64,000 nt of DNA, from positions 754,001-818,000 of the forward strand of contig NZ_CP085524.1 in assembly GCF_004353525.1 (NCBI RefSeq), written 5' to 3'. The stretch is from Zhaonella formicivorans (lineage in GTDB: Bacteria > Bacillota > DUOV01 > Zhaonellaceae). Both the position numbers and the translations under genes were made by a program. The notes under the pieces are model-generated. The model had not been told where the DNA came from and did not search any database. It was given only the letters and a program-made list of their open reading frames with translations. Below are positions 1 through 64,000 of this stretch, one piece after another. Position 1 is the stretch's first letter; every line of letters begins with the position of its first letter.

Positions 1-2
1 TC

Positions 3-728
3 TGTGAAATATTACATGAATATATGGTAGCACAAGATGACTTCACCGTTTCAGGCATAGCGTATAATGGTCTGGAAGCAGTCAAACTTATTCAGGAAAT
101 AAATCCTGATGTGGTTGTTTTAGATATAATAATGCCGCATCTTGACGGGATCGGCGTATTGGAAAAGCTCAACAATCTATGTTTGCCCCATCGTCCGAAG
201 GTAATAATTTTAACTACCCTTGGCCAGGAATTTATGACCCAACGTTCAGTGGAATTGGGAGCTGACTATTACATTTTAAAACCATTTGATTTGGAAGTTC
301 TTGGGACCAGAATCAGACAAATGTTTAACGGTAGTGTTACCAACAATGTCCATCAGCCTGTCCCAATTAAAAACCGTAACCTTGATGTGGAGGTAACAAA
401 GATCATTCACCAAATGGGTGTGCCAGCCCATATTAAAGGTTACCAGTATTTAAGGGATGCTATTTTATTTGTAATTGAAGAAGTAAATCTATTGGGAGCT
501 GTAACTAAGGAATTATATCCTATGATTGCACAAAAGTATATGACAACCCCTAGCCGGGTAGAAAGGGCAATCAGGCATGCCATCGAATTGGCTTGGGACA
601 GAGGAAATGTGGATATGATGAATAAATTTTTTGGCTATACTATTAATGTAGAAAGGGGCAAACCTACCAATTCGGAATTTATTGCCATGGTGGCCGATAA
701 ATTAAGAATAGGAGCAAAAGTAAGTTAA
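3..728 (+). CDS. spo0A: Spo0A sporulation response regulator, 5'-truncated by the window edge
   Basis: Master transcription factor of sporulation entry, phosphorylated by the phosphorelay and acting as a DNA-binding activator/repressor. The frame is open to the window edge: codons from base 3 read CEILHEYM before the first in-frame ATG (24), which matches the interior of the Spo0A receiver domain, so the true start lies upstream. The receiver phosphoacceptor is the Asp in [11 protein letters not shown], and the conserved Lys is in YILKPFD. After a linker, the C-terminal half (about residues 120-234 of the visible part) is the Spo0A-specific DNA-binding domain, with [17 protein letters not shown] as the recognition region. 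It is followed by a terminator. Identity is secure. Confidence 0.97.
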
Positions 729-737
729 TTTGCTTTT

Positions 738-789
738 AACCGTAGCACGTAAGCTACGGTTTTTTAGTGCCTATACCGTAGCATTTTTT
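738..789 (+). terminator. Terminator of spo0A with three mutually complementary arms
   Basis: AACCGTAGC (738-746) pairs with GCTACGGTT (753-761), followed by a T-run. The middle arm can instead pair with ACCGTAGC (775-782), which is followed by a second T-run (784-789). Two alternative intrinsic terminators therefore share one arm. Confidence 0.85.
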
Positions 790-838
790 CACTCACGCTG
801 TCTTTATTAATATTTTGGTATTTTCTTTTTGGATTATA

Positions 839-867
839 TTGACAGCCTATGGGATATGGTATACCAT
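839..867 (+). promoter_or_regulatory. Candidate sigma-A promoter with a palindrome over the -10
   Basis: TTGACA (839-844), a 17-nt spacer and TACCAT (862-867). The perfect 12-bp palindrome ATGGTATACCAT (856-867) covers the -10 and could be an operator. The gene start is 43 bp downstream. Confidence 0.5.
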
Positions 868-909
868 GGAAATGTAAAATAATACCGGTAGATTGGGGGA
901 GGGACAAAA

Positions 910-1242
910 ATGCTTAAGGATTTAAAAGACTCGGATTATCAAAGTTTTATTAACAGCAGTGTATATTGTGCTGTTGGATTTTACGCAAATGATGAAGATT
1001 CTGAAAAAATGTTGGCTTTATTGGAAGATTTTCAACAGCATCATGCCTCGTGCAGCGTAGCGAAAATAAATGTTGAGAATACGGAAACCGCAAAAAGTTT
1101 AGGAGTTACCCGGGAATTAGCGCCGCTGATTGTAATCTACGATAGCGGTAAACCTAAAAAAGCCCTGAACAAAGCAACTATATCAGCAGAAAACCTGGCC
1201 GCTTCAATTGAAGGTGGAACAAAGAACATAACCCTCCAATAG
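910..1242 (+). CDS. Thioredoxin-fold protein lacking the CxxC active site
   Basis: A 110-residue protein with a plausible thioredoxin-like fold: an N-terminal beta strand (CAVGFYA), a helix, the strand VAKINVEN, then the LGVTRELAPLIVIYDSGK segment, which matches the cis-Pro region of thioredoxins. The position where WCGPC would sit reads YANDEDSEKM, so there is no redox dithiol; a thioredoxin reductase-type role is not supported. A GGGGAGGG ribosome site lies 6 nt before the ATG. It is monocistronic, with its own promoter and a strong terminator. The true function is unknown; an adaptor or chaperone-like role is only a guess. Confidence 0.7.
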   Translation: MLKDLKDSDYQSFINSSVYCAVGFYANDEDSEKMLALLEDFQQHHASCSVAKINVENTETAKSLGVTRELAPLIVIYDSGKPKKALNKATISAENLAASIEGGTKNITLQ

Positions 1243-1252
1243 ATAGTGGTGC

Positions 1253-1278
1253 AAAACCGTCCTCGCGGACGGTTTTTT
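1253..1278 (+). terminator. Intrinsic terminator
   Basis: AAAACCGTCC (1253-1262), loop TCGC, GGACGGTTTT (1267-1276), running into Ts. Confidence 0.9.
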
Positions 1279-1379
1279 AATGCCTCCATAAAACTTGCTC
1301 CTTCATATACAGCAACTTTTTATCAGCTCACTACAAAGTGACCATATTTCCAAATGCTTATAAAATTTTCTTTAGACTA

Positions 1380-1408
1380 TTGACGCAAAATTTAACATAT
1401 AATATAAT
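1380..1408 (+). promoter_or_regulatory. Sigma-A promoter of the MerR-type gene
   Basis: TTGACG (1380-1385), a 17-nt spacer, then consensus TATAAT (1403-1408). The ribosome site AAGGAG follows at 1439. Confidence 0.85.
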
Positions 1409-1453
1409 TTACAAATGCTAGATAATATGCATAATATTAAGGAGATAGTCTAC

Positions 1454-1735
1454 ATGGTTGCGCATATAGCATCAAGTGAAGGAGTATACCAGATTGGAGT
1501 TGTAGCAAACTTCACAGGTGTCAACATCAGAACTTTAAGACAATGGGAAGAGGCAGGTTTACTTAAGCCGGCCCGTACTCAGGGCAATACCCGGATGTAT
1601 TCAGCCAATGATATAGATTTAATAAAAAGGATCAAGTTTTTAGTTGAAGACAAAGGAGTTAATTTACCTGGAGTAAAACTGATTTTACAGTTGGAAGATA
1701 AATACGGCAGGGAGATAACTGCCGATGTTGAGTGA
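1454..1735 (+). CDS. MerR-family transcriptional regulator (HspR/GlnR-like size)
   Basis: A 93-residue DNA-binding protein: the winged helix-turn-helix YQIGVVANFTGVNIRTLRQWE, the wing region with RTQGNTRMYSANDIDLIKRI, and a short helix GVNLPGVKLILQLE. It lacks the long dimerisation helix and metal-binding loop of classical MerR proteins and resembles the short HspR/GlnR type. I chose ATG 1454 because AAGGAG (1439-1444) sits 9 nt upstream; the in-frame ATG at 1415 has no ribosome site and lies almost on the promoter. Target genes cannot be read from the sequence; heat-shock or stress control is an inference by family only. Confidence 0.85.
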   Translation: MVAHIASSEGVYQIGVVANFTGVNIRTLRQWEEAGLLKPARTQGNTRMYSANDIDLIKRIKFLVEDKGVNLPGVKLILQLEDKYGREITADVE

Positions 1736-1779
1736 TAAACGATTGCCTAAGTTACTATAAAAAAAGCATAAACACTACA

Positions 1780-1808
1780 TTGATATGCTACGACTATGAG
1801 TTTAAATA
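1780..1808 (+). promoter_or_regulatory. Possible promoter for the trehalose cluster
   Basis: TTGATA (1780-1785), 17 nt, TAAATA (1803-1808). A TATAAT at 1822-1827 lacks a matching -35. If used, the transcript passes the hairpin at 1884-1908 before the first gene, so that hairpin could act as a leader attenuator rather than the end of the MerR gene. Confidence 0.4.
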
Positions 1809-1883
1809 AAATGTCTCCTGTTATAATTTCTTTACGAAATTATTAGTGGGAACTTTTGTTTGACTTCTTCGTTGGCATACATT

Positions 1884-1908
1884 ACGGGAGACGATGTCTC
1901 CCGTTTTT
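1884..1908 (+). terminator. Intrinsic terminator or attenuator between the MerR gene and the GT4 gene
   Basis: ACGGGAGAC (1884-1892), loop GAT, GTCTCCCGT (1896-1904), T-run. It is followed at 1921 by a strong AAGGAGGTGA that precedes only a 13-codon GTG reading frame (1927-1968). Confidence 0.85.
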
Positions 1909-1990
1909 CTTTTGTTTTGCAAGGAGGTGAATAAACAAGCCCACTACGTTTTAACCAATTCAATTTAGATCTACAGGAGGGATTGTTATA

Positions 1991-3208
1991 ATGCGAATTG
2001 CTCAATTGCACTGGGCTTTTCCACCTATCATCGGCGGAGTGGAGAGCCACTTAGCCATGCTGGGACCAGAATTAGTCAAAAACAACTGTTCCGTTAGCCT
2101 TCTCACCGGCGCAGTCAAGGGGTTAAGCCATGAAGACCAGTATGAAGGGATGTACATTAAAAGAACTCAGTACCTGGATTTAAACAGCCTGTCGCCGGAA
2201 AAGATCAGGGCGCAAGCCAAAGAAATCAAGCATGAAATTGAGGAATTTATTAATAAAGTGCGACCGGATCTCATTCACGCCCATAACATGCATTATTTCA
2301 GCCCTGTACATGCCGACATTCTCTATGAGATAAAACAAGCAAATGGCATACCACTAGTCTTAACGGCTCATAATGTATGGGCTGATGCTGACCAAGTCTG
2401 GCAGGAAATGAATAAGAGAGTTCACATTTGGGATGCGGTGATAGCAGTTAGTGATTTCATAAAGAGGGAACTAATACGAGTTGGGTATGACGAGCGAAAA
2501 ATTTCAACCATACATCATGGAATAGATTTAGACAGATTTAAACCATGTACACTTCAAGATACTCATAAAATAAAGCTTAAGTATCCCCAGTTTACTGGAC
2601 GACGGGTGATTTTTCATCCGGCCAGGATGAGCCTGGACAAAGGCTGTCACATCAGCGTTAAAGCCCTGAAACTCATCAGCAAGCAGTTCCCCGAGGTACT
2701 GCTGGTGCTAGCCGGCACCGGAAAGACGGTGGACTGGGGTTCCCAACAGCAACAGGAAGTCAGGCAAATTTTTGGTTTGATAGAGGAGCTGGGCTTAAAA
2801 GACAGCGTTTTTGTAAGCTTTTTTGCCTGGGATGAGATGCCGCTGGTATACAAAGCAGCTGAAATTTGTATCTATCCATCATGTTTTGAAGAACCTTTTG
2901 GCTTGGTAATGCTGGAAAGCATGGCCACGGCCAAGCCTATAGTCGTCAGCCGGGCAGGTGGTATGCCGGAGGTGGTCCAAAACGGCGTCAATGGTTTTGT
3001 AGTACCGATGGAAAACGCAAAAGAATTGGCAGATAAGTGCTGTCAGTTGCTTGCTGACCCTAAATTGAGCCGGCAGATAGGCAGCCGGGGCAGAAGCATG
3101 GTGGAAAAGCGGTGGACAAAGGAAATTATGACCGACAGTACGTTACAAGTGTATAACGGACTCCTTAATAACAGAAGTATCGACGTAAATTTCGATACTG
3201 TTGCTTGA
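1991..3208 (+). CDS. GT4-family glycosyltransferase
   Basis: A 405-residue cytosolic retaining glycosyltransferase with two Rossmann-like domains (GT-B fold). The N-terminal PPIIGGVESHLAMLGPEL is the acceptor-side glycine loop. The C-terminal nucleotide-sugar site has EEPFGLVMLESMA (the E-x7-E motif, about residues 298-310) and GGMPEVVQNGVNGFVVP. ACAGGAGGGATTGTTATA provides the ribosome site for ATG 1991. It precedes the trehalose-6-phosphate synthase and phosphatase genes on the same strand, which suggests a role in making or extending a glucosyl osmolyte or glycolipid. Donor and acceptor are not determinable from sequence; trehalose synthase of the TreT type is an alternative. Confidence 0.85.
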   Translation: MRIAQLHWAFPPIIGGVESHLAMLGPELVKNNCSVSLLTGAVKGLSHEDQYEGMYIKRTQYLDLNSLSPEKIRAQAKEIKHEIEEFINKVRPDLIHAHNMHYFSPVHADILYEIKQANGIPLVLTAHNVWADADQVWQEMNKRVHIWDAVIAVSDFIKRELIRVGYDERKISTIHHGIDLDRFKPCTLQDTHKIKLKYPQFTGRRVIFHPARMSLDKGCHISVKALKLISKQFPEVLLVLAGTGKTVDWGSQQQQEVRQIFGLIEELGLKDSVFVSFFAWDEMPLVYKAAEICIYPSCFEEPFGLVMLESMATAKPIVVSRAGGMPEVVQNGVNGFVVPMENAKELADKCCQLLADPKLSRQIGSRGRSMVEKRWTKEIMTDSTLQVYNGLLNNRSIDVNFDTVA

Positions 3209-3224
3209 GGCAACTAGTGGAGAC

Positions 3225-3357
3225 AAAAATTTCTTGGTAACATAGGGTCTGCAGGATTGGTATTTCGCCAATTCTGGCTTTTTTGAGCTAATGGCATTAA
3301 GCTTCTTACAATCCTGGTGTTTTCTGGACATTACTTTACAAAACAAAGAAATTTCTA
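3225..3357. other. Structured spacer with nested inverted repeats between the GT4 gene and otsA
   Basis: AAATTTCTT (3227-3235) is complementary to AAGAAATTT (3347-3355), and CAGGATTG (3252-3259) to CAATCCTG (3309-3316). A 4-bp hairpin with a T-run (3267-3284) lies inside, a weak terminator at best. No coding sequence was seen. Confidence 0.45.
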
Positions 3358-3373
3358 AGCAGGAGGTGAAAGT

Positions 3374-4915
3374 GTGGGTTTACTCAGACCGCTTGCTTTG
3401 AACTCTAAGGGACAGTTGGTAGTAGTATCCAACCGGGGAGCTTGTACCTTTAAAGAAACCTCTCACGGTATTCAGGCTACGCCGTCTGTAAGTGGCTTGG
3501 TGACAGCTGTGGAGCCTGTTATCACCCAAGAAGGAGGTGCATGGGTAGCTTGGGGTGGCAGATACGGCAAGGAGCACGAAACGTTAGGTGTATCATTGCC
3601 TATGCCGGAAAAGGATCCGAAATATGTCCTGCATGAAGTTTTGCTTACGCATGAGGAAGTAAGTCTATATTATGATGGCTTTAGCAACGGCTGTCTGTGG
3701 CCTTTATGCCATAATTTCATTGAAAAAGTTTCTTTCAGCGAAGAACAGTGGAAAGCTTATTCACGAGTAAATCAAAAATATGCCGAGGTTGTTTTAAAAA
3801 TTTCCAGTTCTCATGATTTTATCTGGGTCCATGATTACCAACTGGCTAGGGTGCCAGGTTTTATTCGCAGGCACCGGCGCTGGGCCAATATTTCCTTTTT
3901 CTGGCACATTCCTTTCCCGCCGGCAGAAATCTTTGCAATTTTGCCTTGGGCCAAGGAATATATATCCGGCATGCTTGATGCTGATCTTATCGGATTTCAT
4001 ACCAAAACTTACGAACGAAATTTCCTGCAGGCAGCCAAGGAAATAGTAGGTGCCGAAGTTGACTATTTATCAGGTACTGTTCATTGGCAGGGCAGAAAGA
4101 TCAAAGTTATTGCTGTACCAATAGGTATCAACTGGCGGGAATTTGAACGCTTGGCATGCTCAGATGAAGTTATGGAGAAAGCAGCACAAATCAGGGGCGC
4201 TGCCGGAGGGCAGTACATGCTCTTGGGAGTTGACCGGCTAGACTATACTAAAGGAATCTTGGAAAGATTAAAGGCAATTAGCTGGCTATTGGAAAACTAT
4301 CCAGCGTACAGGGGAAAATTAACATTTATTCAGATTGCCGTTCCCTCCAGGACAGGCACCAATACTTACCAGCAGTTGAAGAGGCAAATTGAAGAAACCG
4401 TGGGCCGGATTAACGGGGCTTTTACTGAAAATTATCATGTCCCTGTCAAATATATATTTAAACCCTTACTCAAAAAGGAATTGGTAGCTCATTACCTGGC
4501 AGCTGATATTGCACTTGTAACGCCTGTAAAAGATGGGTTGAACCTGGTAGCCAAAGAGTATGTGATCTCTAATTGCAGGGATATTGGCGTGTTGCTCTTG
4601 AGCCCTTTTGCGGGAGCAGCAAGTCAGCTTCAGGACGCTTTATTGGCTAACCCCTATGACCCCCGGGAGATGGCTTCTAAAATTATTTTTGGCTTAAAGA
4701 TGCCAATTGCAGAGAAAAAACAAAGATTAGCTGCTTTAAACAAAATTGTCAAAGAGCAGGACATTTTCTGGTGGTGGCGGCAGTTCTGGCAGAACTGGTT
4801 GCCTCAAATGGTGTTAAGCAAGACAGTTGCCTCTCGCAATGTTAGACCGGAGGTGCTTTGCCATGAGCCGCTTGATAGTATTGCGGGAAGAAACGCCGGA
4901 ATCCTTGGCAGGTGA
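3374..4915 (+). CDS. otsA: Trehalose-6-phosphate synthase (GT20)
   Basis: Transfers glucose from UDP-glucose to glucose-6-phosphate in the cytosol. The 513-residue protein shows the family landmarks: VVVSNRG near the N-terminus, [27 protein letters not shown], the phosphate/UDP-binding [15 protein letters not shown] (about residues 285-300) and [11 protein letters not shown] near the C-terminus. It is slightly longer than E. coli OtsA, with a C-terminal tail that overlaps the phosphatase gene. The start is GTG, set by AGGAGGTGAA at 3361. The close relative glucosylglycerol-phosphate synthase has similar motifs and cannot be excluded, but the adjacent trehalose-phosphatase-type gene favours trehalose. 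Confidence 0.9.
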
Positions 4916-5648
4916 GGTTGCAAGCCGACCTGAATTGCTGCTTATGACTGATTACGATGGTACCTTGGTACCTCTTAAAGAAAGACCGGAATTAGCAGTG
5001 GCTGGTCCTATGCTTTTAAAATCTATCAAACGGATCGTAAAAAAACCAGGGGTTAAGTTGGCTATAGTGAGTGGACGGGATGTCGATGAGCTCAGAAAAC
5101 TACTGCCAGTGAAAGAATTATTTTATGCCGGCTGCCATGGGGCGGAAATTGAAGGCCCATCTGGGAAACAATTTACTGCTGTTGATGGGAAGATGTTGGT
5201 TCCTGTCCTGGAGGAGATTGCCAGCAAAGCTGTGGACAGCATAAAAGGAAAAAACGGTTTCTTTGTTGAGTGCAAAAAGGCCTCTGTAGCCCTCCATTAC
5301 CGGTTGGCACACCCTGTAGCCGCTTTAAAAGTATTGGATGAATTTGTAATGGCCGCTCGCCCCCTGGTGACAGAGCATGAACTTGAATTTATTGCAGGGA
5401 AAAAAGTTATAGAAGTCCGCCCTAAAGTTGTTAACAAAGGTGAAGCAGTAAAATATTTGACCAGCCTGTACTCCAGTTATTATCCCGTGTACATTGGAGA
5501 TGACGTTAGCGATGAGGATGCATTTAGGGCAGTGCAGGAAAAGGGGTTAGGGGTGCTAGTTTCACCAAGTAAAAGGGTCACGGCGGCCTCCCGTTGGTTA
5601 CGGGGGCCTGGTAAGGTAATCAGATTTCTGCAACTTCTCGCACAGTAG
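4863..5648 (+). CDS. otsB: Trehalose-6-phosphate phosphatase (HAD superfamily)
   Basis: Removes phosphate from trehalose-6-phosphate, completing trehalose synthesis. HAD motif I is MTDYDGTLVPL (both catalytic Asp present), motif II is AIVSGRD, and motif III/IV is GDDVSDEDAF near residue 215; the cap domain lies between. I chose ATG 4863 because CGGAGGTG stands just upstream; an in-frame ATG at 4827 has no ribosome site. The gene overlaps otsA by 53 bp in another frame, implying translational coupling. Length 261 residues is normal for the family. Confidence 0.92.
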   Translation: MSRLIVLREETPESLAGEVASRPELLLMTDYDGTLVPLKERPELAVAGPMLLKSIKRIVKKPGVKLAIVSGRDVDELRKLLPVKELFYAGCHGAEIEGPSGKQFTAVDGKMLVPVLEEIASKAVDSIKGKNGFFVECKKASVALHYRLAHPVAALKVLDEFVMAARPLVTEHELEFIAGKKVIEVRPKVVNKGEAVKYLTSLYSSYYPVYIGDDVSDEDAFRAVQEKGLGVLVSPSKRVTAASRWLRGPGKVIRFLQLLAQ

Positions 5649-5824
5649 TATTAGCATTGTTTTTAGGAGGTCAAGAGCTGTACAGAAAATTATTTAGGGG
5701 TGCGGTACATAAATGAGTAAAAGCATTCCATAGCTATTTAACCGATGACACTTTTTGCTACTATTGCCTTTTCTTGGGCATAGGACGAACAACCATGAAT
5801 ACCAAAGGTATTGTCTAAATACGC

Positions 5825-6000
5825 TTGGCTAACATTTATTATAAGAGCAAAAGGGTTTAGGCCATGCTATCTCATGTGCCAAGGAATTTATCGGCCAGGA
5901 GCCTTTTGCGGTGCTGTTGCCCGACGATTTAATTGCGGCGCGGATTCCATGTTTAAGGCAAATGGTTGATACAGGTGCGATTACTAATTATTCTCAGTAA
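5825..6000 (+). pseudogene. galU: Relic of UTP-glucose-1-phosphate uridylyltransferase
   Basis: Bases 5825-5842 read LANIYY. After a frame change, 5845-6000 reads EQKGLGHAISCAKEFIGQ, followed by EPFAVLLPDDLIAARIPCLRQMVD. This is the central GalU stretch that normally reads LANIYYIRQKEP-GLGHAI...EPFAVLLGDD. The frameshift plus small deletion between the two parts, a stop right after them, and the absence of N- and C-terminal parts show a decayed gene. GalU makes UDP-glucose, the donor for OtsA, so the trehalose cluster probably once included its own copy. A functional galU must lie elsewhere if the pathway works. Confidence 0.8.
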
Positions 6001-6115
6001 AGACTATTGCTGTAATAGAAAGCGCCTTTAGTTATGATAACTTTGATGAGAAAAAGTAAGTTTCACAAAAAGCAAAAAGCACCCGCTCGGGGGAGGGGAT
6101 GAGTTTGAGATTCCT

Positions 6116-6140
6116 CCTTTCACCTTGAAGGGTTTTTTTT
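6116..6140 (+). terminator. Intrinsic terminator
   Basis: CCTTTCA (6116-6122), loop CCT, TGAAGGG (6126-6132, one G-T pair), eight Ts. Confidence 0.7.
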
Positions 6141-6174
6141 ATTTGCGTTTTTGTTGGCTAAGCTTATAAATTTT

Positions 6175-6203
6175 GTATTTCTTCCCGGAATCTATACATA
6201 CTA
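6175..6203 (+). promoter_or_regulatory. Possible forespore-type (sigma-G/F-like) promoter of steA
   Basis: GTATT (6175-6179), 17 nt, CATACTA (6197-6203). The -10 matches the sigma-G form CATnnTA exactly; the -35 has one mismatch to GnATR. The ribosome site is at 6229. Chance matches are common, so confidence is low. Confidence 0.35.
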
Positions 6204-6241
6204 GAAATAAAAATGCTTTTACGCAAGCCAGGAGAAAAACC

Positions 6242-7360
6242 ATGTATCTTAAAGGCAAAATAAGGGTGGATAAAAAGACTAAAGAGCTGGTCAAAAGACT
6301 AAAGGTCAACGAGATAGCAGTAATAAACCATAAAGATTTGGATGAGATTGCTGCCTTGGCTATAGTTAAAAGCAAGCCTAAATTAGTTATTAACGCCAGT
6401 CCTTCTATAACCGGTAAATATCCAAACCTTGGACCCCTTCGGCTCTTGGAGGCAGGTATACCGCTGCTCGATGAAGTGGGTCAGGATTTTTTCACAAATG
6501 TCATTGAGGGGCAGGAAATTGAAGTTAGGGATAATGCAGCAATAATTAATGGGCAAAAATACTTTGGAACCATGCTGAACAAAGAAGAAATATTAAACAA
6601 ATTAAAGGTTATTCGGCAAAACTATCAGCAGGAACTAACCAGATTTGTTTACAATACTTTGGAATATGCAGCCAAAGAAATAGAGCTCATTGCTCAAAAA
6701 ATGGACTTGCCTCCTCTCAAAACCAAACTGGCCAAAAAGCATGTGTTAATTGTGGTCCGGGGGCACAATTATCAAGAGGATTTAAAGACAATTCGGCCTT
6801 ACATTCAAGAGGTTCGCCCCGTTTTAATTGGCGTGGACGGCGGGGCTGATGCGCTGCTGGAGAACGGATACAAGCCCGACTTAATTGTGGGCGATATGGA
6901 CAGTGTTACGGATAAGGCTTTAAAAAGTGGTGCCGAATTAATTGTGCATGCTTATTCAAATGGTTACGCACCCGGTTTAAGCAGGCTGCAAAAATTAAAT
7001 TTACATGCTCATATCCTGCCTGCTCCGGGAACCAGTGAAGATATAGCCATGCTTCTCGCTTACGAAAGCGGCGCTGATTTAATAGTTGCCGTAGGTTCCC
7101 ATTCCAATGCCATTGATTTTTTCGATAAAGGCAGGCAGGGAATGTCGAGTACCTTTTTAGTTCGCTTAAAAGTGGGGACAATTCTTGTAGATGCTAAAGG
7201 GGTAAGTAAACTCTACCGGGGTAGAGTCAAAGTGCGGGATATGGTAAAAATTATTGCTGCAGCTTTAATCCCTATTTTTATTGTGCTGATGGTTTCACCT
7301 GTAACACACCAGCTTTTGAGGTTGATGTTTATCCGTTTCCGGCTCTTATTTAGTCTTTAG
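6242..7360 (+). CDS. steA: SteA-like putative cytokinetic ring protein
   Basis: A 372-residue protein with an N-terminal globular domain and a central thiamine-pyrophosphokinase-like fold (VRGHNYQEDL; GVDGGADALLENGYKPDLIVGDMDSV; PGTSEDIAMLLAYE). The C-terminal transmembrane helix is near residues 345-362 (IIAAALIPIFIVLMV). This is the architecture of actinobacterial SteA, implicated in septal peptidoglycan hydrolysis. ATG 6242 was chosen for AGGAG (6229-6233); upstream in-frame codons lack a site. It leads a cluster with a GT2 enzyme, a MraY-like membrane transferase and DUF3866, suggesting cell-envelope work. A division role in this organism is inferred from the family only. Confidence 0.8.
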   Translation: MYLKGKIRVDKKTKELVKRLKVNEIAVINHKDLDEIAALAIVKSKPKLVINASPSITGKYPNLGPLRLLEAGIPLLDEVGQDFFTNVIEGQEIEVRDNAAIINGQKYFGTMLNKEEILNKLKVIRQNYQQELTRFVYNTLEYAAKEIELIAQKMDLPPLKTKLAKKHVLIVVRGHNYQEDLKTIRPYIQEVRPVLIGVDGGADALLENGYKPDLIVGDMDSVTDKALKSGAELIVHAYSNGYAPGLSRLQKLNLHAHILPAPGTSEDIAMLLAYESGADLIVAVGSHSNAIDFFDKGRQGMSSTFLVRLKVGTILVDAKGVSKLYRGRVKVRDMVKIIAAALIPIFIVLMVSPVTHQLLRLMFIRFRLLFSL

Positions 7361-7375
7361 TAGGGAGAGGGTAAG

Positions 7376-8059
7376 GTGAATATGTTGCCGAAAGTTTCAG
7401 TTTTAATGGCTGCGTATAATGAGGAAAGCAGGATTGGAGACACAATAAAGACATTAAGGATGATTCCCGCTATCAAAGAAATTATAGTAGTAGATGATGG
7501 GTCTCGGGATGCTACTTGGCAAAAAGCGCTGGAGGCTGGGTGCAAAGTTATAAAACTTCCTGTCAATTCGGGAAAAGGAGCTGCTTTAAACGCAGGAGCG
7601 GCCAGCGTTACGGGTCAGGTCGTGCTCCTAATTGATGCTGATTTGGGAGCATCAGCTCGGGAAGCTGAAAAATTAATTGAGCCGGTGGTAAATAAGGAGG
7701 CCGATTTAACCATAGCTAAATTCCCACCGAGTCGCGGAAAAGGCGGATTCGGGTTGGTGAAGAAATTAGCGGCTTGGGGTGTTTACCTTTATAGCGGAAC
7801 AACATGCGATTCAGTGCTTTCCGGGCAAAGGGCAATGACATTGGAAGTTTTTAAAAAACTCCTGCCTTTTACTCCTGGTTACAGTGTAGAAGTTGCGGCG
7901 ACAATCAAATCGGCAAAGTTGGGGATTAAAATATTGGAAATTCCGGTAGAAATGTCCCATCGGGTAACCGGAAGGGATTTTCCGGGGTTTTGCCACCGTG
8001 GCAGGCAATTCTGGCATATTTTTTTGTTTTTGCTCAGTAAGGCGGGTACAAGATGTTAG
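7376..8059 (+). CDS. GT2-family glycosyltransferase
   Basis: A 227-residue GT-A-fold enzyme: VSVLMAAYNEESRIGDTI at the N-terminus, VVDDGSRD (nucleotide binding), then the metal-binding LIDADLG (DxD-like), and GQRAM near residue 145. It has no clear transmembrane helix, though its C-terminus is hydrophobic, so it probably sits at the membrane face. It overlaps the next gene by 7 bp. It resembles polyprenyl-phosphate-sugar transferases in size, and its pairing with a MraY-like transferase fits lipid-linked sugar assembly. The start is GTG 7376 after GAGAGGG; ATG 7382 is possible. Confidence 0.85.
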   Translation: MNMLPKVSVLMAAYNEESRIGDTIKTLRMIPAIKEIIVVDDGSRDATWQKALEAGCKVIKLPVNSGKGAALNAGAASVTGQVVLLIDADLGASAREAEKLIEPVVNKEADLTIAKFPPSRGKGGFGLVKKLAAWGVYLYSGTTCDSVLSGQRAMTLEVFKKLLPFTPGYSVEVAATIKSAKLGIKILEIPVEMSHRVTGRDFPGFCHRGRQFWHIFLFLLSKAGTRC

Positions 8060-8874
8060 CCCGGGCAATAATATTGCTGGTTACTGGTTTTGTTTGCCAC
8101 CGGTTGTCTGGACCTATAATTCTTAAGCTTATGCAAGCAAATGCCTTGGTCCGCACGAATTATTTGGGAAAAGAAATAATTACGGCAGGAGGGTTAACAA
8201 TCTTTAGCAGTCTGCTAGTAAGCATATTTTTTGTCAGTGCAATTTTTCCGGAGCAACAGCTTCCATGGCTGTTTTTCTTTGGCTGTGTTCTGATAACTTT
8301 GGTAGGCCTTTTAGACGACATTTGGGGCAATCATAAAGTTAAAGGTTTGCATGGCCACTTGCGCTCTCTCTGTAAAGGGGAATTGACCACGGGAGGGATT
8401 AAAGCGCTGACAGGCTTTGTCCTGGCATTCTTAACAAGCAGGCATTTTAGCCAAGATTATTTGAGTTTGGCAGTAAATGCGCTTTTGCTAGCTTTAGCAA
8501 TCAATGCGCTAAATCTTCTTGATTTGCGTCCCGGCAGGACAATTAAAGTTTTCCTGCTTGGTTTTTTGCTGCTATTCTGGAAGTATGGGTTGTTGGTGGA
8601 ACAGGGATGGATATTAGTTATGGTAGGCGCTTCTCTTTCCTATGCTCCGCTGGATTTCCGCGGAAAAGTCATGCTAGGGGACACCGGTTCCAACCTGCTG
8701 GGCTTTGCCTTAGGATATAGTTTAGTAGCCCTAATCCCTTTGTATACCAAAGCATTTTTGCTGATGCTGCTTGTATTGCTGCACTGGTACAGTGAACGTT
8801 ATTCATTGACCGAGTTCATAGCTCGTGTAAGCATACTTGATTTCTTTGATCGCCTGGGTAGGCCTGAAGTATGA
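8053..8874 (+). CDS. MraY/WecA-like phospho-glycosyltransferase, membrane protein
   Basis: A 273-residue polytopic membrane protein with the hallmarks of the polyprenyl-phosphate N-acetylhexosamine-1-phosphate transferase family: LLDDIWGN (Mg-binding Asp pair), NALNLLDLRPGR and MLGDTGSNLLGF. It is shorter than MraY (about 320 residues) and lies outside the mur cluster, so it is probably not the essential MraY. The last codons share ATGA with the following frame. Linked to steA and a GT2 enzyme, it may start a secondary envelope polymer; the substrate is unknown. Confidence 0.85.
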   Translation: MLARAIILLVTGFVCHRLSGPIILKLMQANALVRTNYLGKEIITAGGLTIFSSLLVSIFFVSAIFPEQQLPWLFFFGCVLITLVGLLDDIWGNHKVKGLHGHLRSLCKGELTTGGIKALTGFVLAFLTSRHFSQDYLSLAVNALLLALAINALNLLDLRPGRTIKVFLLGFLLLFWKYGLLVEQGWILVMVGASLSYAPLDFRGKVMLGDTGSNLLGFALGYSLVALIPLYTKAFLLMLLVLLHWYSERYSLTEFIARVSILDFFDRLGRPEV

Positions 8875-8888
8875 GAGCAGGTGAAGAA

Positions 8889-9962
8889 ATGTTGAGTTTT
8901 AAGCGTGGCAAGGTAGAGGAAGTTTTGGCCAAAAGACCGGGTTGCACGGAAATTCTGGTACAAATAGAAGGGGAACGTTCCAAAGCTATCAATTACGATC
9001 AACTTACAGGCAATATCTCCCCCGGAGACATAGTGGTGGTCAATACTACCGCGGTAGAATTGAATTTAGGCACTGGCGGTTATCATTTCGTGATTAACAA
9101 TCTAAGCCGGGAAAATATGCCTCTGGAAGGTCAGGGCCATATTATGAAATTGCGTTACACCCCTATGCAAATGAAAGTCCTCAGCGTGGAGGAAGAGGCC
9201 AGTCCTTTTCGCAAGAAACTTGAAGTCGCCGATTCTTTAAAGCAAACACCGGTTGTAGCTGCCCTCTTGCACAGCATGTTAGCCCCTGTAGCGCTGGCGA
9301 TTAAAGCCCAGGCTTCGAAAAAAATTCGTGTCGTATACATGATGACTGACGGCGCTGCGCTGCCGCTGGCTTTGAGCAGGATAGTACCGGAATTATTGGA
9401 ACGGGGCTTAATCCACGGAACAGTGACCGTAGGTAATGCCTTTGGTGGGCAAATTGAAGCGGTAAATATTTATTCCGGCTTGCTTGCAGCCAAGTCAGTT
9501 TTGGAAGCTGATATTATTATTGCTGCCATGGGTCCCGGTATAGTAGGAACAGGAACTAAATGGGGCTTCAGCGGTGTGGAACAAGGATTTGTGCTAAACG
9601 CTGCCGCTGTTTTAGAGGGTATACCGCTGGCAGTACCAAGGATAAGCTTTGCAGATCCCCGCTCACGGCATTATGGCATAAGCCACCATACCTTAACTGT
9701 GCTCCAAAAGGTTGCATTAGCCCCCACGGTAGTTCCAATGGCCAGGTTACCGGAAAACCAAATGCAGGTAGTGCTAGAACAATGGAAAGAGGCTCGCTTG
9801 CAGCGGCATTGTCTCAAGGTGGTGGAAGCTGAAAAGCAATTTGAGGAACTGGTTGTTTCAGGATTAAACTTGGCCACAATGGGGCGAAGCCCCGAAAAAG
9901 ATAAAGCATTCTTTTTAACTAGTGTAGCGGCCGGTATTGTGGCTGCTGAACTGGCCGGTTAA
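8889..9962 (+). CDS. DUF3866 family protein
   Basis: A 357-residue cytosolic protein of the DUF3866 family, function unknown. The N-terminus (MLSFKRGKVEEVL, ISPGDIVVVNTTAVELNLGTGGYHFV) looks like a small beta domain. The rest is a Rossmann-like alpha/beta body with GPGIVGTGTKWGFSGVEQG and LVVSGLNLATMGR. ATG 8889 follows CAGGTGAAG; an upstream in-frame ATG (8871) overlaps the previous stop but has no better ribosome site. Its stop overlaps by four bases the stop of the convergent mciZ-like gene. It is commonly found near nudF in Clostridia (recollection), as here. Confidence 0.85.
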   Translation: MLSFKRGKVEEVLAKRPGCTEILVQIEGERSKAINYDQLTGNISPGDIVVVNTTAVELNLGTGGYHFVINNLSRENMPLEGQGHIMKLRYTPMQMKVLSVEEEASPFRKKLEVADSLKQTPVVAALLHSMLAPVALAIKAQASKKIRVVYMMTDGAALPLALSRIVPELLERGLIHGTVTVGNAFGGQIEAVNIYSGLLAAKSVLEADIIIAAMGPGIVGTGTKWGFSGVEQGFVLNAAAVLEGIPLAVPRISFADPRSRHYGISHHTLTVLQKVALAPTVVPMARLPENQMQVVLEQWKEARLQRHCLKVVEAEKQFEELVVSGLNLATMGRSPEKDKAFFLTSVAAGIVAAELAG

Positions 9963-10084
9963 TGCAGCGCAGTGCGGAGAATTTCTTTAACAGTTGTCTC
10001 CGTGGAAAAATTTTGCAAAAAAGTGCTCAGTTCCTTGATCTTGCCAATAAAAGTAAAGGAGTTTTTGGTATAGATAATTTCCAT
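9959..10084 (-). CDS. MciZ-like FtsZ-ring inhibitor peptide, 41 residues
   Basis: A short minus-strand gene with a strong ribosome site: AGGGGG 7 nt before the ATG (complement of 10082-10084). The peptide contains FTFIGKIKELSTFLQNF and ends VKEILRTALH. It has the size and pattern of Bacillus MciZ (about 40 residues, VGKAWEI...LKEY...VKDW), which binds FtsZ and blocks Z-ring assembly in the mother cell. As I recall, B. subtilis mciZ also lies beside nudF and near spoIIM, and here the divergent neighbour is a nudF-type Nudix gene. A sigma-E-like promoter lies upstream. Identity rests on weak sequence similarity plus synteny. Confidence 0.6.
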   Translation of the reverse strand: MEIIYTKNSFTFIGKIKELSTFLQNFSTETTVKEILRTALH

Positions 10085-10126
10085 TACATATCCCCCTGTT
10101 GTTGTGAGATTAATCCAAGTGCTATT

Positions 10127-10153
10127 ATTATATGAATAAGACCAAAAAGTATG
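10127..10153 (-). promoter_or_regulatory. Sigma-E-like promoter of the mciZ-like gene
   Basis: On the minus strand, CATACT (10153-10148), 13 nt, CATATAAT (10134-10127). The -10 has one mismatch to the sigma-E form CATACAAT, and the spacing fits. The -35 overlaps the start region of the divergent Nudix gene. Confidence 0.45.
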
Positions 10154-10162
10154 AGGGGTGGT

Positions 10163-10708
10163 ATGATGGAAGAGCAAACCATACACAGTAAAACTGTCTT
10201 TAGGGGCAAAGTAGTTAGCCTGAGGCTGGAAGAAGTACAATTGCCAGATGGGCGCACAACCACTAGGGAAATTGTAGAACACCCGGGAGCGGTGGCTGTA
10301 ATTCCCCTTTTAAACAGCGGAGAAATCGCCATGGTCAAACAGTATAGAAAACCGGTAGGGAAAGTTTTATACGAACTCCCTGCCGGAAAGCTGGAAAGAG
10401 GGGAAGAGCCTTTAAATTGTGCGCGAAGGGAATTATTGGAGGAAACAGGGCTAACTGCAAGCCAAATAACTAAACTGCTGGAATTTTACACCACTCCCGG
10501 CTTTAGCGATGAAGTGATGCATCTCTATTTGGCCACGGGACTTGAGCAGGGGGAACAGCGGTTGGACAGCGATGAATTTTTGCAGCTGGAGCGTTTTCCC
10601 CTGGCCACTTTGCTGAAAATGGTGCGGGAAGGTCAAATCCAAGATGCAAAGACTATCATTGGGCTGCTATGGTTAGCCAATAAAAATTGCTTGGGAGAAA
10701 AAAGGTGA
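10163..10708 (+). CDS. nudF: Nudix hydrolase, ADP-ribose pyrophosphatase type
   Basis: Hydrolyses ADP-ribose to AMP and ribose-5-phosphate. The Nudix box is complete (GKLERGEEPLNCARRE then LLEETG, about residues 77-99), preceded by ELPAG and followed by FYTTPGFSDEVMHLYLA; the Pro in the latter is typical of ADP-ribose-specific members. About 182 residues. ATG codons at 10163 and 10166 follow GAGGGGTGG; the upstream ATG 10151 has no site. It overlaps the next gene by 4 bp (GTGA). The order nudF, unknown, spoIIM, ..., xerD parallels the Bacillus chromosome. Confidence 0.9.
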   Translation: MMEEQTIHSKTVFRGKVVSLRLEEVQLPDGRTTTREIVEHPGAVAVIPLLNSGEIAMVKQYRKPVGKVLYELPAGKLERGEEPLNCARRELLEETGLTASQITKLLEFYTTPGFSDEVMHLYLATGLEQGEQRLDSDEFLQLERFPLATLLKMVREGQIQDAKTIIGLLWLANKNCLGEKR

Positions 10709-11385
10709 CAAAGGTATTCCAACCACAGGTTTCAGTGACTGCTGACGCCACCGGCGCATATCAGGCGGGAAAAAGTGGAAATCTCGTGATTATAGTAGAT
10801 GTAATTGACATGAGTACCACCTTGGAGAGCGCTTTAGAAGCGGGCGCAACAGCGGTTTTTGGTGCCAGTCCGGCCAGTGTGCGACCGCCTGTGCCGGTAG
10901 ACCCGGGGAAAATAGGATTAGAAGCCGGCAGCTTGGCCGTTAAGTTCCACAGCCCGTTGATAGTGGTGTGTGAACCGCGCTGGGGCAAAAGGTCAGACTT
11001 CATAGCCAGCGCTGCCGAAGTGCTGGAAGGCATCCACCTGGCCGGAGCCGAGATTGCTGACATTATCCCTAATTTAGGGGCCTCTACCGTTAAAATATGT
11101 GATTTTAAACAAAAGGTAGTGGTTGCCATCACCGATACGGGAGGGGTTGCCTTTGATGCGGCATATAATGCGGGCGGAACTGTGATCGTCGGGACTATAG
11201 CCAGAACTTTCCACAGCAAAGGGACAAAACCTGCTCAGAACGCTGTTGCCAGGGCACTGGCAATGGCTCAACAGTTAAAGAAAGACATAAGTGTGGTAGC
11301 TGCCAGCGCCAATTCGCTGGAAGATGTCCTAGCTGCCCAATATATTGGACAGCGCCTTTGGGAAGCAATCAGAAATAAGTATTAG
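10705..11385 (+). CDS. Unrecognised alpha/beta protein, weakly ComB-like
   Basis: A 226-residue soluble protein between nudF and spoIIM. The segment VIIVDVIDMSTTLESALEAGATAVFGASP resembles the strand-loop-helix start of ComB-type 2-phosphosulfolactate phosphatases (there IDVLRAST), and VVVAITDTGGVAFDAAYNAGG and NAVARALAMA recall their second half. The usual Arg is absent and overall similarity is weak, so I give no function. GTG 10705 was chosen for GGGAGA at 10692 and the GTGA overlap with nudF; TTG 10687 is an alternative. Confidence 0.6.
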   Translation: MTKVFQPQVSVTADATGAYQAGKSGNLVIIVDVIDMSTTLESALEAGATAVFGASPASVRPPVPVDPGKIGLEAGSLAVKFHSPLIVVCEPRWGKRSDFIASAAEVLEGIHLAGAEIADIIPNLGASTVKICDFKQKVVVAITDTGGVAFDAAYNAGGTVIVGTIARTFHSKGTKPAQNAVARALAMAQQLKKDISVVAASANSLEDVLAAQYIGQRLWEAIRNKY

Positions 11386-11479
11386 TACTACCGCTGCAGT
11401 TAATTTTTTGGTACTTGGTATAAAACTCGTCCAAAGGCCATAGGTATGTATAAGAATGGCTTTAGGAGGAACTGCTGCT

Positions 11480-12109
11480 ATGGGGAAAAAGTTCTGGCGT
11501 GTTATTAGTGTACATTGGAAGGACAATCTCTTGCTTTATATGGTCATCATTTTATTTTTACTTCTAGGCATTCTTGCCGGTGCTCTCGGGGCAAAAACTT
11601 TAAGTTCCAAACAGGAAGGAGAGCTTATAGAATATTTAAATCGTTTTGCTGCCAGTTTTACCAGCGTCGAAGTAGAGCCGGGCATATTAGTCAGACAGTC
11701 GCTGCTGACCAATTTAAAACTGCTTGGAATAGTTTGGTTTCTGGGTTTGACTGTACTTGGCGCCCCTTTGATCCTATTAGTTATTGCAGCCAAAGGTTTT
11801 TACCTTGGTTTTACCGCAGGTTTTTTGATTCAGGAAAAGGGGATGGCAGGCATCCTGTTAACTGCTCTGGCGCTGCTTCCGCAGAATATATTCAACCTGC
11901 CTGCGTTGGTGGCAGCAGGAGTAACTGCAGCCTCTTTTTCCTTTTGGCTCTTTAAAGGTCGGGTTAAAGAGCGCAATAAAAAGCTTTCACAACAATTCCT
12001 TATTTATACGTTACTGCTAGGGAGTCTTGCGGGGTTTATTTTATTAGGGTCCTTATTAGAAGCCTACCTGACTCCTCAATTGATAAAAATGGTCATAATG
12101 TATCTCTAA
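11480..12109 (+). CDS. spoIIM: Stage II sporulation protein M
   Basis: Membrane component of the SpoIID-SpoIIM-SpoIIP engulfment complex, acting in the mother-cell membrane at the septum. The 209-residue protein has five or so hydrophobic segments: one near residues 17-36, two in the middle (IVWFLGLTVLGAPLILLVIAA; ILLTALALLPQNIFNLPALVAAG), and a C-terminal one (LIYTLLLGSLAGFILLGSLLEAYLTP). LLPQNIFNLPAL is the DUF95/SpoIIM signature region. AGGAGG at 11465 supports ATG 11480. It is followed by a terminator. SpoIIP is also in this window, 46 kb away. Confidence 0.9.
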   Translation: MGKKFWRVISVHWKDNLLLYMVIILFLLLGILAGALGAKTLSSKQEGELIEYLNRFAASFTSVEVEPGILVRQSLLTNLKLLGIVWFLGLTVLGAPLILLVIAAKGFYLGFTAGFLIQEKGMAGILLTALALLPQNIFNLPALVAAGVTAASFSFWLFKGRVKERNKKLSQQFLIYTLLLGSLAGFILLGSLLEAYLTPQLIKMVIMYL

Positions 12110-12130
12110 ATTTACTCATTGCAAGTAATG

Positions 12131-12154
12131 CTTGGCTAACTGCCAAGTTTTTTT
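12131..12154 (+). terminator. Intrinsic terminator after spoIIM
   Basis: CTTGGC (12131-12136), loop TAACT, GCCAAG (12142-12147), seven Ts. Confidence 0.85.
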
Positions 12155-12230
12155 ATTTCAGCCGCCACTGGAATAAAAATTGCCATATTACGAACAATAG
12201 TTAAAAATTGCGGTAAGGGAGCGAGGAGTA

Positions 12231-13349
12231 ATGCTTATCGGCGTGCCTAAAGAAATTAAAAACAATGAGAACAGGGTGGCGCTTACGCCGGGAGGCGCTG
12301 CAAATCTTGTTCGTCTTGGGCATAAAGTCCTAGTTGAAACTAACGCAGGGGTGGGGAGCGGCTATCTGGACAGCGAATATGTTGTTGCAGGCGCCCAAAT
12401 AGCACCGGATCGGGTCAGTGTTTACGGCGAAGCAGACATGATTATGAAGGTCAAGGAGCCTTTGCCGGAAGAATATGATTTATTCAGGGAAAAACAAGTG
12501 ATTTTCACTTATTTACACCTTGCCCCGGAACCTGAGCTAACCAGAGCCTTAATGCGCCGCAAAGTAGTGGCCATTGCTTATGAAACTATTCAATTACCTG
12601 ACGGAAGCCTGCCCTTATTAACCCCTATGAGCGAGGTAGCCGGCAGAATGTCGGTGCAAATTGGCGCCCATTTTCTGCAAAAACCTGAAGGTGGTAGAGG
12701 AGTTCTCTTAGGCGGTGTTCCAGGGGTGGCGCCGGCTGACGTGGTCATTGTGGGCGGAGGTATTGTAGGGACTAATGCGGCAAAAATGGCGGTGGGCTTA
12801 GGAGCACAAGTAACAATTTTGGACCTGAATGCAGCCCGGTTGAGGTACCTGGATGATCTTTTCCAAGGCAGGACTAAAAATCTGATGTCAAACCAGCATA
12901 ATTTATCCATGGCGGTGAAATATGCGGATTTGCTCATCGGGGCAGTTTTAATCCCCGGTGCACGGGCTCCGAGGGTTGTTACGGAAGACATGGTAAAAAC
13001 CATGAAAAAGGGTGCAGTAATCGTAGACGTTGCCATTGACCAAGGGGGGTGCGTGGAAACAATCGATAGAGTCACTACTCACAGCAACCCTATTTACGAA
13101 AAACATGGGGTGCTTCATTATGCTGTGGCTAATATTCCTGGAGCTGTAGCCAGGACCGCTACTATTGCGTTAACCAATGTAACATTGCCTTATGCTATAG
13201 AAATTGTGCAGAAAGGATACGAAAGAGCCATCAAAGAAAACGGTGCTTTAGCGCTGGGAGTAAACGTTATTGACGGCCAAGTGGTTTATAAAGCAGTTGC
13301 AGATGCTTTAAATTTACCTTATGTGCCTTTGCCGGAACTGTTGAAGTAG
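12231..13349 (+). CDS. ald: Alanine dehydrogenase
   Basis: NAD-dependent oxidative deamination of L-alanine to pyruvate and ammonia; a cytosolic hexamer. The 372 residues are typical. Visible landmarks: [20 protein letters not shown] at the N-terminus, the substrate-binding MKVKEP (Lys) and YLHLAPE (catalytic His), the Rossmann loop [16 protein letters not shown] near residue 175, and VDVAIDQGG (catalytic Asp). AGGGAGCGAGGAGTA precedes ATG 12231. In spore formers it serves sporulation carbon/nitrogen supply and L-alanine turnover around germination. Single gene between terminators or spacers. Confidence 0.96.
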
Positions 13350-13675
13350 CTTGAAGCGCGGTTTGGTCGGGTAGCGCTCGGAAATCCTCAGTAGAAGCTT
13401 TTTAAAAACCTTTTTAACTTGTCTAAAGGAGGTTTACATGCAGGGGGAGGAAAAATTTCTAAGCGATGTAGCTGCTTTTTTGTGGAGAATTCATAGTTTT
13501 TTTCACTATTTTTAGGGTCAAATTATGATGGAAAAGCGGTGAGATAACTTTTTGCGCAAGAAGATAAACTTCAAGCGGTTAGGCTAAACGAGCTTTGTAA
13601 CTTTGGGAGGAGTTTACTGCTTAATGTGGAATAAGTTAGGATAGACTTTCCATACAGGTATGGGGCTGGTAGATT
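13350..13675. other. 326-bp spacer between ald and xerD
   Basis: It contains one candidate small ORF (listed separately). AGCGC (near 13356) and GCGCT (near 13374) could form a hairpin but no T-run follows. GGGAGGAG near 13605 precedes only a six-codon frame. No fur or yqzK gene is present, unlike the corresponding Bacillus region. Confidence 0.6.
13438..13515 (+). CDS. Possible 25-residue peptide gene
   Basis: ATG 13438 follows a good AAAGGAGG site. The product is MQGEEKFLSDVAAFLWR followed by IHSFFHYF: amphipathic, with an aromatic C-terminal end, possibly membrane-interacting. No family is recognised; it might be a YqzL-type sporulation peptide, but the similarity is not convincing. Confidence 0.35.
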   Translation: MQGEEKFLSDVAAFLWRIHSFFHYF

Positions 13676-14566
13676 ATGAGAAGCAATGTGGAAGAATTTA
13701 TCCATTATTTGGCGGTTGAGAGAGGTTTAGCCGAGAATACTCTTGAATCTTATTATCGAGATTTAATAGGTTTTTGCACGTTTGCTGCTGAGGTGGCCAA
13801 AGTGCGAAACGTGGGAGAAGTAACAAGGGAAGTAATTCTGCGCTACCTGCTGAATATGCAAAAAGAAGGCAAGTCACCGGCTACTTTAGCCCGGCATGTG
13901 GCCGCCCTCAAGTCCTTTTATCATTTTTTATTGCGGGAAAAGCTGATCGAGTTCGATCCTACTCTAAATGTAGATACGCCTAAACTCGCGCGCAAGCTGC
14001 CCCAAATTCTGTCGGTTGCTGAGGTCGACCGTCTTTTGCAACAGCCTGATCCTTCAACGCCAGCTGGCTTACGGGACAAATCAATGTTGGAACTAATGTA
14101 CGCCACCGGTTTGAGGGTGAGTGAACTGGTCTCTTTACAGATAAATCAGGTTAACTGTGATACAGGGTTTATCCGCTGTACCGGTAAAGGCGCCAAAGAG
14201 AGAATTGTCCCTATTGGCAGCGTAGCCAAAGAGTGTCTTAACGCTTATTTGGCCTATGGCAGAGTTAAACTTCTCAAAATACCAAAAGAAGAAGCATTGT
14301 TTATCAACCAGATGGGTGCCCGGCTTACCAGACAAGGGTTTTGGAAAATTTTAAAAAAATACGCCAGAAAAGCAGGCATCGCCAAAGATATAACACCCCA
14401 TACCCTGCGCCATTCCTTTGCTACCCATCTTTTGGAGAATGGCGCGGATTTGCGAGTAGTACAAGAGATGTTGGGGCATGCAGACATTACAACCACTCAA
14501 GTATACACCCATTTGACCAGCCGTCATTTGAAAGAGGTCTATAACAAAACCCACCCTAGGGCATAG
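13676..14566 (+). CDS. xerD: Tyrosine recombinase XerD
   Basis: Site-specific recombinase acting with XerC at dif to resolve chromosome dimers. The 296-residue protein has the N-terminal SAM-like core-binding domain (residues 1-85: [22 protein letters not shown]). The catalytic domain carries all six active-site residues: Arg in ATGLRVSEL, Lys in [12 protein letters not shown], His and Arg in [11 protein letters not shown], His in [10 protein letters not shown], and Tyr in VYTHLT. A recognisable ribosome site is weak (GGGGCTGGTAG). It is followed 11-20 bp later by deoB, as in many Clostridia. Confidence 0.94.
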
Positions 14567-14585
14567 TTCGGTAGAGGTGAATAGT

Positions 14586-15773
14586 GTGATTAAAAGAGTT
14601 TTATTGATAGTTCTTGACAGCGTAGGGATTGGAGAACTCCCCGATGCGGAAAAGTACGGGGACACCGGCAGCAATACTCTTGGTAATATAGCCGCTACAG
14701 TCGGGCTTAAGTTACCTAACATGCAAAACATGGGCCTAGGCAATATAGCTCCTCTCCATGGAATTGAACCTGTAACGCAACCTACCGCCGCTTTTGGCAA
14801 AATGGCGGAGCTTTCACCGGGAAAGGACACAACAACCGGCCATTGGGAAATAGCGGGAATTATTTTGGAAAAACCATTTCCTACTTACCCCCATGGCTTT
14901 CCCCCTGAAATTATCGAGGAATTTGAGCGGAAAACAGGCAGGAAGGTATTAGGCAACAAAGTAGCTTCAGGGACAGAGATCATTGGAGAATTAGGTGAAG
15001 AGCATCTTAAAACCGGAAGGCCTATCGTTTATACTTCTGCTGACAGCGTGTTTCAGATCGCTGCTCATGAGGACATAATTCCCCTGACTGAATTATACGA
15101 AATGTGCAAAGCTGCCCGAGCAATTTTACAAGGCGACCATGCTGTGGGAAGGGTTATTGCCCGGCCATTTATAGGCTCACCGGGTAATTTCCAGAGAACA
15201 GCTAACCGGCATGACTATTCTTTGGCCCCGCCTAGCCCCACCGTGCTGGAATTAATAAGGAATAGCGGTTTGGAAGTAGTGGGGGTAGGAAAAATTAATG
15301 ATATCTATGCAGGCAAAGGCATTACCAGGTCGGTATCAATTAAGCATAACATGGATGGCGTGGATCGTACCATTGAAGTTTTTCAAGAGGTAGCTTCAGG
15401 CTTGGTATTTACCAATCTTGTAGATTATGATTCCAAATACGGGCATCGCAATGATCCGGTTGGTTACGCCAAAGCTTTGGAAGAGTTTGATGGCCGTTTA
15501 CCCGAAATTTTAAGTGTTTTAGATCAGGAGGATGTTTTGATCATTACCGCCGATCATGGCTGCGATCCTACAACACCCAGTACCGATCATTCCAGGGAGT
15601 ATGTACCGCTTTTAATTCATGGAGCCAAAATAAAAGTAGGCGTTAATCTCGGAATTAGAAAGAGTTTTGCCGATTTGGGTGCAACAGTAACTGACATGTT
15701 GGGGGTAGCTCCGCCTCCCCACGGGGTGAGCATGTATAAATTAATTGCGTTACAGGAGGTCAGCAATGCATAA
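14586..15773 (+). CDS. deoB: Phosphopentomutase
   Basis: Interconverts ribose-1-phosphate and ribose-5-phosphate (or the deoxy forms), feeding nucleoside carbon into glycolysis. It is an alkaline-phosphatase-superfamily metalloenzyme: [16 protein letters not shown] (first metal Asp), KDTTTGHWE (nucleophile Thr region), and [11 protein letters not shown] and [23 protein letters not shown] (metal ligands). Length 395 is normal. I chose GTG 14586 because GAGGTGA (14574-14580) lies 5 nt upstream; GTG 14577 would overlap that site. It overlaps the downstream purine nucleoside phosphorylase gene by 8 bp, a functional pair. Confidence 0.95.
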
Positions 15774-16590
15774 TCTAAAACACAAGTTAGAAGACAGTAT
15801 AGGAGTAATTAACCAAGTCAGGGGAGATCTTCAGCCACGGGTCGGTTTAATTTTAGGATCAGGTTTAGGCTCATTGGCAGAAGAAATTACAGCAAAAAAA
15901 GTAGTTCCCTATAAAGATATCCCTCATTTCCCTGTTTCCACCGTTGAAGGCCATGCCGGACAACTTGTTTTTGGGATGCTGGGAAAGGCCCCGGTTATGG
16001 CCTGTCAAGGGCGCTTTCACTATTATGAAGGGTATACTCTGTCGGAAGTTACTTATTCGGTACGGGTGATGCAGCAATTAGGCATAAAAATTTTAATAGT
16101 TACCAATGCGGCGGGAGGTATTAACAAATCTTTTAAACCCGGGGATTTAATGCTTATTTCAGATCATATTAATCTAATGGGAGATAACCCTTTACGCGGT
16201 AAAAACAACCCTGAGATGGGCCCCCGGTTTCCCGATATGTCGGAAGCGTACTCTCAAAAATTAGGACTTTTAGCGCAAAGCGCGGCTGCTGAGCTAGGGA
16301 TAAACTTGCAAACAGGCGTTTACGCAGGTGTGTTTGGCCCCAGCTATGAGACGCCCGCCGAAATCAGGTATTTGCGAACAATAGGTGCTGACGCGGTTGG
16401 GATGTCGACTGTACCGGAGGTGATTGTGGCTAACCACGGAGGCATGGAAGTGTTGGGAATTTCCTGCATAACCAATATGGCGGCAGGCGTTTTAGACCGC
16501 AAACTTAACCACGATGAGGTAATTGAAACCGCCGAAAAAGTGAGGGTCAAGTTTAGTGGTTTAATAAAAAGAATACTGGATACTATTTGA
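15766..16590 (+). CDS. punA: Purine nucleoside phosphorylase
   Basis: Cleaves purine nucleosides with phosphate to base and ribose-1-phosphate, the substrate of the preceding DeoB. The 274 residues include the trimeric-PNP signatures: [14 protein letters not shown] (phosphate loop), [18 protein letters not shown], and [14 protein letters not shown] with Glu contacting the base, then [16 protein letters not shown] 15766 sits 6 nt after AGGAGG inside the end of deoB. A strong terminator follows, closing a xerD-deoB-punA unit. Confidence 0.95.
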
Positions 16591-16594
16591 TTTC

Positions 16595-16618
16595 AACCCC
16601 GGTTTCCGGGGTTTTTTT
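16595..16618 (+). terminator. Intrinsic terminator after punA
   Basis: AACCCCGG (16595-16602), loop TTT, CCGGGGTT (16606-16613), T-run. Confidence 0.92.
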
Positions 16619-16701
16619 ATTTGTTCTGAAAACATGCTAAAGTGCTTTGGCGTGCATTGGTAAACTGGTTGACTTTAACAAAACGCCAGCGGCTAAATCT
16701 T

Positions 16702-16731
16702 GCATGAGTATGTGGTAAACATCAAATACTA
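16702..16731 (+). promoter_or_regulatory. Possible forespore (sigma-F/G-like) promoter of dacF
   Basis: GCATG (16702-16706) and AATACTA (16725-16731), spacing 18. It resembles GnATR / CATnnTA with one mismatch in the -10. B. subtilis dacF is forespore-expressed, which fits. Confidence 0.4.
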
Positions 16732-16764
16732 GATCAAGCAATTAAGTTCACGAGGAGGAATAAC

Positions 16765-17916
16765 ATGAGAAGATTTAAAGTTTTATTGCTGGTATTGGCT
16801 TCCCTGGCTGGTATATGGTCGCTGGGAATTAAAACCGCATACGCCGAAGGGCCTAAACTTAATGCTGAAGGAGCCATCTTAATCGAGGCGGAATCGGGGC
16901 AGGTTTTATTTGAACAGGATGCAAATAAACCTTGGTACCCCGCCAGCATAACGAAAACCATGACATTAGCCCTGGCGTTGGAAGCAGTGGAAAAAGGCAA
17001 GGTTAAACTAAGCGACATAGTACAAGCCAGTGAAAACGCCTGTAGCTATGGTGGTTCTCAGGTCTGGCTTGACCCCAGGGATCAGTTCACATTAGATCAA
17101 ATGTTGATTGCTATTGCTGTCGGTTCAGCCAACGACGCCAGCGTAGCTGTTGCTGAACACATTGCAGGTACAGAAGAAAACTTTGTTAGGCAAATGAACG
17201 CTAAAGCAAAAGAGCTGGGCTGTACCAATACAAACTTTGTTAACGCTCACGGGCTGCATGATGATAACCATTATACATCACCGGCTGATATGGCCAAAAT
17301 AGCGAGGTATGCCTTAAGCTTTCCCAAAATTTTGGAATACACCTCTATCAAACACTACAAGTTCCGTGAAGCACCAAAAGAACTGATTCTTGATAACACC
17401 AACAAATTGCTTTGGAGGTACCCGGGTACCGATGGGCTAAAAACCGGAACAACTTCTCAAGCCAAGCGCAACCTGGTTTCAACAGTGCAAAGGGATAACC
17501 TCCGGCTTATAGCGGTTGTCATGGGCGCGGATCAAAAGGGAGGGCATTTTGCTGAATCTATTAAACTATATAACTGGGCATTCTCTCAATTTGGCTATAA
17601 ACAATTTTTTGGCAAAGGTCAGGTAGCTGCCCACACAAAAGTCAGTAAAGGAGTAGTGGGGGAAATACCGTTGATAGCCGCCCGCAAAGTTGGCGCTTTG
17701 ATGAACAAGGACCAAGAAAGTAAAATCGAAACAAAGGCCATCATTCCCGATTATATTCCCGCACCTGTTAAAAAAGGACAAAAAGTAGGCGAAATTCAAA
17801 TCTTGCAAGACGGTAAAATAATAAATAAAGTAGACTTATTAGCAAAGGATAGTGTTGCTAAGGCCACTTACTGGCAGTTGTTAAAGCGGACTTGGCGTAA
17901 AGTCTTCAGTTTTTAA
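16765..17916 (+). CDS. dacF: D-alanyl-D-alanine carboxypeptidase, sporulation type
   Basis: Penicillin-binding serine peptidase that trims peptidoglycan stem peptides, limiting cross-linking in spore cortex. A signal peptide (MRRFKVLLLVLASLAGIW...AYA, about 27 residues) precedes the catalytic domain with SxxK in PASITKTM, SxN in GSANDASVA and KTG in LKTGTTSQ. A C-terminal beta domain (about residues 290-360) and an amphipathic tail for membrane attachment follow. 383 residues. CGAGGAGGA lies before ATG 16765. The order dacF-spoIIAA-spoIIAB-sigF is the conserved one, but here a terminator and a separate promoter divide dacF from spoIIAA. Confidence 0.93.
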   Translation: MRRFKVLLLVLASLAGIWSLGIKTAYAEGPKLNAEGAILIEAESGQVLFEQDANKPWYPASITKTMTLALALEAVEKGKVKLSDIVQASENACSYGGSQVWLDPRDQFTLDQMLIAIAVGSANDASVAVAEHIAGTEENFVRQMNAKAKELGCTNTNFVNAHGLHDDNHYTSPADMAKIARYALSFPKILEYTSIKHYKFREAPKELILDNTNKLLWRYPGTDGLKTGTTSQAKRNLVSTVQRDNLRLIAVVMGADQKGGHFAESIKLYNWAFSQFGYKQFFGKGQVAAHTKVSKGVVGEIPLIAARKVGALMNKDQESKIETKAIIPDYIPAPVKKGQKVGEIQILQDGKIINKVDLLAKDSVAKATYWQLLKRTWRKVFSF

Positions 17917-17934
17917 TTCCATATAACCTTCAGC

Positions 17935-17967
17935 AAAAAGCTTCTACAAATTTTGTAGAAGCTTTTT
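17935..17967 (+). terminator. Intrinsic terminator between dacF and spoIIAA
   Basis: A near-perfect palindrome, AAAAAGCTTCTACAAA with TTTGTAGAAGCTTTTT, ends in a T-run. It may also work on the minus strand. Confidence 0.85.
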
Positions 17968-17998
17968 ATATTATTCGACATAATAATACCAAAAATTA

Positions 17999-18028
17999 GC
18001 AGGAATAATTTTCTGGTCCGTAGAATAC
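17999..18028 (+). promoter_or_regulatory. Sigma-H promoter of the spoIIA operon
   Basis: GCAGGAATA (17999-18007), a 12-nt spacer, GTAGAATAC (18020-18028). It matches the sigma-H consensus RnAGGAwWW-N11/12-RnnGAATww at all but the last base, and lies about 45 bp before spoIIAA, the position expected from B. subtilis. Confidence 0.8.
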
Positions 18029-18076
18029 GAGCAAAGCAAAAAAATATACCAACTATTTTATCTGGGAGGAACAATG

Positions 18077-18412
18077 ATGCATATAGAGACTAGAACTGAA
18101 AAGGATACCTTAATCGTCACGGTTAAAGGGGAATTAGACCTTGTTATTGCAGAAAAATTCAAAATTACGGTGGAAGAAGCCTTGGAACGAAGTAGAGCTA
18201 AGAATTTAGTCCTGGATTTAGAAGGGGTATCTTTTATTGATAGTTCCGGACTGGGAGCAATTTTAGGCCGTTATAAAACGGTTACAGGGCAGCATGGCTC
18301 GATGTCAATAGTGAATCCCCAGGCCCCGGTAAAAAAGATCTTAGAACTATCAGGCATATTGCGTATTTTAACTATTCACCAAGATATGACTTCAGCGCTG
18401 GCTGCTATGTAG
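18077..18412 (+). CDS. spoIIAA: Anti-sigma-F factor antagonist SpoIIAA
   Basis: STAS-domain protein that, when unphosphorylated, frees sigma-F by binding SpoIIAB. The regulatory phosphorylation site is the Ser in FIDSSGLGAILGR (about residue 58). 111 residues; the ATG at 18074 or 18077 follows GGGAGGAAC. The stop is immediately followed by the ribosome site of spoIIAB. SpoIIE, which dephosphorylates this protein, is not in the window. Identity is secure from motif, length and gene order. Confidence 0.95.
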   Translation: MHIETRTEKDTLIVTVKGELDLVIAEKFKITVEEALERSRAKNLVLDLEGVSFIDSSGLGAILGRYKTVTGQHGSMSIVNPQAPVKKILELSGILRILTIHQDMTSALAAM

Positions 18413-18423
18413 GGGTGGTACAG

Positions 18424-18876
18424 ATGGATAAAAAAATCAATAATTGGCGAAATTATATAAAGTTAGAATTTGCCAGCTTACCTGAAAATGTTGGTTTGGC
18501 CAGGGTAGCAGTTGCTTCCTTTGCTTCACAGGTCGATTTAACTTTAAATGATCTGGAAGAAATTAAAGTCGCAACTTCTGAAGCGGTGTCAAATGCAATT
18601 ATTCATGGTTACGAAAACTCACCCGAAGGTATTGTTGTGATCGAGGCTTTCAGGGACGAAACAAAGTTGATTTTAACCGTGGAAGACAGGGGAAAAGGTA
18701 TAGCAGATGTGGAACAGGCTATGCAGCCGGCTTATACAACCGATCCGGAACGTATGGGTTTAGGTTTTGTGTTTATGAAGTCATTTATGGATCATCTTGA
18801 AGTCACCTCCAGACTTGGAGAAGGAACAAAAGTGATCATGACTAAAAATCTAAATCCAGTTGATGCCGTGAACTAA
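18424..18876 (+). CDS. spoIIAB: Anti-sigma-F factor and serine kinase SpoIIAB
   Basis: Holds sigma-F inactive and phosphorylates SpoIIAA. GHKL-family ATP-binding residues are visible: the N box EEIKVATSEAVSNAIIHGY, the G1 box VEDRGKGI and the G2 region ERMGLGFVFMKSFMD. 150 residues. I prefer ATG 18424, with AGGGGTGG (18411-18418) as its ribosome site; an in-frame GTG at 18415 falls within that site. It is co-transcribed between spoIIAA and sigF. Confidence 0.95.
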   Translation: MDKKINNWRNYIKLEFASLPENVGLARVAVASFASQVDLTLNDLEEIKVATSEAVSNAIIHGYENSPEGIVVIEAFRDETKLILTVEDRGKGIADVEQAMQPAYTTDPERMGLGFVFMKSFMDHLEVTSRLGEGTKVIMTKNLNPVDAVN

Positions 18877-18892
18877 AGGTGGCGCTATTGAC

Positions 18893-19690
18893 ATGGTAAC
18901 ACGCCTGTCTGAAATGAATTTGCCACGTTTCCCTTTGTTATCGGAAGAGGAAATGGTCAGTTTACTGACTAAAGCTAAAAATGGTGATGCTTCTGCCCGG
19001 GAAACTTTAATCAATTGTAACCTTAAGCTTGTTTTCAACCTGGTTCAGCGTTTTGAAAACCGAGGTTATGAATTGGAGGATTTGTTTCAAATTGGCACTA
19101 TCGGTTTAATGAAAGCCATTGATAAATTCGATTTCAGCTATAATGTTAAATTTTCAACTTATGCTGTGCCGATGATTATTGGGGAAATTAGGCGTTTCCT
19201 GCGGGATGATAGCCCGGTCAAAGTAAGCAGAGCCGTTAAGGAAACGGCTTACAAGATTCATCGTACGAGGGAAAACCTGATTAAAGAACTGGGAAGAGAG
19301 CCTACCATTAGTGAGATAGCGGAAAGGTTGGAAGTTCCCAGGGAAGAAATAATTAATGCTATGGAAGCTGTTCAGATGCCAACATCAATCCATGAGACAT
19401 TATATCAGGATGAAGGGGATCCGATTTACATTTTGGATCAGTTAAGTGATGAAAAGGAACAGGAAAGTTGGTTTGACAAAATTGCCTTGAAAGAAGTTTT
19501 AAAAAAATTGCCTGAAAAGCATCGTCAGGTTATTTTACTGCGTTTTTTCCAAGACAAAACTCAAATCGAGGTTGCCCAAGTAGTGGGGCTATCGCAGGTT
19601 CAGGTTTCAAGGATTGAACGGCAAGCACTGAAAAATATTAAAGAATTGTTAAACAGCGATACATGTTTTACTAAGCAGCAGGCTAAATAA
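18893..19690 (+). CDS. sigF: RNA polymerase sporulation sigma factor F
   Basis: First forespore-specific sigma factor. The 265-residue protein has region 2 (NCNLKLVFNLVQRFENRGYELEDLFQIGTIG, KFDFSYNVKFSTYAVPMIIGEIRRF), region 3 (KVSRAVKETAYKI, PTISEIAERLEV) and region 4 with the helix-turn-helix TQIEVAQVVGLSQVQVSRIE. ATG 18893 follows AAAGGTGGC. The last codons overlap the terminator stem. It is the third gene of the operon driven by the sigma-H-type promoter upstream of spoIIAA. Confidence 0.96.
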   Translation: MVTRLSEMNLPRFPLLSEEEMVSLLTKAKNGDASARETLINCNLKLVFNLVQRFENRGYELEDLFQIGTIGLMKAIDKFDFSYNVKFSTYAVPMIIGEIRRFLRDDSPVKVSRAVKETAYKIHRTRENLIKELGREPTISEIAERLEVPREEIINAMEAVQMPTSIHETLYQDEGDPIYILDQLSDEKEQESWFDKIALKEVLKKLPEKHRQVILLRFFQDKTQIEVAQVVGLSQVQVSRIERQALKNIKELLNSDTCFTKQQAK

Positions 19691-19703
19691 CCTGCTGTTT
19701 TTT
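19676..19703 (+). terminator. Intrinsic terminator of the spoIIA operon
   Basis: CAGCAGG (19676-19682), loop, CCTGCTG (19691-19697), six Ts. The 5' arm lies inside the last sigF codons. Confidence 0.88.
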
Positions 19704-19769
19704 GCTGACATAAAAACGACTTAGAAATGAAATACTAACTCTAGATTATTTCCAAAGGAGGTATGACAG

Positions 19770-19973
19770 ATGCATGTAAAAATCGTTGAATTGCTTGGTG
19801 AGTCTGATATTAGTTGGAAAGATGCCGTACAGAGAGCGGTAAAGGAAGCTTCCAGAGAGATTCCTAATATTACGGGTGTCGAAATTTACAACTTGACTGC
19901 AGGTGTAGAAAACGGAAGACTTACAGAGTTTAAGGCCAATGTTAAAGTTGCCTGTGCAGATGATGGGTTTTAA
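19770..19973 (+). CDS. Dodecin family flavin-binding protein
   Basis: A 67-residue protein with the dodecin pattern: VKIVELLGESDISWKDAVQRAVKEASREIPNITGVEI, then a beta hairpin ending in FKANVKVAC. Dodecins assemble into hollow dodecamers that store flavin or similar aromatic ligands in the cytosol; the Trp in ISWKDAV is the flavin-stacking residue. AAAGGAGGTATGACAG provides a strong ribosome site. It is monocistronic between two terminators, sitting between sigF and the spoVA operon; whether it is sporulation-controlled is unknown. Confidence 0.92.
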   Translation: MHVKIVELLGESDISWKDAVQRAVKEASREIPNITGVEIYNLTAGVENGRLTEFKANVKVACADDGF

Positions 19974-19980
19974 TTATTTG

Positions 19981-20009
19981 ATGACTGGTATTAAAACCAG
20001 TCATTTTTT
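19981..20009 (+). terminator. Intrinsic terminator after the dodecin gene
   Basis: ATGACTGGT (19981-19989), loop ATTAAA, ACCAGTCAT (19996-20004), Ts. Confidence 0.92.
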
Positions 20010-20102
20010 AATCGCCTGGGAAATTATGCTGGTAAATTTCCAAGAGGTGGGGTTGTTAGGGAGAACCCCCCTTTATGTTATTAAGTGGTGTTACAGCGGG
20101 CG

Positions 20103-20130
20103 TCCCAGGGGACCATTGGGTACCCTGGGA
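20103..20130. repeat. Inverted repeat in the spoVAC leader region
   Basis: TCCCAGGG (20103-20110) and CCCTGGGA (20123-20130) with a short extra stem inside. A-rich, not T-rich, sequence follows, so it is not a + strand terminator. Confidence 0.5.
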
Positions 20131-20240
20131 AAAAACAAAGCATTACGTCTCAAATGCTTTTGTTCCGCTGCGGACAAGGATTGGTACTGAGTATAAAGAC
20201 GCACTTCTGAGAAAAAATAAATTAGGGAGGTGGTACTTTA

Positions 20241-20732
20241 ATGGTAAAGAGCTGGAAGGAGCAAATGGAATTACAGGAGCAAATAAAAAAGAGTCAACAG
20301 CAGTACCAGCAGGCACAATATCAGCAGATGGTCAATGCGGTTAAACCTAAGCCTCCGTTGGTGCGAAACGCTGTGGGAGCTTTTCTGGTTGGAGGCATGA
20401 TATGCTTAATTGCTCAGTTGTTTTTAAATGCTTTTGTCGGACTGGGTTTACCCCAGAAAGAAGCCAGCACGGCCACAACGGTTGTTATGGTTTTTCTGGG
20501 CGCCTTACTTACAGGAGTTGGCATTTATGATAACATTGCCAAATTTGCAGGAGCAGGTTCGATTATACCAATTACCGGTTTTGCCAATTCAATCGTATCC
20601 CCTGCTTTAGAATTTAAAAGGGAGGGGTTTGTATACGGCGTAGCAGCCAAGATGTTCACCATCGCTGGTCCGGTATTGGCCTATGGCTTTTTAGTTTCTA
20701 TAATAGTTGGCCTCATCTACTATCTTTTGTAG
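20241..20732 (+). CDS. spoVAC: Stage V sporulation protein AC
   Basis: Membrane protein of the SpoVA complex that moves Ca-dipicolinate into and out of the spore core; SpoVAC acts as a mechanosensitive channel in B. subtilis. The 163 residues begin with a Gln/Lys-rich cytosolic segment (about 40 residues), then four hydrophobic segments including AVGAFLVGGMICLIAQLFL, the signature GAGSIIPITGFANSIVSPALEFKREGF, and VLAYGFLVSIIVGLIYYLL. AGGGAGGTGG precedes ATG 20241. First gene of spoVAC-AD-AE-AEa-AF; spoVAA and spoVAB are absent. Confidence 0.94.
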   Translation: MVKSWKEQMELQEQIKKSQQQYQQAQYQQMVNAVKPKPPLVRNAVGAFLVGGMICLIAQLFLNAFVGLGLPQKEASTATTVVMVFLGALLTGVGIYDNIAKFAGAGSIIPITGFANSIVSPALEFKREGFVYGVAAKMFTIAGPVLAYGFLVSIIVGLIYYLL

Positions 20733-20769
20733 CCAAGGATAGCAAAATTTCCTTTACCAGGAGGCAAGC

Positions 20770-21783
20770 ATGAGTCAAGCTAGCAAAAAAATAGGAAAGC
20801 AAACGATAAAATTTGCAAATCCTCCTTATATTATTGCATCGGCTGCCATCGTAGGACCTAAAGAAGGCGAAGGACCGCTGCGAAATTATTTTGACGTGAT
20901 CAGCGACGATACTTATTTTGGTCAAAAGAGTTGGGAAAAAGCGGAACAATTCTTACTCGAGGAGACAATGAAAAAAGCCTTGCAAAAGGCCGACTTATTG
21001 CCAGAAAAAATAGATTATATGCTGGCAGGGGACCTTTTGAACCAAACTATCAGCGCAAATTATACTGCCCGTCAACTTGGCATACCTTTTTTAGGCCTTT
21101 ATGGAGCTTGTTCTACAATGTGCGAAAGTATGGCTCTGGCGGCTATTCTAGTTGACGGTGGTTTTGCCGACTATGTGTTAGCAGCTACTTCCAGCCATTA
21201 CTCTACGGCTGAAAGGCAGTACCGTTTCCCAACGGAGCAAGGCGTGCAGCGTCCGCCCAGTGCCCAGCGGACGGTGACCGGTTCCGGAGCTGTGGTAGTG
21301 GCCAGACAAGGCAAAGGACCAAGAATTACTTATGCCACCATTGGCAAAGTAATTGATTTAGGAATGAAGGATGCCAATGATATGGGCAGTGCAATGGCTC
21401 CTGCTGCTACAGATACTATTGTCCGTCATTTCGAGGATACCGGCAGGGGACCCGATGATTACGATTTGATCATTACCGGAGATTTAGCGACCATTGGACA
21501 TGCTTTGACAATTCAATTGGCTAAGCAGCAAGGTTATAATTTGGAAAAAAATTATACCGATTGTGGTATTTTGATTTTTGACCCATCCCAGGACACCCAT
21601 GCCGGGGGGAGTGGCTGCGGCTGTTCAGCAGTGGTTACTGCTGGATATCTTTTAAAGGAAATGCAAAATGGCAAATACAGGAAAATCTTAGGAGTTGGTA
21701 CCGGAGCTCTACTGAGCCCTTGCGCTGTTCAGCAAGGTGAATCAATACCTGGAATAGGTCATGCAGTGGCCATAGAATTCTAA
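20770..21783 (+). CDS. spoVAD: Stage V sporulation protein AD
   Basis: Thiolase-fold protein of the inner spore membrane complex that binds dipicolinic acid. The 337-residue chain shows the thiolase-like LGLYGACSTMCESMALAA segment, VTGSGAVVVARQG and the C-terminal GGSGCGCSAVV; it works by binding rather than acyl transfer. AGGAGGCAAGC sits before ATG 20770. It lies between spoVAC and spoVAE as in other spore formers. No transmembrane helix is seen, consistent with peripheral attachment. Confidence 0.95.
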   Translation: MSQASKKIGKQTIKFANPPYIIASAAIVGPKEGEGPLRNYFDVISDDTYFGQKSWEKAEQFLLEETMKKALQKADLLPEKIDYMLAGDLLNQTISANYTARQLGIPFLGLYGACSTMCESMALAAILVDGGFADYVLAATSSHYSTAERQYRFPTEQGVQRPPSAQRTVTGSGAVVVARQGKGPRITYATIGKVIDLGMKDANDMGSAMAPAATDTIVRHFEDTGRGPDDYDLIITGDLATIGHALTIQLAKQQGYNLEKNYTDCGILIFDPSQDTHAGGSGCGCSAVVTAGYLLKEMQNGKYRKILGVGTGALLSPCAVQQGESIPGIGHAVAIEF

Positions 21784-21801
21784 CAGGCAGGAGGCAAATC
21801 A

Positions 21802-22158
21802 ATGTCTTTATTAATGGCATTTTTAATCGGAGGGGCAATTTGCTTGGTGGGACAGTTAATTATGGATCTCACTCCTTTTAATGTAACACCTGGCCATGTG
21901 CTTGTTGGCTATGTCTGTGCCGGTGCTATAATCAGCGCTTTAAATCTCTATCAACCGCTGGTTGACTTAGGAGGTGCAGGAGCAACTATCCCCTTAAGCG
22001 GATTTGGGCATGCTTTGGCACAAGGGGCTATAGAGGGAGCGAGAAGTAATGGACTTCTTGGTGTTTTTGGTGGCGGCTTGGAAGCAACGGCAGTAGGTAT
22101 AGCAGCTGCCGTAGTTTTTGGCTATATTGTAGCAGTAATATTTAATCCTCAAGGATAA
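21802..22158 (+). CDS. spoVAE: Stage V sporulation protein AE (AEb type)
   Basis: A 118-residue membrane protein paralogous to SpoVAC, with segments LMAFLIGGAICLVGQLIMDL, VLVGYVCAGAIISALNLY, GAGATIPLSGFGHALAQGAIEG and TAVGIAAAVVFGYIVAVIF. The GAGATIPLSGFG motif parallels GAGSIIPITGF of SpoVAC. AGGAGG is 8 nt before the ATG. It forms part of the dipicolinate transport complex in the inner spore membrane. Confidence 0.94.
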   Translation: MSLLMAFLIGGAICLVGQLIMDLTPFNVTPGHVLVGYVCAGAIISALNLYQPLVDLGGAGATIPLSGFGHALAQGAIEGARSNGLLGVFGGGLEATAVGIAAAVVFGYIVAVIFNPQG

Positions 22159-22176
22159 GGGAGACTACAACGGGGA

Positions 22177-22761
22177 ATGGAGACTGCCAGACGAAAAGTA
22201 ATTGTAATAACCGATGGAGACAAAATAGCTAAAAAAGCGGTTGAGCAGGTTGCCCGGAGGGTAAGCGGAAGGTGTATATCCTTGTCGGCCGGTAATCCGA
22301 CCCCTTTGACTGGTCCGGAAATAGTGGAATTAATTAAAGCAGCAAAATATGACCCCGTGTTAGTAATGTTGGACGACAAAGGGAGCAGCAAAAAGGGCAA
22401 AGGGGAAAAAGCCCTGGAGTATATTGCCAAACATCCGGATATTGAGATCTTGGGAGTTGTAGCAGTTGCCTCCAATACTGACCATACACAAGGTGTTGTA
22501 GTAGACAATTCTATTACGAAGGAAGGAGAAGTTGTTACCCAGGCAGTGGATAAACACGGTAATCCGAAAGTATTTAATGGTGCCGTGCTGGAAGGGGATA
22601 CGGTAGATATTTTAAATGAACTTGACATACCCGTGATTATTGGAACCGGTGATACAGGCAAAATGGATGGTGCTGATTCACTGAAAAAGAAAGTACCCAT
22701 AACGACTAAAGCGGTAGAAGAAATATTATTTAGGAGTGGGTATAAATATGGCCATTACTGA
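22177..22761 (+). CDS. spoVAEA: Stage V sporulation protein AEa
   Basis: A 194-residue soluble protein: RKVIVITDGDKIAKKAVEQVA, LSAGNPTPLTGPEIVELIK, YDPVLVMLDDKG and VIIGTGDTGKMDGAD. This is the SpoVAEa family that accompanies spoVAE in many spore formers; its job is not established. It is 18 bp after spoVAE and overlaps the next gene by 14 bp. The ribosome site for ATG 22177 is weak (GGGAGACTACAACGGGGA). Confidence 0.9.
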   Translation: METARRKVIVITDGDKIAKKAVEQVARRVSGRCISLSAGNPTPLTGPEIVELIKAAKYDPVLVMLDDKGSSKKGKGEKALEYIAKHPDIEILGVVAVASNTDHTQGVVVDNSITKEGEVVTQAVDKHGNPKVFNGAVLEGDTVDILNELDIPVIIGTGDTGKMDGADSLKKKVPITTKAVEEILFRSGYKYGHY

Positions 22762-24280
22762 TGAGCAAGTTAAAGTTTCAAAGAAATTAGAAATTAATAT
22801 TGACTGGCTGAGCAGGGAATTAGGCGTAGGAAAAAGTTTTGATGTGATTTGCCGGGAAATTAGTTTTGCGGGAAAAGATGCCGCTTTATTCTTTGTGGAT
22901 GGTTTTGCCAAAGACCAAATAATGATGTATGTTTTGAGAAGTTTGGCTTTGGTGAAACGGGAAGATTTAGCGCCCGATACATTTAAAAAACTGCTTAAGC
23001 AATACATTAACTATATTGAAGTGGAGACAACAGATGATTTACACGAAGTAGTAGACAAGGTATTGGCGGGTCCCATAGCTTTGGTGGTAGATGGGATCGA
23101 AGAAGTTATTATCATTGATGCGCGGGAATATCCGGTACGCGGCTTGGAAGAACCGGATCTGGAAAGGGTCGTGAGAGGTTCCAGGGATGGATTTGTGGAA
23201 ACTATTGTGTTTAACACTGCTTTGATTAGACGTAGAATACGAGATCCCAAATTGCGCACGGAGATTTTACAAGCGGGGCAACGTTCAAAAACCGATATTT
23301 GTGTTGTGTATATTGAAGATATTGCTAATCCCGAACTGGTTGAGCAGGTAAAAGAAAAAATTAAAGCTATCAAAATGGACGGGCTGCCAATGGCTGAAAA
23401 GTCGGTGGAAGAACTGATTGCACCGGGCAGCAATTGGAATCCTTATCCTACCGTTAGGTATACGGAGCGGGCCGATGTAGCTGCGGTCCACCTTTTGGAA
23501 GGACATGTTTTAGTAATAGTAGATACTTCGCCCAGTGTAATGATTCTTCCGGCTACATTTTTTCACCATGTTCAACATGCAGAAGAATTCAGGCAAAGTC
23601 CTGCGGTTGGTTTTTTTCAACGCTGGGTAAGATACGCAGGAATCTTTTTAGCGTTAATCGGAGTGCCCCTGTACCTGTTGGTTTCCATGCATCCGGAATT
23701 ACTTCCTCCGGCTTTAAAGTTTTTAGGCCCTTCCAAGGTGGGGAAGATAGGGTTGATGTGGCAGTTCCTGTTTGCCGAATTTGGCATCAATTTAATGCGC
23801 ATGGCTGCAATCCATACTCCATCAGCCTTAGCTACGGCATTGGGCTTAATTGCGGCTGTTTTAATCGGGCAAGTAGCCATAGATATTGGCCTTTTTGCCC
23901 CCGAAACAGTACTTTACCTGTCCGTAGCAGCGGTTGGCACTTTTGCGACTCCCAGCTTTGAATTAGGAATGGCCAACACTTTAGCAAGAATCGTACTGAT
24001 TGTTATTACCGGGTTGTTCGGGGTGCCTGGCTTTGCCATTGGTGTTCTAGGTTTATTAGCCTTTTTGGCTATGACCAAATCTTTTGGCGTTCCCTATTTG
24101 TGGCCTTTGATTCCCTTTAATTTTCAAGCTATGAAATCCATCTTGCTCAGGCCGCCAATCCCCATCCAAAACACCAGACCTAGTATTTTACGTCCCATCG
24201 ATCGCAGCCGACAGCCCGCGCCTGCTCTTAAGCCGGGAAAAGAAGCTGAAAAAAGCAAAAATGGTAAGGAAAAAGAATAA
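22748..24280 (+). CDS. spoVAF: Stage V sporulation protein AF (GerA-type membrane protein)
   Basis: A 510-residue protein of the GerA/SpoVAF family, in which a soluble N-terminal half (two alpha/beta subdomains, with PVRGLEEPDLERVVRGSRDGFVET as signature) is followed from about residue 295 by five to six membrane helices. The tail is basic and Pro-rich (IQNTRPSILRP...KEKE). It joins the SpoVA machinery in the inner spore membrane and modulates germination in Bacillus. ATG 22748 was chosen for TAGGAGTGGG at 22730. It ends the operon before a terminator. Confidence 0.94.
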   Translation: MAITDEQVKVSKKLEINIDWLSRELGVGKSFDVICREISFAGKDAALFFVDGFAKDQIMMYVLRSLALVKREDLAPDTFKKLLKQYINYIEVETTDDLHEVVDKVLAGPIALVVDGIEEVIIIDAREYPVRGLEEPDLERVVRGSRDGFVETIVFNTALIRRRIRDPKLRTEILQAGQRSKTDICVVYIEDIANPELVEQVKEKIKAIKMDGLPMAEKSVEELIAPGSNWNPYPTVRYTERADVAAVHLLEGHVLVIVDTSPSVMILPATFFHHVQHAEEFRQSPAVGFFQRWVRYAGIFLALIGVPLYLLVSMHPELLPPALKFLGPSKVGKIGLMWQFLFAEFGINLMRMAAIHTPSALATALGLIAAVLIGQVAIDIGLFAPETVLYLSVAAVGTFATPSFELGMANTLARIVLIVITGLFGVPGFAIGVLGLLAFLAMTKSFGVPYLWPLIPFNFQAMKSILLRPPIPIQNTRPSILRPIDRSRQPAPALKPGKEAEKSKNGKEKE

Positions 24281-24282
24281 AG

Positions 24283-24304
24283 TGCCGGTTTCCCGGCATT
24301 TTAT
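24283..24304 (+). terminator. Intrinsic terminator of the spoVA operon
   Basis: TGCCGG (24283-24288), loop TTTC, CCGGCA (24293-24298), then TTTTATATTTT. Confidence 0.8.
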
Positions 24305-24395
24305 ATTTTGAATTTTAATTGCTATTTAAATTTGGTATTATAAGGTATAATATTACCCAAATCTGGATAGAAAGTTTAGGCGAGGAGGGAGACCG

Positions 24396-25058
24396 ATGAC
24401 CATCTCTTATTTGGATATGCTGGGCCGATTGATTTTGGCTACTATTTTAGGTGGTATCATTGGTTACGAACGGGAAAGCAGTCATCATTACGCAGGTTTA
24501 CGTACCCATATGCTGGTTTCAGTGAGCGCAGCACTAATTGGGCTGGGTTCCATAATCCTTTTTAATCAGTATAAACACATGACTACCATGGATCCGCTCA
24601 GGGTAGGAGCCCAGGTTATTTCGGGGATTGGCTTTTTGGGAGCCGGTGCTATTTTGAAAACCGGGTCTACCATTCGCGGGCTAACAACAGCAGCCAGCCT
24701 GTGGGGTGTAGCCGCTATAGGGTTATTTACTGGGCTAGGAATAGTAATACCTACTTTAATGGCTACTTTAATTATCTATTTATCCCTGGATCTTGCCAAA
24801 TATACAGACCACCTGGTACAAAAAAAAGCCTTCCTTTCCATAGATATTTTTGCTGAAGATGTCATCGGGCAAATTGGGGAAATTGGTTCCATACTCTTTA
24901 ATCACGGCGTCAGTATCAAAAAAATCAACATTGAAAATCTAGATGGCAATGAGATTATAATTCATCTTTTGGTGGAGGCCCCTCACTTGGAAAGTGTGGG
25001 AAGTCTAACCAAAGAATTGCAAAAAGCCAGTGGTGTAAAAAGCATAAATATAGAATAA
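24396..25058 (+). CDS. MgtC/SapB family membrane protein
   Basis: A 220-residue protein with four to five N-terminal membrane helices carrying the family signature: LATILGGIIGYERE, AGLRTHMLVSVSAALIG, ISGIGFLGAGAILKTG and GLTTAASLWGVAAIGL. The C-terminal soluble ACT-like domain (about residues 145-220) ends in SGVKSINIE. Homologues support growth at low Mg2+ or in hosts, but the biochemical role is unsettled. GCGAGGAGGGAGACC is the ribosome site. No Mg-sensing leader fits in the roughly 100-bp upstream gap. Monocistronic with a following terminator. Confidence 0.9.
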   Translation: MTISYLDMLGRLILATILGGIIGYERESSHHYAGLRTHMLVSVSAALIGLGSIILFNQYKHMTTMDPLRVGAQVISGIGFLGAGAILKTGSTIRGLTTAASLWGVAAIGLFTGLGIVIPTLMATLIIYLSLDLAKYTDHLVQKKAFLSIDIFAEDVIGQIGEIGSILFNHGVSIKKINIENLDGNEIIIHLLVEAPHLESVGSLTKELQKASGVKSINIE

Positions 25059-25087
25059 ACAGGTGCCGGCACTTTGTCTGTTTTTTT
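25057..25087 (+). terminator. Terminator after the mgtC-like gene
   Basis: AAACAG (25057-25062) and CTGTTT (25078-25083) enclose a self-complementary GTGCCGGCAC; a T-run follows. Confidence 0.7.
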
Positions 25088-25234
25088 GTTAGTAGCACCC
25101 ACGCTCCTGGACCAATGAGCTACAGCGGCTAACTTCACATAATTTTACATATTTCCTTGACAATCATTCGAAACTTTTTGGTTAAATTAATCTCGTAAGC
25201 ACCAGATATAAAAATTAAGGAGGAATGATCTATT

Positions 25235-25780
25235 ATGACAATGAAGAAAAAATTAGCTGTTGCCACTTTGGGTGCTATGTTTGTTGTTTCCTCAATAGGG
25301 TCTGCATTTGCAGCCCAAGCCTCGGTAAAATCCCAGCAGCCTTCAGGGAAAGCATATTTTTTTATGCAACGGTTGGATGAATTAGCTAAGGAAAAAGGGA
25401 TCACGGTAGAGGAACTGAAAGCTCAGCTTGAGCAAGAGCGAGAAGCAAAGCTGGCTGAAATGGCGAAGGAAAAAGGTATTACGGTAGAAGAATTAAAAGC
25501 GCAAATGAAAGAAAAGGGATTTGGCAGAAAAGGAAAAGTAAATCTTGAGGAATTGGCCAAAGAAAAAGGGATCACGGTAGAGGAACTGAAAGCTCAGCTT
25601 GAGCAAGAGCGAGAAGCAAAGCTGGCTGAAATGGCGAAGGAAAAAGGAATTACGGTAGAAGAACTGAAGGCCCAATTGCAACAACAGCGCGAAGCTAAGC
25701 TGGAGGAAATTGCCAAGCAAAAAGGAATTTCCGTAGGGGAATTGAAAGCTCAATTTGAAGCTAACAGGAAAGCTAAATAA
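25235..25780 (+). CDS. Secreted protein of tandem KEKGITVEELKAQ repeats
   Basis: A 181-residue protein with a signal peptide (MTMKKKLAVATLGAMFVV...AFA, cleavage near residue 27). It then has five tandem units of about 27-30 residues on the pattern LAKEKGITVEELKAQLEQ and EREAKLAEM, rich in Glu, Lys and Ala and strongly helical. This resembles the DUF2680-type short-repeat proteins of Clostridia. An 86-bp stretch (25391-25476) recurs exactly at 25562-25647, 171 bp apart, so the array expanded recently by duplication. AAGGAGGA precedes the start. Function unknown; a cell-wall spacer or metal/surface-binding protein would be a guess. Confidence 0.75.
   Translation: MTMKKKLAVATLGAMFVVSSIGSAFAAQASVKSQQPSGKAYFFMQRLDELAKEKGITVEELKAQLEQEREAKLAEMAKEKGITVEELKAQMKEKGFGRKGKVNLEELAKEKGITVEELKAQLEQEREAKLAEMAKEKGITVEELKAQLQQQREAKLEEIAKQKGISVGELKAQFEANRKAK
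25391..25647 (+). repeat. Recent 171-bp in-frame tandem duplication
   Basis: Bases 25391-25476 and 25562-25647 are identical over 86 bp; flanking bases differ by silent or conservative changes. Confidence 0.85.
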
Positions 25781-25793
25781 TTTGCAGAGACAG

Positions 25794-25828
25794 TAAAGGG
25801 GGGCGTGTTTACAACCGCCCCTTTCACT
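25794..25828 (+). terminator. Probable terminator after the repeat-protein gene
   Basis: AAAGGGGGGCG and CGCCCCTTT can pair around a 10-nt loop. The T-run is poor (TTTCACTTC). Confidence 0.5.
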
Positions 25829-25862
25829 TCATTTGCAACCCCTAATCCACACGGTGCTAATT

Positions 25863-25891
25863 TTTACAATTTCCCAAAATTTAAAGATAAT
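25863..25891 (+). promoter_or_regulatory. Candidate sigma-A promoter of the exporter operon
   Basis: TTTACA (25863-25868), 17 nt, GATAAT (25886-25891). The adaptor gene begins about 105 bp downstream. Confidence 0.5.
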
Positions 25892-25996
25892 TATCCCATA
25901 ATTGTAATTTACTCTGTAATCGTACTTGCAACGTAAAATATTGGCAGCGGCTAAGAGAGGCAAAGGCAAAAATTCCATCTGCGGGGGTTATAAAAA

Positions 25997-27667
25997 ATGC
26001 AAATGACTAAAAAAACAGGCATATGGCTTCTTATAGCGGTAGTAGTTGTATTTGGTGTTGTCCTGGGTTGGCGGTTATTCTCAGCTAGGAGCAAAGCAAC
26101 TGCCCAGTCTTCCCGGATAATGACTGCGAGGGTAGAACGGGGGGATCTTGAGGTAAAGGTTTCCGGTACGGGCACTGTGGAGGCTGCTGTTTCAGAGGAA
26201 GTGCGTACTCAAATGAGCGGTACAATTACCCGATATGAAATGAAAGAAGGGCAGCAGGTCCAGGCAGGTCAAGTATTAGCTGAACTGGAAGTGGAGGATA
26301 TGGGCCTGCAAATTGAGAAAGCACGGCTGAACATAGCCATTCAAGAGCGGGAGTTGGCTACACTGCGCCAGGAAAAAACGCAGCAAACGGTAAAAGCCCC
26401 GGGCAGCGGGGAGATAACCTGGCTGGTCAAGGAAGGCGACCAGGTGCAGAAGAACAATGTGATCGCGACCATCCAGGATCGCAACATGTTGGAAGCAGTA
26501 GGCAAATTCAATTCGGCGCAAGTAAAACATATTAAGATAGGCCAAAAGGCAGAGGTGCTCTTGCCGGAATTCTTTTCCACCGTACCGGCCAGGGTAGTAG
26601 AAGTTGACACTTATTCCAAGCCTGGAAGCTCAGGTTCTATCCTTTACGATGTTAAAGTGGAGCTAGACAACCCCGGTGCTCTTGATGCCGGTATGTTGGG
26701 CCAGCTCACAGTTTTTACTCCGGCGGGAGAGCAGCGGGCAGTGGAAGATGTCGCTCTCGCTAACCCTGAGGGTGTAGACGTGCGTGCTCCTATTTCCGGG
26801 AAAATCACGAGGCTGCAAGTGGACAGCGGAAAGACCGTTGAGAGCGGTCAGTTGTTAGCGGAGATTAATGATCCGGACCGCGCCGACGAGCTTGCGGATC
26901 AGATTGCCACCGCTGAATTGAAGCTCCAGCAAGCTCGTATTGATTTGGAGGAGAAGTTGCGCCAGCATACGGAGCAGACACAAAAAAGCCAGGTGCTGGC
27001 CCCTGTAAGCGGTATCGTGGTGCTGCCTGAGGAAGCAATCGGTGTAGGCGATGACGTGAACCAGGGTACAGTGCTCGGTACCATTGTAGATAATTCCCGG
27101 ATGAAAGTAGTTATTCCGGTGGATGAGTTAGATGTAACTAAAGTTAAGCCCGGCCAGCAAGTCAGAATTACTGCAGATGCTTTAGAGGGTAAAGAATTCT
27201 CCGGACAGGTGGTGAGCGTGGCTTCGCAGGGTGTCAGCGAAAGCGGTGTGGCTACTTTTGATGTTTCTATAGCCATTGAGCCCGTGGAAGGCTTAAGAGT
27301 TGGTATGACAGTAAACGCGGATATTATCGTAGACCATCGCCAAAATACCCTGTTAGTCCCTATAGAAGCAGTACAGAAGCGGGGGAACCGGAGCATCGTG
27401 TTAGTGGCTGATAATGAGGAGAAGGATAACGCGGGAACATCCCGTCCGGTACAAGTTAAGACAGGCGCCTATGATACATCACGGATGGAGATCCTCGAGG
27501 GTTTAGAAGAAGGTCAGGAGGTTATAGTACAGAGCACAGGCAGCAGCAATGTCCAAAGACAAGGTGGGTTCTTCATGCCCGGCATGGGCGGCGGGCCTCC
27601 CCAAGGTTATAACCGCCAACAAGGGGGAAGTCAAGGCTCAAACCGCCAACAGGGGGGAGGACGATGA
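25997..27667 (+). CDS. MacA/HlyD-type efflux adaptor with duplicated lipoyl regions
   Basis: A 556-residue membrane-anchored adaptor for the ABC exporter encoded next. One N-terminal helix (IWLLIAVVVVFGVVLGWRLF) anchors it outside the cell. Biotinyl-lipoyl-like halves appear four times: SGTITRYEMKEGQQV (about 73), KAPGSGEITWLVKEGDQV (about 129), RAPISGKITRLQVDSGKTV (about 257) and APVSGIVVLPEEAIGVGDDV (about 335), so the hairpin module seems duplicated compared with MacA (about 370 residues). A Gly/Gln/Arg-rich tail (QGYNRQQGGSQGSNRQQGGG) ends the protein. It overlaps the ATPase gene by 4 bp. ATG 26003 is an alternative start. Confidence 0.88.
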   Translation: MQMTKKTGIWLLIAVVVVFGVVLGWRLFSARSKATAQSSRIMTARVERGDLEVKVSGTGTVEAAVSEEVRTQMSGTITRYEMKEGQQVQAGQVLAELEVEDMGLQIEKARLNIAIQERELATLRQEKTQQTVKAPGSGEITWLVKEGDQVQKNNVIATIQDRNMLEAVGKFNSAQVKHIKIGQKAEVLLPEFFSTVPARVVEVDTYSKPGSSGSILYDVKVELDNPGALDAGMLGQLTVFTPAGEQRAVEDVALANPEGVDVRAPISGKITRLQVDSGKTVESGQLLAEINDPDRADELADQIATAELKLQQARIDLEEKLRQHTEQTQKSQVLAPVSGIVVLPEEAIGVGDDVNQGTVLGTIVDNSRMKVVIPVDELDVTKVKPGQQVRITADALEGKEFSGQVVSVASQGVSESGVATFDVSIAIEPVEGLRVGMTVNADIIVDHRQNTLLVPIEAVQKRGNRSIVLVADNEEKDNAGTSRPVQVKTGAYDTSRMEILEGLEEGQEVIVQSTGSSNVQRQGGFFMPGMGGGPPQGYNRQQGGSQGSNRQQGGGR

Positions 27668-28353
27668 TTCGGGTTGAGGAGCTCACTAAGGTTTATAAAA
27701 TGGGGGGAATGGCAGTCGAAGTTTTGAGAGGAATAGATCTTACCGTTGATCAGGGAGAGTTTGTTGCCATAATCGGCCCGTCGGGCTCAGGAAAGTCTAC
27801 GCTGATGAACATTCTCGGCTGTCTTGATGTACCTAGTTCGGGAAAGTATTGGTTGAATGGCAAGGAAATTAGCCTGTTAACAGATAACCAGCTGGCAGAA
27901 GTGCGCAATAAGCACATTGGTTTTGTCTTTCAAAGTTTTAACCTGCTGCCCCGTTTATCTGCATTGGAAAATGTGGAACGCCCATTGGTGTATCGCGGTA
28001 TTGGACGGAAGGAACGCCGGAAACGGGCGATGGAAGCGCTGGCCAGGGTGGGGCTGAAGGACCGGATGTTTCACCGGCCCACCCAGCTTTCCGGCGGTCA
28101 GCAGCAGCGGGTTGCTATTGCCCGGGCTTTGGTAGGAGAGCCTGCCCTCATTTTGGCCGACGAACCTACCGGCAACTTAGACAGTGTTTCCGGTCGTGAC
28201 GTGATGAAGCTGCTCACGGAACTTCATGCACAGGGGAGAACTATTGTGCTCATAACCCATGACCAGGGGGTGGCCCGTCAAGCCCAGCGTCAGGTCAAAA
28301 TTCAAGACGGGCATATTGTAGACCAGGAGGAAGGAGTGAGCTCATGGGCTTAG
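27664..28353 (+). CDS. ABC transporter ATP-binding protein, MacB/LolD type
   Basis: A 229-residue ATPase with Walker A GPSGSGKST, Q-loop FVFQSFNLLP, signature LSGGQQQR, Walker B LILADEPTGNLDS and the H-loop ITHD. The MacB/LolD/FtsE subfamily is indicated by FVFQSFNLLPRLSALENVERPL. ATGA overlap with the adaptor gene and a 10-bp overlap with the permease gene give a tight three-gene operon. It drives export of a peptide, lipid or antimicrobial substrate across the cell membrane; the substrate is not determinable. Confidence 0.94.
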   Translation: MIRVEELTKVYKMGGMAVEVLRGIDLTVDQGEFVAIIGPSGSGKSTLMNILGCLDVPSSGKYWLNGKEISLLTDNQLAEVRNKHIGFVFQSFNLLPRLSALENVERPLVYRGIGRKERRKRAMEALARVGLKDRMFHRPTQLSGGQQQRVAIARALVGEPALILADEPTGNLDSVSGRDVMKLLTELHAQGRTIVLITHDQGVARQAQRQVKIQDGHIVDQEEGVSSWA

Positions 28354-29513
28354 GTCAAGCGGTTCGGCTGGCTTTGGCAGCCATCTATGCCAATAAATTG
28401 CGCTCCTTTCTTACTATGCTGGGTGTGATCATCGGCGTTTTTTCCGTAGTTGCACTGGTTTCTATCGGACAAGGGGCTACAAGCCAAGTTACCGAACAAG
28501 TCCAAGGGATGGGTTCCAACCTGGTAACTTTAAATATCCGGGGACGCGGGGCTGTCAGCAGCATCACTTATGACGAAGCCATGGAGCTGGCTGACAGACC
28601 GGGCGTCAGCGCTGTGGCCCCGGTGGTGAACGGCCAAGTGACGGTGAAATACGGCAATACAAGTTATGATACCTCCCTGGAAGGCACTACCCCTGACTAT
28701 ACTTCGGTACGGAATCATCCTGTGGAACAGGGCCGTTTCCTCACATTTACCGATGTAGAGAACCGGCAGAAAGTGGCGGTAGTCGGTACCGATGTAGTAA
28801 AAGAACTCTTTTCTGGGACTAACCCGCTGGGGCAGGAAATAAGGATAAATGGCTCAGCTTTTACTGTAATCGGCGTTTTGCAACAAAAAGGGGGCAGCAT
28901 GGGTGGTTCGAACGACGACAAGGTGATTATACCTATCAGCACTGCCCAAAGACTATTGCGTAACGCCGGGGTCCGGACTGTATATATTCAAGCCCAGTCC
29001 CCCGAAGAGGTGGACCGGGTGGTGGCTGTTCTGGAGGCTACTATGCAGCGCCGCTTCCGGGATGAGGAGGCTTACCGGGTTTTTAACCAGGCTGAAATGT
29101 TAGAAACGGTAGGAGAGGTAACTGGTACCTTAACCCTGATGCTGGGAGGAATTGCCGGAATTTCCCTCTTGGTTGGAGGAATAGGAATCATGAACATCAT
29201 GCTGGTTTCCGTAACTGAACGGACCCGGGAAATAGGAATTTGTAAAGCCCTGGGCGCAAAAAAGCGGGATATCATGCTGCAGTTTCTCGTAGAAGCTATA
29301 GTCATCAGCGCGACCGGCGGAGGTTTAGGTCTGGCTCTGGGGTATGGCTTGACCAGACTGATCAGCAAATTTGCGCAATTAACGACCGTATTTTCACCCC
29401 AGGTGATAGCAGTTGCGTTCGGCTTTTCCCTGCTGGTTGGCGTGTTTTTTGGTATCTACCCGGCCAACAAGGCTGCCAATCTAAGCCCCATAGAGGCGCT
29501 AAGGGCTGACTGA
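28344..29513 (+). CDS. ABC transporter permease, MacB/FtsX type
   Basis: A 389-residue permease with the MacB topology: one N-terminal helix (LRSFLTMLGVIIGVFSVVALVSI), a large extracellular MacB_PCD domain (about residues 45-245), and the three-helix FtsX domain (LMLGGIAGISLLVGGIGIMNIMLVS; EIGICKALGAKKRDIMLQFLVEA; FGFSLLVGVFFGIYPANKAA). AGGAAGGAGTGAGCTC is the ribosome site. Unlike Gram-negative MacB, the ATPase is a separate polypeptide, usual in Firmicutes. It is followed by a weak terminator and a two-component system. Confidence 0.93.
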   Translation: MGLGQAVRLALAAIYANKLRSFLTMLGVIIGVFSVVALVSIGQGATSQVTEQVQGMGSNLVTLNIRGRGAVSSITYDEAMELADRPGVSAVAPVVNGQVTVKYGNTSYDTSLEGTTPDYTSVRNHPVEQGRFLTFTDVENRQKVAVVGTDVVKELFSGTNPLGQEIRINGSAFTVIGVLQQKGGSMGGSNDDKVIIPISTAQRLLRNAGVRTVYIQAQSPEEVDRVVAVLEATMQRRFRDEEAYRVFNQAEMLETVGEVTGTLTLMLGGIAGISLLVGGIGIMNIMLVSVTERTREIGICKALGAKKRDIMLQFLVEAIVISATGGGLGLALGYGLTRLISKFAQLTTVFSPQVIAVAFGFSLLVGVFFGIYPANKAANLSPIEALRAD

Positions 29514-29551
29514 AGTTAAAACAGGCAAGAATTGTGGAGAGAGAAAAGAAG

Positions 29552-29577
29552 GGACGTGTTGTATGACGCGTCCTTTT
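29552..29577 (+). terminator. Probable weak terminator between the exporter and the response-regulator gene
   Basis: GGACGTG (29552-29558) and CGCGTCC (29567-29573) pair with one G-T, then four Ts. Confidence 0.5.
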
Positions 29578-29618
29578 GGTATACTTTAGCTAAGCCAAAT
29601 GCCATGGAGGTTATAGAG

Positions 29619-30299
29619 ATGTCTTATCGTATTTTTTTAGTTGAAGACGACGGTAATTTGAATGCACTGCTTGCCTCGTATTTAAATAAGGAAGGATGGG
29701 AGGTTCATACTTTCTTAACGGGGGAAGAGGCAAGACAAGTGATTTATGATCGGCCCCATCTATGGATTTTGGACATTATGCTGCCGGACGTAGATGGTTA
29801 CCAATTGATCAGTGAAATTAAAGCAGTTTCCCCCGACATCCCGGTAATCTTCATTTCCGCCCGGGATGCAGGCTTAGACAGGGTAATCGGCCTGGAGAAA
29901 GGGTGTGATGATTACTTACCTAAGCCTTTCTTGCCCAGGGAACTGGTCATCAGAACCCGTAAGCTGTTGGAGCGCATCTATAACAATACTTCTGTTACCA
30001 GTATCAGCACAAAAGTATTTTCACATCCTCCTTACCTAATTGATGAAAGCAGGAGAATTGTTACGATCCAAAATGAGAAAGTTGAATTAACTTCTAAGGA
30101 ATTTGACCTCATGTTATTTTTTATTAAAAATCAAGGACAAGCATTGTTGCGGGAACAAATTTTAAACCATATCTGGGGTGAGGATTACTTTGGCACGGAC
30201 CGGGTTGTAGACGACCTCGTGCGGCGCCTGCGCAAAAAAATGCCGGATTTGCGCATAGAAACTGTCTATGGGTATGGCTATAGACTGGTGAAAGCGTAA
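29619..30299 (+). CDS. OmpR/PhoB-type response regulator (CssR-like)
   Basis: A 226-residue regulator: receiver domain with the acidic pair VEDDGN, phosphoacceptor Asp in ILDIMLPDVDG, Thr/Ser position FISARDAG and Lys in YLPKPFLPREL. The C-terminal winged helix has LTSKEFDLMLFFIKNQGQALLREQIL and GTDRVVDDLVRRLRKKM. ATG 29619 follows GGAGG (29606-29610) by 8 nt; longer in-frame starts overlap the upstream hairpin. The TAATG overlap with the kinase gene shows coupling. Its closest resemblance from memory is CssR of the secretion-stress system; control of the adjacent exporter is an inference. Confidence 0.92.
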   Translation: MSYRIFLVEDDGNLNALLASYLNKEGWEVHTFLTGEEARQVIYDRPHLWILDIMLPDVDGYQLISEIKAVSPDIPVIFISARDAGLDRVIGLEKGCDDYLPKPFLPRELVIRTRKLLERIYNNTSVTSISTKVFSHPPYLIDESRRIVTIQNEKVELTSKEFDLMLFFIKNQGQALLREQILNHIWGEDYFGTDRVVDDLVRRLRKKMPDLRIETVYGYGYRLVKA

Positions 30300-31648
30300 T
30301 GAAAAACCGTCCGCTGGCTATACAAATCTGGATCGTATTCGGGGTTACGTTATGCCTCTTATTAATTTTAGCACTTATCTTAATTCCTTGGACACTGCGT
30401 ATTTTTTTCACTCGCGAAATATACGTTACAATAGAAAATGCGCAAGCGCTCTTACTGGAATACGGTGAGACAGGCAAATTATTTCAACAAATGCCTCCAA
30501 ATGAAAGAAACGAACAATTTAGGAACATGCGCAGGGTTAACCATGTAATGTTTTTTGCAGATGGCCGGCTTTTTTCCCCGAACTTTTTGGAACCAACTTT
30601 GTTAGAGCAGCTTAGACAGGAAGCTTTTGTTCAGAAAAGTGATACCGGTCGTTATTCCAAAAGTGTAAATACGAGAAGGTTATTTTATGTTATTAGAAAG
30701 GTAAAAGTGAGTGGACATGATGCTTATCTGCTGTCCTATATGTGGGAGACATACCGCAACGATCTGGTAAAAAAGCTATTTAGTCAACTGATGTTTATTA
30801 TGGTTGGTGCGCTCCTTTTAAGTTGGATACCCTCTATTTGGTTTGCCAGATACCTGACCAGACCGCTTGTGGCACTGGAAAAGTATGTAAAGCGTGTCTC
30901 CGAGAGGGATTGGCATGAACCCCTGCAGTTAGAGCGTAAGGATGAAATTGGGAGGCTGGCTGAATCTATTGAGCGCATGAGACTTCAGCTTCTGCAGCAT
31001 GATGAAACACAGCGTTCTTTTTTGCAACATATTTCCCATGAACTAAAAACTCCTGTAATGGTCATTCGCAGCTACGTGCAAGCAATACGCGATGGTATTT
31101 ATCCAAAGGGGGATCTGCCAAGTACAGTTGAGGTTATAGATAATGAATCAGAAAGGCTAGAAAAACGTATTCATGATCTTTTGTATCTGACAAAACTGGA
31201 TTACGTTTCCAAACAAGAGCCTGTACGGGATAATATAGATCTGGCAGAGCTGGTAGACGAAATAGTTGACCGGTTGCGCTGGCGTCGCCCCAACTTAAAT
31301 TGGGCATTAGACCTGATACCTGTGGAGATTCAAGGAGACCGTGAACAGTGGACTGTAGCCATGGAAAATTTATTGGACAATCAAATTCGTTATGCGGAAA
31401 ACACTGTAGAAATTTCGTTGGCAATGATTTCGGGGAATGAAAAGGCAAAAGCGTTAGTAAGAATTTGGAATGATGGCCCACCACTTGAACCGGGAGTGGC
31501 CGATACGCTATTTGACCAGTTTCGTAAAGGCTCTGATGGAGAATTTGGCCTTGGTTTAACTATTGTACACCGCATTGCTAATCTTCATCATGCGAAAGTA
31601 TGGGCTTGTAATGAAAAGGATGGAGTAGCATTCTATTTGAAAATATAA
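30299..31648 (+). CDS. Sensor histidine kinase (CssS-like)
   Basis: A 449-residue membrane kinase: helix 1 (IWIVFGVTLCLLLILALILIPW), an extracellular sensor of about 120 residues, helix 2 (LFSQLMFIMVGALLLSWIPSIWFA), HAMP linker (RYLTRPLVALEKYVKRVSERDW), the phosphoacceptor His in FLQHISHELKTPVMVIRSY, then the ATPase domain with N box NLLDNQIRYA, G1 WNDGPP, and GEFGLGLTIVHRIA. The extracellular part would sense a signal outside the cell; CssS-like secretion or envelope stress is plausible given the neighbouring MacAB-like exporter. Confidence 0.92.
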   Translation: MKNRPLAIQIWIVFGVTLCLLLILALILIPWTLRIFFTREIYVTIENAQALLLEYGETGKLFQQMPPNERNEQFRNMRRVNHVMFFADGRLFSPNFLEPTLLEQLRQEAFVQKSDTGRYSKSVNTRRLFYVIRKVKVSGHDAYLLSYMWETYRNDLVKKLFSQLMFIMVGALLLSWIPSIWFARYLTRPLVALEKYVKRVSERDWHEPLQLERKDEIGRLAESIERMRLQLLQHDETQRSFLQHISHELKTPVMVIRSYVQAIRDGIYPKGDLPSTVEVIDNESERLEKRIHDLLYLTKLDYVSKQEPVRDNIDLAELVDEIVDRLRWRRPNLNWALDLIPVEIQGDREQWTVAMENLLDNQIRYAENTVEISLAMISGNEKAKALVRIWNDGPPLEPGVADTLFDQFRKGSDGEFGLGLTIVHRIANLHHAKVWACNEKDGVAFYLKI

Positions 31649-31702
31649 AGCTGTCTGCATTATTATATTTTTTATCAAGTATCAGCCAGGCGGAAGAATT
31701 TA

Positions 31703-31736
31703 GGACACACCCTTTGATTTTTAGGTGTGTCCCTTT
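31703..31736. terminator. Bidirectional terminator-like hairpin between convergent genes
   Basis: GGACACACC (31703-31711) and GGTGTGTCC (31724-31732). T-runs on both sides are short. Confidence 0.6.
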
Positions 31737-31754
31737 GATTACAGAATAAGGCAG

Positions 31755-32327
31755 TTAGAAAACTTTTTTGCTGTTCATGTACTCCTGCACATGAACCAGT
31801 GTTTCACCGAAACGCTGGAAATGTACTACTTCCCTTTCCCGTAAGAATCTTAAAGCGTCGATAACCCCGGGGTCGTCTGTTAAATTGATTAAATTTTCAT
31901 AAGTTGCCCGGGCTTTTTGTTCTGCGGCCATGTCTTCATGCAGGTCGGCTACGGGATCGCCCAGAGCTGCTATATATTTGGCCGACCAAGGCACCCCGTT
32001 AGCATCCACCCAGAAGAGGGCCCTGTCGTGTTGGGCGTAATGTCCTCCCAGTCCCGCTTCTTTCAGAACTTCGATAGGGGCATCTTTGATTAACTGATAA
32101 ACCATGGTCGCCACTATTTCCATATGGGCTAATTCCTCAGTACCGATATCAGTCAGGATACCTTTTGCCCTGTTGGTAGGCATGCTGTAGCGTTGATTTA
32201 GGTAACGCAAAGAGGCAGAAAGTTCCCCGTCGGGTCCGCCATACTGGGTAATCAAATATTTTGCCATTTGTACGTCGGGTTTAGTAATGCGCACAGGATA
32301 TTCCAGTTTTTTTTCATAGACCCACAT
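31755..32327 (-). CDS. cotJC: Spore coat protein CotJC, manganese-catalase family
   Basis: A 190-residue ferritin-like protein with metal-binding Glu/His motifs: LTDIGTEELAHMEIVATMVYQL and the second pair AAEQKARATYENLI and FLREREVVHFQRFGETL. It matches CotJC, a Mn-catalase-type protein packed in the inner coat. It is the third gene of the minus-strand cotJABC operon; AAGGAGGGCTTGG lies upstream of its ATG. Whether it degrades peroxide in this organism is not shown, but the ligand residues appear intact. Confidence 0.95.
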   Translation of the reverse strand: MWVYEKKLEYPVRITKPDVQMAKYLITQYGGPDGELSASLRYLNQRYSMPTNRAKGILTDIGTEELAHMEIVATMVYQLIKDAPIEVLKEAGLGGHYAQHDRALFWVDANGVPWSAKYIAALGDPVADLHEDMAAEQKARATYENLINLTDDPGVIDALRFLREREVVHFQRFGETLVHVQEYMNSKKVF

Positions 32328-32339
32328 TCCAAGCCCTCC

Positions 32340-32600
32340 TTAATAGCTGAATTCCCAAGGCCAAGGATCTTCTATCCAACGCCATGGATATTGGCTGGGT
32401 GAATAACCATAAACGGTTAAAGGTCCATAACGGTTTTCATAAGTTCTTTTTAAAGCATTAAGCTCTTGAGTTACGCGATTATATTCGACAAGAGGTTCTC
32501 TTTCGCCAGGGTGCGTATCCAGATACAAAGTCAGTTCAATTGCTACAAACTCAAGCTCTTGAATTCTCCGCAGCATTTGAACTTGTTCGCGGTACATCAA
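32340..32600 (-). CDS. cotJB: Spore coat protein CotJB
   Basis: An 86-residue protein with the CotJB pattern: LRRIQELEFVAIELTLYLDTHPGEREPLVEYNRV, NALKRTYENRYGPLTVYGYS, ending WRWIEDPWPWEFSY. In Bacillus it is needed for assembly of CotJC into the coat. Aromatic-rich C-terminus. Adjacent, with little spacing, to cotJA upstream and cotJC downstream on the minus strand. Confidence 0.94.
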   Translation of the reverse strand: MMYREQVQMLRRIQELEFVAIELTLYLDTHPGEREPLVEYNRVTQELNALKRTYENRYGPLTVYGYSPSQYPWRWIEDPWPWEFSY

Positions 32601-32789
32601 TTAAACCCCCTCCCGTTTGTGATAGGGCCTGTATAGCTCTGGAAAAAGTGTTCCTTTCTCTAAGGCTTCCTGCGGGTTAAAGATCCTGCCGTATCTTTGG
32701 TAAGGAATGTAGGCTTCAGCTAATCTTAGCCGCGGTGAGTAACTTTCGTGTTCATTGTGATACTCCGGTGCTTGATATTCTTTTTCCAT
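32601..32789 (-). CDS. cotJA: Spore coat-associated protein CotJA
   Basis: A 62-residue Pro/Tyr-rich protein containing LRLAEAYIPYQRYGRIFNPQEALEKGTLFPELYRPY, the CotJA core, which tethers the CotJ complex. TTAAGGAGGGAAACC precedes the ATG on the minus strand. Mother-cell expression is expected from Bacillus (sigma-E); upstream I see only an imperfect AATATACTA element about 30 bp away, too weak to call. Confidence 0.93.
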   Translation of the reverse strand: MEKEYQAPEYHNEHESYSPRLRLAEAYIPYQRYGRIFNPQEALEKGTLFPELYRPYHKREGV

Positions 32790-32961
32790 GGTTTCCCTCC
32801 TTAATTACAATCCTAGTTTAGTATATTACAAAAGATGGCATGGTGTTACATTTCAGAGGATTTCTGGTAATCAGAAAACTATTTGTTTATAGAATGTAGT
32901 GGAAAATGGTCGAAACTAGCCAATGTGGAACGACTTACGGGGCAGGCATAAATATTTGTTA

Positions 32962-32990
32962 TTGACAAAGTTGTCCTATGGTGGTATGAT
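32962..32990 (+). promoter_or_regulatory. Sigma-A promoter of lysA
   Basis: TTGACA (32962-32967), exactly 17 nt, TATGAT (32985-32990). The transcript would begin just ahead of the lysine riboswitch. Confidence 0.88.
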
Positions 32991-33030
32991 ATCAATAACA
33001 TAACTTAATAAAATACCTCATCTCTGTGAG

Positions 33031-33213
33031 GTGAGGTAGAGGCGCGAAGGGTCAAGAGTACTTATAAGGATTATGGGAATAAGGTGAATTATAAGGAAAG
33101 GGGCATTCGCCGAAGTTCAATGGCTTCCCAGGCTGTTGAGCTGGGTCTGCATTTAAGAAATGCAGGACTGTCACCCGGTTTTATCCTGGAAACCGGGTGG
33201 AGCACTATCTCAC
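33031..33213 (+). ncRNA. Lysine riboswitch aptamer (L box)
   Basis: P1 pairs GTGAGGTAG (33031-33039) with CTATCTCAC (33205-33213). The core has the L-box landmarks GGTAGAGGCGCGAA, TCAAGAGTA, AAAGGGGCATTCGCCGAAG, CAGGCTGTTGAGCTGGG and the long hairpin TGCATTTAAGAAATGCA, then CACCCGG...CCGGGTGG. Lysine binding should favour the downstream terminator and shut off lysA. A small extra hairpin (CCTCATCTCTGTGAGG, 33016-33031) lies just before P1. Confidence 0.93.
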
Positions 33214-33248
33214 GTACAGGAAAGAGGTGGGCACATACCGAATTTTTG

Positions 33249-33280
33249 CGGCTATGGGTGTTGCTCATAGCCGTTTTTAT
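33249..33280 (+). terminator. Riboswitch-controlled terminator before lysA
   Basis: CGGCTATG (33249-33256) and CATAGCCG (33266-33273), then TTTTTATTTT; 25 bp before lysA. Confidence 0.9.
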
Positions 33281-33304
33281 TTTACTAAATAAGGGGCGAT
33301 ATAA

Positions 33305-34651
33305 ATGAAATTACATGGCACGATGAAAATAAATAATCAAGGCCATTTAGAAATTGGTGGCTGCGACACCGTGGAATTAGTTAAAGAATATGGCACTCCC
33401 CTGGTTGTCTTGGATGAAGCTCTGTTCCGGCAAACCTGTCGCCAATATTACCATTATTTTGTTGAACGTTTTCAGAATGCTGAAGTTATTTATGCCAGTA
33501 AGGCTTTTATCAGTCCTGCTGTTTGTAAGATTATTGAGGTAGAAGGCTTGGGACTGGATGTTGTTTCGGGAGGGGAATTATATACCGCCTTACAGGCGGA
33601 TTTTCCGGCCCGAAAGATATATTTTCATGGCAATAACAAAAGCCCGCAGGAATTGTCCATGGCCCTTGAGGCCAAGGTTGGCCGGATAGTGGTTGATAAT
33701 TTTTATGAGTTAGAAATGTTAGATAAAATGGCTGAACTTTTCAAGGTTAAGGCGGATATATTATTGCGGATAACCCCTGGTATTGAGGCCCATACTCATG
33801 AATTTATTAAGACAGGACAAATTGACTCTAAATTTGGGTTTACTTTACCTAACGGGCAAGCTCTGCAGGCTGTGCGGGAAGCTATAAATTTGCAGAATAT
33901 CAAGCTGCGGGGTTTGCATTGCCATATTGGCTCACAAATTTTTGAAATGGAATCTTATCGCCATGCAGCACAAGTCATGATGGGCTTTGTGAAAACCATC
34001 AAGAAAGAGCTGAACTTTGTAACTGAAGAACTAAATTTAGGGGGAGGCTTTGGCATTTATTACAAAGAAGGTGATACTCCTGCCCAGATTAAGGTTTACG
34101 CTGAAACTGTTATGAACACTGTCAAGGAACAAGCAAAACACCTGGGTTTAACAATGCCTAAAATTATAGTTGAGCCCGGTCGTTCCATTGTGGGCCCTGC
34201 GGGAACAACGCTTTACTCCGTGGGTTCGATCAAGGAGATCCCCGGCGTTCGCAAGTATGTAGCCGTAGACGGTGGAATGGCAGATAATATCAGACCTGCC
34301 CTTTATGGGGCAAAATACGAAGCCATCCTGGCCAACAAATGCACTCATCCAGCTGAAGAGACGATTTCAATTACGGGCAAATGCTGCGAGTCCGGAGATA
34401 TGTTGATTCATGATATTATGCTCCCTAAGGCAGAGGCTGGAGATGTTTTAGCAATTTCTTGCACCGGAGCATACGGATACTCAATGGCTAGCAACTATAA
34501 TTCCCTTGGCAAACCGGCGGTAGTTTTAGCTGTCGACGGCCATGCGGATTTGATCATTAAAAGAGAAAGCCATCAGGATTTGCTCAGGAACCACATTATT
34601 CCGGAACGGTTGCAAAAAGGAAAAACTATGTCATTTGCCTCAATGGGTTAA
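33305..34651 (+). CDS. lysA: Diaminopimelate decarboxylase
   Basis: PLP enzyme making L-lysine from meso-diaminopimelate, the last step of the pathway; it also withdraws the peptidoglycan precursor. The 448-residue alanine-racemase-fold enzyme has the PLP Lys in EVIYASKAF (about residue 62), GLGLDVVSGGELYTAL, HGNNKS, RGLHCHIGSQI, LNLGGGFGIYY, EPGRSIVG and the second active-site Cys in GKCCESGD. ATG 33305 follows AAGGGGCGATATAA. Its lysine riboswitch and own terminator make a self-contained regulon unit. Confidence 0.96.
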   Translation: MKLHGTMKINNQGHLEIGGCDTVELVKEYGTPLVVLDEALFRQTCRQYYHYFVERFQNAEVIYASKAFISPAVCKIIEVEGLGLDVVSGGELYTALQADFPARKIYFHGNNKSPQELSMALEAKVGRIVVDNFYELEMLDKMAELFKVKADILLRITPGIEAHTHEFIKTGQIDSKFGFTLPNGQALQAVREAINLQNIKLRGLHCHIGSQIFEMESYRHAAQVMMGFVKTIKKELNFVTEELNLGGGFGIYYKEGDTPAQIKVYAETVMNTVKEQAKHLGLTMPKIIVEPGRSIVGPAGTTLYSVGSIKEIPGVRKYVAVDGGMADNIRPALYGAKYEAILANKCTHPAEETISITGKCCESGDMLIHDIMLPKAEAGDVLAISCTGAYGYSMASNYNSLGKPAVVLAVDGHADLIIKRESHQDLLRNHIIPERLQKGKTMSFASMG

Positions 34652-34710
34652 AAAAAGCAAGGAAAAAGTTTCCGCACTACACTTGTCAAGCTGTCAAACT
34701 ATTTTACCAC

Positions 34711-34771
34711 AGCGTGGACAAAGCTAGCGCGCCAATCAGGTGTGCGTACCCGTTTTGCCCACGCTTTTTTT
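34711..34771 (+). terminator. Long hairpin terminator after lysA
   Basis: AGCGTGG (34711-34717) with CCACGCT (34759-34765), continued by CAAA/TTTG and an inner GCGCGCC/GGTGTGC stem; seven Ts follow. Confidence 0.82.
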
Positions 34772-34834
34772 ATTTTTATAAAGGATGTGTTGCCTATAGC
34801 GTCTCTCCCGGCATATTTGCACAATCAGGTTTTG

Positions 34835-34864
34835 TTGAAGTAGTTTATGAAAACATGATATAAT
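34835..34864 (+). promoter_or_regulatory. Sigma-A promoter of the site-2 protease/trpS/scpAB operon
   Basis: TTGAAG (34835-34840), 18 nt, TATAAT (34859-34864). Confidence 0.7.
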
Positions 34865-34920
34865 CTATAGAAATGCAAGACGAGACTGAGCGGTAAAAAA
34901 ATGCTTTGGGGAGTGGTGGG

Positions 34921-35541
34921 ATGTTTTTCGATAGCTGGATCGAAATTTTAGTAGGCATACCGGCAATTTTATTGGCTATAACTTTTCATGAGTTTGCCCA
35001 TGGAAAAACCGCAGCAATTCTAGGTGATCCAACACCTGAAAATGAAGGTAGGCTTTCACTGAATCCCCTTAAGCATTTGGATCCTTTGGGAGCATTGATG
35101 CTGCTGGTGGTAGGCTTTGGTTGGGCCAAGCCTGTACAGGTAAACCCGTTTCATTTTCGCGGTGACCGGCAAAAGGGAATGCTATACGTAGCCCTGTCCG
35201 GACCGCTGATGAATCTAATTCTCGCGTATTTAAGTACGGTTGCCGTAAGAATAGTAGGTCTGCATTCCGGAATTCTGGGAATGTTTTTCTATTATTTGAT
35301 GTGGTATAATGCAATGCTGGCAGTGTTCAACTTGGTTCCTTTACCACCCCTGGACGGTTCAAAAATCCTGGCCGGATTATTGCCGCGCAGTCAGGCCGCA
35401 GCCATTTACCGTTTGGAGGCATATGGCCCCATGATTTTGCTGCTTTTGCTGGCTACGGGTGTATTAGGAAGGCTTATTGGTCCGTTGGTAGATTTTGTAA
35501 TCCAGCTGCTGACCACAGCCGCAGGATGGGGAATATTCTAA
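34921..35541 (+). CDS. Site-2 protease family (M50) membrane metalloprotease
   Basis: A 206-residue polytopic protein with the zinc motif TFHEFAHG in the first hydrophobic region, GFGWAKPVQVNP, ALSGPLMNLILAY and the third metal ligand in LPPLDGSKIL. This matches the YwhC-like small M50 family, which lacks PDZ domains; the substrate is unknown. ATG 34921 follows GGGGAG by 6 nt; TTG 34906 is possible. It overlaps nothing but is only 20 bp before trpS. Neighbourhood (trpS-scpA-scpB) is the usual clostridial one. Confidence 0.9.
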   Translation: MFFDSWIEILVGIPAILLAITFHEFAHGKTAAILGDPTPENEGRLSLNPLKHLDPLGALMLLVVGFGWAKPVQVNPFHFRGDRQKGMLYVALSGPLMNLILAYLSTVAVRIVGLHSGILGMFFYYLMWYNAMLAVFNLVPLPPLDGSKILAGLLPRSQAAAIYRLEAYGPMILLLLLATGVLGRLIGPLVDFVIQLLTTAAGWGIF

Positions 35542-35561
35542 AGCTGAAAAGGAGATTGAAA

Positions 35562-36551
35562 ATGAGCAAAGGTATCATTTTGAGTGGTATGCGTCCAACA
35601 GGCAAGTTGCATATAGGTCATTTAAGCGTCCTGGAAAACTGGGTGAGATTACAAAGTGAGTATGAATGTAATTTTGCCATCGTAGATTGGCATGCTCTAA
35701 CCACCTCGTTTGATGACACCTCACTTATCAAAGAAAATGTTTGGAACATGGCTTTGGATTGGTTAGCTGTCGGCATTGATCCCGAAAAAAGTACGATCTT
35801 TATTCAATCCAGAATCCTGGAGCACGCTGAACTGCATCTTTTGTTCTCGATGTTCACTCCTTTATCCTGGTTGGAAAGGGTTCCTACTTATAAGGATCAA
35901 ATCCAGCAGCTTGGCATGCAGGGGAAAGATATCTCTACCTATGGATTTCTAGGTTACCCGCTGCTGCAGGCTGCAGATATTTTGGTTTACCGGGCTAATG
36001 CGGTTCCAGTCGGAGAAGATCAACTGCCGCATCTGGAATTATGCAGGGAGATTGCCCGCAGGTTTAACTTTCTTTACCAAACAAACCTGTTTCCCGAACC
36101 TCAGGCTTTGCTGGCTAAAATAGCTTGGCTTCCCGGTGTAGATGGACGCAAGATGTCTAAAAGCTACCATAATGAAATTGCTATTGACGCTAGTGAAGAG
36201 GAAATTGCGGCTAAAGTAAGACAGATGGTGACGGATCCGCAGCGCATTCACAAAACTGATCCGGGGCATCCGGAAGTTTGTACTGTTCATATCTACCAAA
36301 AATTATATAATACCGGTGGCATCGAAGAAATTACCGAAAGCTGCCGCAGTGGCGCTATTGGCTGTGTAGCATGCAAAAAGCAACTGGCTGCCAAGATTAA
36401 TGAAGCGTTAATGCCCATTAGAGAAAAAAGGAAAGGACTGGCTGCAAAACCGCAACTGGTCAAAGAAATTTTAGCTGCAGGAGAAGAATGCGCAAGAAAG
36501 AAAGCACGGGAAACTATGCAATTGGTCAGGGAAGCAATGGGTGTCCAATAA
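35562..36551 (+). CDS. trpS: Tryptophanyl-tRNA synthetase
   Basis: Class I aminoacyl-tRNA synthetase charging tRNA-Trp. The 329 residues show the HIGH motif in GKLHIGHLSVLENW, DWHALTT, the Trp-binding GEDQLPHLELCREIARRFN and the KMSKS loop DGRKMSKSYHN. AAAAGGAGATTGAAA precedes ATG 35562; a longer in-frame frame extends into the previous gene without a better site. No T-box leader precedes it, so its expression follows the operon promoter upstream of the protease gene. Confidence 0.96.
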   Translation: MSKGIILSGMRPTGKLHIGHLSVLENWVRLQSEYECNFAIVDWHALTTSFDDTSLIKENVWNMALDWLAVGIDPEKSTIFIQSRILEHAELHLLFSMFTPLSWLERVPTYKDQIQQLGMQGKDISTYGFLGYPLLQAADILVYRANAVPVGEDQLPHLELCREIARRFNFLYQTNLFPEPQALLAKIAWLPGVDGRKMSKSYHNEIAIDASEEEIAAKVRQMVTDPQRIHKTDPGHPEVCTVHIYQKLYNTGGIEEITESCRSGAIGCVACKKQLAAKINEALMPIREKRKGLAAKPQLVKEILAAGEECARKKARETMQLVREAMGVQ

Positions 36552-36569
36552 ATTTTGAGGTGAGGAGCT

Positions 36570-37325
36570 TTGAGCTATCATATTACTTTAGATGTTTTTG
36601 AAGGTCCTTTAGATTTGCTCCTCCATTTAATCCAGAAGCAAAAACTAGATATTTATGACATCCCAATTGCCCAGATTACAGAGCAGTATTTAGCTTATCT
36701 CTCAGCGATGCAGCAGCTTGATCTTGAGGTGGCAAGTGAATTTTTAGTGATGGCTGCCACTTTGTTGGCCATAAAAGCAAAAATGCTTTTACCCCGCAAA
36801 GCTGCAGAACCGGAAGAAGCAGGGGAAGAACCGGAAGACCCCAGGGAAGAACTGGTTCAGCGTTTGGTAGAGTATCAGAAATTTAAAGAAGCTGCCAGTT
36901 TATTAAAAAATAAAGAGGTAAGGCAAGCACAAGTATTCTTTCGACCTTTGGATCAGGAAATCCTGGAAAAGGCCCTTAAGCAGATCAATCCACTGGAAAA
37001 CGTACATTTAAACGATCTGCTTGGAGCATTGCAAAAAGTATTGGCAGAGGCACCTCAAGAAGAGACTCATGAAATTTCCAAAGAAGAAATAACAATTGTC
37101 GACAAAATGGATTATATCAGTAAACTCTTGGAAAGAGAGCAAGGTGGAGTTATTTTTCAAAATCTTTTTCCGCCTGGGACATCGCGTTTGGAAATAGTAA
37201 TAACCTTTTTAGCTTTGCTGGAACTTATACGTTTACAAAAAGCAGCCGTTAACCAAAGTTCAAGTTACGGACCATTATGGATCTACCCTAAAGTTTGGCA
37301 GGAGGAAGAGGGTCGTGTTGTTTAG
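36570..37325 (+). CDS. scpA: Segregation and condensation protein A
   Basis: Kleisin subunit linking SMC heads in the bacterial condensin complex. A 251-residue protein: N-terminal YHITLDVFEGPLDLLLHLIQKQKLDIYDIPI (SMC neck binding), an acidic middle linker, and a C-terminal winged helix around FLALLELIRLQKAAVNQ. TTG 36570 follows GAGGTGAGGAGC, a strong site, so the rare start is credible. It overlaps scpB by 11 bp. Confidence 0.95.
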   Translation: MSYHITLDVFEGPLDLLLHLIQKQKLDIYDIPIAQITEQYLAYLSAMQQLDLEVASEFLVMAATLLAIKAKMLLPRKAAEPEEAGEEPEDPREELVQRLVEYQKFKEAASLLKNKEVRQAQVFFRPLDQEILEKALKQINPLENVHLNDLLGALQKVLAEAPQEETHEISKEEITIVDKMDYISKLLEREQGGVIFQNLFPPGTSRLEIVITFLALLELIRLQKAAVNQSSSYGPLWIYPKVWQEEEGRVV

Positions 37326-37842
37326 CGAAGATAAAAAGGCTATTCTCGAATGTTTGCTTTTTATGGCGTCAGAGCCCGTTTCACTCCCCAAATTGGCTGA
37401 ATTGGCGGAACTAAATGAAGAAGATGTGCTGCTGCTTTTAAATGAGCTGAAGCTGGAACTGGAAAACCCGGTCCATGGAATTCAGCTAGTGGAAGTTGCT
37501 GAGGGATATCGTATAGCAACCAAGCCGCAATTTGCGCCTTATGTGGAAAAACTTTATAAACCGCAGTCAACCCACCTTTCCCATGCAGCGTTAGAAACTT
37601 TAGCTATTATAGCTTATAAGCAACCTATCACCAGAGCAGAAATAGAATCGATCCGGGGGGTTAAGGTTGACGGGGTTCTGAATAATTTAATTGAACGTAA
37701 TTTAGTCCAAGAAGTTGGACGAAAAGAGGGACCGGGTAGACCAATATTATATGGCACAACCACCGATTTCCTATGTTATTTTGGCCTAAAAAACCTGCAG
37801 GAATTGCCTAACTTTGAAGAATTGAGAACAATTGCTAAGTGA
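37315..37842 (+). CDS. scpB: Segregation and condensation protein B
   Basis: Dimeric winged-helix partner of ScpA in the SMC complex. 175 residues: two winged helices, with KKAILECLLFMASEPVSLPKLAEL near the start and THLSHAALETLAIIAYKQPITRAEIESIRGVKVDGVLNNLIERNLV in the second half, which is the family signature. The start is GTG 37315 (TTG 37318 possible) after GGAGGAAGAGGG. A perfect-palindrome terminator follows. Confidence 0.95.
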   Translation: MLFSEDKKAILECLLFMASEPVSLPKLAELAELNEEDVLLLLNELKLELENPVHGIQLVEVAEGYRIATKPQFAPYVEKLYKPQSTHLSHAALETLAIIAYKQPITRAEIESIRGVKVDGVLNNLIERNLVQEVGRKEGPGRPILYGTTTDFLCYFGLKNLQELPNFEELRTIAK

Positions 37843-37854
37843 AAAAACGATGAT

Positions 37855-37889
37855 ATAAAAAATAACCACTGTCAGTGGTTATTTTTTAT
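37855..37889 (+). terminator. Terminator after scpB
   Basis: ATAAAAAATAACCACTG and its complement CAGTGGTTATTTTTTAT around a single T. It would also function on the minus strand. Confidence 0.9.
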
Positions 37890-38024
37890 ATTTAGAAGGG
37901 AATAGTTTAGCAAATAACAGCAGAAAGGGGCAAATGCTTTACAGCGGATGGAATATCCAATGCAAAAAAGGGAAATATAACCTTGGGTAAAGGTGGAAAA
38001 GGGGGAGGTCAGCACAGTTCCTCG

Positions 38025-38747
38025 ATGACAATTTTAATTGCATTACTAGCTTTCGCAGTTCTGCTGTTTTGGCTGCCTCTTACTTTTGAAATATTTTACC
38101 ACAAAGATCGTGAGAACGATCTGCTGATTTGCAGTTTACGACTAACAGCGGTTTGGCAACTGTACAGGTTGGAAATCCCATCGGTATACTCAAATTTTAG
38201 TATTATAGGGAACAAGATGTTTGCTTTGGAGACTGAAATGCCAAATTCACTGGGAAATACGGAAGAACATAAGGTAGAAATAAGCAAGCCTCTTAAGCTG
38301 CTTTCCGATGTTTGGCCAACACTGCAAGTAATTTATACTCAATTTAAGAAGATTTATGCAAAAATTAATAAAGTCAATCGTGACTTTTTTAGGACAATCA
38401 GTTGTGAGGAATTAACGTGGCACACAGCGATCGGTTTGCCCGATGCTGCCCTAACGGCTATTTCCACAGGTTTTCTGTGGAATCTGAAAAATTTAGTTTT
38501 TAATAACCTCCATAATAATGTAAGAGTTGCCTTTAACAAACCGTCTTTTGAAGTAAAACCCGTTTTTAACTCCAAGTGCTTTGATGTTAACTTTAAGTGC
38601 ATATTTGCTGTGCGCTTAGGTAATATTATATTTGCAGGATTGAAATTATTGGTATTGATTCTAGGCTTAATAACATGTAAAGGGGGCAACCACAATGAGC
38701 GATCATCCGATAGAAGCGCTAATGAAAACGGCAATGGAAAGCATTAA
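38025..38747 (+). CDS. DUF2953 domain protein
   Basis: A 240-residue protein with an N-terminal membrane helix (ILIALLAFAVLLFWLPLTFEIFY), a beta-rich middle part, and the DUF2953 C-terminal core around ISCEELTWHTAIGLPDAALTAISTGFLWNLKNLVF, ending with a hydrophobic stretch (IIFAGLKLLVLILGLI). It is found beside gerW/ytfJ in spore formers and is likely sporulation-related, but its role is unknown. Start uncertain: GGGGGAGG lies 16 nt before ATG 38025; TTG 37983 would add a Gly/Lys-rich 14 residues. It overlaps gerW by 53 bp. Confidence 0.8.
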   Translation: MTILIALLAFAVLLFWLPLTFEIFYHKDRENDLLICSLRLTAVWQLYRLEIPSVYSNFSIIGNKMFALETEMPNSLGNTEEHKVEISKPLKLLSDVWPTLQVIYTQFKKIYAKINKVNRDFFRTISCEELTWHTAIGLPDAALTAISTGFLWNLKNLVFNNLHNNVRVAFNKPSFEVKPVFNSKCFDVNFKCIFAVRLGNIIFAGLKLLVLILGLITCKGGNHNERSSDRSANENGNGKH

Positions 38748-39120
38748 AGAGATGGTAGATGTAAATACAGTGGTTGGCGATCCGGTAGAGACTCCGGACG
38801 GCAGCGTAATTGTCCCAGTATCCAGAGTGTCGTGCGGTTTTGTAGCAGGTGGAGGTGAATATGAAGCAGCTAATGGTAAAGAAAATGAGAAATCATTGCC
38901 TTTCGGAGGTGGCAGTGGCGCAGGAGTATCTGTCCAACCGGTTGGTTTTCTCGTAGTTGGCCATGATCAGATTAGGCTTTTACCGGTAGACGGAAACGCT
39001 ATCTTCGATCGCTTGATTGATGTAACTCCGAAAGTCATTTCACAAATCCAATCATTTTTCAGCAAAAAACAAGCACCTAATATTGAACAAATTACCCATG
39101 ATTTGCAAGGCGGCGTTTAA
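38695..39120 (+). CDS. gerW: GerW/YtfJ family spore protein
   Basis: A 141-residue soluble protein: HPIEALMKTAMESIKEMVDVNTVVGDPVETPDGSVIVPVSRVSCGFVAGGGEY, a glycine-rich loop GGGSGAGVSVQPVGFLVV, and a helical tail. It matches GerW (YtfJ), a forespore protein needed for L-alanine/SleB-dependent germination in Bacillus. AAAGGGGGCAACCACA provides the ribosome site inside the previous gene. A strong terminator follows immediately. Confidence 0.94.
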   Translation: MSDHPIEALMKTAMESIKEMVDVNTVVGDPVETPDGSVIVPVSRVSCGFVAGGGEYEAANGKENEKSLPFGGGSGAGVSVQPVGFLVVGHDQIRLLPVDGNAIFDRLIDVTPKVISQIQSFFSKKQAPNIEQITHDLQGGV

Positions 39121-39146
39121 AAACACTTCGAGAGAAGTGTTTTTTT
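39121..39146 (+). terminator. Terminator after gerW
   Basis: AAACACTTC (39121-39129), loop GAGA, GAAGTGTTT (39134-39142), T-run. Confidence 0.92.
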
Positions 39147-39210
39147 AGATCCAGATTAGTTCTAGAATAAACCAGATTTACATAAGTTTACTAAGAGTGG
39201 GGGGATTGGC

Positions 39211-39804
39211 TTGGTAAACGTGATCTGGTTTATTTTACTGGGGGCCGGGATCTTTACAGCTGCTCTTAACGGCAAAATTGAAGTCATAACCACAGCTGCA
39301 CTGAATTCGGCCAAAGCAGCTGTTAATATCGGTTTTGAGCTAATCGGTTTGATGGCTTTGTGGCTAGGTTTACTAAAGATTGCGGAGGAAGCGGGATTTG
39401 TTAATTTTGTTGCCAGGATCTTCAAACCTTTAACCGGGTTCTTATTTCCCAGCATTCCCAAAGATCATCCCGCCATGGGAGCAATTGTGATGAACCTCAG
39501 CGCCAATATTTTAGGCCTGGGCAATGCCGCCACTCCTTTGGGTTTAAAAGCCATGCAAGAAATGCAAAAATTAAATCAAAATAACGAAGAAGCATCTGAA
39601 GCAATGTGCACTTTTCTGGGACTAAACACTTCCTGTATTACCCTAATTCCTGCAACGATTATTGGCATCCGGGCTTCTGCCGGCTCCGCAGATCCTACGG
39701 AAATAGTAGGCACAACCATTTTCACCACTGCTGTCGGCATGCTTGCGGCGATTGTTGCCGACCGCTTGTTGCGCAATACTTACCGCAAAAAGAAAAGGTG
39801 GTAG
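39211..39804 (+). CDS. spmA: Spore maturation protein A
   Basis: A nucleoside-recognition-domain (Gate) membrane protein of 197 residues; with SpmB it is needed for normal spore core dehydration. Visible: IWFILLGAGIFTAALNGKIEVITTAAL, ELIGLMALWLGLLKIAEEAGFV, GAIVMNLSANILGLGNAATPLGLKAM and LGLNTSCITLIPATIIG. The start is TTG 39211 after GGGGGGATTGGC. spmB begins 7 bp downstream. Confidence 0.94.
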   Translation: MVNVIWFILLGAGIFTAALNGKIEVITTAALNSAKAAVNIGFELIGLMALWLGLLKIAEEAGFVNFVARIFKPLTGFLFPSIPKDHPAMGAIVMNLSANILGLGNAATPLGLKAMQEMQKLNQNNEEASEAMCTFLGLNTSCITLIPATIIGIRASAGSADPTEIVGTTIFTTAVGMLAAIVADRLLRNTYRKKKRW

Positions 39805-39811
39805 CAGTTCC

Positions 39812-40345
39812 ATGTGGGTTCTGGATGTGATTTCTCGCTGGGCAATCCCCTTTTTACTTTTTACTATACCTCTGGTCGGCTTGTTTAAAGGTATCCGAGT
39901 TTACGAAACCTTTGTCACCGGTGCTGAACAAGGTTTTATCACGGCAATTAAGATTATTCCCTTTTTGGTTGGGATGCTCACCGCCATTGGTGTTTTTAGG
40001 GCTTCCGGGGCTATGGATTATTTTGTGGATTTTTTAAGCCCCCTTTTGCAGCTGCTCCATTTCCCGCCTGAAATATTGCCTTTGGCCATCATGAGGCCCC
40101 TCTCGGGTGGGGGTTCTTTAGGTATTGCTGCCGAATTAATCCACACCTATGGCCCGGATTCTTTTATCGGTCGGCTGGCATCCACTATGCAGGGAAGTAC
40201 GGATACAACATTTTATATAATCACTGTTTATTTTGGCTCCGTAGGGATTAAGAAGTATCGCTATGCTATCACTTTAGGGTTGATTGCCGATCTAACCACT
40301 TTACTAGCAGCGATTTTTATCACTAACCTGCTTTTTCCAAGTTAG
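39812..40345 (+). CDS. spmB: Spore maturation protein B
   Basis: Partner of SpmA; a 177-residue membrane protein with the same Gate domain: WAIPFLLFTIPLVGLFKGIRVYETFVTGAEQGFITAIKIIPFLVGMLTAIGVFRASGA, LPLAIMRPLSGGGSLGI and MQGSTDTTFYIITVYFGSVGI. ATG 39812 is preceded by AGGTGG 9 nt upstream; a longer frame would run back into spmA with no site. A terminator follows. Confidence 0.94.
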   Translation: MWVLDVISRWAIPFLLFTIPLVGLFKGIRVYETFVTGAEQGFITAIKIIPFLVGMLTAIGVFRASGAMDYFVDFLSPLLQLLHFPPEILPLAIMRPLSGGGSLGIAAELIHTYGPDSFIGRLASTMQGSTDTTFYIITVYFGSVGIKKYRYAITLGLIADLTTLLAAIFITNLLFPS

Positions 40346-40352
40346 GCAATTG

Positions 40353-40385
40353 AAATATGCCAACCCTCGTTTGGCATATTTTTAT
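40353..40385 (+). terminator. Terminator after spmB
   Basis: AAATATGCCAA (40353-40363), 7-nt loop, TTGGCATATTT (40371-40381), T-rich tail. Confidence 0.88.
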
Positions 40386-40496
40386 TTTTTGGCAGGTAAA
40401 TTACTTTATTTTGGCAAATATATTATTACTTCACCTTTTTGGACAGGCTATCAGTAGTAAAAAGAGCAGCACATTAGAAAGCTGGCGGGTGATAAA

Positions 40497-41234
40497 TTGA
40501 GTGAAATACGCTTGCACAAACTGCTGGCCGAAGCCGGAATTGCTTCCAGGCGGACCAGCGAAAAATTAATTGCCGCAGGGAAAGTTTATGTAAACGGGCA
40601 AAAAGTTACCAAAATGGGTTTTAAGGTCATCCCGGAGCATGATGTGGTTACTGTTGAAGGTAAGCCTGTAAAGCTTCCCGCAACCAAAATTTACTTGCTC
40701 CTAAATAAACCCCGGGGATTTGTGACAACGCTTAAAGATCCGCAAGGGAGACGAACAATAGTTGACCTTTTACCGGATGTTCCCGAGCGGGTTCATCCGG
40801 TGGGCCGGCTGGATTATGATACTGAAGGGTTATTGCTTCTGACCAACGATGGCCAGTTTACTTACGCACTGACCCACCCCAAACACCTGATCGAAAAAAC
40901 TTATCTGGCTTTAGTTAAAGGGGTTCCCGATCATGCTGATTTACAACAGCTACGTTCCGGCATCATGTTAGCTGACGGTATAACGGCCCCGGCTAAAGCC
41001 CGGATTGTCCGTAAGTTTAAAGGTATGGCTCTAATAGAGCTAACAATCCATGAAGGCCGTAACCGCCAGGTCAGACGGATGCTTGAGGCTTTAGGACACC
41101 CGGTGCTCCGTTTGAAAAGAACTAAAATAGGCAACTTAGGTTTGGGCAAATTACGAGTAGGCCAGTACCGTTATTTGGAACGAAAGGAAGTGGAAGGTTT
41201 GTTGGGATACGGTTCTAATGGCGCCACTGGCTGA
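40497..41234 (+). CDS. rluB: Pseudouridine synthase RluB (RsuA/RluB family)
   Basis: Isomerises uridine in rRNA. The 245-residue protein has an N-terminal S4 RNA-binding domain (RLHKLLAEAGIASRRTSEKLIAAGKVYVNGQKV), the catalytic Asp in HPVGRLDYDTEGLLLLTNDG, and the C-terminal motifs EKTYLALVKG and EGRNRQVRRMLEALGHPVLRLKRTKIG. TTG 40497 is the likely start after GCTGGCGGGTGA. It follows spmAB as in many Clostridia. Its 3' end overlaps the convergent next gene by 20 bp. Confidence 0.94.
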   Translation: MSEIRLHKLLAEAGIASRRTSEKLIAAGKVYVNGQKVTKMGFKVIPEHDVVTVEGKPVKLPATKIYLLLNKPRGFVTTLKDPQGRRTIVDLLPDVPERVHPVGRLDYDTEGLLLLTNDGQFTYALTHPKHLIEKTYLALVKGVPDHADLQQLRSGIMLADGITAPAKARIVRKFKGMALIELTIHEGRNRQVRRMLEALGHPVLRLKRTKIGNLGLGKLRVGQYRYLERKEVEGLLGYGSNGATG

Positions 41235-41661
41235 TATCCTTGCCCCCATAGCCATCCAAAATGTTAGCTGTTTGCTTGGCATGATCGTTATTGGTTTCTA
41301 TGACTAGTAAAATTAAGCCGGCTGAAACTTGGCTTCGGTAGTATGCGGCGTGGTTACCATCGACCCCGTAATAGTTTAATGAAACAGCAAGGTTTTTATC
41401 TCCTTGTTTCAGGGCGCCGCTCAAGGGGCCACCTGCTACAACAGAGCCAATTTCTTCGACTGGCAGAGGCCCCGCCTGAACTAATATGCCGTTAAAATCG
41501 GGCAGCGGTGCGCCTGGATTGCCGGAATTTGTATTTTCATTATGTTTAACTACAAGTGAAATTTGGTTGTTGGCAAGCCCTTTCTCGCCGATTTCTTTAA
41601 TGGCTCTACGGGCTTCATCCATGGATTTAAATGTGGCTAAAATTACACTGCGATTGCTCAA
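41215..41661 (-). CDS. General stress protein 17M-like (YflT-type) protein
   Basis: A 148-residue minus-strand protein. The N-terminus RSVILATFKSMDEARRAIKEIGEKGLANNQISLVV is the GSP17M/YflT ferredoxin-like domain. The middle has GSVVAGGPLSGAL, a short Gly-rich stretch in place of the usual hydrophobic insert. The C-terminal YYRSQVSAGLILLVIET and TANILDGYGGKD follow the family pattern, with the YYxxxVxxG segment near residue 105. AGGAGGGCATAC precedes its ATG. Function unknown, possibly stress or sporulation related. Confidence 0.8.
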   Translation of the reverse strand: MSNRSVILATFKSMDEARRAIKEIGEKGLANNQISLVVKHNENTNSGNPGAPLPDFNGILVQAGPLPVEEIGSVVAGGPLSGALKQGDKNLAVSLNYYGVDGNHAAYYRSQVSAGLILLVIETNNDHAKQTANILDGYGGKDISQWRH

Positions 41662-41781
41662 AGTATGCCCTCCTTTACAGGGAATTTGCTATTAGGTTTG
41701 CTGGTTGGTAGATTATTTATGCACTTCATTGTAAAGAATAGAAGATAAAAGAAATTATGGATTTCAGAAAGGAAGGTTAGT

Positions 41782-42021
41782 ATGCCTAGATGCTTAGGTT
41801 GTGGCAATTCTTCCCACTTTGTAAGCACTGCAGTTCCTCGTACAGTTCCTTGGAACAATGGACCAAATTCAGGTTTAATAGGAGTTTTTGCTGAAGGAGC
41901 ACTTGTGAACATTGAGAACCAGGGAATGGATTTCGAGCAAATCCAGGCTGCTTGGAATAACCCACATCAATATTTTGATTCATGTAGTTACTGCGGATCC
42001 ACAAATATAGTCTGGCCTTAG
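41782..42021 (+). CDS. Small zinc-ribbon-like protein
   Basis: A 79-residue protein with CxxC at both ends (RCLGCGNSSHF and SCSYCGSTNIVW), the layout of a four-Cys zinc ribbon with a long insert. The insert is hydrophilic (NGPNSGLIGVFAEGALVNIENQGMDF and so on). GGAAGG precedes ATG 41782. It is divergent from the stress-protein gene and 39 bp upstream of cobO. No family name is recognised. Confidence 0.65.
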   Translation: MPRCLGCGNSSHFVSTAVPRTVPWNNGPNSGLIGVFAEGALVNIENQGMDFEQIQAAWNNPHQYFDSCSYCGSTNIVWP

Positions 42022-42060
42022 AAAGTAGATAAAGTAGATAAGGAAAGGTGAAGAGAGCTA

Positions 42061-42597
42061 ATGGGAGGAAAACTGGAAAAAGGTCTGGTACAAGTTTACA
42101 CCGGCAATGGAAAGGGTAAAAGCACCGCATCTTTTGGACTTGCCGTCCGGGCAGTTGGAGGTGGGCTTAAGGTTTATATCATTCAATTCTTAAAGACAGG
42201 CATAGATTATGGTGAAATCGTTGCTTTATCGCGTTTTGAACCGGAATTGTGCATAAAATCTTTTGGCAGAAAAGGTTTTATCCGTGGGACTGGTCCCACC
42301 GACCAGGATTTTCAGCTTGCGGAGGAAGCATTTGCTTTAGCCAGGCAAGTAGCGCGGGAAGGAAAAGTAGACCTGCTGATTTTGGATGAAATAAATACGG
42401 CCCTATATTTTAAGTTGTTAAAACTGGAAGAGGTTTTAGATTTTTTGGCGCATAAGCCAGAAGATTTGGAAGTGGTTTTAACCGGCAGGTATGCGCCTCA
42501 GGAAATAATAGAAGCTGCGGATCTGGTTACAGAAATGCGCATGATTAAACACCCGTATGAAAAGGGGATAGCCGCCAGAAAAGGAATCGAATTTTAA
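42061..42597 (+). CDS. cobO: Corrinoid adenosyltransferase
   Basis: ATP:cob(I)alamin adenosyltransferase of the CobA/CobO/BtuR family, which forms adenosylcobalamin. The 178-residue P-loop protein has GNGKGKSTASFGLAVRA, VYIIQFLK, the conserved ILDEINTAL and VVLTGRYAPQEIIEAADLVTEM. AAGGTGAAGAGAGCT precedes the ATG. No other cobalamin genes are nearby, so it probably serves salvage or maintenance of a B12 enzyme elsewhere. Confidence 0.93.
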   Translation: MGGKLEKGLVQVYTGNGKGKSTASFGLAVRAVGGGLKVYIIQFLKTGIDYGEIVALSRFEPELCIKSFGRKGFIRGTGPTDQDFQLAEEAFALARQVAREGKVDLLILDEINTALYFKLLKLEEVLDFLAHKPEDLEVVLTGRYAPQEIIEAADLVTEMRMIKHPYEKGIAARKGIEF

Positions 42598-42617
42598 GCG
42601 GGAAAGGAGGAACCAGA

Positions 42618-43076
42618 GTGAAAATAAGGATCAATGACGAAATTATCAATCGAGATTTACAGGTTAAACTGCGGCTGGACTATAAGGGGGAAGCACAAAG
42701 CAGATTTTTTTTCGGGGGGAAAACCAGTGAACGGGCTGCTGAAGAAATACGGGAACAGCGAGTGGCGTTGCTCCGAAATGTGCCATTTCAGGGAATCACC
42801 ATCAATGACTTGGATGCCACTTTGGAAACCTATACTGTGCATGACGAGGTTACGGGAGAGGAAATAGCATATGCTCCCGTAAATTTGGAATTGATGGCTG
42901 ACAGCATAGAGGATATTTTACGCTTTGTGGTCAGGGATGAATTCCGCAAAGTAGAGGTCCTGGAGCCCGAAGAAATTATTTTAACCAAGCAGGATCTGGA
43001 ACGGCTGCTTTTTAAGGTAAATGAAGAGATGCGGGCATATCGCAGCTCTTTGGAAAAAAAGTATAGCAGCAAGTAG
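42618..43076 (+). CDS. Conserved-looking hypothetical protein next to cobO
   Basis: A 152-residue soluble protein, Glu/Arg/Lys rich, with no signal or membrane segment. It contains KVKLRLDYKGE-like beta strands at the N-terminus, then RAAEEIREQRVALLRNV and a C-terminal helical part (EEIILTKQDLERLLFKVNEEMRAYRSSLEKKY). The start is GTG 42618 after AAAGGAGGAACCAGA, a strong site. It is not recognised and could be a DNA/RNA-associated or structural protein. It is 20 bp behind cobO, likely co-transcribed. Confidence 0.65.
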   Translation: MKIRINDEIINRDLQVKLRLDYKGEAQSRFFFGGKTSERAAEEIREQRVALLRNVPFQGITINDLDATLETYTVHDEVTGEEIAYAPVNLELMADSIEDILRFVVRDEFRKVEVLEPEEIILTKQDLERLLFKVNEEMRAYRSSLEKKYSSK

Positions 43077-43094
43077 CACTTATTTGAAAATCAA

Positions 43095-43123
43095 GAAGGA
43101 ATTTTCCAAACAGTTTAGAATAA
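43095..43123 (+). promoter_or_regulatory. Possible sigma-H-like promoter before ilvC
   Basis: GAAGGAATT (43095-43103), 11 nt, TTAGAATAA (43115-43123): one mismatch (R to T) from the sigma-H pattern that the spoIIA promoter in this window follows. Confidence 0.35.
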
Positions 43124-43152
43124 AAAGCTTTATAACCAACTTTATTTGATAG

Positions 43153-44161
<1,009 letters not shown>

Positions 44162-44163
<2 letters not shown>

Positions 44164-44190
44164 TGAAAGGCTTTAGCCTTTCACTTTTTA
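44162..44190 (+). terminator. Terminator after ilvC
   Basis: AGTGAAAGGCT and AGCCTTTCACT flank a short loop; TTTTTATC follows. Confidence 0.88.
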
Positions 44191-44277
44191 TCATCTAGGG
44201 AAATGGGGTTGCATAAATGTTGTAGATAAATTTTTTCGATTTTGTTCTTACAATGGCGGTATATGAGGGGGGCAGCC

Positions 44278-45048
44278 ATGAAAATTATTAGGTTTTTGCG
44301 TGGGGAAAAAATTCAGTACGGAGAGCTTGTTGATGGCTCTGTTGAACTGTTGGACGGTAGCATCGGTGCGGGTTTTGTTTCTACGGGTATTAGCTTAGCA
44401 GTTGAAGAAGTGCAGCTTTTGGCACCCTGTGAACCCACAAAAGTTATTGCGGTAGGTCTTAACTACAAAGACCATGCTGCCGAATTACAGATACCTTTGC
44501 CACAGGAGCCTGTTATCTTTTTAAAACCTCCTTCTGCTGTTATTGGACCGGGGCAGAAGATTATCTACCCTTCACAAAGCACCCGGGTTGATTATGAAGC
44601 TGAATTGGGAATTGTTATTGGAAAGATGGCCAAGAATATCACTGTGGATAAAGCAAATGAGTATATATTGGGCTACACTTGTGCCAATGACGTTACAGCC
44701 CGTGATTTGCAGCCTGTAAACGGCCAGTGGACTTTGGCCAAATCCTTTGATACTTTTTGTCCTTTAGGGCCGGTTATAGAGACCGGTATAGATGCCAACA
44801 ACCTTGGTATCAGTTTGTGGTTGAATGGTCAGATCAGGCAACAATCCAACACCTGCCAAATGATTTTCGGGGTTGAGCAATTGGTCAGCTATGTTTCGTC
44901 CATTATGACTTTGCACCCGGGAGATGTAATTATTACCGGGACACCTAGCGGCATCGGTCCGATGCAGCCCGGTGATGAAGTAACGGTTGAGATAGAAAAA
45001 ATTGGCAGGCTGACTAACGTGGTAGCAGGAACAAAAGTTGCCGTGTAA
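44278..45048 (+). CDS. Fumarylacetoacetate hydrolase-family enzyme
   Basis: A 256-residue FAH-fold metalloenzyme: KVIAVGLNYKDHAAEL, EPVIFLKPPSAVIGPG, the metal ligands in DYEAELGIVIGK, LGYTCANDVTARDLQ, and the C-terminal TPSGIGPMQPGDEVTVEIEKIG. Members act as acylpyruvases, oxaloacetate decarboxylases or 2-hydroxyhepta-dienedioate isomerases; the substrate cannot be assigned. ATG 44278 was chosen for AGGGGGGCAGCC just upstream. The next gene begins 14 bp later. Confidence 0.88.
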   Translation: MKIIRFLRGEKIQYGELVDGSVELLDGSIGAGFVSTGISLAVEEVQLLAPCEPTKVIAVGLNYKDHAAELQIPLPQEPVIFLKPPSAVIGPGQKIIYPSQSTRVDYEAELGIVIGKMAKNITVDKANEYILGYTCANDVTARDLQPVNGQWTLAKSFDTFCPLGPVIETGIDANNLGISLWLNGQIRQQSNTCQMIFGVEQLVSYVSSIMTLHPGDVIITGTPSGIGPMQPGDEVTVEIEKIGRLTNVVAGTKVAV

Positions 45049-45062
45049 ATGGGGGTAATAAG

Positions 45063-46316
45063 TTGGAAAAAGTAGTAATTGTAGGAGGCGGAGCAGCAGG
45101 CATATTTGCGGCTATAGGTGCCAAACAACTGGGGGCGCCTGTAACAATAATTGAAAAGAATAACAAATTGGGAATTAAGCTTTTAATCACCGGTAAAGGC
45201 CGCTGCAACCTAACAAATATTGGCGAAATAGATGACTTGATTGCAAGTTTTCCCGGCAACGGACCTTTTCTCTACAGTGCTTTTTATACTTTTTCCAACA
45301 GGGATTTAATTACTTTTTTTGAAAGCATCGGTGTTCCTGTGAAAGTGGAGCGTGGGGGCCGTGTTTTTCCCCAATCGGACCGAGCCAAAGATGTAATGCA
45401 AGCTCTAATTGCATATTTGACAAATCGTGGTGTGCAAATTGTGTTAAACACCGCTGTGGAAGGAATCAAAGCCGAAAATAATAGGGTTACCGGATACGTC
45501 GCAGGGGGTAAATTTTATCCTGCCCAAGCTTTGATCATTGCCACGGGTGGGTTGTCTTATCCTCGCACAGGTTCTACGGGGGATGGATATCGTTTTGCCC
45601 AATCCCTGGGACATCAAATTACTCCCCTGGAACCCTCCTTAGTGCCCCTGGAGGTCAAAGAGCAGTGGGCAAAGGAACTGGCAGGTTTAAGCCTGAAAAA
45701 TGTTAAAGTTACAGCCCGTGATGCCAACAACAGGACAATTGCAGAAGAATTTGGGGAAATGTTATTCACTCACTTCGGTGTTTCCGGTCCAATTATCCTT
45801 ACCTTAAGCAGATTTGTGGTGCCGGTTTTACGTAATACAGGTGAGTGGGTCAAATTGGAGCTTAACTTAAAACCCGCCTTGGACAGAGAAAAGTTGGATG
45901 CCAGGATCCAAAGAGATTTAAATAAATATTCCAGAAAGCAATTTAAAAACGCACTGGGAGATTTACTGCCCAAGGCTTTGATTGAACCGGTGATTGGTTT
46001 AAGCGGGATAGTTCCGGAAAAATTTTGCCACCAAATTACTAAAGAAGAGAGAAGAACCTTGGGGGAGCTGCTGCAGCAGCTGCCTTTAACTGTTACAGGG
46101 GCTCGTCCGATTACAGAAGCTATTGTAACCTCCGGAGGGATAAGCGTTAAAGAAATAAATCCAGCGAGTATGGAATCCAAATTAATTAAAGGGTTGTACT
46201 TTGCCGGCGAAGTGCTTGATATTGATGCCTATACAGGCGGCTACAATTTACAGGCAGCATTTTCAACCGGTTATGTGGCCGGTCAAGCAGCGGCCAAGCA
46301 TTTAGGCTACTGTTAA
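45063..46316 (+). CDS. HI0933/BaiN-like flavoprotein
   Basis: A 417-residue FAD-binding protein: the N-terminal dinucleotide fold VVIVGGGAAGIFAAIGAKQLGAPVTIIEKNNKLGIKLLITGKGRCNLTN, the middle ATGGLSYPRTGSTGDGYRFAQ, and the C-terminal GLYFAGEVLDIDAYTGGYNLQAAFSTGYVAG, all typical of the HI0933 family (YhiN, BaiN). It is an oxidoreductase of unknown substrate. TTG 45063 follows GGGGGTAATAAG. It is widespread in Firmicutes and often sits upstream of cmk/aroA blocks, as here in outline. Confidence 0.9.
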   Translation: MEKVVIVGGGAAGIFAAIGAKQLGAPVTIIEKNNKLGIKLLITGKGRCNLTNIGEIDDLIASFPGNGPFLYSAFYTFSNRDLITFFESIGVPVKVERGGRVFPQSDRAKDVMQALIAYLTNRGVQIVLNTAVEGIKAENNRVTGYVAGGKFYPAQALIIATGGLSYPRTGSTGDGYRFAQSLGHQITPLEPSLVPLEVKEQWAKELAGLSLKNVKVTARDANNRTIAEEFGEMLFTHFGVSGPIILTLSRFVVPVLRNTGEWVKLELNLKPALDREKLDARIQRDLNKYSRKQFKNALGDLLPKALIEPVIGLSGIVPEKFCHQITKEERRTLGELLQQLPLTVTGARPITEAIVTSGGISVKEINPASMESKLIKGLYFAGEVLDIDAYTGGYNLQAAFSTGYVAGQAAAKHLGYC

Positions 46317-46386
46317 CGCTTAGGCAGGTGCTATTCTTGTTCTTCTAAGCATATGTTTTAAAGAAACCTTGGGGGGTGTTGTTTAG

Positions 46387-46917
46387 ATGGACAGGAATAG
46401 AATGAGTGGAAACAGGTTGCACAAAGTGTCGGCAAGTTTTGATTTATGGCTGCAGTTTACGGTAGCGATTGTATTGTTTTTATTGGTAATGGTGCAAATA
46501 TTTTTTAGCGCTTACCCGCTCGGTCTGCTTTTAGATCCGGTTGCCAAAACCTATGGGGAAACATGGCTGGGCAGCCACCCAGCTGCAGCTGTAGCCACAA
46601 ACGAAATTCAGAACAAAATCTGGTCTACAGTAACAATAAAGGCCGAAAAGTATAGTTGTTTAAACAAAGCCAGGTTACTAATCAACGGGCAGTATATCAC
46701 CGATTTCAGGAATAATCCTGTAACGGTTAGAGTCCTGGACGGAGATACGCTTGAGATTGATACCTCGTATTATAAGCATGCCCTTACTTTTAAAATTGTC
46801 GGAGTTTCGATGGATATTGTCTACCCTAAAGTTGGCGCGCTGTTTACAAACGACGATTCTAAGATTCTATTTAGGGTCAAAAGGAACAAAAAGACGGAGG
46901 TACAGCAGGATGGCTAA
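46387..46917 (+). CDS. Membrane-anchored hypothetical protein upstream of hutP
   Basis: A 176-residue protein with one N-terminal helix (FDLWLQFTVAIVLFLLVMVQIFFSAYPLGLLL) and an external or cytosolic beta-rich domain (ARLLINGQYITDFRNNPVTVRVLDGDTLEIDTSYYKHALTFKIVG). The NGQ...DGDTLEID pattern suggests a small beta-sandwich. GGGGGGTG precedes ATG 46387. It overlaps the start of hutP by 8 bp, so the two are translationally coupled. I recognise no family. Confidence 0.65.
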   Translation: MDRNRMSGNRLHKVSASFDLWLQFTVAIVLFLLVMVQIFFSAYPLGLLLDPVAKTYGETWLGSHPAAAVATNEIQNKIWSTVTIKAEKYSCLNKARLLINGQYITDFRNNPVTVRVLDGDTLEIDTSYYKHALTFKIVGVSMDIVYPKVGALFTNDDSKILFRVKRNKKTEVQQDG

Positions 46918-47326
46918 CTATGGAAGTAAGAAAATAGCAAGTGTGGCAATACAGATGGCGCTGTCCGATTCCAGGGAAGAAGAAATCACACTTAAGGCTA
47001 AATTTCTGGAACTAGGAATAAAGACAGCTGCAGTAGATTATGGAGGGGAATATATTACCTCAATTAAGAAGATTGTTGAGCGAGCTGTAGTTGCGGCAAA
47101 GAGGGAAGGGGTAATTAAAGAAACTCATGCTGACGAAGGGGCGGTAGCAGGTGCCACCCGTGAGGCGCTGGCTCAAATAATGCCGAAAGCTATAGGTTTA
47201 AATGTCGGAGGGAAGATTGGTATAGCCCGTCAGCAGGACCACGTTAGCGTAGCAGTCTTTTTTGGTATAGGGCTGCTACATTTAGATGAAGTTGGGATTG
47301 GATTGGGGCACAGGGCAGTTCCTTAA
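46910..47326 (+). CDS. hutP: HutP-family RNA-binding antitermination protein
   Basis: A 138-residue HutP-family protein: VAIQMALSDSREEEITLKAKFLELGIKTAAVDYGGEY, KKIVERAVVAAKREGVIKETHADEGAVAGATREAL, and the C-terminal GKIGIARQQDHVSVAVFFGIGLLHLDEVGIGLGHRAVP. In Bacillus, HutP with L-histidine and Mg2+ binds UAG-rich RNA to allow readthrough of the hut operon terminator. No hut genes are in this window; instead aroH, a trpF-like gene and the aroF operon follow. GGAGGTACAGCAGG sets ATG 46910. The ligand and RNA target here are open; see findings. Confidence 0.85.
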   Translation: MANYGSKKIASVAIQMALSDSREEEITLKAKFLELGIKTAAVDYGGEYITSIKKIVERAVVAAKREGVIKETHADEGAVAGATREALAQIMPKAIGLNVGGKIGIARQQDHVSVAVFFGIGLLHLDEVGIGLGHRAVP

Positions 47327-47343
47327 TAGGAGGGGATAGGAAG

Positions 47344-47724
47344 ATGGCAATAAGAGGAATCAGAGGAGCAATTTCTGTTGAGGAAAATAGTGTAACGGCC
47401 ATTAATGCGGCCACTGTAAAGGTCTTGCAAAGCATGATTACAACAAATCAAATTGCGGTTGAAGATATTGTCAGTGTGTTTTTTACTGCGACAGCGGACA
47501 TTGATGCCGTTTACCCTGCCCAGGCTGCCAGGGAAATGGGCTGGGTGAATGTGCCTATGCTTTGTTTTCAAGAAATGCAAGTACGCGATAGTTTAAAAAA
47601 GATAATCAGAGTTTTGTTACATGTAAATACCGACAAAAACCAAGCGGAGATAATACATGTTTATTTGGGCGAAGCACAAAAACTGCGCCCCGATCTGACA
47701 GGAGAAATTAATAATGGCAAATGA
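47344..47724 (+). CDS. aroH: Chorismate mutase, AroH type
   Basis: Converts chorismate to prephenate for phenylalanine and tyrosine. The 126-residue AroH-fold enzyme has the N-terminal IRGIRGAISVEENS (active-site Arg), FFTATADIDAVYPAQAAREMGW and the second Arg/Tyr region in QVRDSLKKIIRVLLHVNT with LGEAQKLRPDL. AGGAGGGGATAGGAAG precedes ATG 47344. This monofunctional AroH complements the separate pheA and tyrA genes downstream, neither of which carries its own mutase domain. Confidence 0.95.
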   Translation: MAIRGIRGAISVEENSVTAINAATVKVLQSMITTNQIAVEDIVSVFFTATADIDAVYPAQAAREMGWVNVPMLCFQEMQVRDSLKKIIRVLLHVNTDKNQAEIIHVYLGEAQKLRPDLTGEINNGK

Positions 47725-47736
47725 GGGTGGTTAAAA

Positions 47737-48273
47737 ATGCGTACTAAAGTCACAGGGATTACGGATACGGCCTCTGCTCTTAAACTTATCGAAGCTGGAG
47801 TAGATGTCTTGGTTTTCGATTTTTCCAAAGAGACTTGCCCCGAAGTTTATCGGGATATAAGCACCAAATTACCTCCTTTGGTTATGAAATCGGGACTTTT
47901 CACTAATTCTCCCAAATACGAAGTTGAGGAATTGGCCACATTTTGCAAGCTGGACCTGCTTGAATTTAAAGGGGAGCAATTTAATAACAATTACCGGGGT
48001 TTCAGCCAACCGGTGATCAAGATTATTGATTCACATAATCACTTGATGAAAAATTGGGCAGAGTCCCACGTGGCGATGCTGCAGTTACCGCTAAGCTTAT
48101 ACAAATCAGCCGAAATCTCTTTTCAACCAGTTATAGTCGATCTTGGCCAAGGGCTTAATTTTTCGCAAATCACCCTCAGGAAACCTTACGCACTTAATTT
48201 TATTCATGATGGTTCAGAAGAACACTTGCAGTTTTTATGTTCTTTAATTAGACAAGCCAATGCCAGTTTTTAA
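47737..48273 (+). CDS. TrpF-like protein lacking the catalytic Cys
   Basis: A 178-residue half-TIM-barrel-like chain. Its N-terminus KVTGITDTASALKLIEAGVDVLVFDF follows the phosphoribosylanthranilate isomerase pattern (normally KICGIT...DALGFVF), but the general-base Cys is Thr, and no clear counterpart is seen of the acid Asp or of the phosphate-binding SSGVE loop; the tail ends HDGSEEHLQFLCSLIRQ. It is probably a non-catalytic or repurposed TrpF paralogue. GAGGGTGGTTAAAA precedes ATG 47737, 12 bp after aroH. No other trp genes are here. Confidence 0.6.
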   Translation: MRTKVTGITDTASALKLIEAGVDVLVFDFSKETCPEVYRDISTKLPPLVMKSGLFTNSPKYEVEELATFCKLDLLEFKGEQFNNNYRGFSQPVIKIIDSHNHLMKNWAESHVAMLQLPLSLYKSAEISFQPVIVDLGQGLNFSQITLRKPYALNFIHDGSEEHLQFLCSLIRQANASF

Positions 48274-48294
48274 CGATTTTTAAGATAAAGATGA

Positions 48295-48323
48295 TTGCAA
48301 ACATTGGCTGAAAATGGTATGAT
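48295..48323 (+). promoter_or_regulatory. Sigma-A promoter of the aroF operon
   Basis: TTGCAA (48295-48300), exactly 17 nt, TATGAT (48318-48323). Transcription should begin near 48330, at the base of a strong 11-bp hairpin. Confidence 0.85.
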
Positions 48324-48406
48324 TTCGTTAATCTATAACTGCAAAAGCGGTTGTAGATAGGTAGGATGGTAGACAGTATGAAAAACGAAGGAGGTAGGAC
48401 GGCGGT

Positions 48407-48478
48407 ATGGTAGAACTACGGTTTGACCTTTGTTTTGTCACTCTCGGAGGGTGGCTTTTTCATTTTTGCAGCCCGTGA
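48407..48478 (+). CDS. Phe-rich leader peptide of the aroF operon
   Basis: A 23-codon frame from ATG 48407 encoding MVELRFDLCF, then VTLGGWLFHFCSP. Four Phe codons (positions 6, 10, 18, 20) and one Trp lie in 23 residues. GAAGGAGG (48388-48395) lies 11 nt upstream of the ATG, a little far but usable. The second Phe codon (48434-48436) directly precedes the terminator 5' arm (48437-48443), so a ribosome paused there by lack of Phe-tRNA would cover that arm. The ORF overlaps the whole terminator. Expression is unproven. Confidence 0.55.
   Translation: MVELRFDLCFVTLGGWLFHFCSP
48437..48460 (+). terminator. Attenuator terminator in the aroF leader
   Basis: GTCACTC (48437-48443), loop TCGGA, GGGTGGC (48449-48455, two G-T pairs), then five Ts, CA, and five more Ts. 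It lies 75 bp before aroF. Confidence 0.75.
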
Positions 48479-48534
48479 GGATGGTGTGGATTTTCATTAG
48501 GATGCGGAAATAATTTTATGAAGGAGGAGTCCAC

Positions 48535-49569
48535 ATGATAGTTGTATTGAATCACGGCGTGACACAGGAACAGGTACAGGCGGTGTTGGACCGCTTGGAC
48601 AGGGAAGGATTTAAAGTCCATTTGTCCAAGGGGGACGCCCGCACCATCATCGGGGTAATAGGCGAAAACACCAAGACAAGGTTGCCCGGTTTAGCTCTGG
48701 AAGCTATGCCGGGGGTCGAAAAAGTGGTACCTATTCTCCAGCCTTTTAAACTTGCAGGCAGGGATTTTAAACCTGAAGATACAGTTATCCAGGTAGGGGA
48801 TTTGGAAATAGGGGGCAAACAAATTCAGGTGGCTGCAGGGCCGTGCGCAGTTGAGAGCCGAGAGCAATTGTTGGAAGCAGCCCGGCTGGTCAAAAAAGCG
48901 GGAGCTACTATTTTGCGTGGTGGCGCCTATAAGCCTAGAACATCACCCTACTCTTTTCAGGGGTTGGAGCAGGAAGGGCTGCGCTTTTTAGCCGAAGCCA
49001 GGGAAGAAACAGGTCTGGCCATTGTAACAGAAGCTACTGATCCCGCTAATTTACAGTTGGTGGCCCAGTACGCAGATATAATTCAAATCGGTGCTCGCAA
49101 TATGCAAAATTTTCAGCTGTTAAAAGAAGCAGGAAAACTCAATAAACCGGTACTTTTAAAGAGAGGTCCCAGCGCCACCATCGAAGAATGGATTCTGGCT
49201 GCGGAATATATTATGGCTGCAGGCAATTACCAGGTGATTTTTTGTGAACGCGGGATTAGAACCTTTGAGACTTATACCAGAAACACCCTTGATTTGAGCA
49301 GCGTACCCCTGATTAAGCAATTAACCCATTTGCCCATTTTTGTCGATCCCAGTCATGGTACAGGTAAGTGGAGTCTGGTGCCGGCCATGGCCAGGGCAGG
49401 AATTGCTGCCGGGGCCGACGGGCTGATTGTGGAAGTTCATCCAAACCCCAGCGAAGCACTGTCCGATGGCCCACAGTCCCTTACTCCCGAGAATTTCGAG
49501 GTAGCGATGAAGGAAGTAAAAGGAGTGGCACATTTGTTAGATAAAGAAGTAGCGAGGCTCAACAAATGA
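48535..49569 (+). CDS. aroF: DAHP synthase with N-terminal regulatory domain
   Basis: First step of the shikimate pathway, joining phosphoenolpyruvate and erythrose-4-phosphate. The 344-residue type I-beta enzyme has an N-terminal ferredoxin-like domain (about residues 1-70), as in Thermotoga, where it mediates aromatic feedback. The TIM-barrel follows: AGPCAVES, GATILRGGAYKPRTSPYSFQG, IQIGARNMQNF, LLKRGPSATIEEWILAAEYI, the metal site VDPSHGTG, and IVEVHPNPSEALSDGPQSL. GAAGGAGGAGTCCAC precedes ATG 48535. It is the first gene of aroF-pheA-tyrA-aroA-cmk, controlled by the leader above. Confidence 0.96.
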   Translation: MIVVLNHGVTQEQVQAVLDRLDREGFKVHLSKGDARTIIGVIGENTKTRLPGLALEAMPGVEKVVPILQPFKLAGRDFKPEDTVIQVGDLEIGGKQIQVAAGPCAVESREQLLEAARLVKKAGATILRGGAYKPRTSPYSFQGLEQEGLRFLAEAREETGLAIVTEATDPANLQLVAQYADIIQIGARNMQNFQLLKEAGKLNKPVLLKRGPSATIEEWILAAEYIMAAGNYQVIFCERGIRTFETYTRNTLDLSSVPLIKQLTHLPIFVDPSHGTGKWSLVPAMARAGIAAGADGLIVEVHPNPSEALSDGPQSLTPENFEVAMKEVKGVAHLLDKEVARLNK

Positions 49570-50414
49570 GCATCAAAGTTGGTTATCTAGGGCCGGAGGG
49601 TACTTTTACAGAACAGGCAGCTAAAAAATGGGCAGATCAGTCGTTGGAAAAACCTGCACAGTTGTTCCCGGTAAGCAACATTCCTCAATTGGTGCACAAT
49701 GTGTGCGACGGTGAGTTTGTTTATGGGGTATTGCCTGTAGAAAATTCAATTGAGGGTACGGTAAATCTTACTGTAGATACCCTAATCAAAGCTAAAGCGG
49801 TAATCATAGGTGAAGTAATTACGGAAATTGAACATTGCCTTGTTTTAAAAAAAGGTGCTAGCCATAAGATCCAGGTCGTTTTTTCCCACCCCCAGGCTTT
49901 GGCTCAGTGTTATGATTATCTCTCCAGGGAGTTTGCTGGTGTGAATTTGGTCCAGGTTGCCAGTACTGCTGAGGCTGCCAGAATGGTTGCGGAAGGGCCG
50001 CCAGGTTGGGCGGCCGTCTGCTCCAAGCATGCTGCTATGAGTTACGGGCTCGATATTTTAGCAGCAGGAATTCAGGATTATCTTGAAAACAAAACCAGAT
50101 TTTTGGTAATTGGGAAAAATATAGCCCCACCATCGGGATTTGATAAAACCTCGTTAGTTATTGCTTTGCCTCAAAACCGACCGGGAGGGCTCTATAGGGT
50201 TTTAAAGGAGTTTGCTGATGCTGAGATCAATTTGACTAAAATAGAATCCCGCCCCACCAAAAAAGAACTGGGGGAGTACCTCTTTTGGATAGACTGCGAG
50301 GGTCATATAGAAGACGATAAACTAAAAAAGGTTTTAAAACAATTATCTACCCAAGCTGCTCTGCTGACCATTTTAGGGTCTTACCCCAGGGCTCATGGAG
50401 GTGCTAAACTATGA
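49566..50414 (+). CDS. pheA: Prephenate dehydratase with ACT domain
   Basis: Makes phenylpyruvate for phenylalanine. A 282-residue protein: the dehydratase domain (VGYLGPEGTFTEQAAKKW; LPVENSIEGTVNLTVD; STAEAARMV; the NKTRFLVIGKN motif holding the catalytic Thr-Arg) and a C-terminal ACT domain (PGGLYRVLKEFADAEINLTKIESRP) for Phe feedback. ATGA overlap with aroF and a 4-bp overlap with tyrA. No chorismate mutase domain, consistent with the separate aroH. Confidence 0.96.
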   Translation: MSIKVGYLGPEGTFTEQAAKKWADQSLEKPAQLFPVSNIPQLVHNVCDGEFVYGVLPVENSIEGTVNLTVDTLIKAKAVIIGEVITEIEHCLVLKKGASHKIQVVFSHPQALAQCYDYLSREFAGVNLVQVASTAEAARMVAEGPPGWAAVCSKHAAMSYGLDILAAGIQDYLENKTRFLVIGKNIAPPSGFDKTSLVIALPQNRPGGLYRVLKEFADAEINLTKIESRPTKKELGEYLFWIDCEGHIEDDKLKKVLKQLSTQAALLTILGSYPRAHGGAKL

Positions 50415-51514
50415 GGGATATTGCGCAAGTTACGGTTGTTGGTTTGGGTTTGATGGGGGGATCTTTTGCCCTGGCCTTAAAAGACTGTGCCCTAGTTCAG
50501 GAGTTGGTCGGCGTTGATCTGGAACAACATAACATTGATTTGGCTTTAAAGATGCATGCTATAGATTGGGGAACTACTGATGCCCGCAAGGGAGTAGAAA
50601 ATGCTGATTTAATTATCCTGGCTACCCCGGTAGGTCAGATGGTTGCGCTGGCAAAAGCAATTGAACCGAGCATCAAAAAAGGGGCCATTATTACCGATGT
50701 GGGCAGCTGTAAGTTTCAACTGGTGGATGCTTTGGAAAAAATTTTTGGAATAGAAAAACACTATATTGGCGGGCACCCGATGGCCGGCTCGGAACAGGCA
50801 GGTATTGCTGCAGCCAACCGTTTTTTATTCGAAAATGCAGTCTATGTTTTAACACCCACAGCCTCTACTAACAGTCAGGCTCTGGCGGTTTTAGAGGAAT
50901 TAATTTTATCGACAGGAGCACGGGTTTTGAAACTTGATCCGGGGCAGCATGATTTAATTGTAGCAGCTGTCAGCCATTTGCCTCATCTTTTGGCGGTAAA
51001 TCTTGTAAACACTGCCGGGCAGTTGGCCAAGCAAGAACCTTTAACGCTGTTGTTAGCCGCCGGAGGTTTCAGAGATACAACCCGGATTGCCATGGGCAAT
51101 GCTATCATGTGGCGGGACATTTGTCTCGCCAATAAAGCTATGCTTAAGTCCATGCTAGGATCTTTCAAGGAACAGCTGGCCAGGTTGGAACAAGCTATCG
51201 AGCAGGAAAACCAAGCAGATCTTCTGGAATTGTTCCAGAATGCTCGGGAACTGCGCAGCAGGATACCTGTTAAGGCTAAGGGACTCTTACCCAATTTATT
51301 TGAAGTGGTGGTAACTGTCCCGGATAAGCCGGGAATGATTGCGGAAATTGCGGGACTACTTGCTGCAGAATCTATTAACATTACCGACATTGAGATCTTA
51401 CGGGTGCGGGAAGCTGAGGGCGGTACCATTCGGATAGGTTTTACGACTGAAGAAGAGTTATCTTTAGCCATGCAAGTCTTACGCAATCACAATTTTGTGG
51501 CTAGACAAAGGTGA
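50411..51514 (+). CDS. tyrA: Prephenate dehydrogenase with ACT domain
   Basis: NAD(P)-dependent oxidation of prephenate to hydroxyphenylpyruvate for tyrosine. The 367 residues include VTVVGLGLMGGSFALALK, TDVGSCK, the active-site His region GGHPMAGSEQAG and SHLPHLLA, FRDTTRIAMGNAIMW, and a C-terminal ACT domain (VTVPDKPGMIAEIAGLLAAESINITDIEI). Start ATG 50411 shares four bases with pheA. Feedback by tyrosine via the ACT domain is expected from the family. Confidence 0.96.
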   Translation: MRDIAQVTVVGLGLMGGSFALALKDCALVQELVGVDLEQHNIDLALKMHAIDWGTTDARKGVENADLIILATPVGQMVALAKAIEPSIKKGAIITDVGSCKFQLVDALEKIFGIEKHYIGGHPMAGSEQAGIAAANRFLFENAVYVLTPTASTNSQALAVLEELILSTGARVLKLDPGQHDLIVAAVSHLPHLLAVNLVNTAGQLAKQEPLTLLLAAGGFRDTTRIAMGNAIMWRDICLANKAMLKSMLGSFKEQLARLEQAIEQENQADLLELFQNARELRSRIPVKAKGLLPNLFEVVVTVPDKPGMIAEIAGLLAAESINITDIEILRVREAEGGTIRIGFTTEEELSLAMQVLRNHNFVARQR

Positions 51515-51526
51515 AAGAGGGATTGG

Positions 51527-52813
51527 ATGATTAAAGAAATTACCCCCGTAAACAATTTAAAGGGCGAGCTTACAATTCCAGGAGATAAATCCATCTCGCA
51601 CCGGGCACTGCTTTTAGGGGCTTTGGCAGAAGGCAAAACTGAAATTTCCGGTTTTTTGCCAGGTGCCGATTGCCTCAGCACCTTAGAATGCCTCCGGCAA
51701 ATGGGTGTTATGATTGAGCGACCGACCGAGACAAACGTAATTATTAAAGGTTCAGGCCTAAACGGGTTGAAAGAACCGTCCCAAGTGCTTGATGCAGGTA
51801 ATTCCGGAACAACTGCTAGGCTGCTATTAGGCATTTTAGCAGGACAGAGATTTTTCAGCGCTCTAACGGGCGACTTTTCCTTGCGCCAAAGACCCATGGG
51901 GCGGGTAGTAGAGCCGCTTAAGCAGATGGGAGCCCAAATTTCCGGTCGCCAATCGGCTAATTTGTTACCTCTGGCAGTTACGGGCAAACAACTGCATGGT
52001 ATAGACTATCTTTCTCCCGTTGCCAGCGCTCAATTAAAATCAGCATTGCTTTTGGCGGGATTATATGCTGAGGGCCCGACATCAGTCATGGAACCCAGCA
52101 AGTCCAGGGACCACAGCGAAAGAATGCTGCAATTTTTTGGGGCAAAGCTCCATGTTGACGGATTAAAAGTCACAGTACACCCAGGGGGAAAAATGGAAGC
52201 GAGGAAGGTGGTTGTTCCCGGCGACATTTCATCCGCGGCATTTTTTATAGTGGCAGGCTTAATTGTACCTAATTCTGAGCTGCTAATTAAAAATGTGGGT
52301 ATAAATCCTACCAGAACCGGTTTAATCACTGCATTACAACAAATGAATGGGCAAATCGAAGTGATTAACCGTCGGGAGGAAGTCGGGGAGCCTGTTGCCG
52401 ATTTATTGATCAAAAGCTCAGATTTAAAGGCTGCTACTATTAAAGGTGATATTATTCCCACATTAATTGACGAAGTGCCTGCTTTAACAGTGGCCGCGCT
52501 TTTTGCGGAAGGTGAGACGGTGATTATGGATGCTGCAGAATTAAGGGTCAAAGAATCAGACCGGATTGCAGTTTTAGCTGAAGAATTGCAAAAAATAGGT
52601 GGGCAGGTGCAGGAACTACCTGATGGCTTACGAATCCGTGGGGGAAGGGCTTTAAGGGGTTCCCTATGCTCAAGTCATCATGATCACCGGATAGCCATGG
52701 CTTTGGCAGTGGCAGGCTTACGGACGGAAGGTAAAATGCAAATTGCCGATTTTGAATGTACTGCTATATCTTACCCCGGTTTTGCTGAGGATTTAAAACG
52801 GCTTTGCAGCTGA
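51527..52813 (+). CDS. aroA: EPSP synthase (5-enolpyruvylshikimate-3-phosphate synthase)
   Basis: Sixth shikimate step. The 428-residue two-domain enzyme shows LTIPGDKSISHRALLLGALAEG, LDAGNSGTTARLLLGILAGQ, the phosphate-binding LRQRPMGRVVEPLKQMGA, SAQLKSALLLAGLYAEG, and KESDRIAVLAEELQKIGG, DHRIAMALAVAGL. The loop reads LDAGNSGTTARLL (Ser and Thr in place of the NAGTAMR form), the class II-like arrangement, and such enzymes are often less glyphosate sensitive; this is inference. AAAGAGGGATTGG precedes ATG 51527. Confidence 0.95.
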   Translation: MIKEITPVNNLKGELTIPGDKSISHRALLLGALAEGKTEISGFLPGADCLSTLECLRQMGVMIERPTETNVIIKGSGLNGLKEPSQVLDAGNSGTTARLLLGILAGQRFFSALTGDFSLRQRPMGRVVEPLKQMGAQISGRQSANLLPLAVTGKQLHGIDYLSPVASAQLKSALLLAGLYAEGPTSVMEPSKSRDHSERMLQFFGAKLHVDGLKVTVHPGGKMEARKVVVPGDISSAAFFIVAGLIVPNSELLIKNVGINPTRTGLITALQQMNGQIEVINRREEVGEPVADLLIKSSDLKAATIKGDIIPTLIDEVPALTVAALFAEGETVIMDAAELRVKESDRIAVLAEELQKIGGQVQELPDGLRIRGGRALRGSLCSSHHDHRIAMALAVAGLRTEGKMQIADFECTAISYPGFAEDLKRLCS

Positions 52814-52833
52814 ATCGCAGTGGAGGTAATAGG

Positions 52834-53511
52834 ATGCAATCTAAGGGCAACATTGCTATAGATGGTCCTGCGGGAGCAGGTAAAAGCACTGTAGCCAAAC
52901 TGGTAGCTCAAGAACTTAATTATGTATATATAGATACCGGCGCAATGTACAGGGCGTTAACCTGGAAAGCAATAAAAGAAAAAATTGCCCTCGATGATGA
53001 GGAAGCTTTAAACCGGCTGGCGCAGGATACGGAAATAGCTTTTGAAAAAAAGCCAGGTACTAAGAACCAAATTGTTTTATGCGACGGGGAAGATATTACA
53101 TTGGCAATCCGCAGCCCCGAAGTATCACAGGCAGTTTCTCAAGTAGCCCGGGTACCGGCTGTTCGGGAAATTTTGGTGGGGCAACAAAGAAGATTGGCTG
53201 AAACTGGCAATGTTGTGATGGATGGACGTGATATTGGCAGTAACGTTTTGCCCGATGCTCCATTTAAATTCTTTTTAACTGCTTCCTTAGAAACAAGGGC
53301 CCGGCGCAGGTATAAGGAGCTCATTTCCAAAGGTTATCAAACAAGTCTGAAGCAGTTGCAAAGAGAAATAGCAGAGCGGGATGCTATGGACAGCCAGCGT
53401 GAAATGGCGCCACTTATTAAAGCGCATGATGCGGTACAAATAGATACCGGCTGTTTCTCCCCCCAACAAGTGGCAGACATCATAGTTCAACATGTCCGGG
53501 AGCGGCTTTGA
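52834..53511 (+). CDS. cmk: Cytidylate kinase
   Basis: Phosphorylates CMP and dCMP. The 225-residue P-loop kinase has IAIDGPAGAGKSTVAKLVA, YIDTGAMYRALTW, VVMDGRDIGSNVLPDAPFKFFLTASLETRARRRY and RDAMDSQREMAPL. ATG 52834 follows GTGGAGGTAATAGG; the alternative upstream frame begins within aroA without a site. aroA-cmk-ispH/rpsA is a conserved clostridial order, but here a terminator and an inserted repeat element separate cmk from ispH. Confidence 0.95.
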   Translation: MQSKGNIAIDGPAGAGKSTVAKLVAQELNYVYIDTGAMYRALTWKAIKEKIALDDEEALNRLAQDTEIAFEKKPGTKNQIVLCDGEDITLAIRSPEVSQAVSQVARVPAVREILVGQQRRLAETGNVVMDGRDIGSNVLPDAPFKFFLTASLETRARRRYKELISKGYQTSLKQLQREIAERDAMDSQREMAPLIKAHDAVQIDTGCFSPQQVADIIVQHVRERL

Positions 53512-53545
53512 AGTGTTAAAGCATGCTGTTCCCTGCTGGCGAAGA

Positions 53546-53575
53546 AAAAAGGTGTTGCAAAACACTTTTTTTCAG
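53546..53575 (+). terminator. Terminator after cmk
   Basis: AAAAAGGTGTT, loop GCAA, AACACTTTTTTT. Confidence 0.82.
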
Positions 53576-53603
53576 ACCGTCGACAAACTATTTTTAGCAC
53601 TCT

Positions 53604-53820
53604 AAAAATTGTAACCCTTGTACCGCTGCTCCGGGATGACATCGCCAAGAGCGCTGCCCTGCTCAGAGTTTAACTTCCAGCGGCACGCGGTGACGCGACG
53701 TCCTATCGCTCCGCCGCTCTTGCGGCGTCCGTGCCGCTCGTCCGCTTCCAGTCAAACTCTTCGCAGAGCGCTCTATGGCTTGTCATATGTCGCAGCTAAA
53801 CACAGGGGGTTACAATTTTT
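53604..53820. repeat. MITE-like 217-bp element with terminal and nested inverted repeats
   Basis: Terminal repeats AAAAATTGTAACCC (53604-53617) and GGGTTACAATTTTT (53807-53820) are perfect over 14 bp. Inside, in nested order: ATGACA/TGTCAT, AGAGCGCT (53648-53655)/AGCGCTCT (53767-53774), AGAGTTT (53665-53671)/AAACTCT (53754-53760), and AGCGGCACG (53679-53687)/CGTGCCGCT (53730-53738). The interior is markedly richer in GC than its surroundings and codes for nothing credible. No clear target-site duplication was seen. It could be a non-autonomous mobile element or a large structured RNA. Confidence 0.75.
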
Positions 53821-53983
53821 GCATTTGTCTACACTGAAAAGGTGTTGTTAAACGCCTTTTTATACTTTATAAAGCTGTTTTTTCAATTTGTGCAGGAATT
53901 TTATGATTTTCCACGAAAAATAAATAATGTTTGACCAATTACCATAAACTATTATTACTTTTTTAAAGACTGGTGAAGTGCTT

Positions 53984-56041
53984 TTGCAAATCATTATTGC
54001 CAAAAATGCCGGCTTTTGTTTCGGGGTCAGAAGGGCTTTAAACCTTACGGAAGAAGCCAACGCTAATTCAGCGGAACCGCTTTATACTTTAGGACCGCTG
54101 ATTCATAACCGGCAAGTTGTAGAAAGGTTAAAGCAAAAAGGAGTTGAAGCTCTGTCCGGTTTAGAGGAGGTATCCGGGGGACGGCTGGTCATCAGGTCCC
54201 ACGGTGTTGGGCCGGAAGTGAAGAAAGCAGCTGAAACAAAGTTTAAAGTAATTGACGCTACTTGTCCTTATGTGATGAAAGCCCAGCAATTGGCGGCTGA
54301 ATTAACCGGCCAAGGTTATCAGATAGTTATTTTGGGTGACAAAATGCATCCGGAAGTGGCAGGACTGCTGGGGTGGGCCGAAGGCAGGGCTGTTGTTGTA
54401 GAGAATGCGGAGGAAGCTCAAGAAATTTCTTATCAGGATAAGGTAGCGCTAATTGCTCAGACTACCCAAAGGCCTGAGACTTTACAAGCGGTAGAAAATG
54501 TGCTACGGGGTAAAATAAAGGATCTGGTAGTTTTTGATACGATTTGTCGGGCTACCAAGGAGCGGCAGGATGCAACCCAATCTTTGGCCCGGGAAGTAGA
54601 CGTAATGATTGTCATTGGCGGTAGAAACAGCGCCAATACTAATAAATTAGTTAGCATTTGCCGGGGTACCGGAACTCCTACCTACCATGTAGAAGAGGCT
54701 AGTGAGCTCCAGCCCCAATGGTTTTCAAATGCGGATAAAGTAGGGGTCACCGCCGGTGCCTCTACACCAGATTGGATTATTGAGGAGGTTGTACAAAGAA
54801 TGACAGATTTAAACCAGGAGGAAATTAAAACGGAAGGAGCAATTGAAGAAGTAGATAACAACGCAGGCGAAACTTCCAAAGATTCTGCTGAATTTACTTT
54901 AACTGCGGAAATGAAAACAATGCATAAAGGAGATATTTTGGAAGGCACTGTAGTCCAAATAACAGATAGCGGGGTTATGGTTGACATAGGCGGTAAATCC
55001 GAAGGTATAATTCCACTGGCTGAATTAAGTATTAATAATATCAGCAATCCTTCCGAAGTGGTTAAAACAGGGGATAAAGTCCAGGTTATGGTCTTGCGGG
55101 TGGAAAACGAAGAAGGCTATCCCGTTCTCTCCAAAAAGAGGGCAGAACGCAAATTAGCTTGGGAAAAGCTCTCCAAGGCCATGACTGATAATCAAGAAAT
55201 AACTGCGCCTGTTGTAGAAGTAGTAAAAGGCGGAGTACTGGTTGATGTTGGGGTAAGAGGTTTTGTTCCCGCTTCCTTGTTGGAAAGAGGGTATGTGGAG
55301 AACCTGGATGTTTACCTGGGCAGAACCTTACGTTTGCGGGTAATTGAGATCGACAAGGAAAAGAATAAGGTTGTCTTGTCTCAGAAAGCAATCCTGGATG
55401 AAGAGTATGAGAAGCAGCGGCAAGCTACTTGGGAAAGTCTGGCTGTTGGGCAAGTTCGCAAAGGAGTGGTAAGGCGTTTAACCAACTTTGGGGCTTTCGT
55501 CGATCTCGGCGGAGTGGATGGTCTTTTACACGTTTCGGAGCTTGCTTATGGAAGAGTGAACCATCCGAAAGAAGTCTTAAGCGAAGGGCAAGAGATCGAA
55601 GTCAAAATCTTGGACTTAGACCGTGATAAAGGTAAAGTTTCTTTAAGCTTGAAAGACCTTCTGCCTAACCCATGGTCAAATGTACCTGAAAAATACCCGG
55701 TTGGCGCAGTTGTTAACGGAAAAGTTTTGCGCATTGCCCCATTTGGTGCATTCGTGGAATTAGAGCCGGGGGTAGAAGGTTTAGTTCACATTTCTCAATT
55801 AGCCCACCATCATGTTGCCAAAGTTGAAGATGTAGTTCATGTAGGAGATACGGTTAAGGTCAAGATCCTGAATATCGACCAAAACGCACAAAAAATAAGC
55901 CTTAGCGTTAAAGAAGCTGAAGGCGCCAAAAAAGAAACTCCCAAGGAGGAACCGGCTACTCAGTACCAATCTTCTGAAGCAAACGTTACCCTTGGCGATG
56001 TATTCGGGGACTTATTTGGAGAAAGGAAGAATGGGGACTAA
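53984..56041 (+). CDS. ispH: IspH (HMBPP reductase) fused to ribosomal protein S1
   Basis: A 685-residue fusion. Residues 1-280 are IspH, the last MEP-pathway enzyme, with the three [4Fe-4S] Cys in AGFCFGV, DATCPYV and FDTICRAT, plus RSHGVGPEV and GVTAGASTPDWI. After an acidic linker come four S1 domains (about 305-375, 390-455, 475-545, 560-630), ending in an acidic tail with TLGDVFGDLFGERK. Such fusions are known in Clostridia. I prefer TTG 53984, spaced 7 nt after GGTGA; GTG 53978 nearly touches that site. It overlaps fni by 11 bp. Confidence 0.94.
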   Translation: MQIIIAKNAGFCFGVRRALNLTEEANANSAEPLYTLGPLIHNRQVVERLKQKGVEALSGLEEVSGGRLVIRSHGVGPEVKKAAETKFKVIDATCPYVMKAQQLAAELTGQGYQIVILGDKMHPEVAGLLGWAEGRAVVVENAEEAQEISYQDKVALIAQTTQRPETLQAVENVLRGKIKDLVVFDTICRATKERQDATQSLAREVDVMIVIGGRNSANTNKLVSICRGTGTPTYHVEEASELQPQWFSNADKVGVTAGASTPDWIIEEVVQRMTDLNQEEIKTEGAIEEVDNNAGETSKDSAEFTLTAEMKTMHKGDILEGTVVQITDSGVMVDIGGKSEGIIPLAELSINNISNPSEVVKTGDKVQVMVLRVENEEGYPVLSKKRAERKLAWEKLSKAMTDNQEITAPVVEVVKGGVLVDVGVRGFVPASLLERGYVENLDVYLGRTLRLRVIEIDKEKNKVVLSQKAILDEEYEKQRQATWESLAVGQVRKGVVRRLTNFGAFVDLGGVDGLLHVSELAYGRVNHPKEVLSEGQEIEVKILDLDRDKGKVSLSLKDLLPNPWSNVPEKYPVGAVVNGKVLRIAPFGAFVELEPGVEGLVHISQLAHHHVAKVEDVVHVGDTVKVKILNIDQNAQKISLSVKEAEGAKKETPKEEPATQYQSSEANVTLGDVFGDLFGERKNGD

Positions 56042-57089
56042 GCGGCACAGCCTCAGGGAATCCCGAAAGCTTGACCACATAAATTTAGCATTGCATCTAC
56101 CTGAAGGGCCCATGTCAAACGGCTTTGAGGATATACATCTTGTACATCAAGCTCTTCCGGAACTGAACTATGGTGAGATTGATTTACGTTGCTGCTGGTT
56201 AAATAAAAAACTGGAGGCGCCACTACTCATCAACGCAATTACTGGGGGTGCCGAAGATACGACAGCTATTAACGCATCCTTAGCCAGAGTGGCTCGTAGG
56301 TTTGGTTTGGGCATGGCTGTGGGTTCACAGACCGCAGCGTTGAAAAATTTTCAAATGGAAAAGACGTATCGCGTTGCCCGGCAGGAAAATCCGGAAGGGT
56401 TGTTACTGGCTAACATCAGTGCAACCGCTCGTTGGTCCGATGCACTCCGGGCGGTAGAGATGATTGAGGCGGACGGACTGCAACTTCATCTCAATGTTTT
56501 ACAAGAACTGTTGATGCCGGAAGGTGACAGGTGCTTCAAAGGTGTTTTGGACAACATTGGGGAGATTGTTTCCCGTAGCCCTGTGCCTGTAATTGTCAAA
56601 GAAGTTGGTTTCGGTTTTTCCAAAGAAGCAGCTCTTAAACTATACGAACAAGGTGTTCAAAACCTTGATGTGGGAGGAAAAGGCGGAACAAATTTTGCAG
56701 CTATTGAAAATTCCCGTACCAAGCTAAACGCCAGAGATACATTTGTCGAGTGGGGACTTTCTACTGCCAGCAGCCTTTTGGAAGTAAGCAGTCTTAATTT
56801 ACCAGTACAATTAATCGCTTCAGGCGGAATACGCACCGGGGTTGAAGTTGTGAAGGCATTAAGGCTAGGTGCTACTCTGGCGGGCATTGCAGGCAGTTTT
56901 TTGAAAACTCTTTTAACAAAGAGCGAAAGCGATTTGGCTTCACTGGTGGAGACCCTTATTTCCGAAATAAAAATAACAATGCTTTTGACTGGAGCCGGTA
57001 ATTTACAAGTTCTCCATGCTGTTCCCGTCGTTATTACCGGTGCTACTTTGGAATGGGCAAAGCAGCGCAAGATAAATATCATTTATTAG
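56031..57089 (+). CDS. fni: Type 2 isopentenyl-diphosphate isomerase
   Basis: FMN-dependent isomerase interconverting IPP and DMAPP, the products of the neighbouring IspH. The 352-residue TIM-barrel flavoprotein has RKLDHINLAL at the N-terminus, FEDIHLVHQALPE, NAITGGAEDT, LGMAVGSQTAALKN, HLNVLQELLMPEGDR, VIVKEVGFGFSKE, NLDVGGKGGTNFAAIE and ASGGIRTGVEVVKALRLGA. ATG 56031 follows GGAAAGGAAGA inside the end of ispH. Co-translation with IspH gives a compact isoprenoid unit. Confidence 0.95.
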   Translation: MGTKRHSLRESRKLDHINLALHLPEGPMSNGFEDIHLVHQALPELNYGEIDLRCCWLNKKLEAPLLINAITGGAEDTTAINASLARVARRFGLGMAVGSQTAALKNFQMEKTYRVARQENPEGLLLANISATARWSDALRAVEMIEADGLQLHLNVLQELLMPEGDRCFKGVLDNIGEIVSRSPVPVIVKEVGFGFSKEAALKLYEQGVQNLDVGGKGGTNFAAIENSRTKLNARDTFVEWGLSTASSLLEVSSLNLPVQLIASGGIRTGVEVVKALRLGATLAGIAGSFLKTLLTKSESDLASLVETLISEIKITMLLTGAGNLQVLHAVPVVITGATLEWAKQRKINIIY

Positions 57090-57093
57090 CAAA

Positions 57094-57118
57094 ACGGCGA
57101 AAAGCCGTTTTTTTTTCT
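57094..57118 (+). terminator. Terminator after fni
   Basis: AACGGC (57094-57099), loop GAAAA, GCCGTT (57105-57110), T-run. Confidence 0.9.
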
Positions 57119-57218
57119 TTTTGTGGCTATAACCAACCGTATATTTTAATTTTTCTCCGGGCAATCTAAGCCTGTAAATATTTTAGTTTATTTTTCCAAA
57201 CAGAAAGGAGCGTTCAGT

Positions 57219-57995
57219 ATGACTGGATTTCCAGTGGGAATGATTGCTTTATTAATTGTTACAATCCTCGTTTATTTTGGCTTAGCCCATCGTGTTTTGG
57301 ATCGCATGAGATTAACCGATAAGGCTGCCTTAATTATTTTAGCCAGCATTATAATTGGTAGCTTTATCAATATTCCTTTAAGCAGGGGAAGAGTGGATGC
57401 CTCCATCAATGTAGGAGGGGGAATCGTCCCAGTAGTGCTAGCTATTTATGTACTCAGCCGTGCCGGCACCTCTAAAGAATGGATAAGAGCATTGGGTGCT
57501 ACTGTGGCAACGGCGTTAGCCGTGTTTTTTATTAATACATATTTGATGAGTGAAGATCCTTGGCAAACTGGCACCGATTTTATCGATCCTCTATATGTTT
57601 ATCCGCTTGTGGCGGGCTTAGTTGCCTACCTGGTAGGGCGTTCCAGGCGATCTGCCTTTATAGCGGCAATTCTTGGCGTCCTCAGCCTGGATGTAGTAGA
57701 TTTTATAAGGCTACAAGCCGGTGGAACACCTGGGGCGGTAAATATAGGAGGCGCCGGGGCATTTGACACCATCATTTTGTCTGGTATTGTTGCAGTTTTG
57801 TTGACTGAAATAATTGGAGAAACAAGGGAAAGACTGCAAGGGGGGCCGGAATCGGAAGGTAGGCCCGAGGAACTAATCAGAGGTTTAGACGGTGTAAAGA
57901 TGTCAAACCGGGGAGCAGCGCCTGCTCTGAAAAGGGATTTGCGAGATAATGCTCAAAAGGAAAAAAAAGAAGAAGGTGATGGTAAAAATGAGTAA
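57219..57995 (+). CDS. DUF1614 family membrane protein
   Basis: A 258-residue membrane protein with about seven helices, including MIALLIVTILVYFGLAH, AALIILASIIIGSFINIPL, IVPVVLAIYVLSRAG and FDTIILSGIVAVLLTEIIG. The middle carries INVGGGIVPV and the C-terminal side VDFIRLQAGGTPGAVNIGGAGAFDTI, the DUF1614 hallmark. A charged tail (KRDLRDNAQKEKKEEGDGKNE) follows. Function unknown. AACAGAAAGGAGCG precedes ATG 57219. It overlaps spoIIP by 8 bp, suggesting sporulation-linked expression. Confidence 0.85.
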   Translation: MTGFPVGMIALLIVTILVYFGLAHRVLDRMRLTDKAALIILASIIIGSFINIPLSRGRVDASINVGGGIVPVVLAIYVLSRAGTSKEWIRALGATVATALAVFFINTYLMSEDPWQTGTDFIDPLYVYPLVAGLVAYLVGRSRRSAFIAAILGVLSLDVVDFIRLQAGGTPGAVNIGGAGAFDTIILSGIVAVLLTEIIGETRERLQGGPESEGRPEELIRGLDGVKMSNRGAAPALKRDLRDNAQKEKKEEGDGKNE

Positions 57996-59256
57996 ACGTT
58001 GGATTTTATCGCTTGCCTTGGTAATGTTTGCCATAGGATGTGGATTACTCACTCAAACAGTTAACAATACATATTTATTCCCTGCTGAAGATTTGGCGGT
58101 CATCAATCTGCCTGGAATCGGGGTGTGGGAAAACGAAAGAGTCGACGGCGGTTTCTTTACTATTGTGGATGAACAAGGTAAGGTGCTGGATAAAATGTCC
58201 CGGGTTGTTTATGTAGGGGACGAACTCATTGCTGAAGACAATAAACAGTACCGGGTAGATAAAGTGGTAGGCGATCGTGCCATAGCAAGGCTTGTAGTTG
58301 AAAATGCTCTAGCCGGCTATGAGGATTTTGCCAAACAGGTTTTTAGTAAAAAGTCGGTGCCTACTCAGACAGGTAAAAATTTAGTGGCGCTTTATCATAC
58401 TCATTCGGCAGAATCTTATGTCCCAACGGATGGTACTGATAGTTTGCCTGGCCGCGGGGGTATTTTTAAAGTAGGGGATAACGTAGCATCAGGTTTAGAA
58501 AACCGCGGTATTGAGGCAATGCACAGCAAAAGGCCTCATGAACCAAGAGATTCCAATGCCTACCGTCGTTCCAGAAGGACGGCTTTGGAACTGTTAAAAG
58601 CAGGCCCTGCCGCAATTATTGATGTTCACCGGGATGGAATACCCGATCCTGATTTCTACCAAGCCGAAGTAGCGGGAAATAACGTTACAAAAATTCGTTT
58701 AGTTGTGGGCAGGCAAAACCAAAATATGCAAGCAAATTTGGATTTTGCCAAAAGGGTAAAAGCCGGAGTCAATGAGGTTTATCCGGGTCTGGTTAAGAGC
58801 ATCTTTTTGGCCAAGGGTAATTATAACCAGGATTTATCTCCCCGATCCATGTTGATCGAAGTGGGGACTCATACCAATGACAGGCATAGGGCGGAGATAG
58901 GCGCTAAATTATTTGCCGATGCATTGCCAGCCGTCCTGGGCATAGTATCCCCGACAGCTCCTGCTCAACCAGGTCCTGCAGCCCCTGGCAGAACAACTCC
59001 TGCAACACGAGGGGACTGGTCTGCATTATGGTTGGTGTTAGGGGTTGCGTTAATTGGAGGAGCAGCCTTTTTGCTGGTAAGCACGGGAAGCCTGCAAGGC
59101 GCAGTTGACAAAGTCAAACAGTTCACCTCCTCTGAATGGGCGAATTTTATGGGAAAACTACCCGCAAAGGGAAATACAAAATCACAATCCAAAAACGGTG
59201 ACGAAATCGATAACGAAGATCGTAATAAGGAAAGAGCTAGGTGGCAAAAAGATTAA
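57988..59256 (+). CDS. spoIIP: Stage II sporulation protein P with C-terminal membrane segment
   Basis: Cell-wall amidase/endopeptidase of the engulfment machinery. After an N-terminal helix (WILSLALVMFAIGCGLLTQTV), the catalytic domain (about residues 110-310) shows NLVALYHTHSAESYVP, AAIIDVHRDGIPDP and MLIEVGTHTNDRHRAEIGAKLFADAL, with the zinc-binding His and Glu of the family. Unusually, a Pro/Ala linker and a second helix (WLVLGVALIGGAAFLLVSTG) follow, then a charged tail. 422 residues. ATG 57988 lies 9-10 nt after AAGGTG; ATG 57979 is possible. SpoIIM is also in this window. Confidence 0.93.
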   Translation: MSKRWILSLALVMFAIGCGLLTQTVNNTYLFPAEDLAVINLPGIGVWENERVDGGFFTIVDEQGKVLDKMSRVVYVGDELIAEDNKQYRVDKVVGDRAIARLVVENALAGYEDFAKQVFSKKSVPTQTGKNLVALYHTHSAESYVPTDGTDSLPGRGGIFKVGDNVASGLENRGIEAMHSKRPHEPRDSNAYRRSRRTALELLKAGPAAIIDVHRDGIPDPDFYQAEVAGNNVTKIRLVVGRQNQNMQANLDFAKRVKAGVNEVYPGLVKSIFLAKGNYNQDLSPRSMLIEVGTHTNDRHRAEIGAKLFADALPAVLGIVSPTAPAQPGPAAPGRTTPATRGDWSALWLVLGVALIGGAAFLLVSTGSLQGAVDKVKQFTSSEWANFMGKLPAKGNTKSQSKNGDEIDNEDRNKERARWQKD

Positions 59257-59283
59257 GCGACTGATTGCAGGGGGGTAGCGCTA

Positions 59284-60174
59284 GTGGATAAATACGGTCT
59301 AATTATATTGGTTAGTATAATTATGGGCACAGTGGCCAGGCTCTTAATGCTAAGAACCGATTACCGTTTTTATCCGGGCTACCCCCATGGCTATGTAACC
59401 CACATATCGGTTGGCTTCATTGCTGCAGCCTTGGGGGCGGTAGCTGTTCCAGCGCTGGCCGAAAAAGATTTTACCGCAGTCACGTTTTTGGCGCTAGCGG
59501 CTCAGCAATTTCGTGAGATTAGAAATATGGAGAGGGAAGCGTTGGCAAAACTAGAAAAGAGAGAACTGGTGCCAAGAGGCTTAGATTATATTGAAGGAAT
59601 TGCCAAAGTGTTTGAAGCGCGCAATTATTTGGTCATGGGGACTTCTTTGCTGGTTAGTTTTGTCAGCTATTTCTCAAACTATATATGGGGAATCGCTTCA
59701 GGGATAGCAGCTTTTGTGATCGCCAAAATGTTGATGCGGGGCGAAACTATCGCCGATATTGCCACTATTCAAGCGGCCCGACTTCATTTTGAAGGTCCTT
59801 TTTTAAAAGCAGATGAAATTGTAATCATGAATGTGGGCCTGAAAAAAGCACAAGAAAAAATCATGCGCGATGGTTTGGCAGTGCGAATAATTCCTAAAAA
59901 CGATAACGGACGATTGACATTGCATGATGCAGGACAAAGACAAGCAATTATCCATACAGCAGCAGCTTTGTTGGGAACGAAGAGAGAAATTGGCGAAGCG
60001 GAGTGGACTCCATTGGCACGAAAGAATTTAGATACAGGAGAAGTCTGTTTATTTATAATTCCAAACGAGCCTGATCTTGACTGCTTAATTGAGGCAGTCA
60101 AAAGAACACCGGTTTTAGAGAGCGCAAAGCGCAGGCCGCTTGCTACCACGATTGGTAAAGCTGCTGCAGATTAA
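59284..60174 (+). CDS. YIEGIA-domain membrane protein
   Basis: A 296-residue protein named for its YIEGIA motif, seen here in RGLDYIEGIAKVFEARNYLVM (about residue 102). Two or three N-terminal helices (LIILVSIIMGTVARLLML; VGFIAAALGAVAVPALA), two central ones (LVMGTSLLVSFVSYFSNYIWGIASGIAAFVIAKML), and a soluble C-terminal domain. GTG 59284 follows GGGGGGTAGCGCTA. The next small gene is its usual partner. Function is unknown; it occurs mainly in spore-forming Clostridia, and the spoIIP context suggests sporulation. Confidence 0.88.
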   Translation: MDKYGLIILVSIIMGTVARLLMLRTDYRFYPGYPHGYVTHISVGFIAAALGAVAVPALAEKDFTAVTFLALAAQQFREIRNMEREALAKLEKRELVPRGLDYIEGIAKVFEARNYLVMGTSLLVSFVSYFSNYIWGIASGIAAFVIAKMLMRGETIADIATIQAARLHFEGPFLKADEIVIMNVGLKKAQEKIMRDGLAVRIIPKNDNGRLTLHDAGQRQAIIHTAAALLGTKREIGEAEWTPLARKNLDTGEVCLFIIPNEPDLDCLIEAVKRTPVLESAKRRPLATTIGKAAAD

Positions 60175-60196
60175 CCAGGTAATACAGGAGGGCGCG

Positions 60197-60388
60197 ATGG
60201 AGTTTGAGGGATTACAGGCCATCATCGTAACAGAGGATAGCAAAAACAAAGTACTGCCGGGGGGAACTCCGGTTTTTATAGCCGAAAATGAAAGGGAACA
60301 ACAGCAGTTAGCCACTGTTTTTAGCAGAGTGCTTAGTGCTATGGCGCACGACCTGGAAAACGGTGTTTTAATTATTGTAAAACATTGA
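60197..60388 (+). CDS. Small partner ('capping complex subunit') of YIEGIA
   Basis: A 63-residue protein, FEGLQAIIVTEDSKNKVLPGGTPVFIAENEREQQQLATVFSRVLSAMAHDLENGVLIIVKH, with a beta-alpha-beta look. It matches the small family that accompanies YIEGIA genes. ATG 60197 follows AGGAGGGCGCG; an in-frame upstream start in the YIEGIA gene has no site. Its function is unknown, and the name comes from the family annotation as I recall it. Confidence 0.8.
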   Translation: MEFEGLQAIIVTEDSKNKVLPGGTPVFIAENEREQQQLATVFSRVLSAMAHDLENGVLIIVKH

Positions 60389-60405
60389 TCCAAGGGTGAA
60401 GATGG

Positions 60406-60903
60406 ATGAATATAATTTATCATTGTTATGGAGGAGCTCACTCTTCGGTGACTGCAGCAGCAATACACCTTGGATGGCTTTCTCATTCCAAAATACCAAC
60501 TGCGGAGGATCTGATGAAACTTCCCTATTTCGACGTGCAAATTAGCGATGACCATGGAGTTTTTCGTTTTCTGGGCAGGGATGAATCCGGTAACCGCATT
60601 TTTATTATCGGCAGAAGAAATCTGGGGAGCAATTTTGAAAACTTAGTGTATGGATTGGCAGATATCTTCGAGGTTCCAAAAGAAGATATGCTTCTGGTAA
60701 ATACCATGCCTTTTGTTAATTGGATGATGGTGCTAGGAGGGTTTTTATCCAGAGGTTTGAAGATACCTTTAATTGGAAGGCCAATTGTGATTAAGGGAGT
60801 ACAACACTCCTTTTTTAAATTCGTTGCTTTGGTGGAAAAGGTGAAAAGCATCTACCCACCTTACTATTTACCCGAGCAAAGTTTTAGGAGTGTATTAAGT
60901 TGA
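60406..60903 (+). CDS. DUF3189 family protein, first copy
   Basis: A 165-residue protein with NIIYHCYGGAHSSVTAAAIHLGWL at the start, FGRDESGNRIFIIGRRNLGSNFENLVYGLADIF-like central features (LGRDESGNRIFIIGRRN), and a C-terminal basic segment. DUF3189 members are restricted to Clostridia and have no known role. AAGGGTGAAG precedes the ATG. It overlaps the second DUF3189 gene by 4 bp. The HCYGGAHSS segment resembles a nucleotide- or metal-binding loop, but no canonical motif is present. Confidence 0.85.
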   Translation: MNIIYHCYGGAHSSVTAAAIHLGWLSHSKIPTAEDLMKLPYFDVQISDDHGVFRFLGRDESGNRIFIIGRRNLGSNFENLVYGLADIFEVPKEDMLLVNTMPFVNWMMVLGGFLSRGLKIPLIGRPIVIKGVQHSFFKFVALVEKVKSIYPPYYLPEQSFRSVLS

Positions 60904-61352
60904 TAATAATTTATTATTGCCAAACTGGAAAGTATGCTGCTTTAGCTGCTGCAGGCCTGCATTTAAAGGTGCTAAATACCAGCATGAAATTGAAAGAACT
61001 TGTAACCTTTTTTAAAAGTTACGAGCAGCCGATATTTCTACCCATTTATATAGGGGAAGATTCAGAAGGGAGAAAAATTTACGCTCTAGGCACAGCCATG
61101 GAAAAAAAACTGACGGCTAAAATTATCGATAGTTTCCAACAAACATTTTACGCCGGTAAAGAAGCGGTTGCTACAATTGACGTTTTGCCTCAGCTGAGTT
61201 TTTTCGTGTTGCTGCTGGTGCGCCTCTTACCTTTGCGTTATTTCAACTGGCTCGGCGATAGAATTATAGCATTTGCTATCTGGCAAAACCTCCAGGTTAT
61301 CCAAAAACAAATTCGTAATCAACTATTAAGCTTGACTAGCGGTAGCGAATAA
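60900..61352 (+). CDS. DUF3189 family protein, second copy
   Basis: A 150-residue paralogue of the preceding gene: IIIYYCQTGKYAALAAAGLHLKVL aligns with its N-terminus, PIYIGEDSEGRKIYALGTAMEKK with its middle. The His-Cys and Gly-rich start of the first copy is changed here (YYCQTGKYAALAAA), so the two may have diverged in function. The start is TTG 60900 within the TTGA overlap. The pair suggests a heterodimer made by tandem duplication. Confidence 0.8.
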   Translation: MIIIYYCQTGKYAALAAAGLHLKVLNTSMKLKELVTFFKSYEQPIFLPIYIGEDSEGRKIYALGTAMEKKLTAKIIDSFQQTFYAGKEAVATIDVLPQLSFFVLLLVRLLPLRYFNWLGDRIIAFAIWQNLQVIQKQIRNQLLSLTSGSE

Positions 61353-61377
61353 TGGATAATAATGGGGATGAAAAGGG

Positions 61378-62730
61378 GTGGGGACGCTGCCAAGAACACG
61401 AGGCGCTAAAATTGCTGAAGTTATCCCCGAAAGTATAGCCGCAGAGCTTGAACTTGAACCGGGGGACAAATTAATAAAAATAAACAACCAAACTATCGAT
61501 GACCAAATTGCCTACAGGTACCTGCAGGCTGATGAGTATGTGGAACTCTACATCGAAAAAAAAAACGGAGAAGAATGGATTATAGAAGTAGAAAAAGATC
61601 CCGATGAAGATTTGGGACTGGTTTTTGCGGAAGCAACTTTTGACGGCATAAAGGAATGCCGCAACAAATGTATCTTTTGTTTCGTAGATCAGATGCCCGC
61701 AAATCTTAGAGAAAGTTTGTATGTAAAAGACGATGATTACCGCTATTCTTTTCTCTTTGGTAACTTCATAACTTTGACGAATTTGCGGACGGCTGATATG
61801 GAACGAATTGTCCAGTGGCGGTTAAGCCCGCTCTATGTTTCCATCCATACCACCAATCCGGAGTTGCGAAAAAAAATGCTTGGCAACCGTAATGCCGGCA
61901 AAATTTTAGAACAGCTACACTACCTAATAGACAACGGGATAAAAATCCATGGTCAAATTGTACTGGTACCTGGAGTCAACGACGGCGAAGAATTAAAAAA
62001 AACTATCGAGGATCTGGCTGAATTTGCGCCGGGCATGCTGTCTTTGGCGGTAGTGCCGGTGGGGTTAACAGGCAATAGGTCTGGACTGGAGCCACTGCAT
62101 CCTTTTAACCGGCAATCGGCAAAAGAAGTCCTTAGGTTGGTAGAAAGCTATCAGCAGTTTTTTCTAGAAAAAATAGGTTCTAGATTTGTGTTTGCTGCTG
62201 ATGAGTTTTTTATTCTAGCTGAAGAAGAGATTCCTGAAAGCAGCTATTACGAAGAATACCCACAGCTTGAAAATGGCGTGGGTCTTGTAAGGTTATTTGT
62301 CGACGACTTTCACAGGATTAAAAACAGTTGGCCCCATGAGTTCAAAGTTAAGGATCCCGTGGTAATCTTAACCGGCAAATCAGCTTTCGGTATGCTGCAA
62401 GACCTAATCAAACAACTAAAAGAAAAGTGGCCAAAACTAAATGTGCAATTGTTAGCAGTGCCTAATATTTTTTTTGGACCTACCGTAACAGTTGCGGGAT
62501 TGTTAACCGGCAGGGATTTAATTCATAGTTTAAGCAGTAATGCCTTACCTAGGGAAGCAAAGGTTCTGTTTCCCGATATTGCGCTCAAGGATGGGGAGTT
62601 TTTTTTAGATGGATTAAGAGTAGAGGATGTGGAAAATTGCACTGGTTATAAATTAGAGCCTGTACCTACTACTCCCAGGGGACTTTTGGAAGCGGTTACC
62701 GGTATAAAAAACGCTGCGGAGGAGGTGTAA
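61378..62730 (+). CDS. DUF512 radical-SAM-like iron-sulfur protein with PDZ domain
   Basis: A 450-residue protein: an N-terminal PDZ-like domain ([27 protein letters not shown]), a radical SAM-type cluster motif [14 protein letters not shown] (CxxxCxxC, about residue 98), [30 protein letters not shown], and a C-terminal DUF512 half with [17 protein letters not shown]. It is widespread in Clostridia next to der, and its substrate is unknown. The start is GTG 61378 after AAGGG; ATG 62732 of der follows its stop by one base. Confidence 0.9.
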
Positions 62731-62731
62731 T

Positions 62732-64000
62732 ATGGCTAAACCTGTAGTGGCAATTGTTGGCAGGCCAAATGTAGGCAAATCGACCCTTTTTAACAGGTTA
62801 ACCGGGAGAAGGAAAGCCATAGTTGAAGACGTTCCTGGAGTTACCAGGGATAGGCTTTATGAGGAAGCCGAATGGCAGAATAAAAAATTTACGGTTATTG
62901 ATACAGGCGGAATACAGTGGGATAACGATCCCATTTCCTTTCAGGTTAAAAAGCAGGCGGAACTGGCTATTGAACAGGCTGATGTAATTGTTTTTGTGGT
63001 TGACGCCAGGGCGGGTTTGTTAGCAGATGACGAAGAAGTGGCAGCAATTTTGAGAAAAGCTGGCAAGCCAGTAATTGTGGCTGTAAATAAAGTGGAAAAC
63101 TTTGCCGACCAGCCAGTATATGAATTCTACAAGCTGGGGCTGGGGGAGCCGGTTCCCATTTCTGCGGCCCACGGGATGAATACCGGCGACCTCCTGGATA
63201 AGATTGTGCAAAGTTTTCCGGTCCACCCGGAGGATGATTATCCTGCTGATGTCATTAAAATTGCGGTTATTGGTCGTCCTAACGTAGGTAAGTCTTCACT
63301 GGTGAATAATTTTCTGGGTGAGAAACGGGTAATAGTCAGCGATGTCCCAGGTACAACCAGGGATGCCATTGATTCCTTGTTTAGTTATGAAGGCAGAAAT
63401 TACTTGATCATTGATACGGCTGGAATGCGCAAAAAAGGAAAGATAAATGATCCAATAGAGCGTTACAGTGTATTAAGGTCATTGAAGGCTGTCGATAGAG
63501 CAGATGTTGTTTTAATGCTGATTGATGCTACGGAAGGCGTTACGGAACAGGATAAAAAAATAGCCGGTTATGCCCACGAGCAAGGGAAGGCTTCGGTAAT
63601 TGTAGTAAATAAATGGGATGCAGTACAAAAAAATGATAAAACCATGAATCAATTTGATGAAAATATTCGTGAACAATTAGGCTTTATGCAGTATGCCCCC
63701 ACCATGTACATTTCCGCCCTGACAGGCCGGCGGGTATGGAAATTGTTAGAGCTGATTGATTTTGTAGCTGAACAAGCCAACAGGCGAATACCGACAAATG
63801 TACTAAATCAGCTAATATCAGAAATTGTTGCTTTAAATCCACCCCCGACCGATAAAGGTAAAGCTTTAAAAATTTTTTATGCTACTCAAGCAGGAGTTAA
63901 ACCTCCTACTTTTGTGTTATTCGTTAATGAACCTGAGTTACTGCATTTTTCTTACCGGCGGCACATTGAAAATCAATTGCGGCAAGCTTTTGGCTTTGAG
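62732..64000 (+). CDS. der: GTPase Der (EngA), truncated by the window end
   Basis: Essential 50S ribosome-assembly GTPase. GGAGGTG precedes ATG 62732, and the frame stays open to the edge (423 codons of an expected 435-445). The two GTPase domains are evident: [24 protein letters not shown] and NKVE; then [29 protein letters not shown] and VNKWD. The C-terminal KH-like domain starts [23 protein letters not shown]. Its first NKVE varies from the usual NKxD; the Asp-to-Glu change is worth a read check. Confidence 0.95.

Follow-up and report, generated by a model that had tools for sequence, protein, structure and literature searches.

The window, a 64,000-nucleotide stretch of the Zhaonella formicivorans genome, carries a small gene that, by profile and synteny, is an MciZ orthologue with a presumed function in cell division. 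MciZ is a peptide that stops mother-cell division in Bacillus during spore making. The favoured reading, to which we assign a probability of about 0.85, is a clostridial mciZ orthologue that encodes a sigma-E-driven mother-cell peptide capping FtsZ filaments. Mother-cell expression, FtsZ binding and filament capping by the window peptide are what we infer.

A conserved small gene and its signals

An ORF of 41 codons plus stop, with an ATG start, is located on the minus strand at 10084-9959. Its end meets the stop of the DUF3866 gene, forming a convergent pair, and it stands head to head with nudF. The features of the locus are:

8871-9962, plus strand: DUF3866 gene (PF12982), convergent neighbour; a locus marker across Clostridia and three Bacillales
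9959-10084, minus strand: mciZ-like ORF of 41 amino acids with same-locus orthologues, MEIIYTKNSFTFIGKIKELSTFLQNFSTETTVKEILRTALH
10091-10097, minus strand: Shine-Dalgarno-like AGGGGGA, 6 nt ahead of the mciZ-like ATG
10127-10134, minus strand: sigma-E-type -10 box CATATAAT, 42 nt before the mciZ-like start
10148-10154, minus strand: sigma-E-type -35 box TCATACT, separated from the -10 box by a spacer of 13
about 10163-10166 (start) to 10708 (end), plus strand: nudF-type NUDIX hydrolase gene, divergent neighbour of the mciZ-like ORF

The frame is open further upstream, as far as a GTG at 10282 that would give it 107 codons. The start was placed at 10084 because conservation, Shine-Dalgarno sequence and promoter all point there. 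The Shine-Dalgarno-like sequence is less perfect than GAGGTGAT, the form in most relatives. On the opposite strand, the ribosome-site region of nudF shares positions with the -35 box.

A protein search with the window peptide yielded copies with 44-45% identity in two genomes from its own family, and weaker matches in more distant genomes. The order DUF3866(+)-ORF(-)-nudF(+) was read in five loci (L002, L003, L004, L007 and L008). The right-hand neighbour is a comB-like gene in L006, and L005 retains nudF, with a peptidase gene where DUF3866 would stand. The weak matches in L012 and L016 were rejected as orthologues, as other genes surround them. Other weak matches in L009-L016 were judged to be chance because their E-values are weak and their open frames mostly long.

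A clostridial profile of 16 same-locus sequences was run against 80 named loci with DUF3866 (10054 frames), chosen through that gene alone. Its 43 matches at E<0.01 were without exception on the minus strand, and 42 lay no more than 400 nt from DUF3866. NudF was the right-hand gene or next to it in 30 of the 42 matches with an in-frame start. A location-blind six-frame search with the profile covered 299 sampled genomes of the phylum; 86 matched at E<=0.01 and about 70 at E<=1e-4. Beyond L001 and L002, the ORF lay antisense beside DUF3866 in 26 of the 28 loci inspected from this search, some of them places already seen. Right-hand neighbours vary among the relatives (nudF, PHP, comB or spoIIM) and the ORF is constant. 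Synonymous changes dominate in close pairs (pN/pS 0.09-0.38), hence the peptide appears to be under purifying selection. Because dozens of genomes have orthologues at this position, the ORF is, on sequence evidence, a real conserved gene far beyond chance. It is a clear example of a conserved small gene revealed from an intergenic gap.

Most relatives of the peptide have 40-44 amino acids. The matching frame is much longer in some genomes, with 108 or more codons (e.g., L021, 1300-1623, minus strand). Desulforamulus putei has a same-locus profile match that lacks an in-frame start codon (L049, 4212-4355, minus strand); judged from its sequence, either the gene has decayed there or the sequence contains an error.

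The promoter was sought with a strict sigma-E pattern (-35 [GT][ACT]ATA.., spacer 13-15, -10 CATA...T). It was present in 43 of 53 upstream regions; dinucleotide shuffles led to an expectation of 0.3 and to no more than 3 in any of 200 rounds. A looser scoring was dropped because its null scored high too. The window has TCATACT-N13-CATATAAT; a common form among the upstream regions is GCATATT-N14-CATAAACT, about 18 nt ahead of the start. The gene thus has, as judged by pattern, a conserved sigma-E-type promoter. MciZ of Bacillus subtilis is made under sigma-E (PMC7430163; PMC5045927). An earlier note on this DNA had proposed a 41-codon minus-strand ORF between DUF3866 and nudF, with a ribosome site and a sigma-E-like promoter. 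The ORF and its putative signals were found as described, the ribosome site being imperfect, and the conservation in relatives that the note suggested checking is borne out by the same-locus orthologues.

Several observations concern the surroundings. DUF3866, to which no function is assigned, adjoins the mciZ-like ORF in nearly all loci, often near spoIIM. Between nudF and spoIIM, the gene at 10687-11385 (plus strand) matched 2-phosphosulpholactate phosphatase (PF04029) at a score below the threshold; a gene like it recurs beside the mciZ-like locus in other genomes. Upstream, 6173-8874 (plus strand) encodes a SteA-like protein (PF12555) together with two glycosyltransferases (families 2 and 4), possibly a cell-envelope or division cluster.

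Relation to MciZ of Bacillales

The window peptide alone had no match in searches of Pfam, PF13072 included, NCBIfam and PDB, and it reached 4 bits against the Bacillales MciZ profile. A Pfam match to Baculo_IE-1 (E 0.14) was regarded as chance. As the single sequence misses the Pfam model, the link to MciZ is made by way of its orthologues in synteny and by comparing one profile with another. Two of these orthologues, L004 and L008 at the same locus, exceed the PF13072 cut-off, with 23.4 and 24.8 bits versus 22.2. Since some clostridial sequences pass the model, clostridial MciZ members may already exist in databases. The PF13072 search of the 299 genomes ignored sub-threshold partial matches inside long frames.

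Thirty MciZ loci gathered with PF13072 formed the Bacillales set, and the B. subtilis reference was the sequence of PDB 2MRW and 4U39. Comparison of the clostridial and Bacillales profiles with hhalign aligned 38 columns with a probability of 97.4 and a score of 44.3. The Pfam model supplied part of the seeds for the clostridial profile, and the sets are therefore not wholly independent; a strict set, without the eight most Bacillus-like clostridial sequences, limits this overlap and gave a probability of 96.6 and a score of 38.5. The best score among 150 column shuffles was 15.5. In turn, the clostridial profile retrieved a Bacillales mciZ (E 7e-4). The window peptide and B. subtilis MciZ share about 18% identity in the profile alignment. 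Arg20 of the B. subtilis peptide, which we take to be important, corresponds to a Ser in the window peptide.

Gene order provides a second line of evidence. All 30 Bacillales loci have mciZ and nudF in head-to-head orientation, the same as in the window. Three of these loci (L144, L145 and L155) also have DUF3866, in the order and orientation of the window. Gene order and profile thus point the same way. On profile and synteny, the window ORF is homologous to MciZ by common descent. The resemblance to MciZ claimed in the earlier note thus holds at the level of the clostridial relatives' profile. Its length argument stands as well, with 41 amino acids versus 40-41 residues and the conserved G-K kept, and its statement that Bacillus mciZ lies beside nudF was correct.

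Predicted fold, putative FtsZ target and occurrence alongside spore genes

An AlphaFold2 model on a 41-row alignment predicted strands at residues 2-5 and 10-13 and helices at 16-23 and 32-40, with a mean pLDDT of 88.5. Foldseek against PDB gave a single match, the MciZ chain of an FtsZ:MciZ crystal (4u39_J), with E = 5.1, which is not significant alone. The rmsd was 0.9 over 24 columns with TM values of 0.53/0.59. The modelled fold of two strands and two helices agrees with MciZ.

The two strands of B. subtilis MciZ join the C-terminal sheet of FtsZ; the peptide, which touches H10 and strand 9, acts as a filament cap (PMC4929429, PMC8456036). An I293T substitution in B. subtilis FtsZ leads to MciZ resistance (PMC3618327). 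The Zhaonella formicivorans genome encodes one clear FtsZ. Its residues 206-308 are 72% identical to B. subtilis, and I293 is kept. In sequence, the MciZ-binding region of the host FtsZ resembles its B. subtilis counterpart. A second tubulin-family protein with a TubZ-like C-terminal domain (PF22453) is encoded elsewhere in the genome (L157, about 915978-916472; ORF 1435-2796, plus strand) and may be of mobile-element origin.

The window genome carries the spore genes spoIIM and SpoIVA. SpoIVA is present in all but one (69 of about 70) of the genomes matching at E<=1e-4, compared with 250 of the full 299 (the sets were matched up manually; hypergeometric P about 1e-5, with shared ancestry ignored). 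Among the carriers with names are Syntrophomonas zehnderi, Geosporobacter, Desulforamulus aeronauticus, Alkaliphilus and Thermincola. Not all lineages have the gene: no mciZ-like copy adjoins DUF3866 in the loci examined from Clostridioides, Romboutsia and Orenia.

Interpretation and comparison with known FtsZ inhibitors

The proposed mechanism starts once the asymmetric septum has formed. The mother cell's sigma-E would transcribe the mciZ-like gene from its own promoter. The peptide would then bind FtsZ and cap its filaments.

A MciZ homologue under sigma-E may instead have another target or role here, acting on another division protein or affecting FtsZ without an assembly block. The large sequence divergence, the differing C terminus of the clostridial peptides and the second tubulin-family protein in the genome speak for this. 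The predicted fold, length, conserved G-K and hairpin core are nevertheless all as in MciZ and the FtsZ face is conserved, and we regard a different target as unlikely. It is very improbable that the transcript rather than the peptide acts, as an antisense RNA made under sigma-E against DUF3866 and the leader of nudF. The ORF is indeed antisense, this position is conserved and the promoter of the ORF coincides in part with the ribosome site of nudF. Yet selection acts on the amino-acid sequence, the Shine-Dalgarno sequence is conserved, and the ORF persists when the right-hand neighbours change. Many ORFs of similar size overlap the region, which would suit a chance ORF, but conservation, synteny, promoter and profile evidence leave this reading a negligible probability; conservation had already refuted it.

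The clostridial mciZ orthologue, the reading preferred here, has implications for the history of sporulation. The block on mother-cell division probably predates Bacillus and extends beyond it. Promoter type and neighbouring genes recur in many families of Clostridia, which suggests that this active block is an old part of endospore formation. More tentatively, and with somewhat less than even odds, MciZ might be ancestral to endospore formation, predate the split of Bacilli and Clostridia and have stayed grouped with DUF3866, nudF and spoIIM. The clostridial peptides would then form a distinct subfamily with a different C terminus and a partly different FtsZ contact. A peptide of 41 residues is too short for a tree to separate vertical descent from transfer. 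No report of MciZ in Clostridia was found in the searchable literature, which misses most subscription papers; the sole searchable paper joining MciZ, Clostridi- and sporulation used MciZ as a tool in B. subtilis. Clostridial MciZ-like peptides would be divergent natural ligands for the polymerisation face of FtsZ and could help to show which residues matter.

The window peptide is like B. subtilis MciZ (PF13072; PDB 2MRW, 4U39) in its length of 40-41 residues, its co-linear profile and the order of two strands then helix, as predicted for the window. Both genes stand head to head with nudF. They would also share a sigma-E-type promoter and a spore-forming host, as the promoter pattern of the window and the spore genes of its genome suggest. 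Unlike B. subtilis MciZ, the window peptide falls as a single sequence below the Pfam model, has diverged to the low identity given above and is one for which we infer FtsZ inhibition. The clostridial set ends in a C-terminal LH/LN, which was not seen in Bacillales. SulA and MinC are FtsZ plus-end inhibitors at the C-terminal polymerisation face of FtsZ (PMC11938149). The mciZ-like peptide would act on the same face; SulA and MinC, set apart here by description, are larger and have other triggers.

Follow-up and report, generated by a model that had tools for sequence, protein, structure and literature searches.

A HutP-family protein as a candidate regulator of aromatic amino-acid genes, linked to a conserved UAG-type leader repeat in Zhaonella formicivorans and related Firmicutes

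HutP is the textbook antiterminator of a single operon, dependent on histidine and magnesium. Analysis of a 64,000-nucleotide stretch of the Zhaonella formicivorans genome (contig NZ_CP085524.1, positions 754,001 to 818,000; hereafter, the window), along with 101 genomes of relatives, points to a new use of this family, which is known from histidine breakdown. We consider it likely that a HutP-type protein represses aroF, the gene for DAHP synthase, in response to an aromatic effector, either by attenuation or by cover of the ribosome-binding site. The HutP-type RNA-binding protein encoded at 46910 would have been re-used as a regulator of aromatic amino-acid metabolism; its effector would be an aromatic amino acid or a close metabolite, and the effector-bound protein would bind two clusters of UAG-type triplets with 8-nt spacing in the aroF leader RNA, lowering aroF expression. 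This proposal draws on observations of two kinds. The repeat is conserved, has a defined strand and position, co-occurs with HutP and precedes a set of aromatic genes; the protein has the HutP fold and, by alignment, altered residues at the ligand site. The original prediction of a HutP paralogue that controls aromatic synthesis is thus supported in its main point, that is, a conserved aroF-leader repeat that co-occurs with HutP.

The HutP-family gene that was predicted to lie upstream of the aroF leader is located at 46910-47326 on the forward strand, as are all the features of the window described here, and encodes a 138-aa protein, the proposed regulator (PF09021, E 1.9e-50). A weak UAG-like tandem site across its start codon (46890-46913, triple score 14.5) might indicate autoregulation; confidence in this site is low because ribosome-binding sequences can mimic the motif. 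Downstream, there follow aroH, which encodes a monofunctional chorismate mutase (47344-47724; PF07736, TIGR01796), and a gene for a 178-aa protein (47737-48273). Thus, in the predicted row of hutP, aroH and a trpF-like gene, aroH is borne out by TIGR01796, but the last member resembles TrpF only partly: it lacks a Pfam match, yields partial NCBIfam TrpF matches below the cut-off and is possibly a decayed or repurposed TrpF. A 176-aa gene without a Pfam or NCBIfam match (46387-46917) precedes hutP; in 17 of 56 loci, a relative of this gene lies ahead of hutP. HutP relatives are present in 64 of the 101 genomes, 61 of them close (best E up to about 2e-26, our own cut); these 61 genomes are denoted HutP-positive, and the three with weak HutP matches alone (G027, G073 and G082) were counted as HutP-negative in the co-occurrence tests. 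Of 80 named loci with HutP relatives, 72 have aroH no more than 1.6 kb downstream of hutP, and 51 contain aroF on the same strand.

The statement that there are no hut genes here holds for the examined part of the window but not for the genome, which has a urocanase gene (C1:3134419) some 2.3 Mb from hutP, among other genes that, by eye, appear to be hut genes. The sense strand of this hut region contains no period-8 site (best triple score 1.3). Urocanase, scored over the cut-off in 27 genomes, is found in 16 of the 61 HutP-positive and 11 of the 40 HutP-negative genomes. This co-occurrence is not beyond chance across the 101 genomes, and histidine utilisation was rejected as the role of the protein. 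The window protein is a member of the HutP family and is not a hut-type histidine antiterminator.

The 260 bases that separate the trpF-like gene from aroF, the proposed regulated gene (48535-49569, followed by pheA, tyrA and aroA), contain a promoter-like site, a 5' hairpin, UAG triplets and an intrinsic terminator. The promoter-like site (TTGCAA-17-TATGAT, 48295-48323) is weak because six such sites occur in the region, compared with 5.6 expected. TAG is present at all six positions originally listed (48354, 48358, 48362, 48370, 48395 and 48411), and the first UAG does sit, as the prediction had cautioned, within the 3' arm of a predicted hairpin (48331-48358). Cluster 1 (48354-48372) consists of UAG triplets at 48354, 48362 and 48370, and cluster 2 (48395-48413) of UAG at 48395, CGG at 48403 and UAG at 48411, both with an 8-nt period; 22 nt lie between the clusters, and one of the six in-register triplets (CGG) is degenerate. 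Our motif model R1 matches both clusters (genome positions 802352-802372 and 802391-802411); the unit model scores just two units in each because the third triplet lacks the GG that follows it in the conserved unit. In a predicted stem, 48382-48391 pairs with 48427-48436 (element 48382-48436), placing cluster 2 in the loop; this stem adjoins the terminator claimed 3' of the UAGs, which was found as an intrinsic-terminator-like hairpin (48437-48455) with a T tail (first T run to 48460; predicted P 0.97). An Rfam scan of this aroF leader matched no family. The sole Rfam match in the window at the gathering threshold is a lysine riboswitch aptamer (RF00168, 120.8 bits, 33029-33215).

Taken alone, the pattern in the window is hardly beyond chance, and it is the comparative evidence that decides. 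A single match to TAG-N5-TAG-N5-TAG is unremarkable, given that 0.39 are expected per 64 kb and 32 of 100 shuffles contain one. Of 2000 dinucleotide shuffles of the leader, 0.45% contained two TAG pairs 8 nt apart, and none contained two distinct tandem sites with high scores, the latter assessed with a matrix trained on relatives. A motif-like site (score 15.5) also lies at the ilvC ribosome-binding site (window 43159-43177), representing either chance mimicry or a further target.

Conservation of the UAG triplets in relatives had been set beforehand as the test of the prediction; the 8-nt-period repeat is indeed kept in aroF leaders, and it tracks HutP. The conserved motif is (UAGNAYGG)n, with unit frequencies of U(0.69) A(0.92) G(0.91) N A(0.96) Y G(0.92) G(0.97), and GGUAGGAYGGUAGGAYGG-like runs recur in aroF, hutP and aroH leaders. 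Fuzzy matches to such runs numbered 61 in the sense against 2 in the antisense orientation in one set and 76 against 1 in another, the two sets sharing some contigs. The TAG-TAG distances in the named set, measured over 51 aroF leaders, peak at 8 nt, with 35 pairs; a distance of 7 nt occurs once, and no other value between 3 and 24 nt exceeds 8 pairs. A clear peak at 8 nt is not evident in the hutP and aroH leaders of this set, where 10 and 7 pairs, respectively, have this spacing and other spacings reach 12 and 23. A triple-unit score of at least 12 was attained by 64 of the 313 hutP, aroH and aroF leaders (aroF, 35 of 77; hutP, 15 of 127; aroH, 14 of 109), but by no antisense sequence (0 of 313) and no leader of another gene from these loci (0 of 256). 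The target counts, in this set and in the aroF census below, are partly circular because the matrix was trained on partly the same genomes; the antisense and other-gene counts and the raw TAG spacing are free of this circularity. Of the 112 clusters in relatives, 77 contain two strong units, 17 three, 4 four and 14 one, and the gaps between clusters are 15-236 nt. Chance-like motif sites were observed in L091 and L095 (within open reading frames) and in L116, and less certain targets in L098, L107 and L115.

Co-occurrence with HutP was assessed in a census, unselected for the motif, of the upstream regions (about 420 nt each) of 120 full-length aroF genes (G072, unlisted aroF places and partial places, including G043:C29, which has a site, were left out). 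By genome, the tandem motif is found in 35 of 56 HutP-positive and 1 of 27 HutP-negative genomes (p 1.8e-7); by leader, in 35 of 87 and 1 of 33, respectively, and in 0 of 120 antisense sequences. The pattern YAGNAHGGYAG, which was picked after the motif was known, gave 32 of 87 against 0 of 33 leaders, and the plainest test, TAG-N5-TAG, gave 32 of 87 against 4 of 33 (p 0.008), with 4 of 120 antisense. A strong aroF site is absent in 21 of the 56 HutP-positive genomes of the census. The motif precedes aroF in a single HutP-negative genome, G052 (leader L268). In G006, of the same genus, hutP sits at the edge of a contig (C5:239-643); the lack of a HutP match in G052 may stem from recent gene loss, a gap or misassignment of a contig. 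Genome-wide, a strict 18-nt pattern with one mismatch allowed was found in 33 of 61 HutP-positive and 2 of 40 HutP-negative genomes (p 1.2e-7). The reversed pattern is no control: GGTAGGATGGTAGGATGG is identical when reversed, and the reversed pattern is itself HutP-linked (30 of 61 against 3 of 40). Comparisons were made instead with antisense, shuffled and other-gene sequences. All these p-values are optimistic, the kinship of the genomes being ignored in the statistics.

The protein itself matches PF09021 over the entire profile (1-128 of 128; 170.8 bits against a cut-off of 25). The closest folds to its AlphaFold2 model (monomer, pLDDT 95.1) are the HutP structures of Bacillus and Geobacillus (Z 15.8-17.6; 16.3-17.6 for the top matches 1vea, 1wmq, 1wpv and 4ok9), the next unrelated entry scoring 7.3. 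At the sequence level, a PDB search with the window protein alone returned nothing, that with alignment A1 returned no HutP structure, and hhalign of A1 against one Bacillus HutP sequence gave a probability of 6.8. In an alignment that used a second HutP group as a bridge, Gly77 and Gly81, which are invariant among 41 relatives, stand opposite His73 and His77 of B. subtilis HutP (three MAFFT modes agree, at 18-24% identity). We take His73, His77 and His138 of Bacillus HutP to be the metal and L-histidine site. Opposite B. subtilis Glu137-His138, near the C terminus, the aromatic-clade alignment has His-Leu or a gap. By this alignment, the ligand site of the aromatic-clade proteins has probably changed, and the suggestion of perhaps another ligand gains support from the glycines opposite two ligand-site histidines, read from a low-identity alignment. 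A metal site of another make-up is possible because the clade's own His73 and His124 are nearly invariant. The second group comprises four HutP-like proteins, about 30% identical to that of the window (L087:5350-5838, L088:5215-5709, L089:4386-4820 and L090:5240-5734); three of the four (those of L087-L089) keep the HAxxHAT...EH pattern of B. subtilis. Two of the second-group genes, by eye, adjoin PII- and NifH-like genes, and these proteins are possibly regulators of yet other pathways.

Candidate targets were collected by running R1, a sequence-only model built from 37 sites, none of them from the Z. formicivorans genome, over the 101 genomes. In the 30 best genomes, all 30 HutP-positive, the best sites precede aroF (22), hutP (2), aroH (1), a tryptophanase-family gene (1), iorA (1) and a trpX-like gene (1), and the remaining two lie between hutP and aroH. 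Twelve of these 30 sites had trained R1; the other 18 fit as well (13 aroF, iorA, trpX-like, tryptophanase-family and two in the hutP-aroH interval). Outside this tally, the same 30 genomes contain six further matches of equal rank: two at hutP/aroH, one tyrA-like, one DctP-type and two without an assigned place. At weaker E, R1 is unspecific, with matches in 78 of 101 genomes at E up to 1. The 3.3-Mb Z. formicivorans genome yields five matches up to E 5 (individual E 0.2-3.4), two of which are the clusters of the window's aroF leader. The other three lie before a TrpX-like ABC transporter operon (L353; NF041285, 357.1 bits, below the cut-off of 390), with a terminator-like hairpin seen by eye after the run; at the ribosome-binding site of a tryptophanase-family gene (L352; NF009709, 577.9 bits against 285); and before a sodium:solute symporter gene followed by a phenylacetate-CoA ligase gene that is cut by the end of the stretch (L357). 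The leader of the second aroF copy of this genome contains no motif site. In other genomes, sites also precede genes for prephenate dehydrogenase, AMP-ligases, a TrpX-like protein and an SNF-type transporter. The convincing part is the shared function of the target genes rather than the weak individual E-values. Weak sites at position 4270 of L174 and position 7495 of L181 lie near genes that, by eye, encode 2-oxoacid:ferredoxin oxidoreductase-like subunits and are perhaps linked to the iorA target (L225). Several R1 matches were also seen within about 200 bases in G024 (C1:2057165-2057370), a genome that has TRAP and no HutP relative.

Among 77 leaders with strong clusters, a terminator lies downstream in 35, the cluster is within 35 nt of the start codon in 28, and neither applies to 14. 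Physical binding of the protein to the RNA, the identity of the effector and the direction of control are inferred. In terminator leaders, the protein would occupy the purine-rich repeat, which might otherwise pair with the pyrimidine-rich (CACUCCU-type) 5' arm of the terminator, so that occupancy would favour termination in a TRAP-like manner; in leaders without a terminator, it would cover the ribosome-binding site and block translation. Predicted pairing of clusters with the terminator 5' arm is stronger than with upstream windows (-10.3 against -7.0 kcal/mol, p 3e-7), with a modest gain over shuffled arms (p 0.005, mean z -0.55, 4 of 35 below 0.05). In equilibrium folding, the terminator probability falls below 0.5 in 14 of 35 free leaders, and 5 of these 14 exceed 0.8 when the UAGs are held open; several of the 35 shift the opposite way. 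For the window leader, the predicted terminator probability is 0.97 with the UAGs either free or held unpaired. Both proposed modes repress and so suit synthesis and uptake genes; the tryptophanase-family target suits less, repression of a catabolic gene by its own substrate being odd.

The best-surviving alternative, albeit an unlikely one, is Bacillus-style antitermination, in which the liganded HutP relative opens the terminator and raises aroF expression. It would account for the shared fold, for the Bacillus-like arrangement of NAG-type repeats in two groups of three with some 20 nt between them, for the terminator that follows the clusters in the window and for the catabolic tryptophanase-family gene among the targets, and we keep it because the window terminator is predicted at the same probability in either state and cluster 2 lies in the loop of the adjoining stem. 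The terminator opening that the original prediction implied is nevertheless at odds with the position of the clusters, which are upstream of the terminator, not inside it, and, in 28 of the 77 leaders, lie close to the start codon, where binding should repress; in addition, biosynthetic genes are normally repressed by their products.

Ribosome-mediated attenuation is considerably less probable. An open reading frame behind a ribosome-binding site in the window leader (48407-48478, MVELRFDLCFVTLGGWLFHFCSP) spans the terminator and encodes four Phe and one Trp, and a similar one is present in the sister genome G001, but the GWLFHF shared with that genome is simply the translated terminator and T tail. 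Only 8 of the 35 motif-bearing leaders contain a short open reading frame that is preceded by a ribosome-binding site and has at least five aromatic residues, and no common peptide was seen among the 35; a leader peptide was rejected as the general mechanism.

We give hardly any credence to binding of the repeat by TRAP. TRAP binds G/UAG repeats and is encoded in 55 of the 101 genomes, including that of Z. formicivorans, but it needs 11 repeats spaced by 2-3 nt, whereas the window has six in-register triplets with 5-nt spacers. Moreover, the motif does not depend on TRAP among HutP-positive genomes (25 of 44 with TRAP, 8 of 17 without; p 0.57), and among TRAP-positive genomes it goes with HutP (25 of 44 with HutP, 1 of 11 without; p 0.006); as the motif tracks HutP and not TRAP across the 101 genomes, TRAP was rejected as the binder. 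It is equally far-fetched that the repeat is a by-product of purine-rich ribosome-binding sequences or chance rather than an operator: the unit does contain AGGA, a similar score is reached at the ilvC ribosome-binding site (43159) and chance alone would supply TAG-N5-TAG-N5-TAG 0.39 times per 64 kb, but none of the 256 other-gene leaders reaches the threshold, 27 of the 39 aroF leaders with strong clusters belong to the terminator or 'neither' class rather than the start-codon class, and the motif tracks HutP.

Repression by an effector-bound HutP-type protein, our preferred reading, shares features with several known systems. Hut-type HutP antiterminators are hexamers, and the UAG triplets of the Bacillus HutP target are separated by 4-nt spacers. 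The system described here resembles B. subtilis HutP in the Pfam family, the fold, the two three-triplet clusters (in the reported Bacillus target, some 20 nt likewise separate two groups of three NAG triplets) and the nearby intrinsic terminator. It differs in the aromatic gene set in place of hut, in the 8-nt period (5-nt spacers), in the replacement of His73/His77 by the invariant Gly77/Gly81 and the lack of a counterpart to the C-terminal Glu-His, and in the position of the clusters, which precede the terminator or lie close to the ribosome-binding site. If our reading is right, the likeness to TRAP (MtrB) is that of an amino-acid-activated protein acting on spaced (U/G)AG repeats; TRAP is reported to bind about 11 G/UAG repeats spaced by 2-3 nt and, once activated by its amino acid, to cause termination in one leader and to control other genes at the level of translation. 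Unlike the window protein, TRAP belongs to PF02081, and the motif does not track it. T-box leaders attenuate the same gene, aroF, in other sampled genomes (3 of 20 scanned aroF leaders, out of 33 from HutP-negative genomes); no Rfam family was found in 20 HutP-positive aroF leaders, comprising 19 with the motif and the motif-free second copy of Z. formicivorans. The uORFC-13-1 aroF motif of Acholeplasma (PMC8632094) is likewise a candidate attenuator before aroF, but it is described there as uORF-based and reported from Acholeplasma and environmental sequences only; the terms UAG and HutP are absent from the main text of that paper. A literature search of titles and the beginnings of abstracts, which covered 40 of 45 papers containing the word HutP and had most subscription journals outside its reach, yielded no link between HutP and aromatic metabolism and no match combining HutP with 'chorismate mutase'.

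More broadly, we lean, with some reserve, towards the view that a widespread HutP clade of Clostridia-type Firmicutes is the aromatic counterpart of TRAP. Its members would have lost the histidine/metal site, would sense an aromatic effector, recognise a new operator made of clustered UAGNAYGG units and regulate their own gene, and would act, by attenuation or by cover of the ribosome-binding site, on genes of synthesis (aroF, aroH, tyrA), uptake (TrpX-like ABC transporter, symporters), interconversion (iorA, phenylacetate-CoA ligase) and breakdown (tryptophanase family). In 61 of the 101 genomes sampled, the HutP family would then go with a different set of genes, a different operator spacing and a ligand site that, by alignment, has changed. 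If true, this would provide a named regulator of aromatic amino-acid metabolism for many anaerobic Firmicutes, including Moorella, Desulfosporosinus, Pelotomaculum, Syntrophomonas and others, and would imply that two different proteins, TRAP and HutP, have come to use spaced UAG triplets in the control of aromatic genes, in many cases side by side in one cell, TRAP being also encoded in 44 of the 61 HutP-positive genomes.
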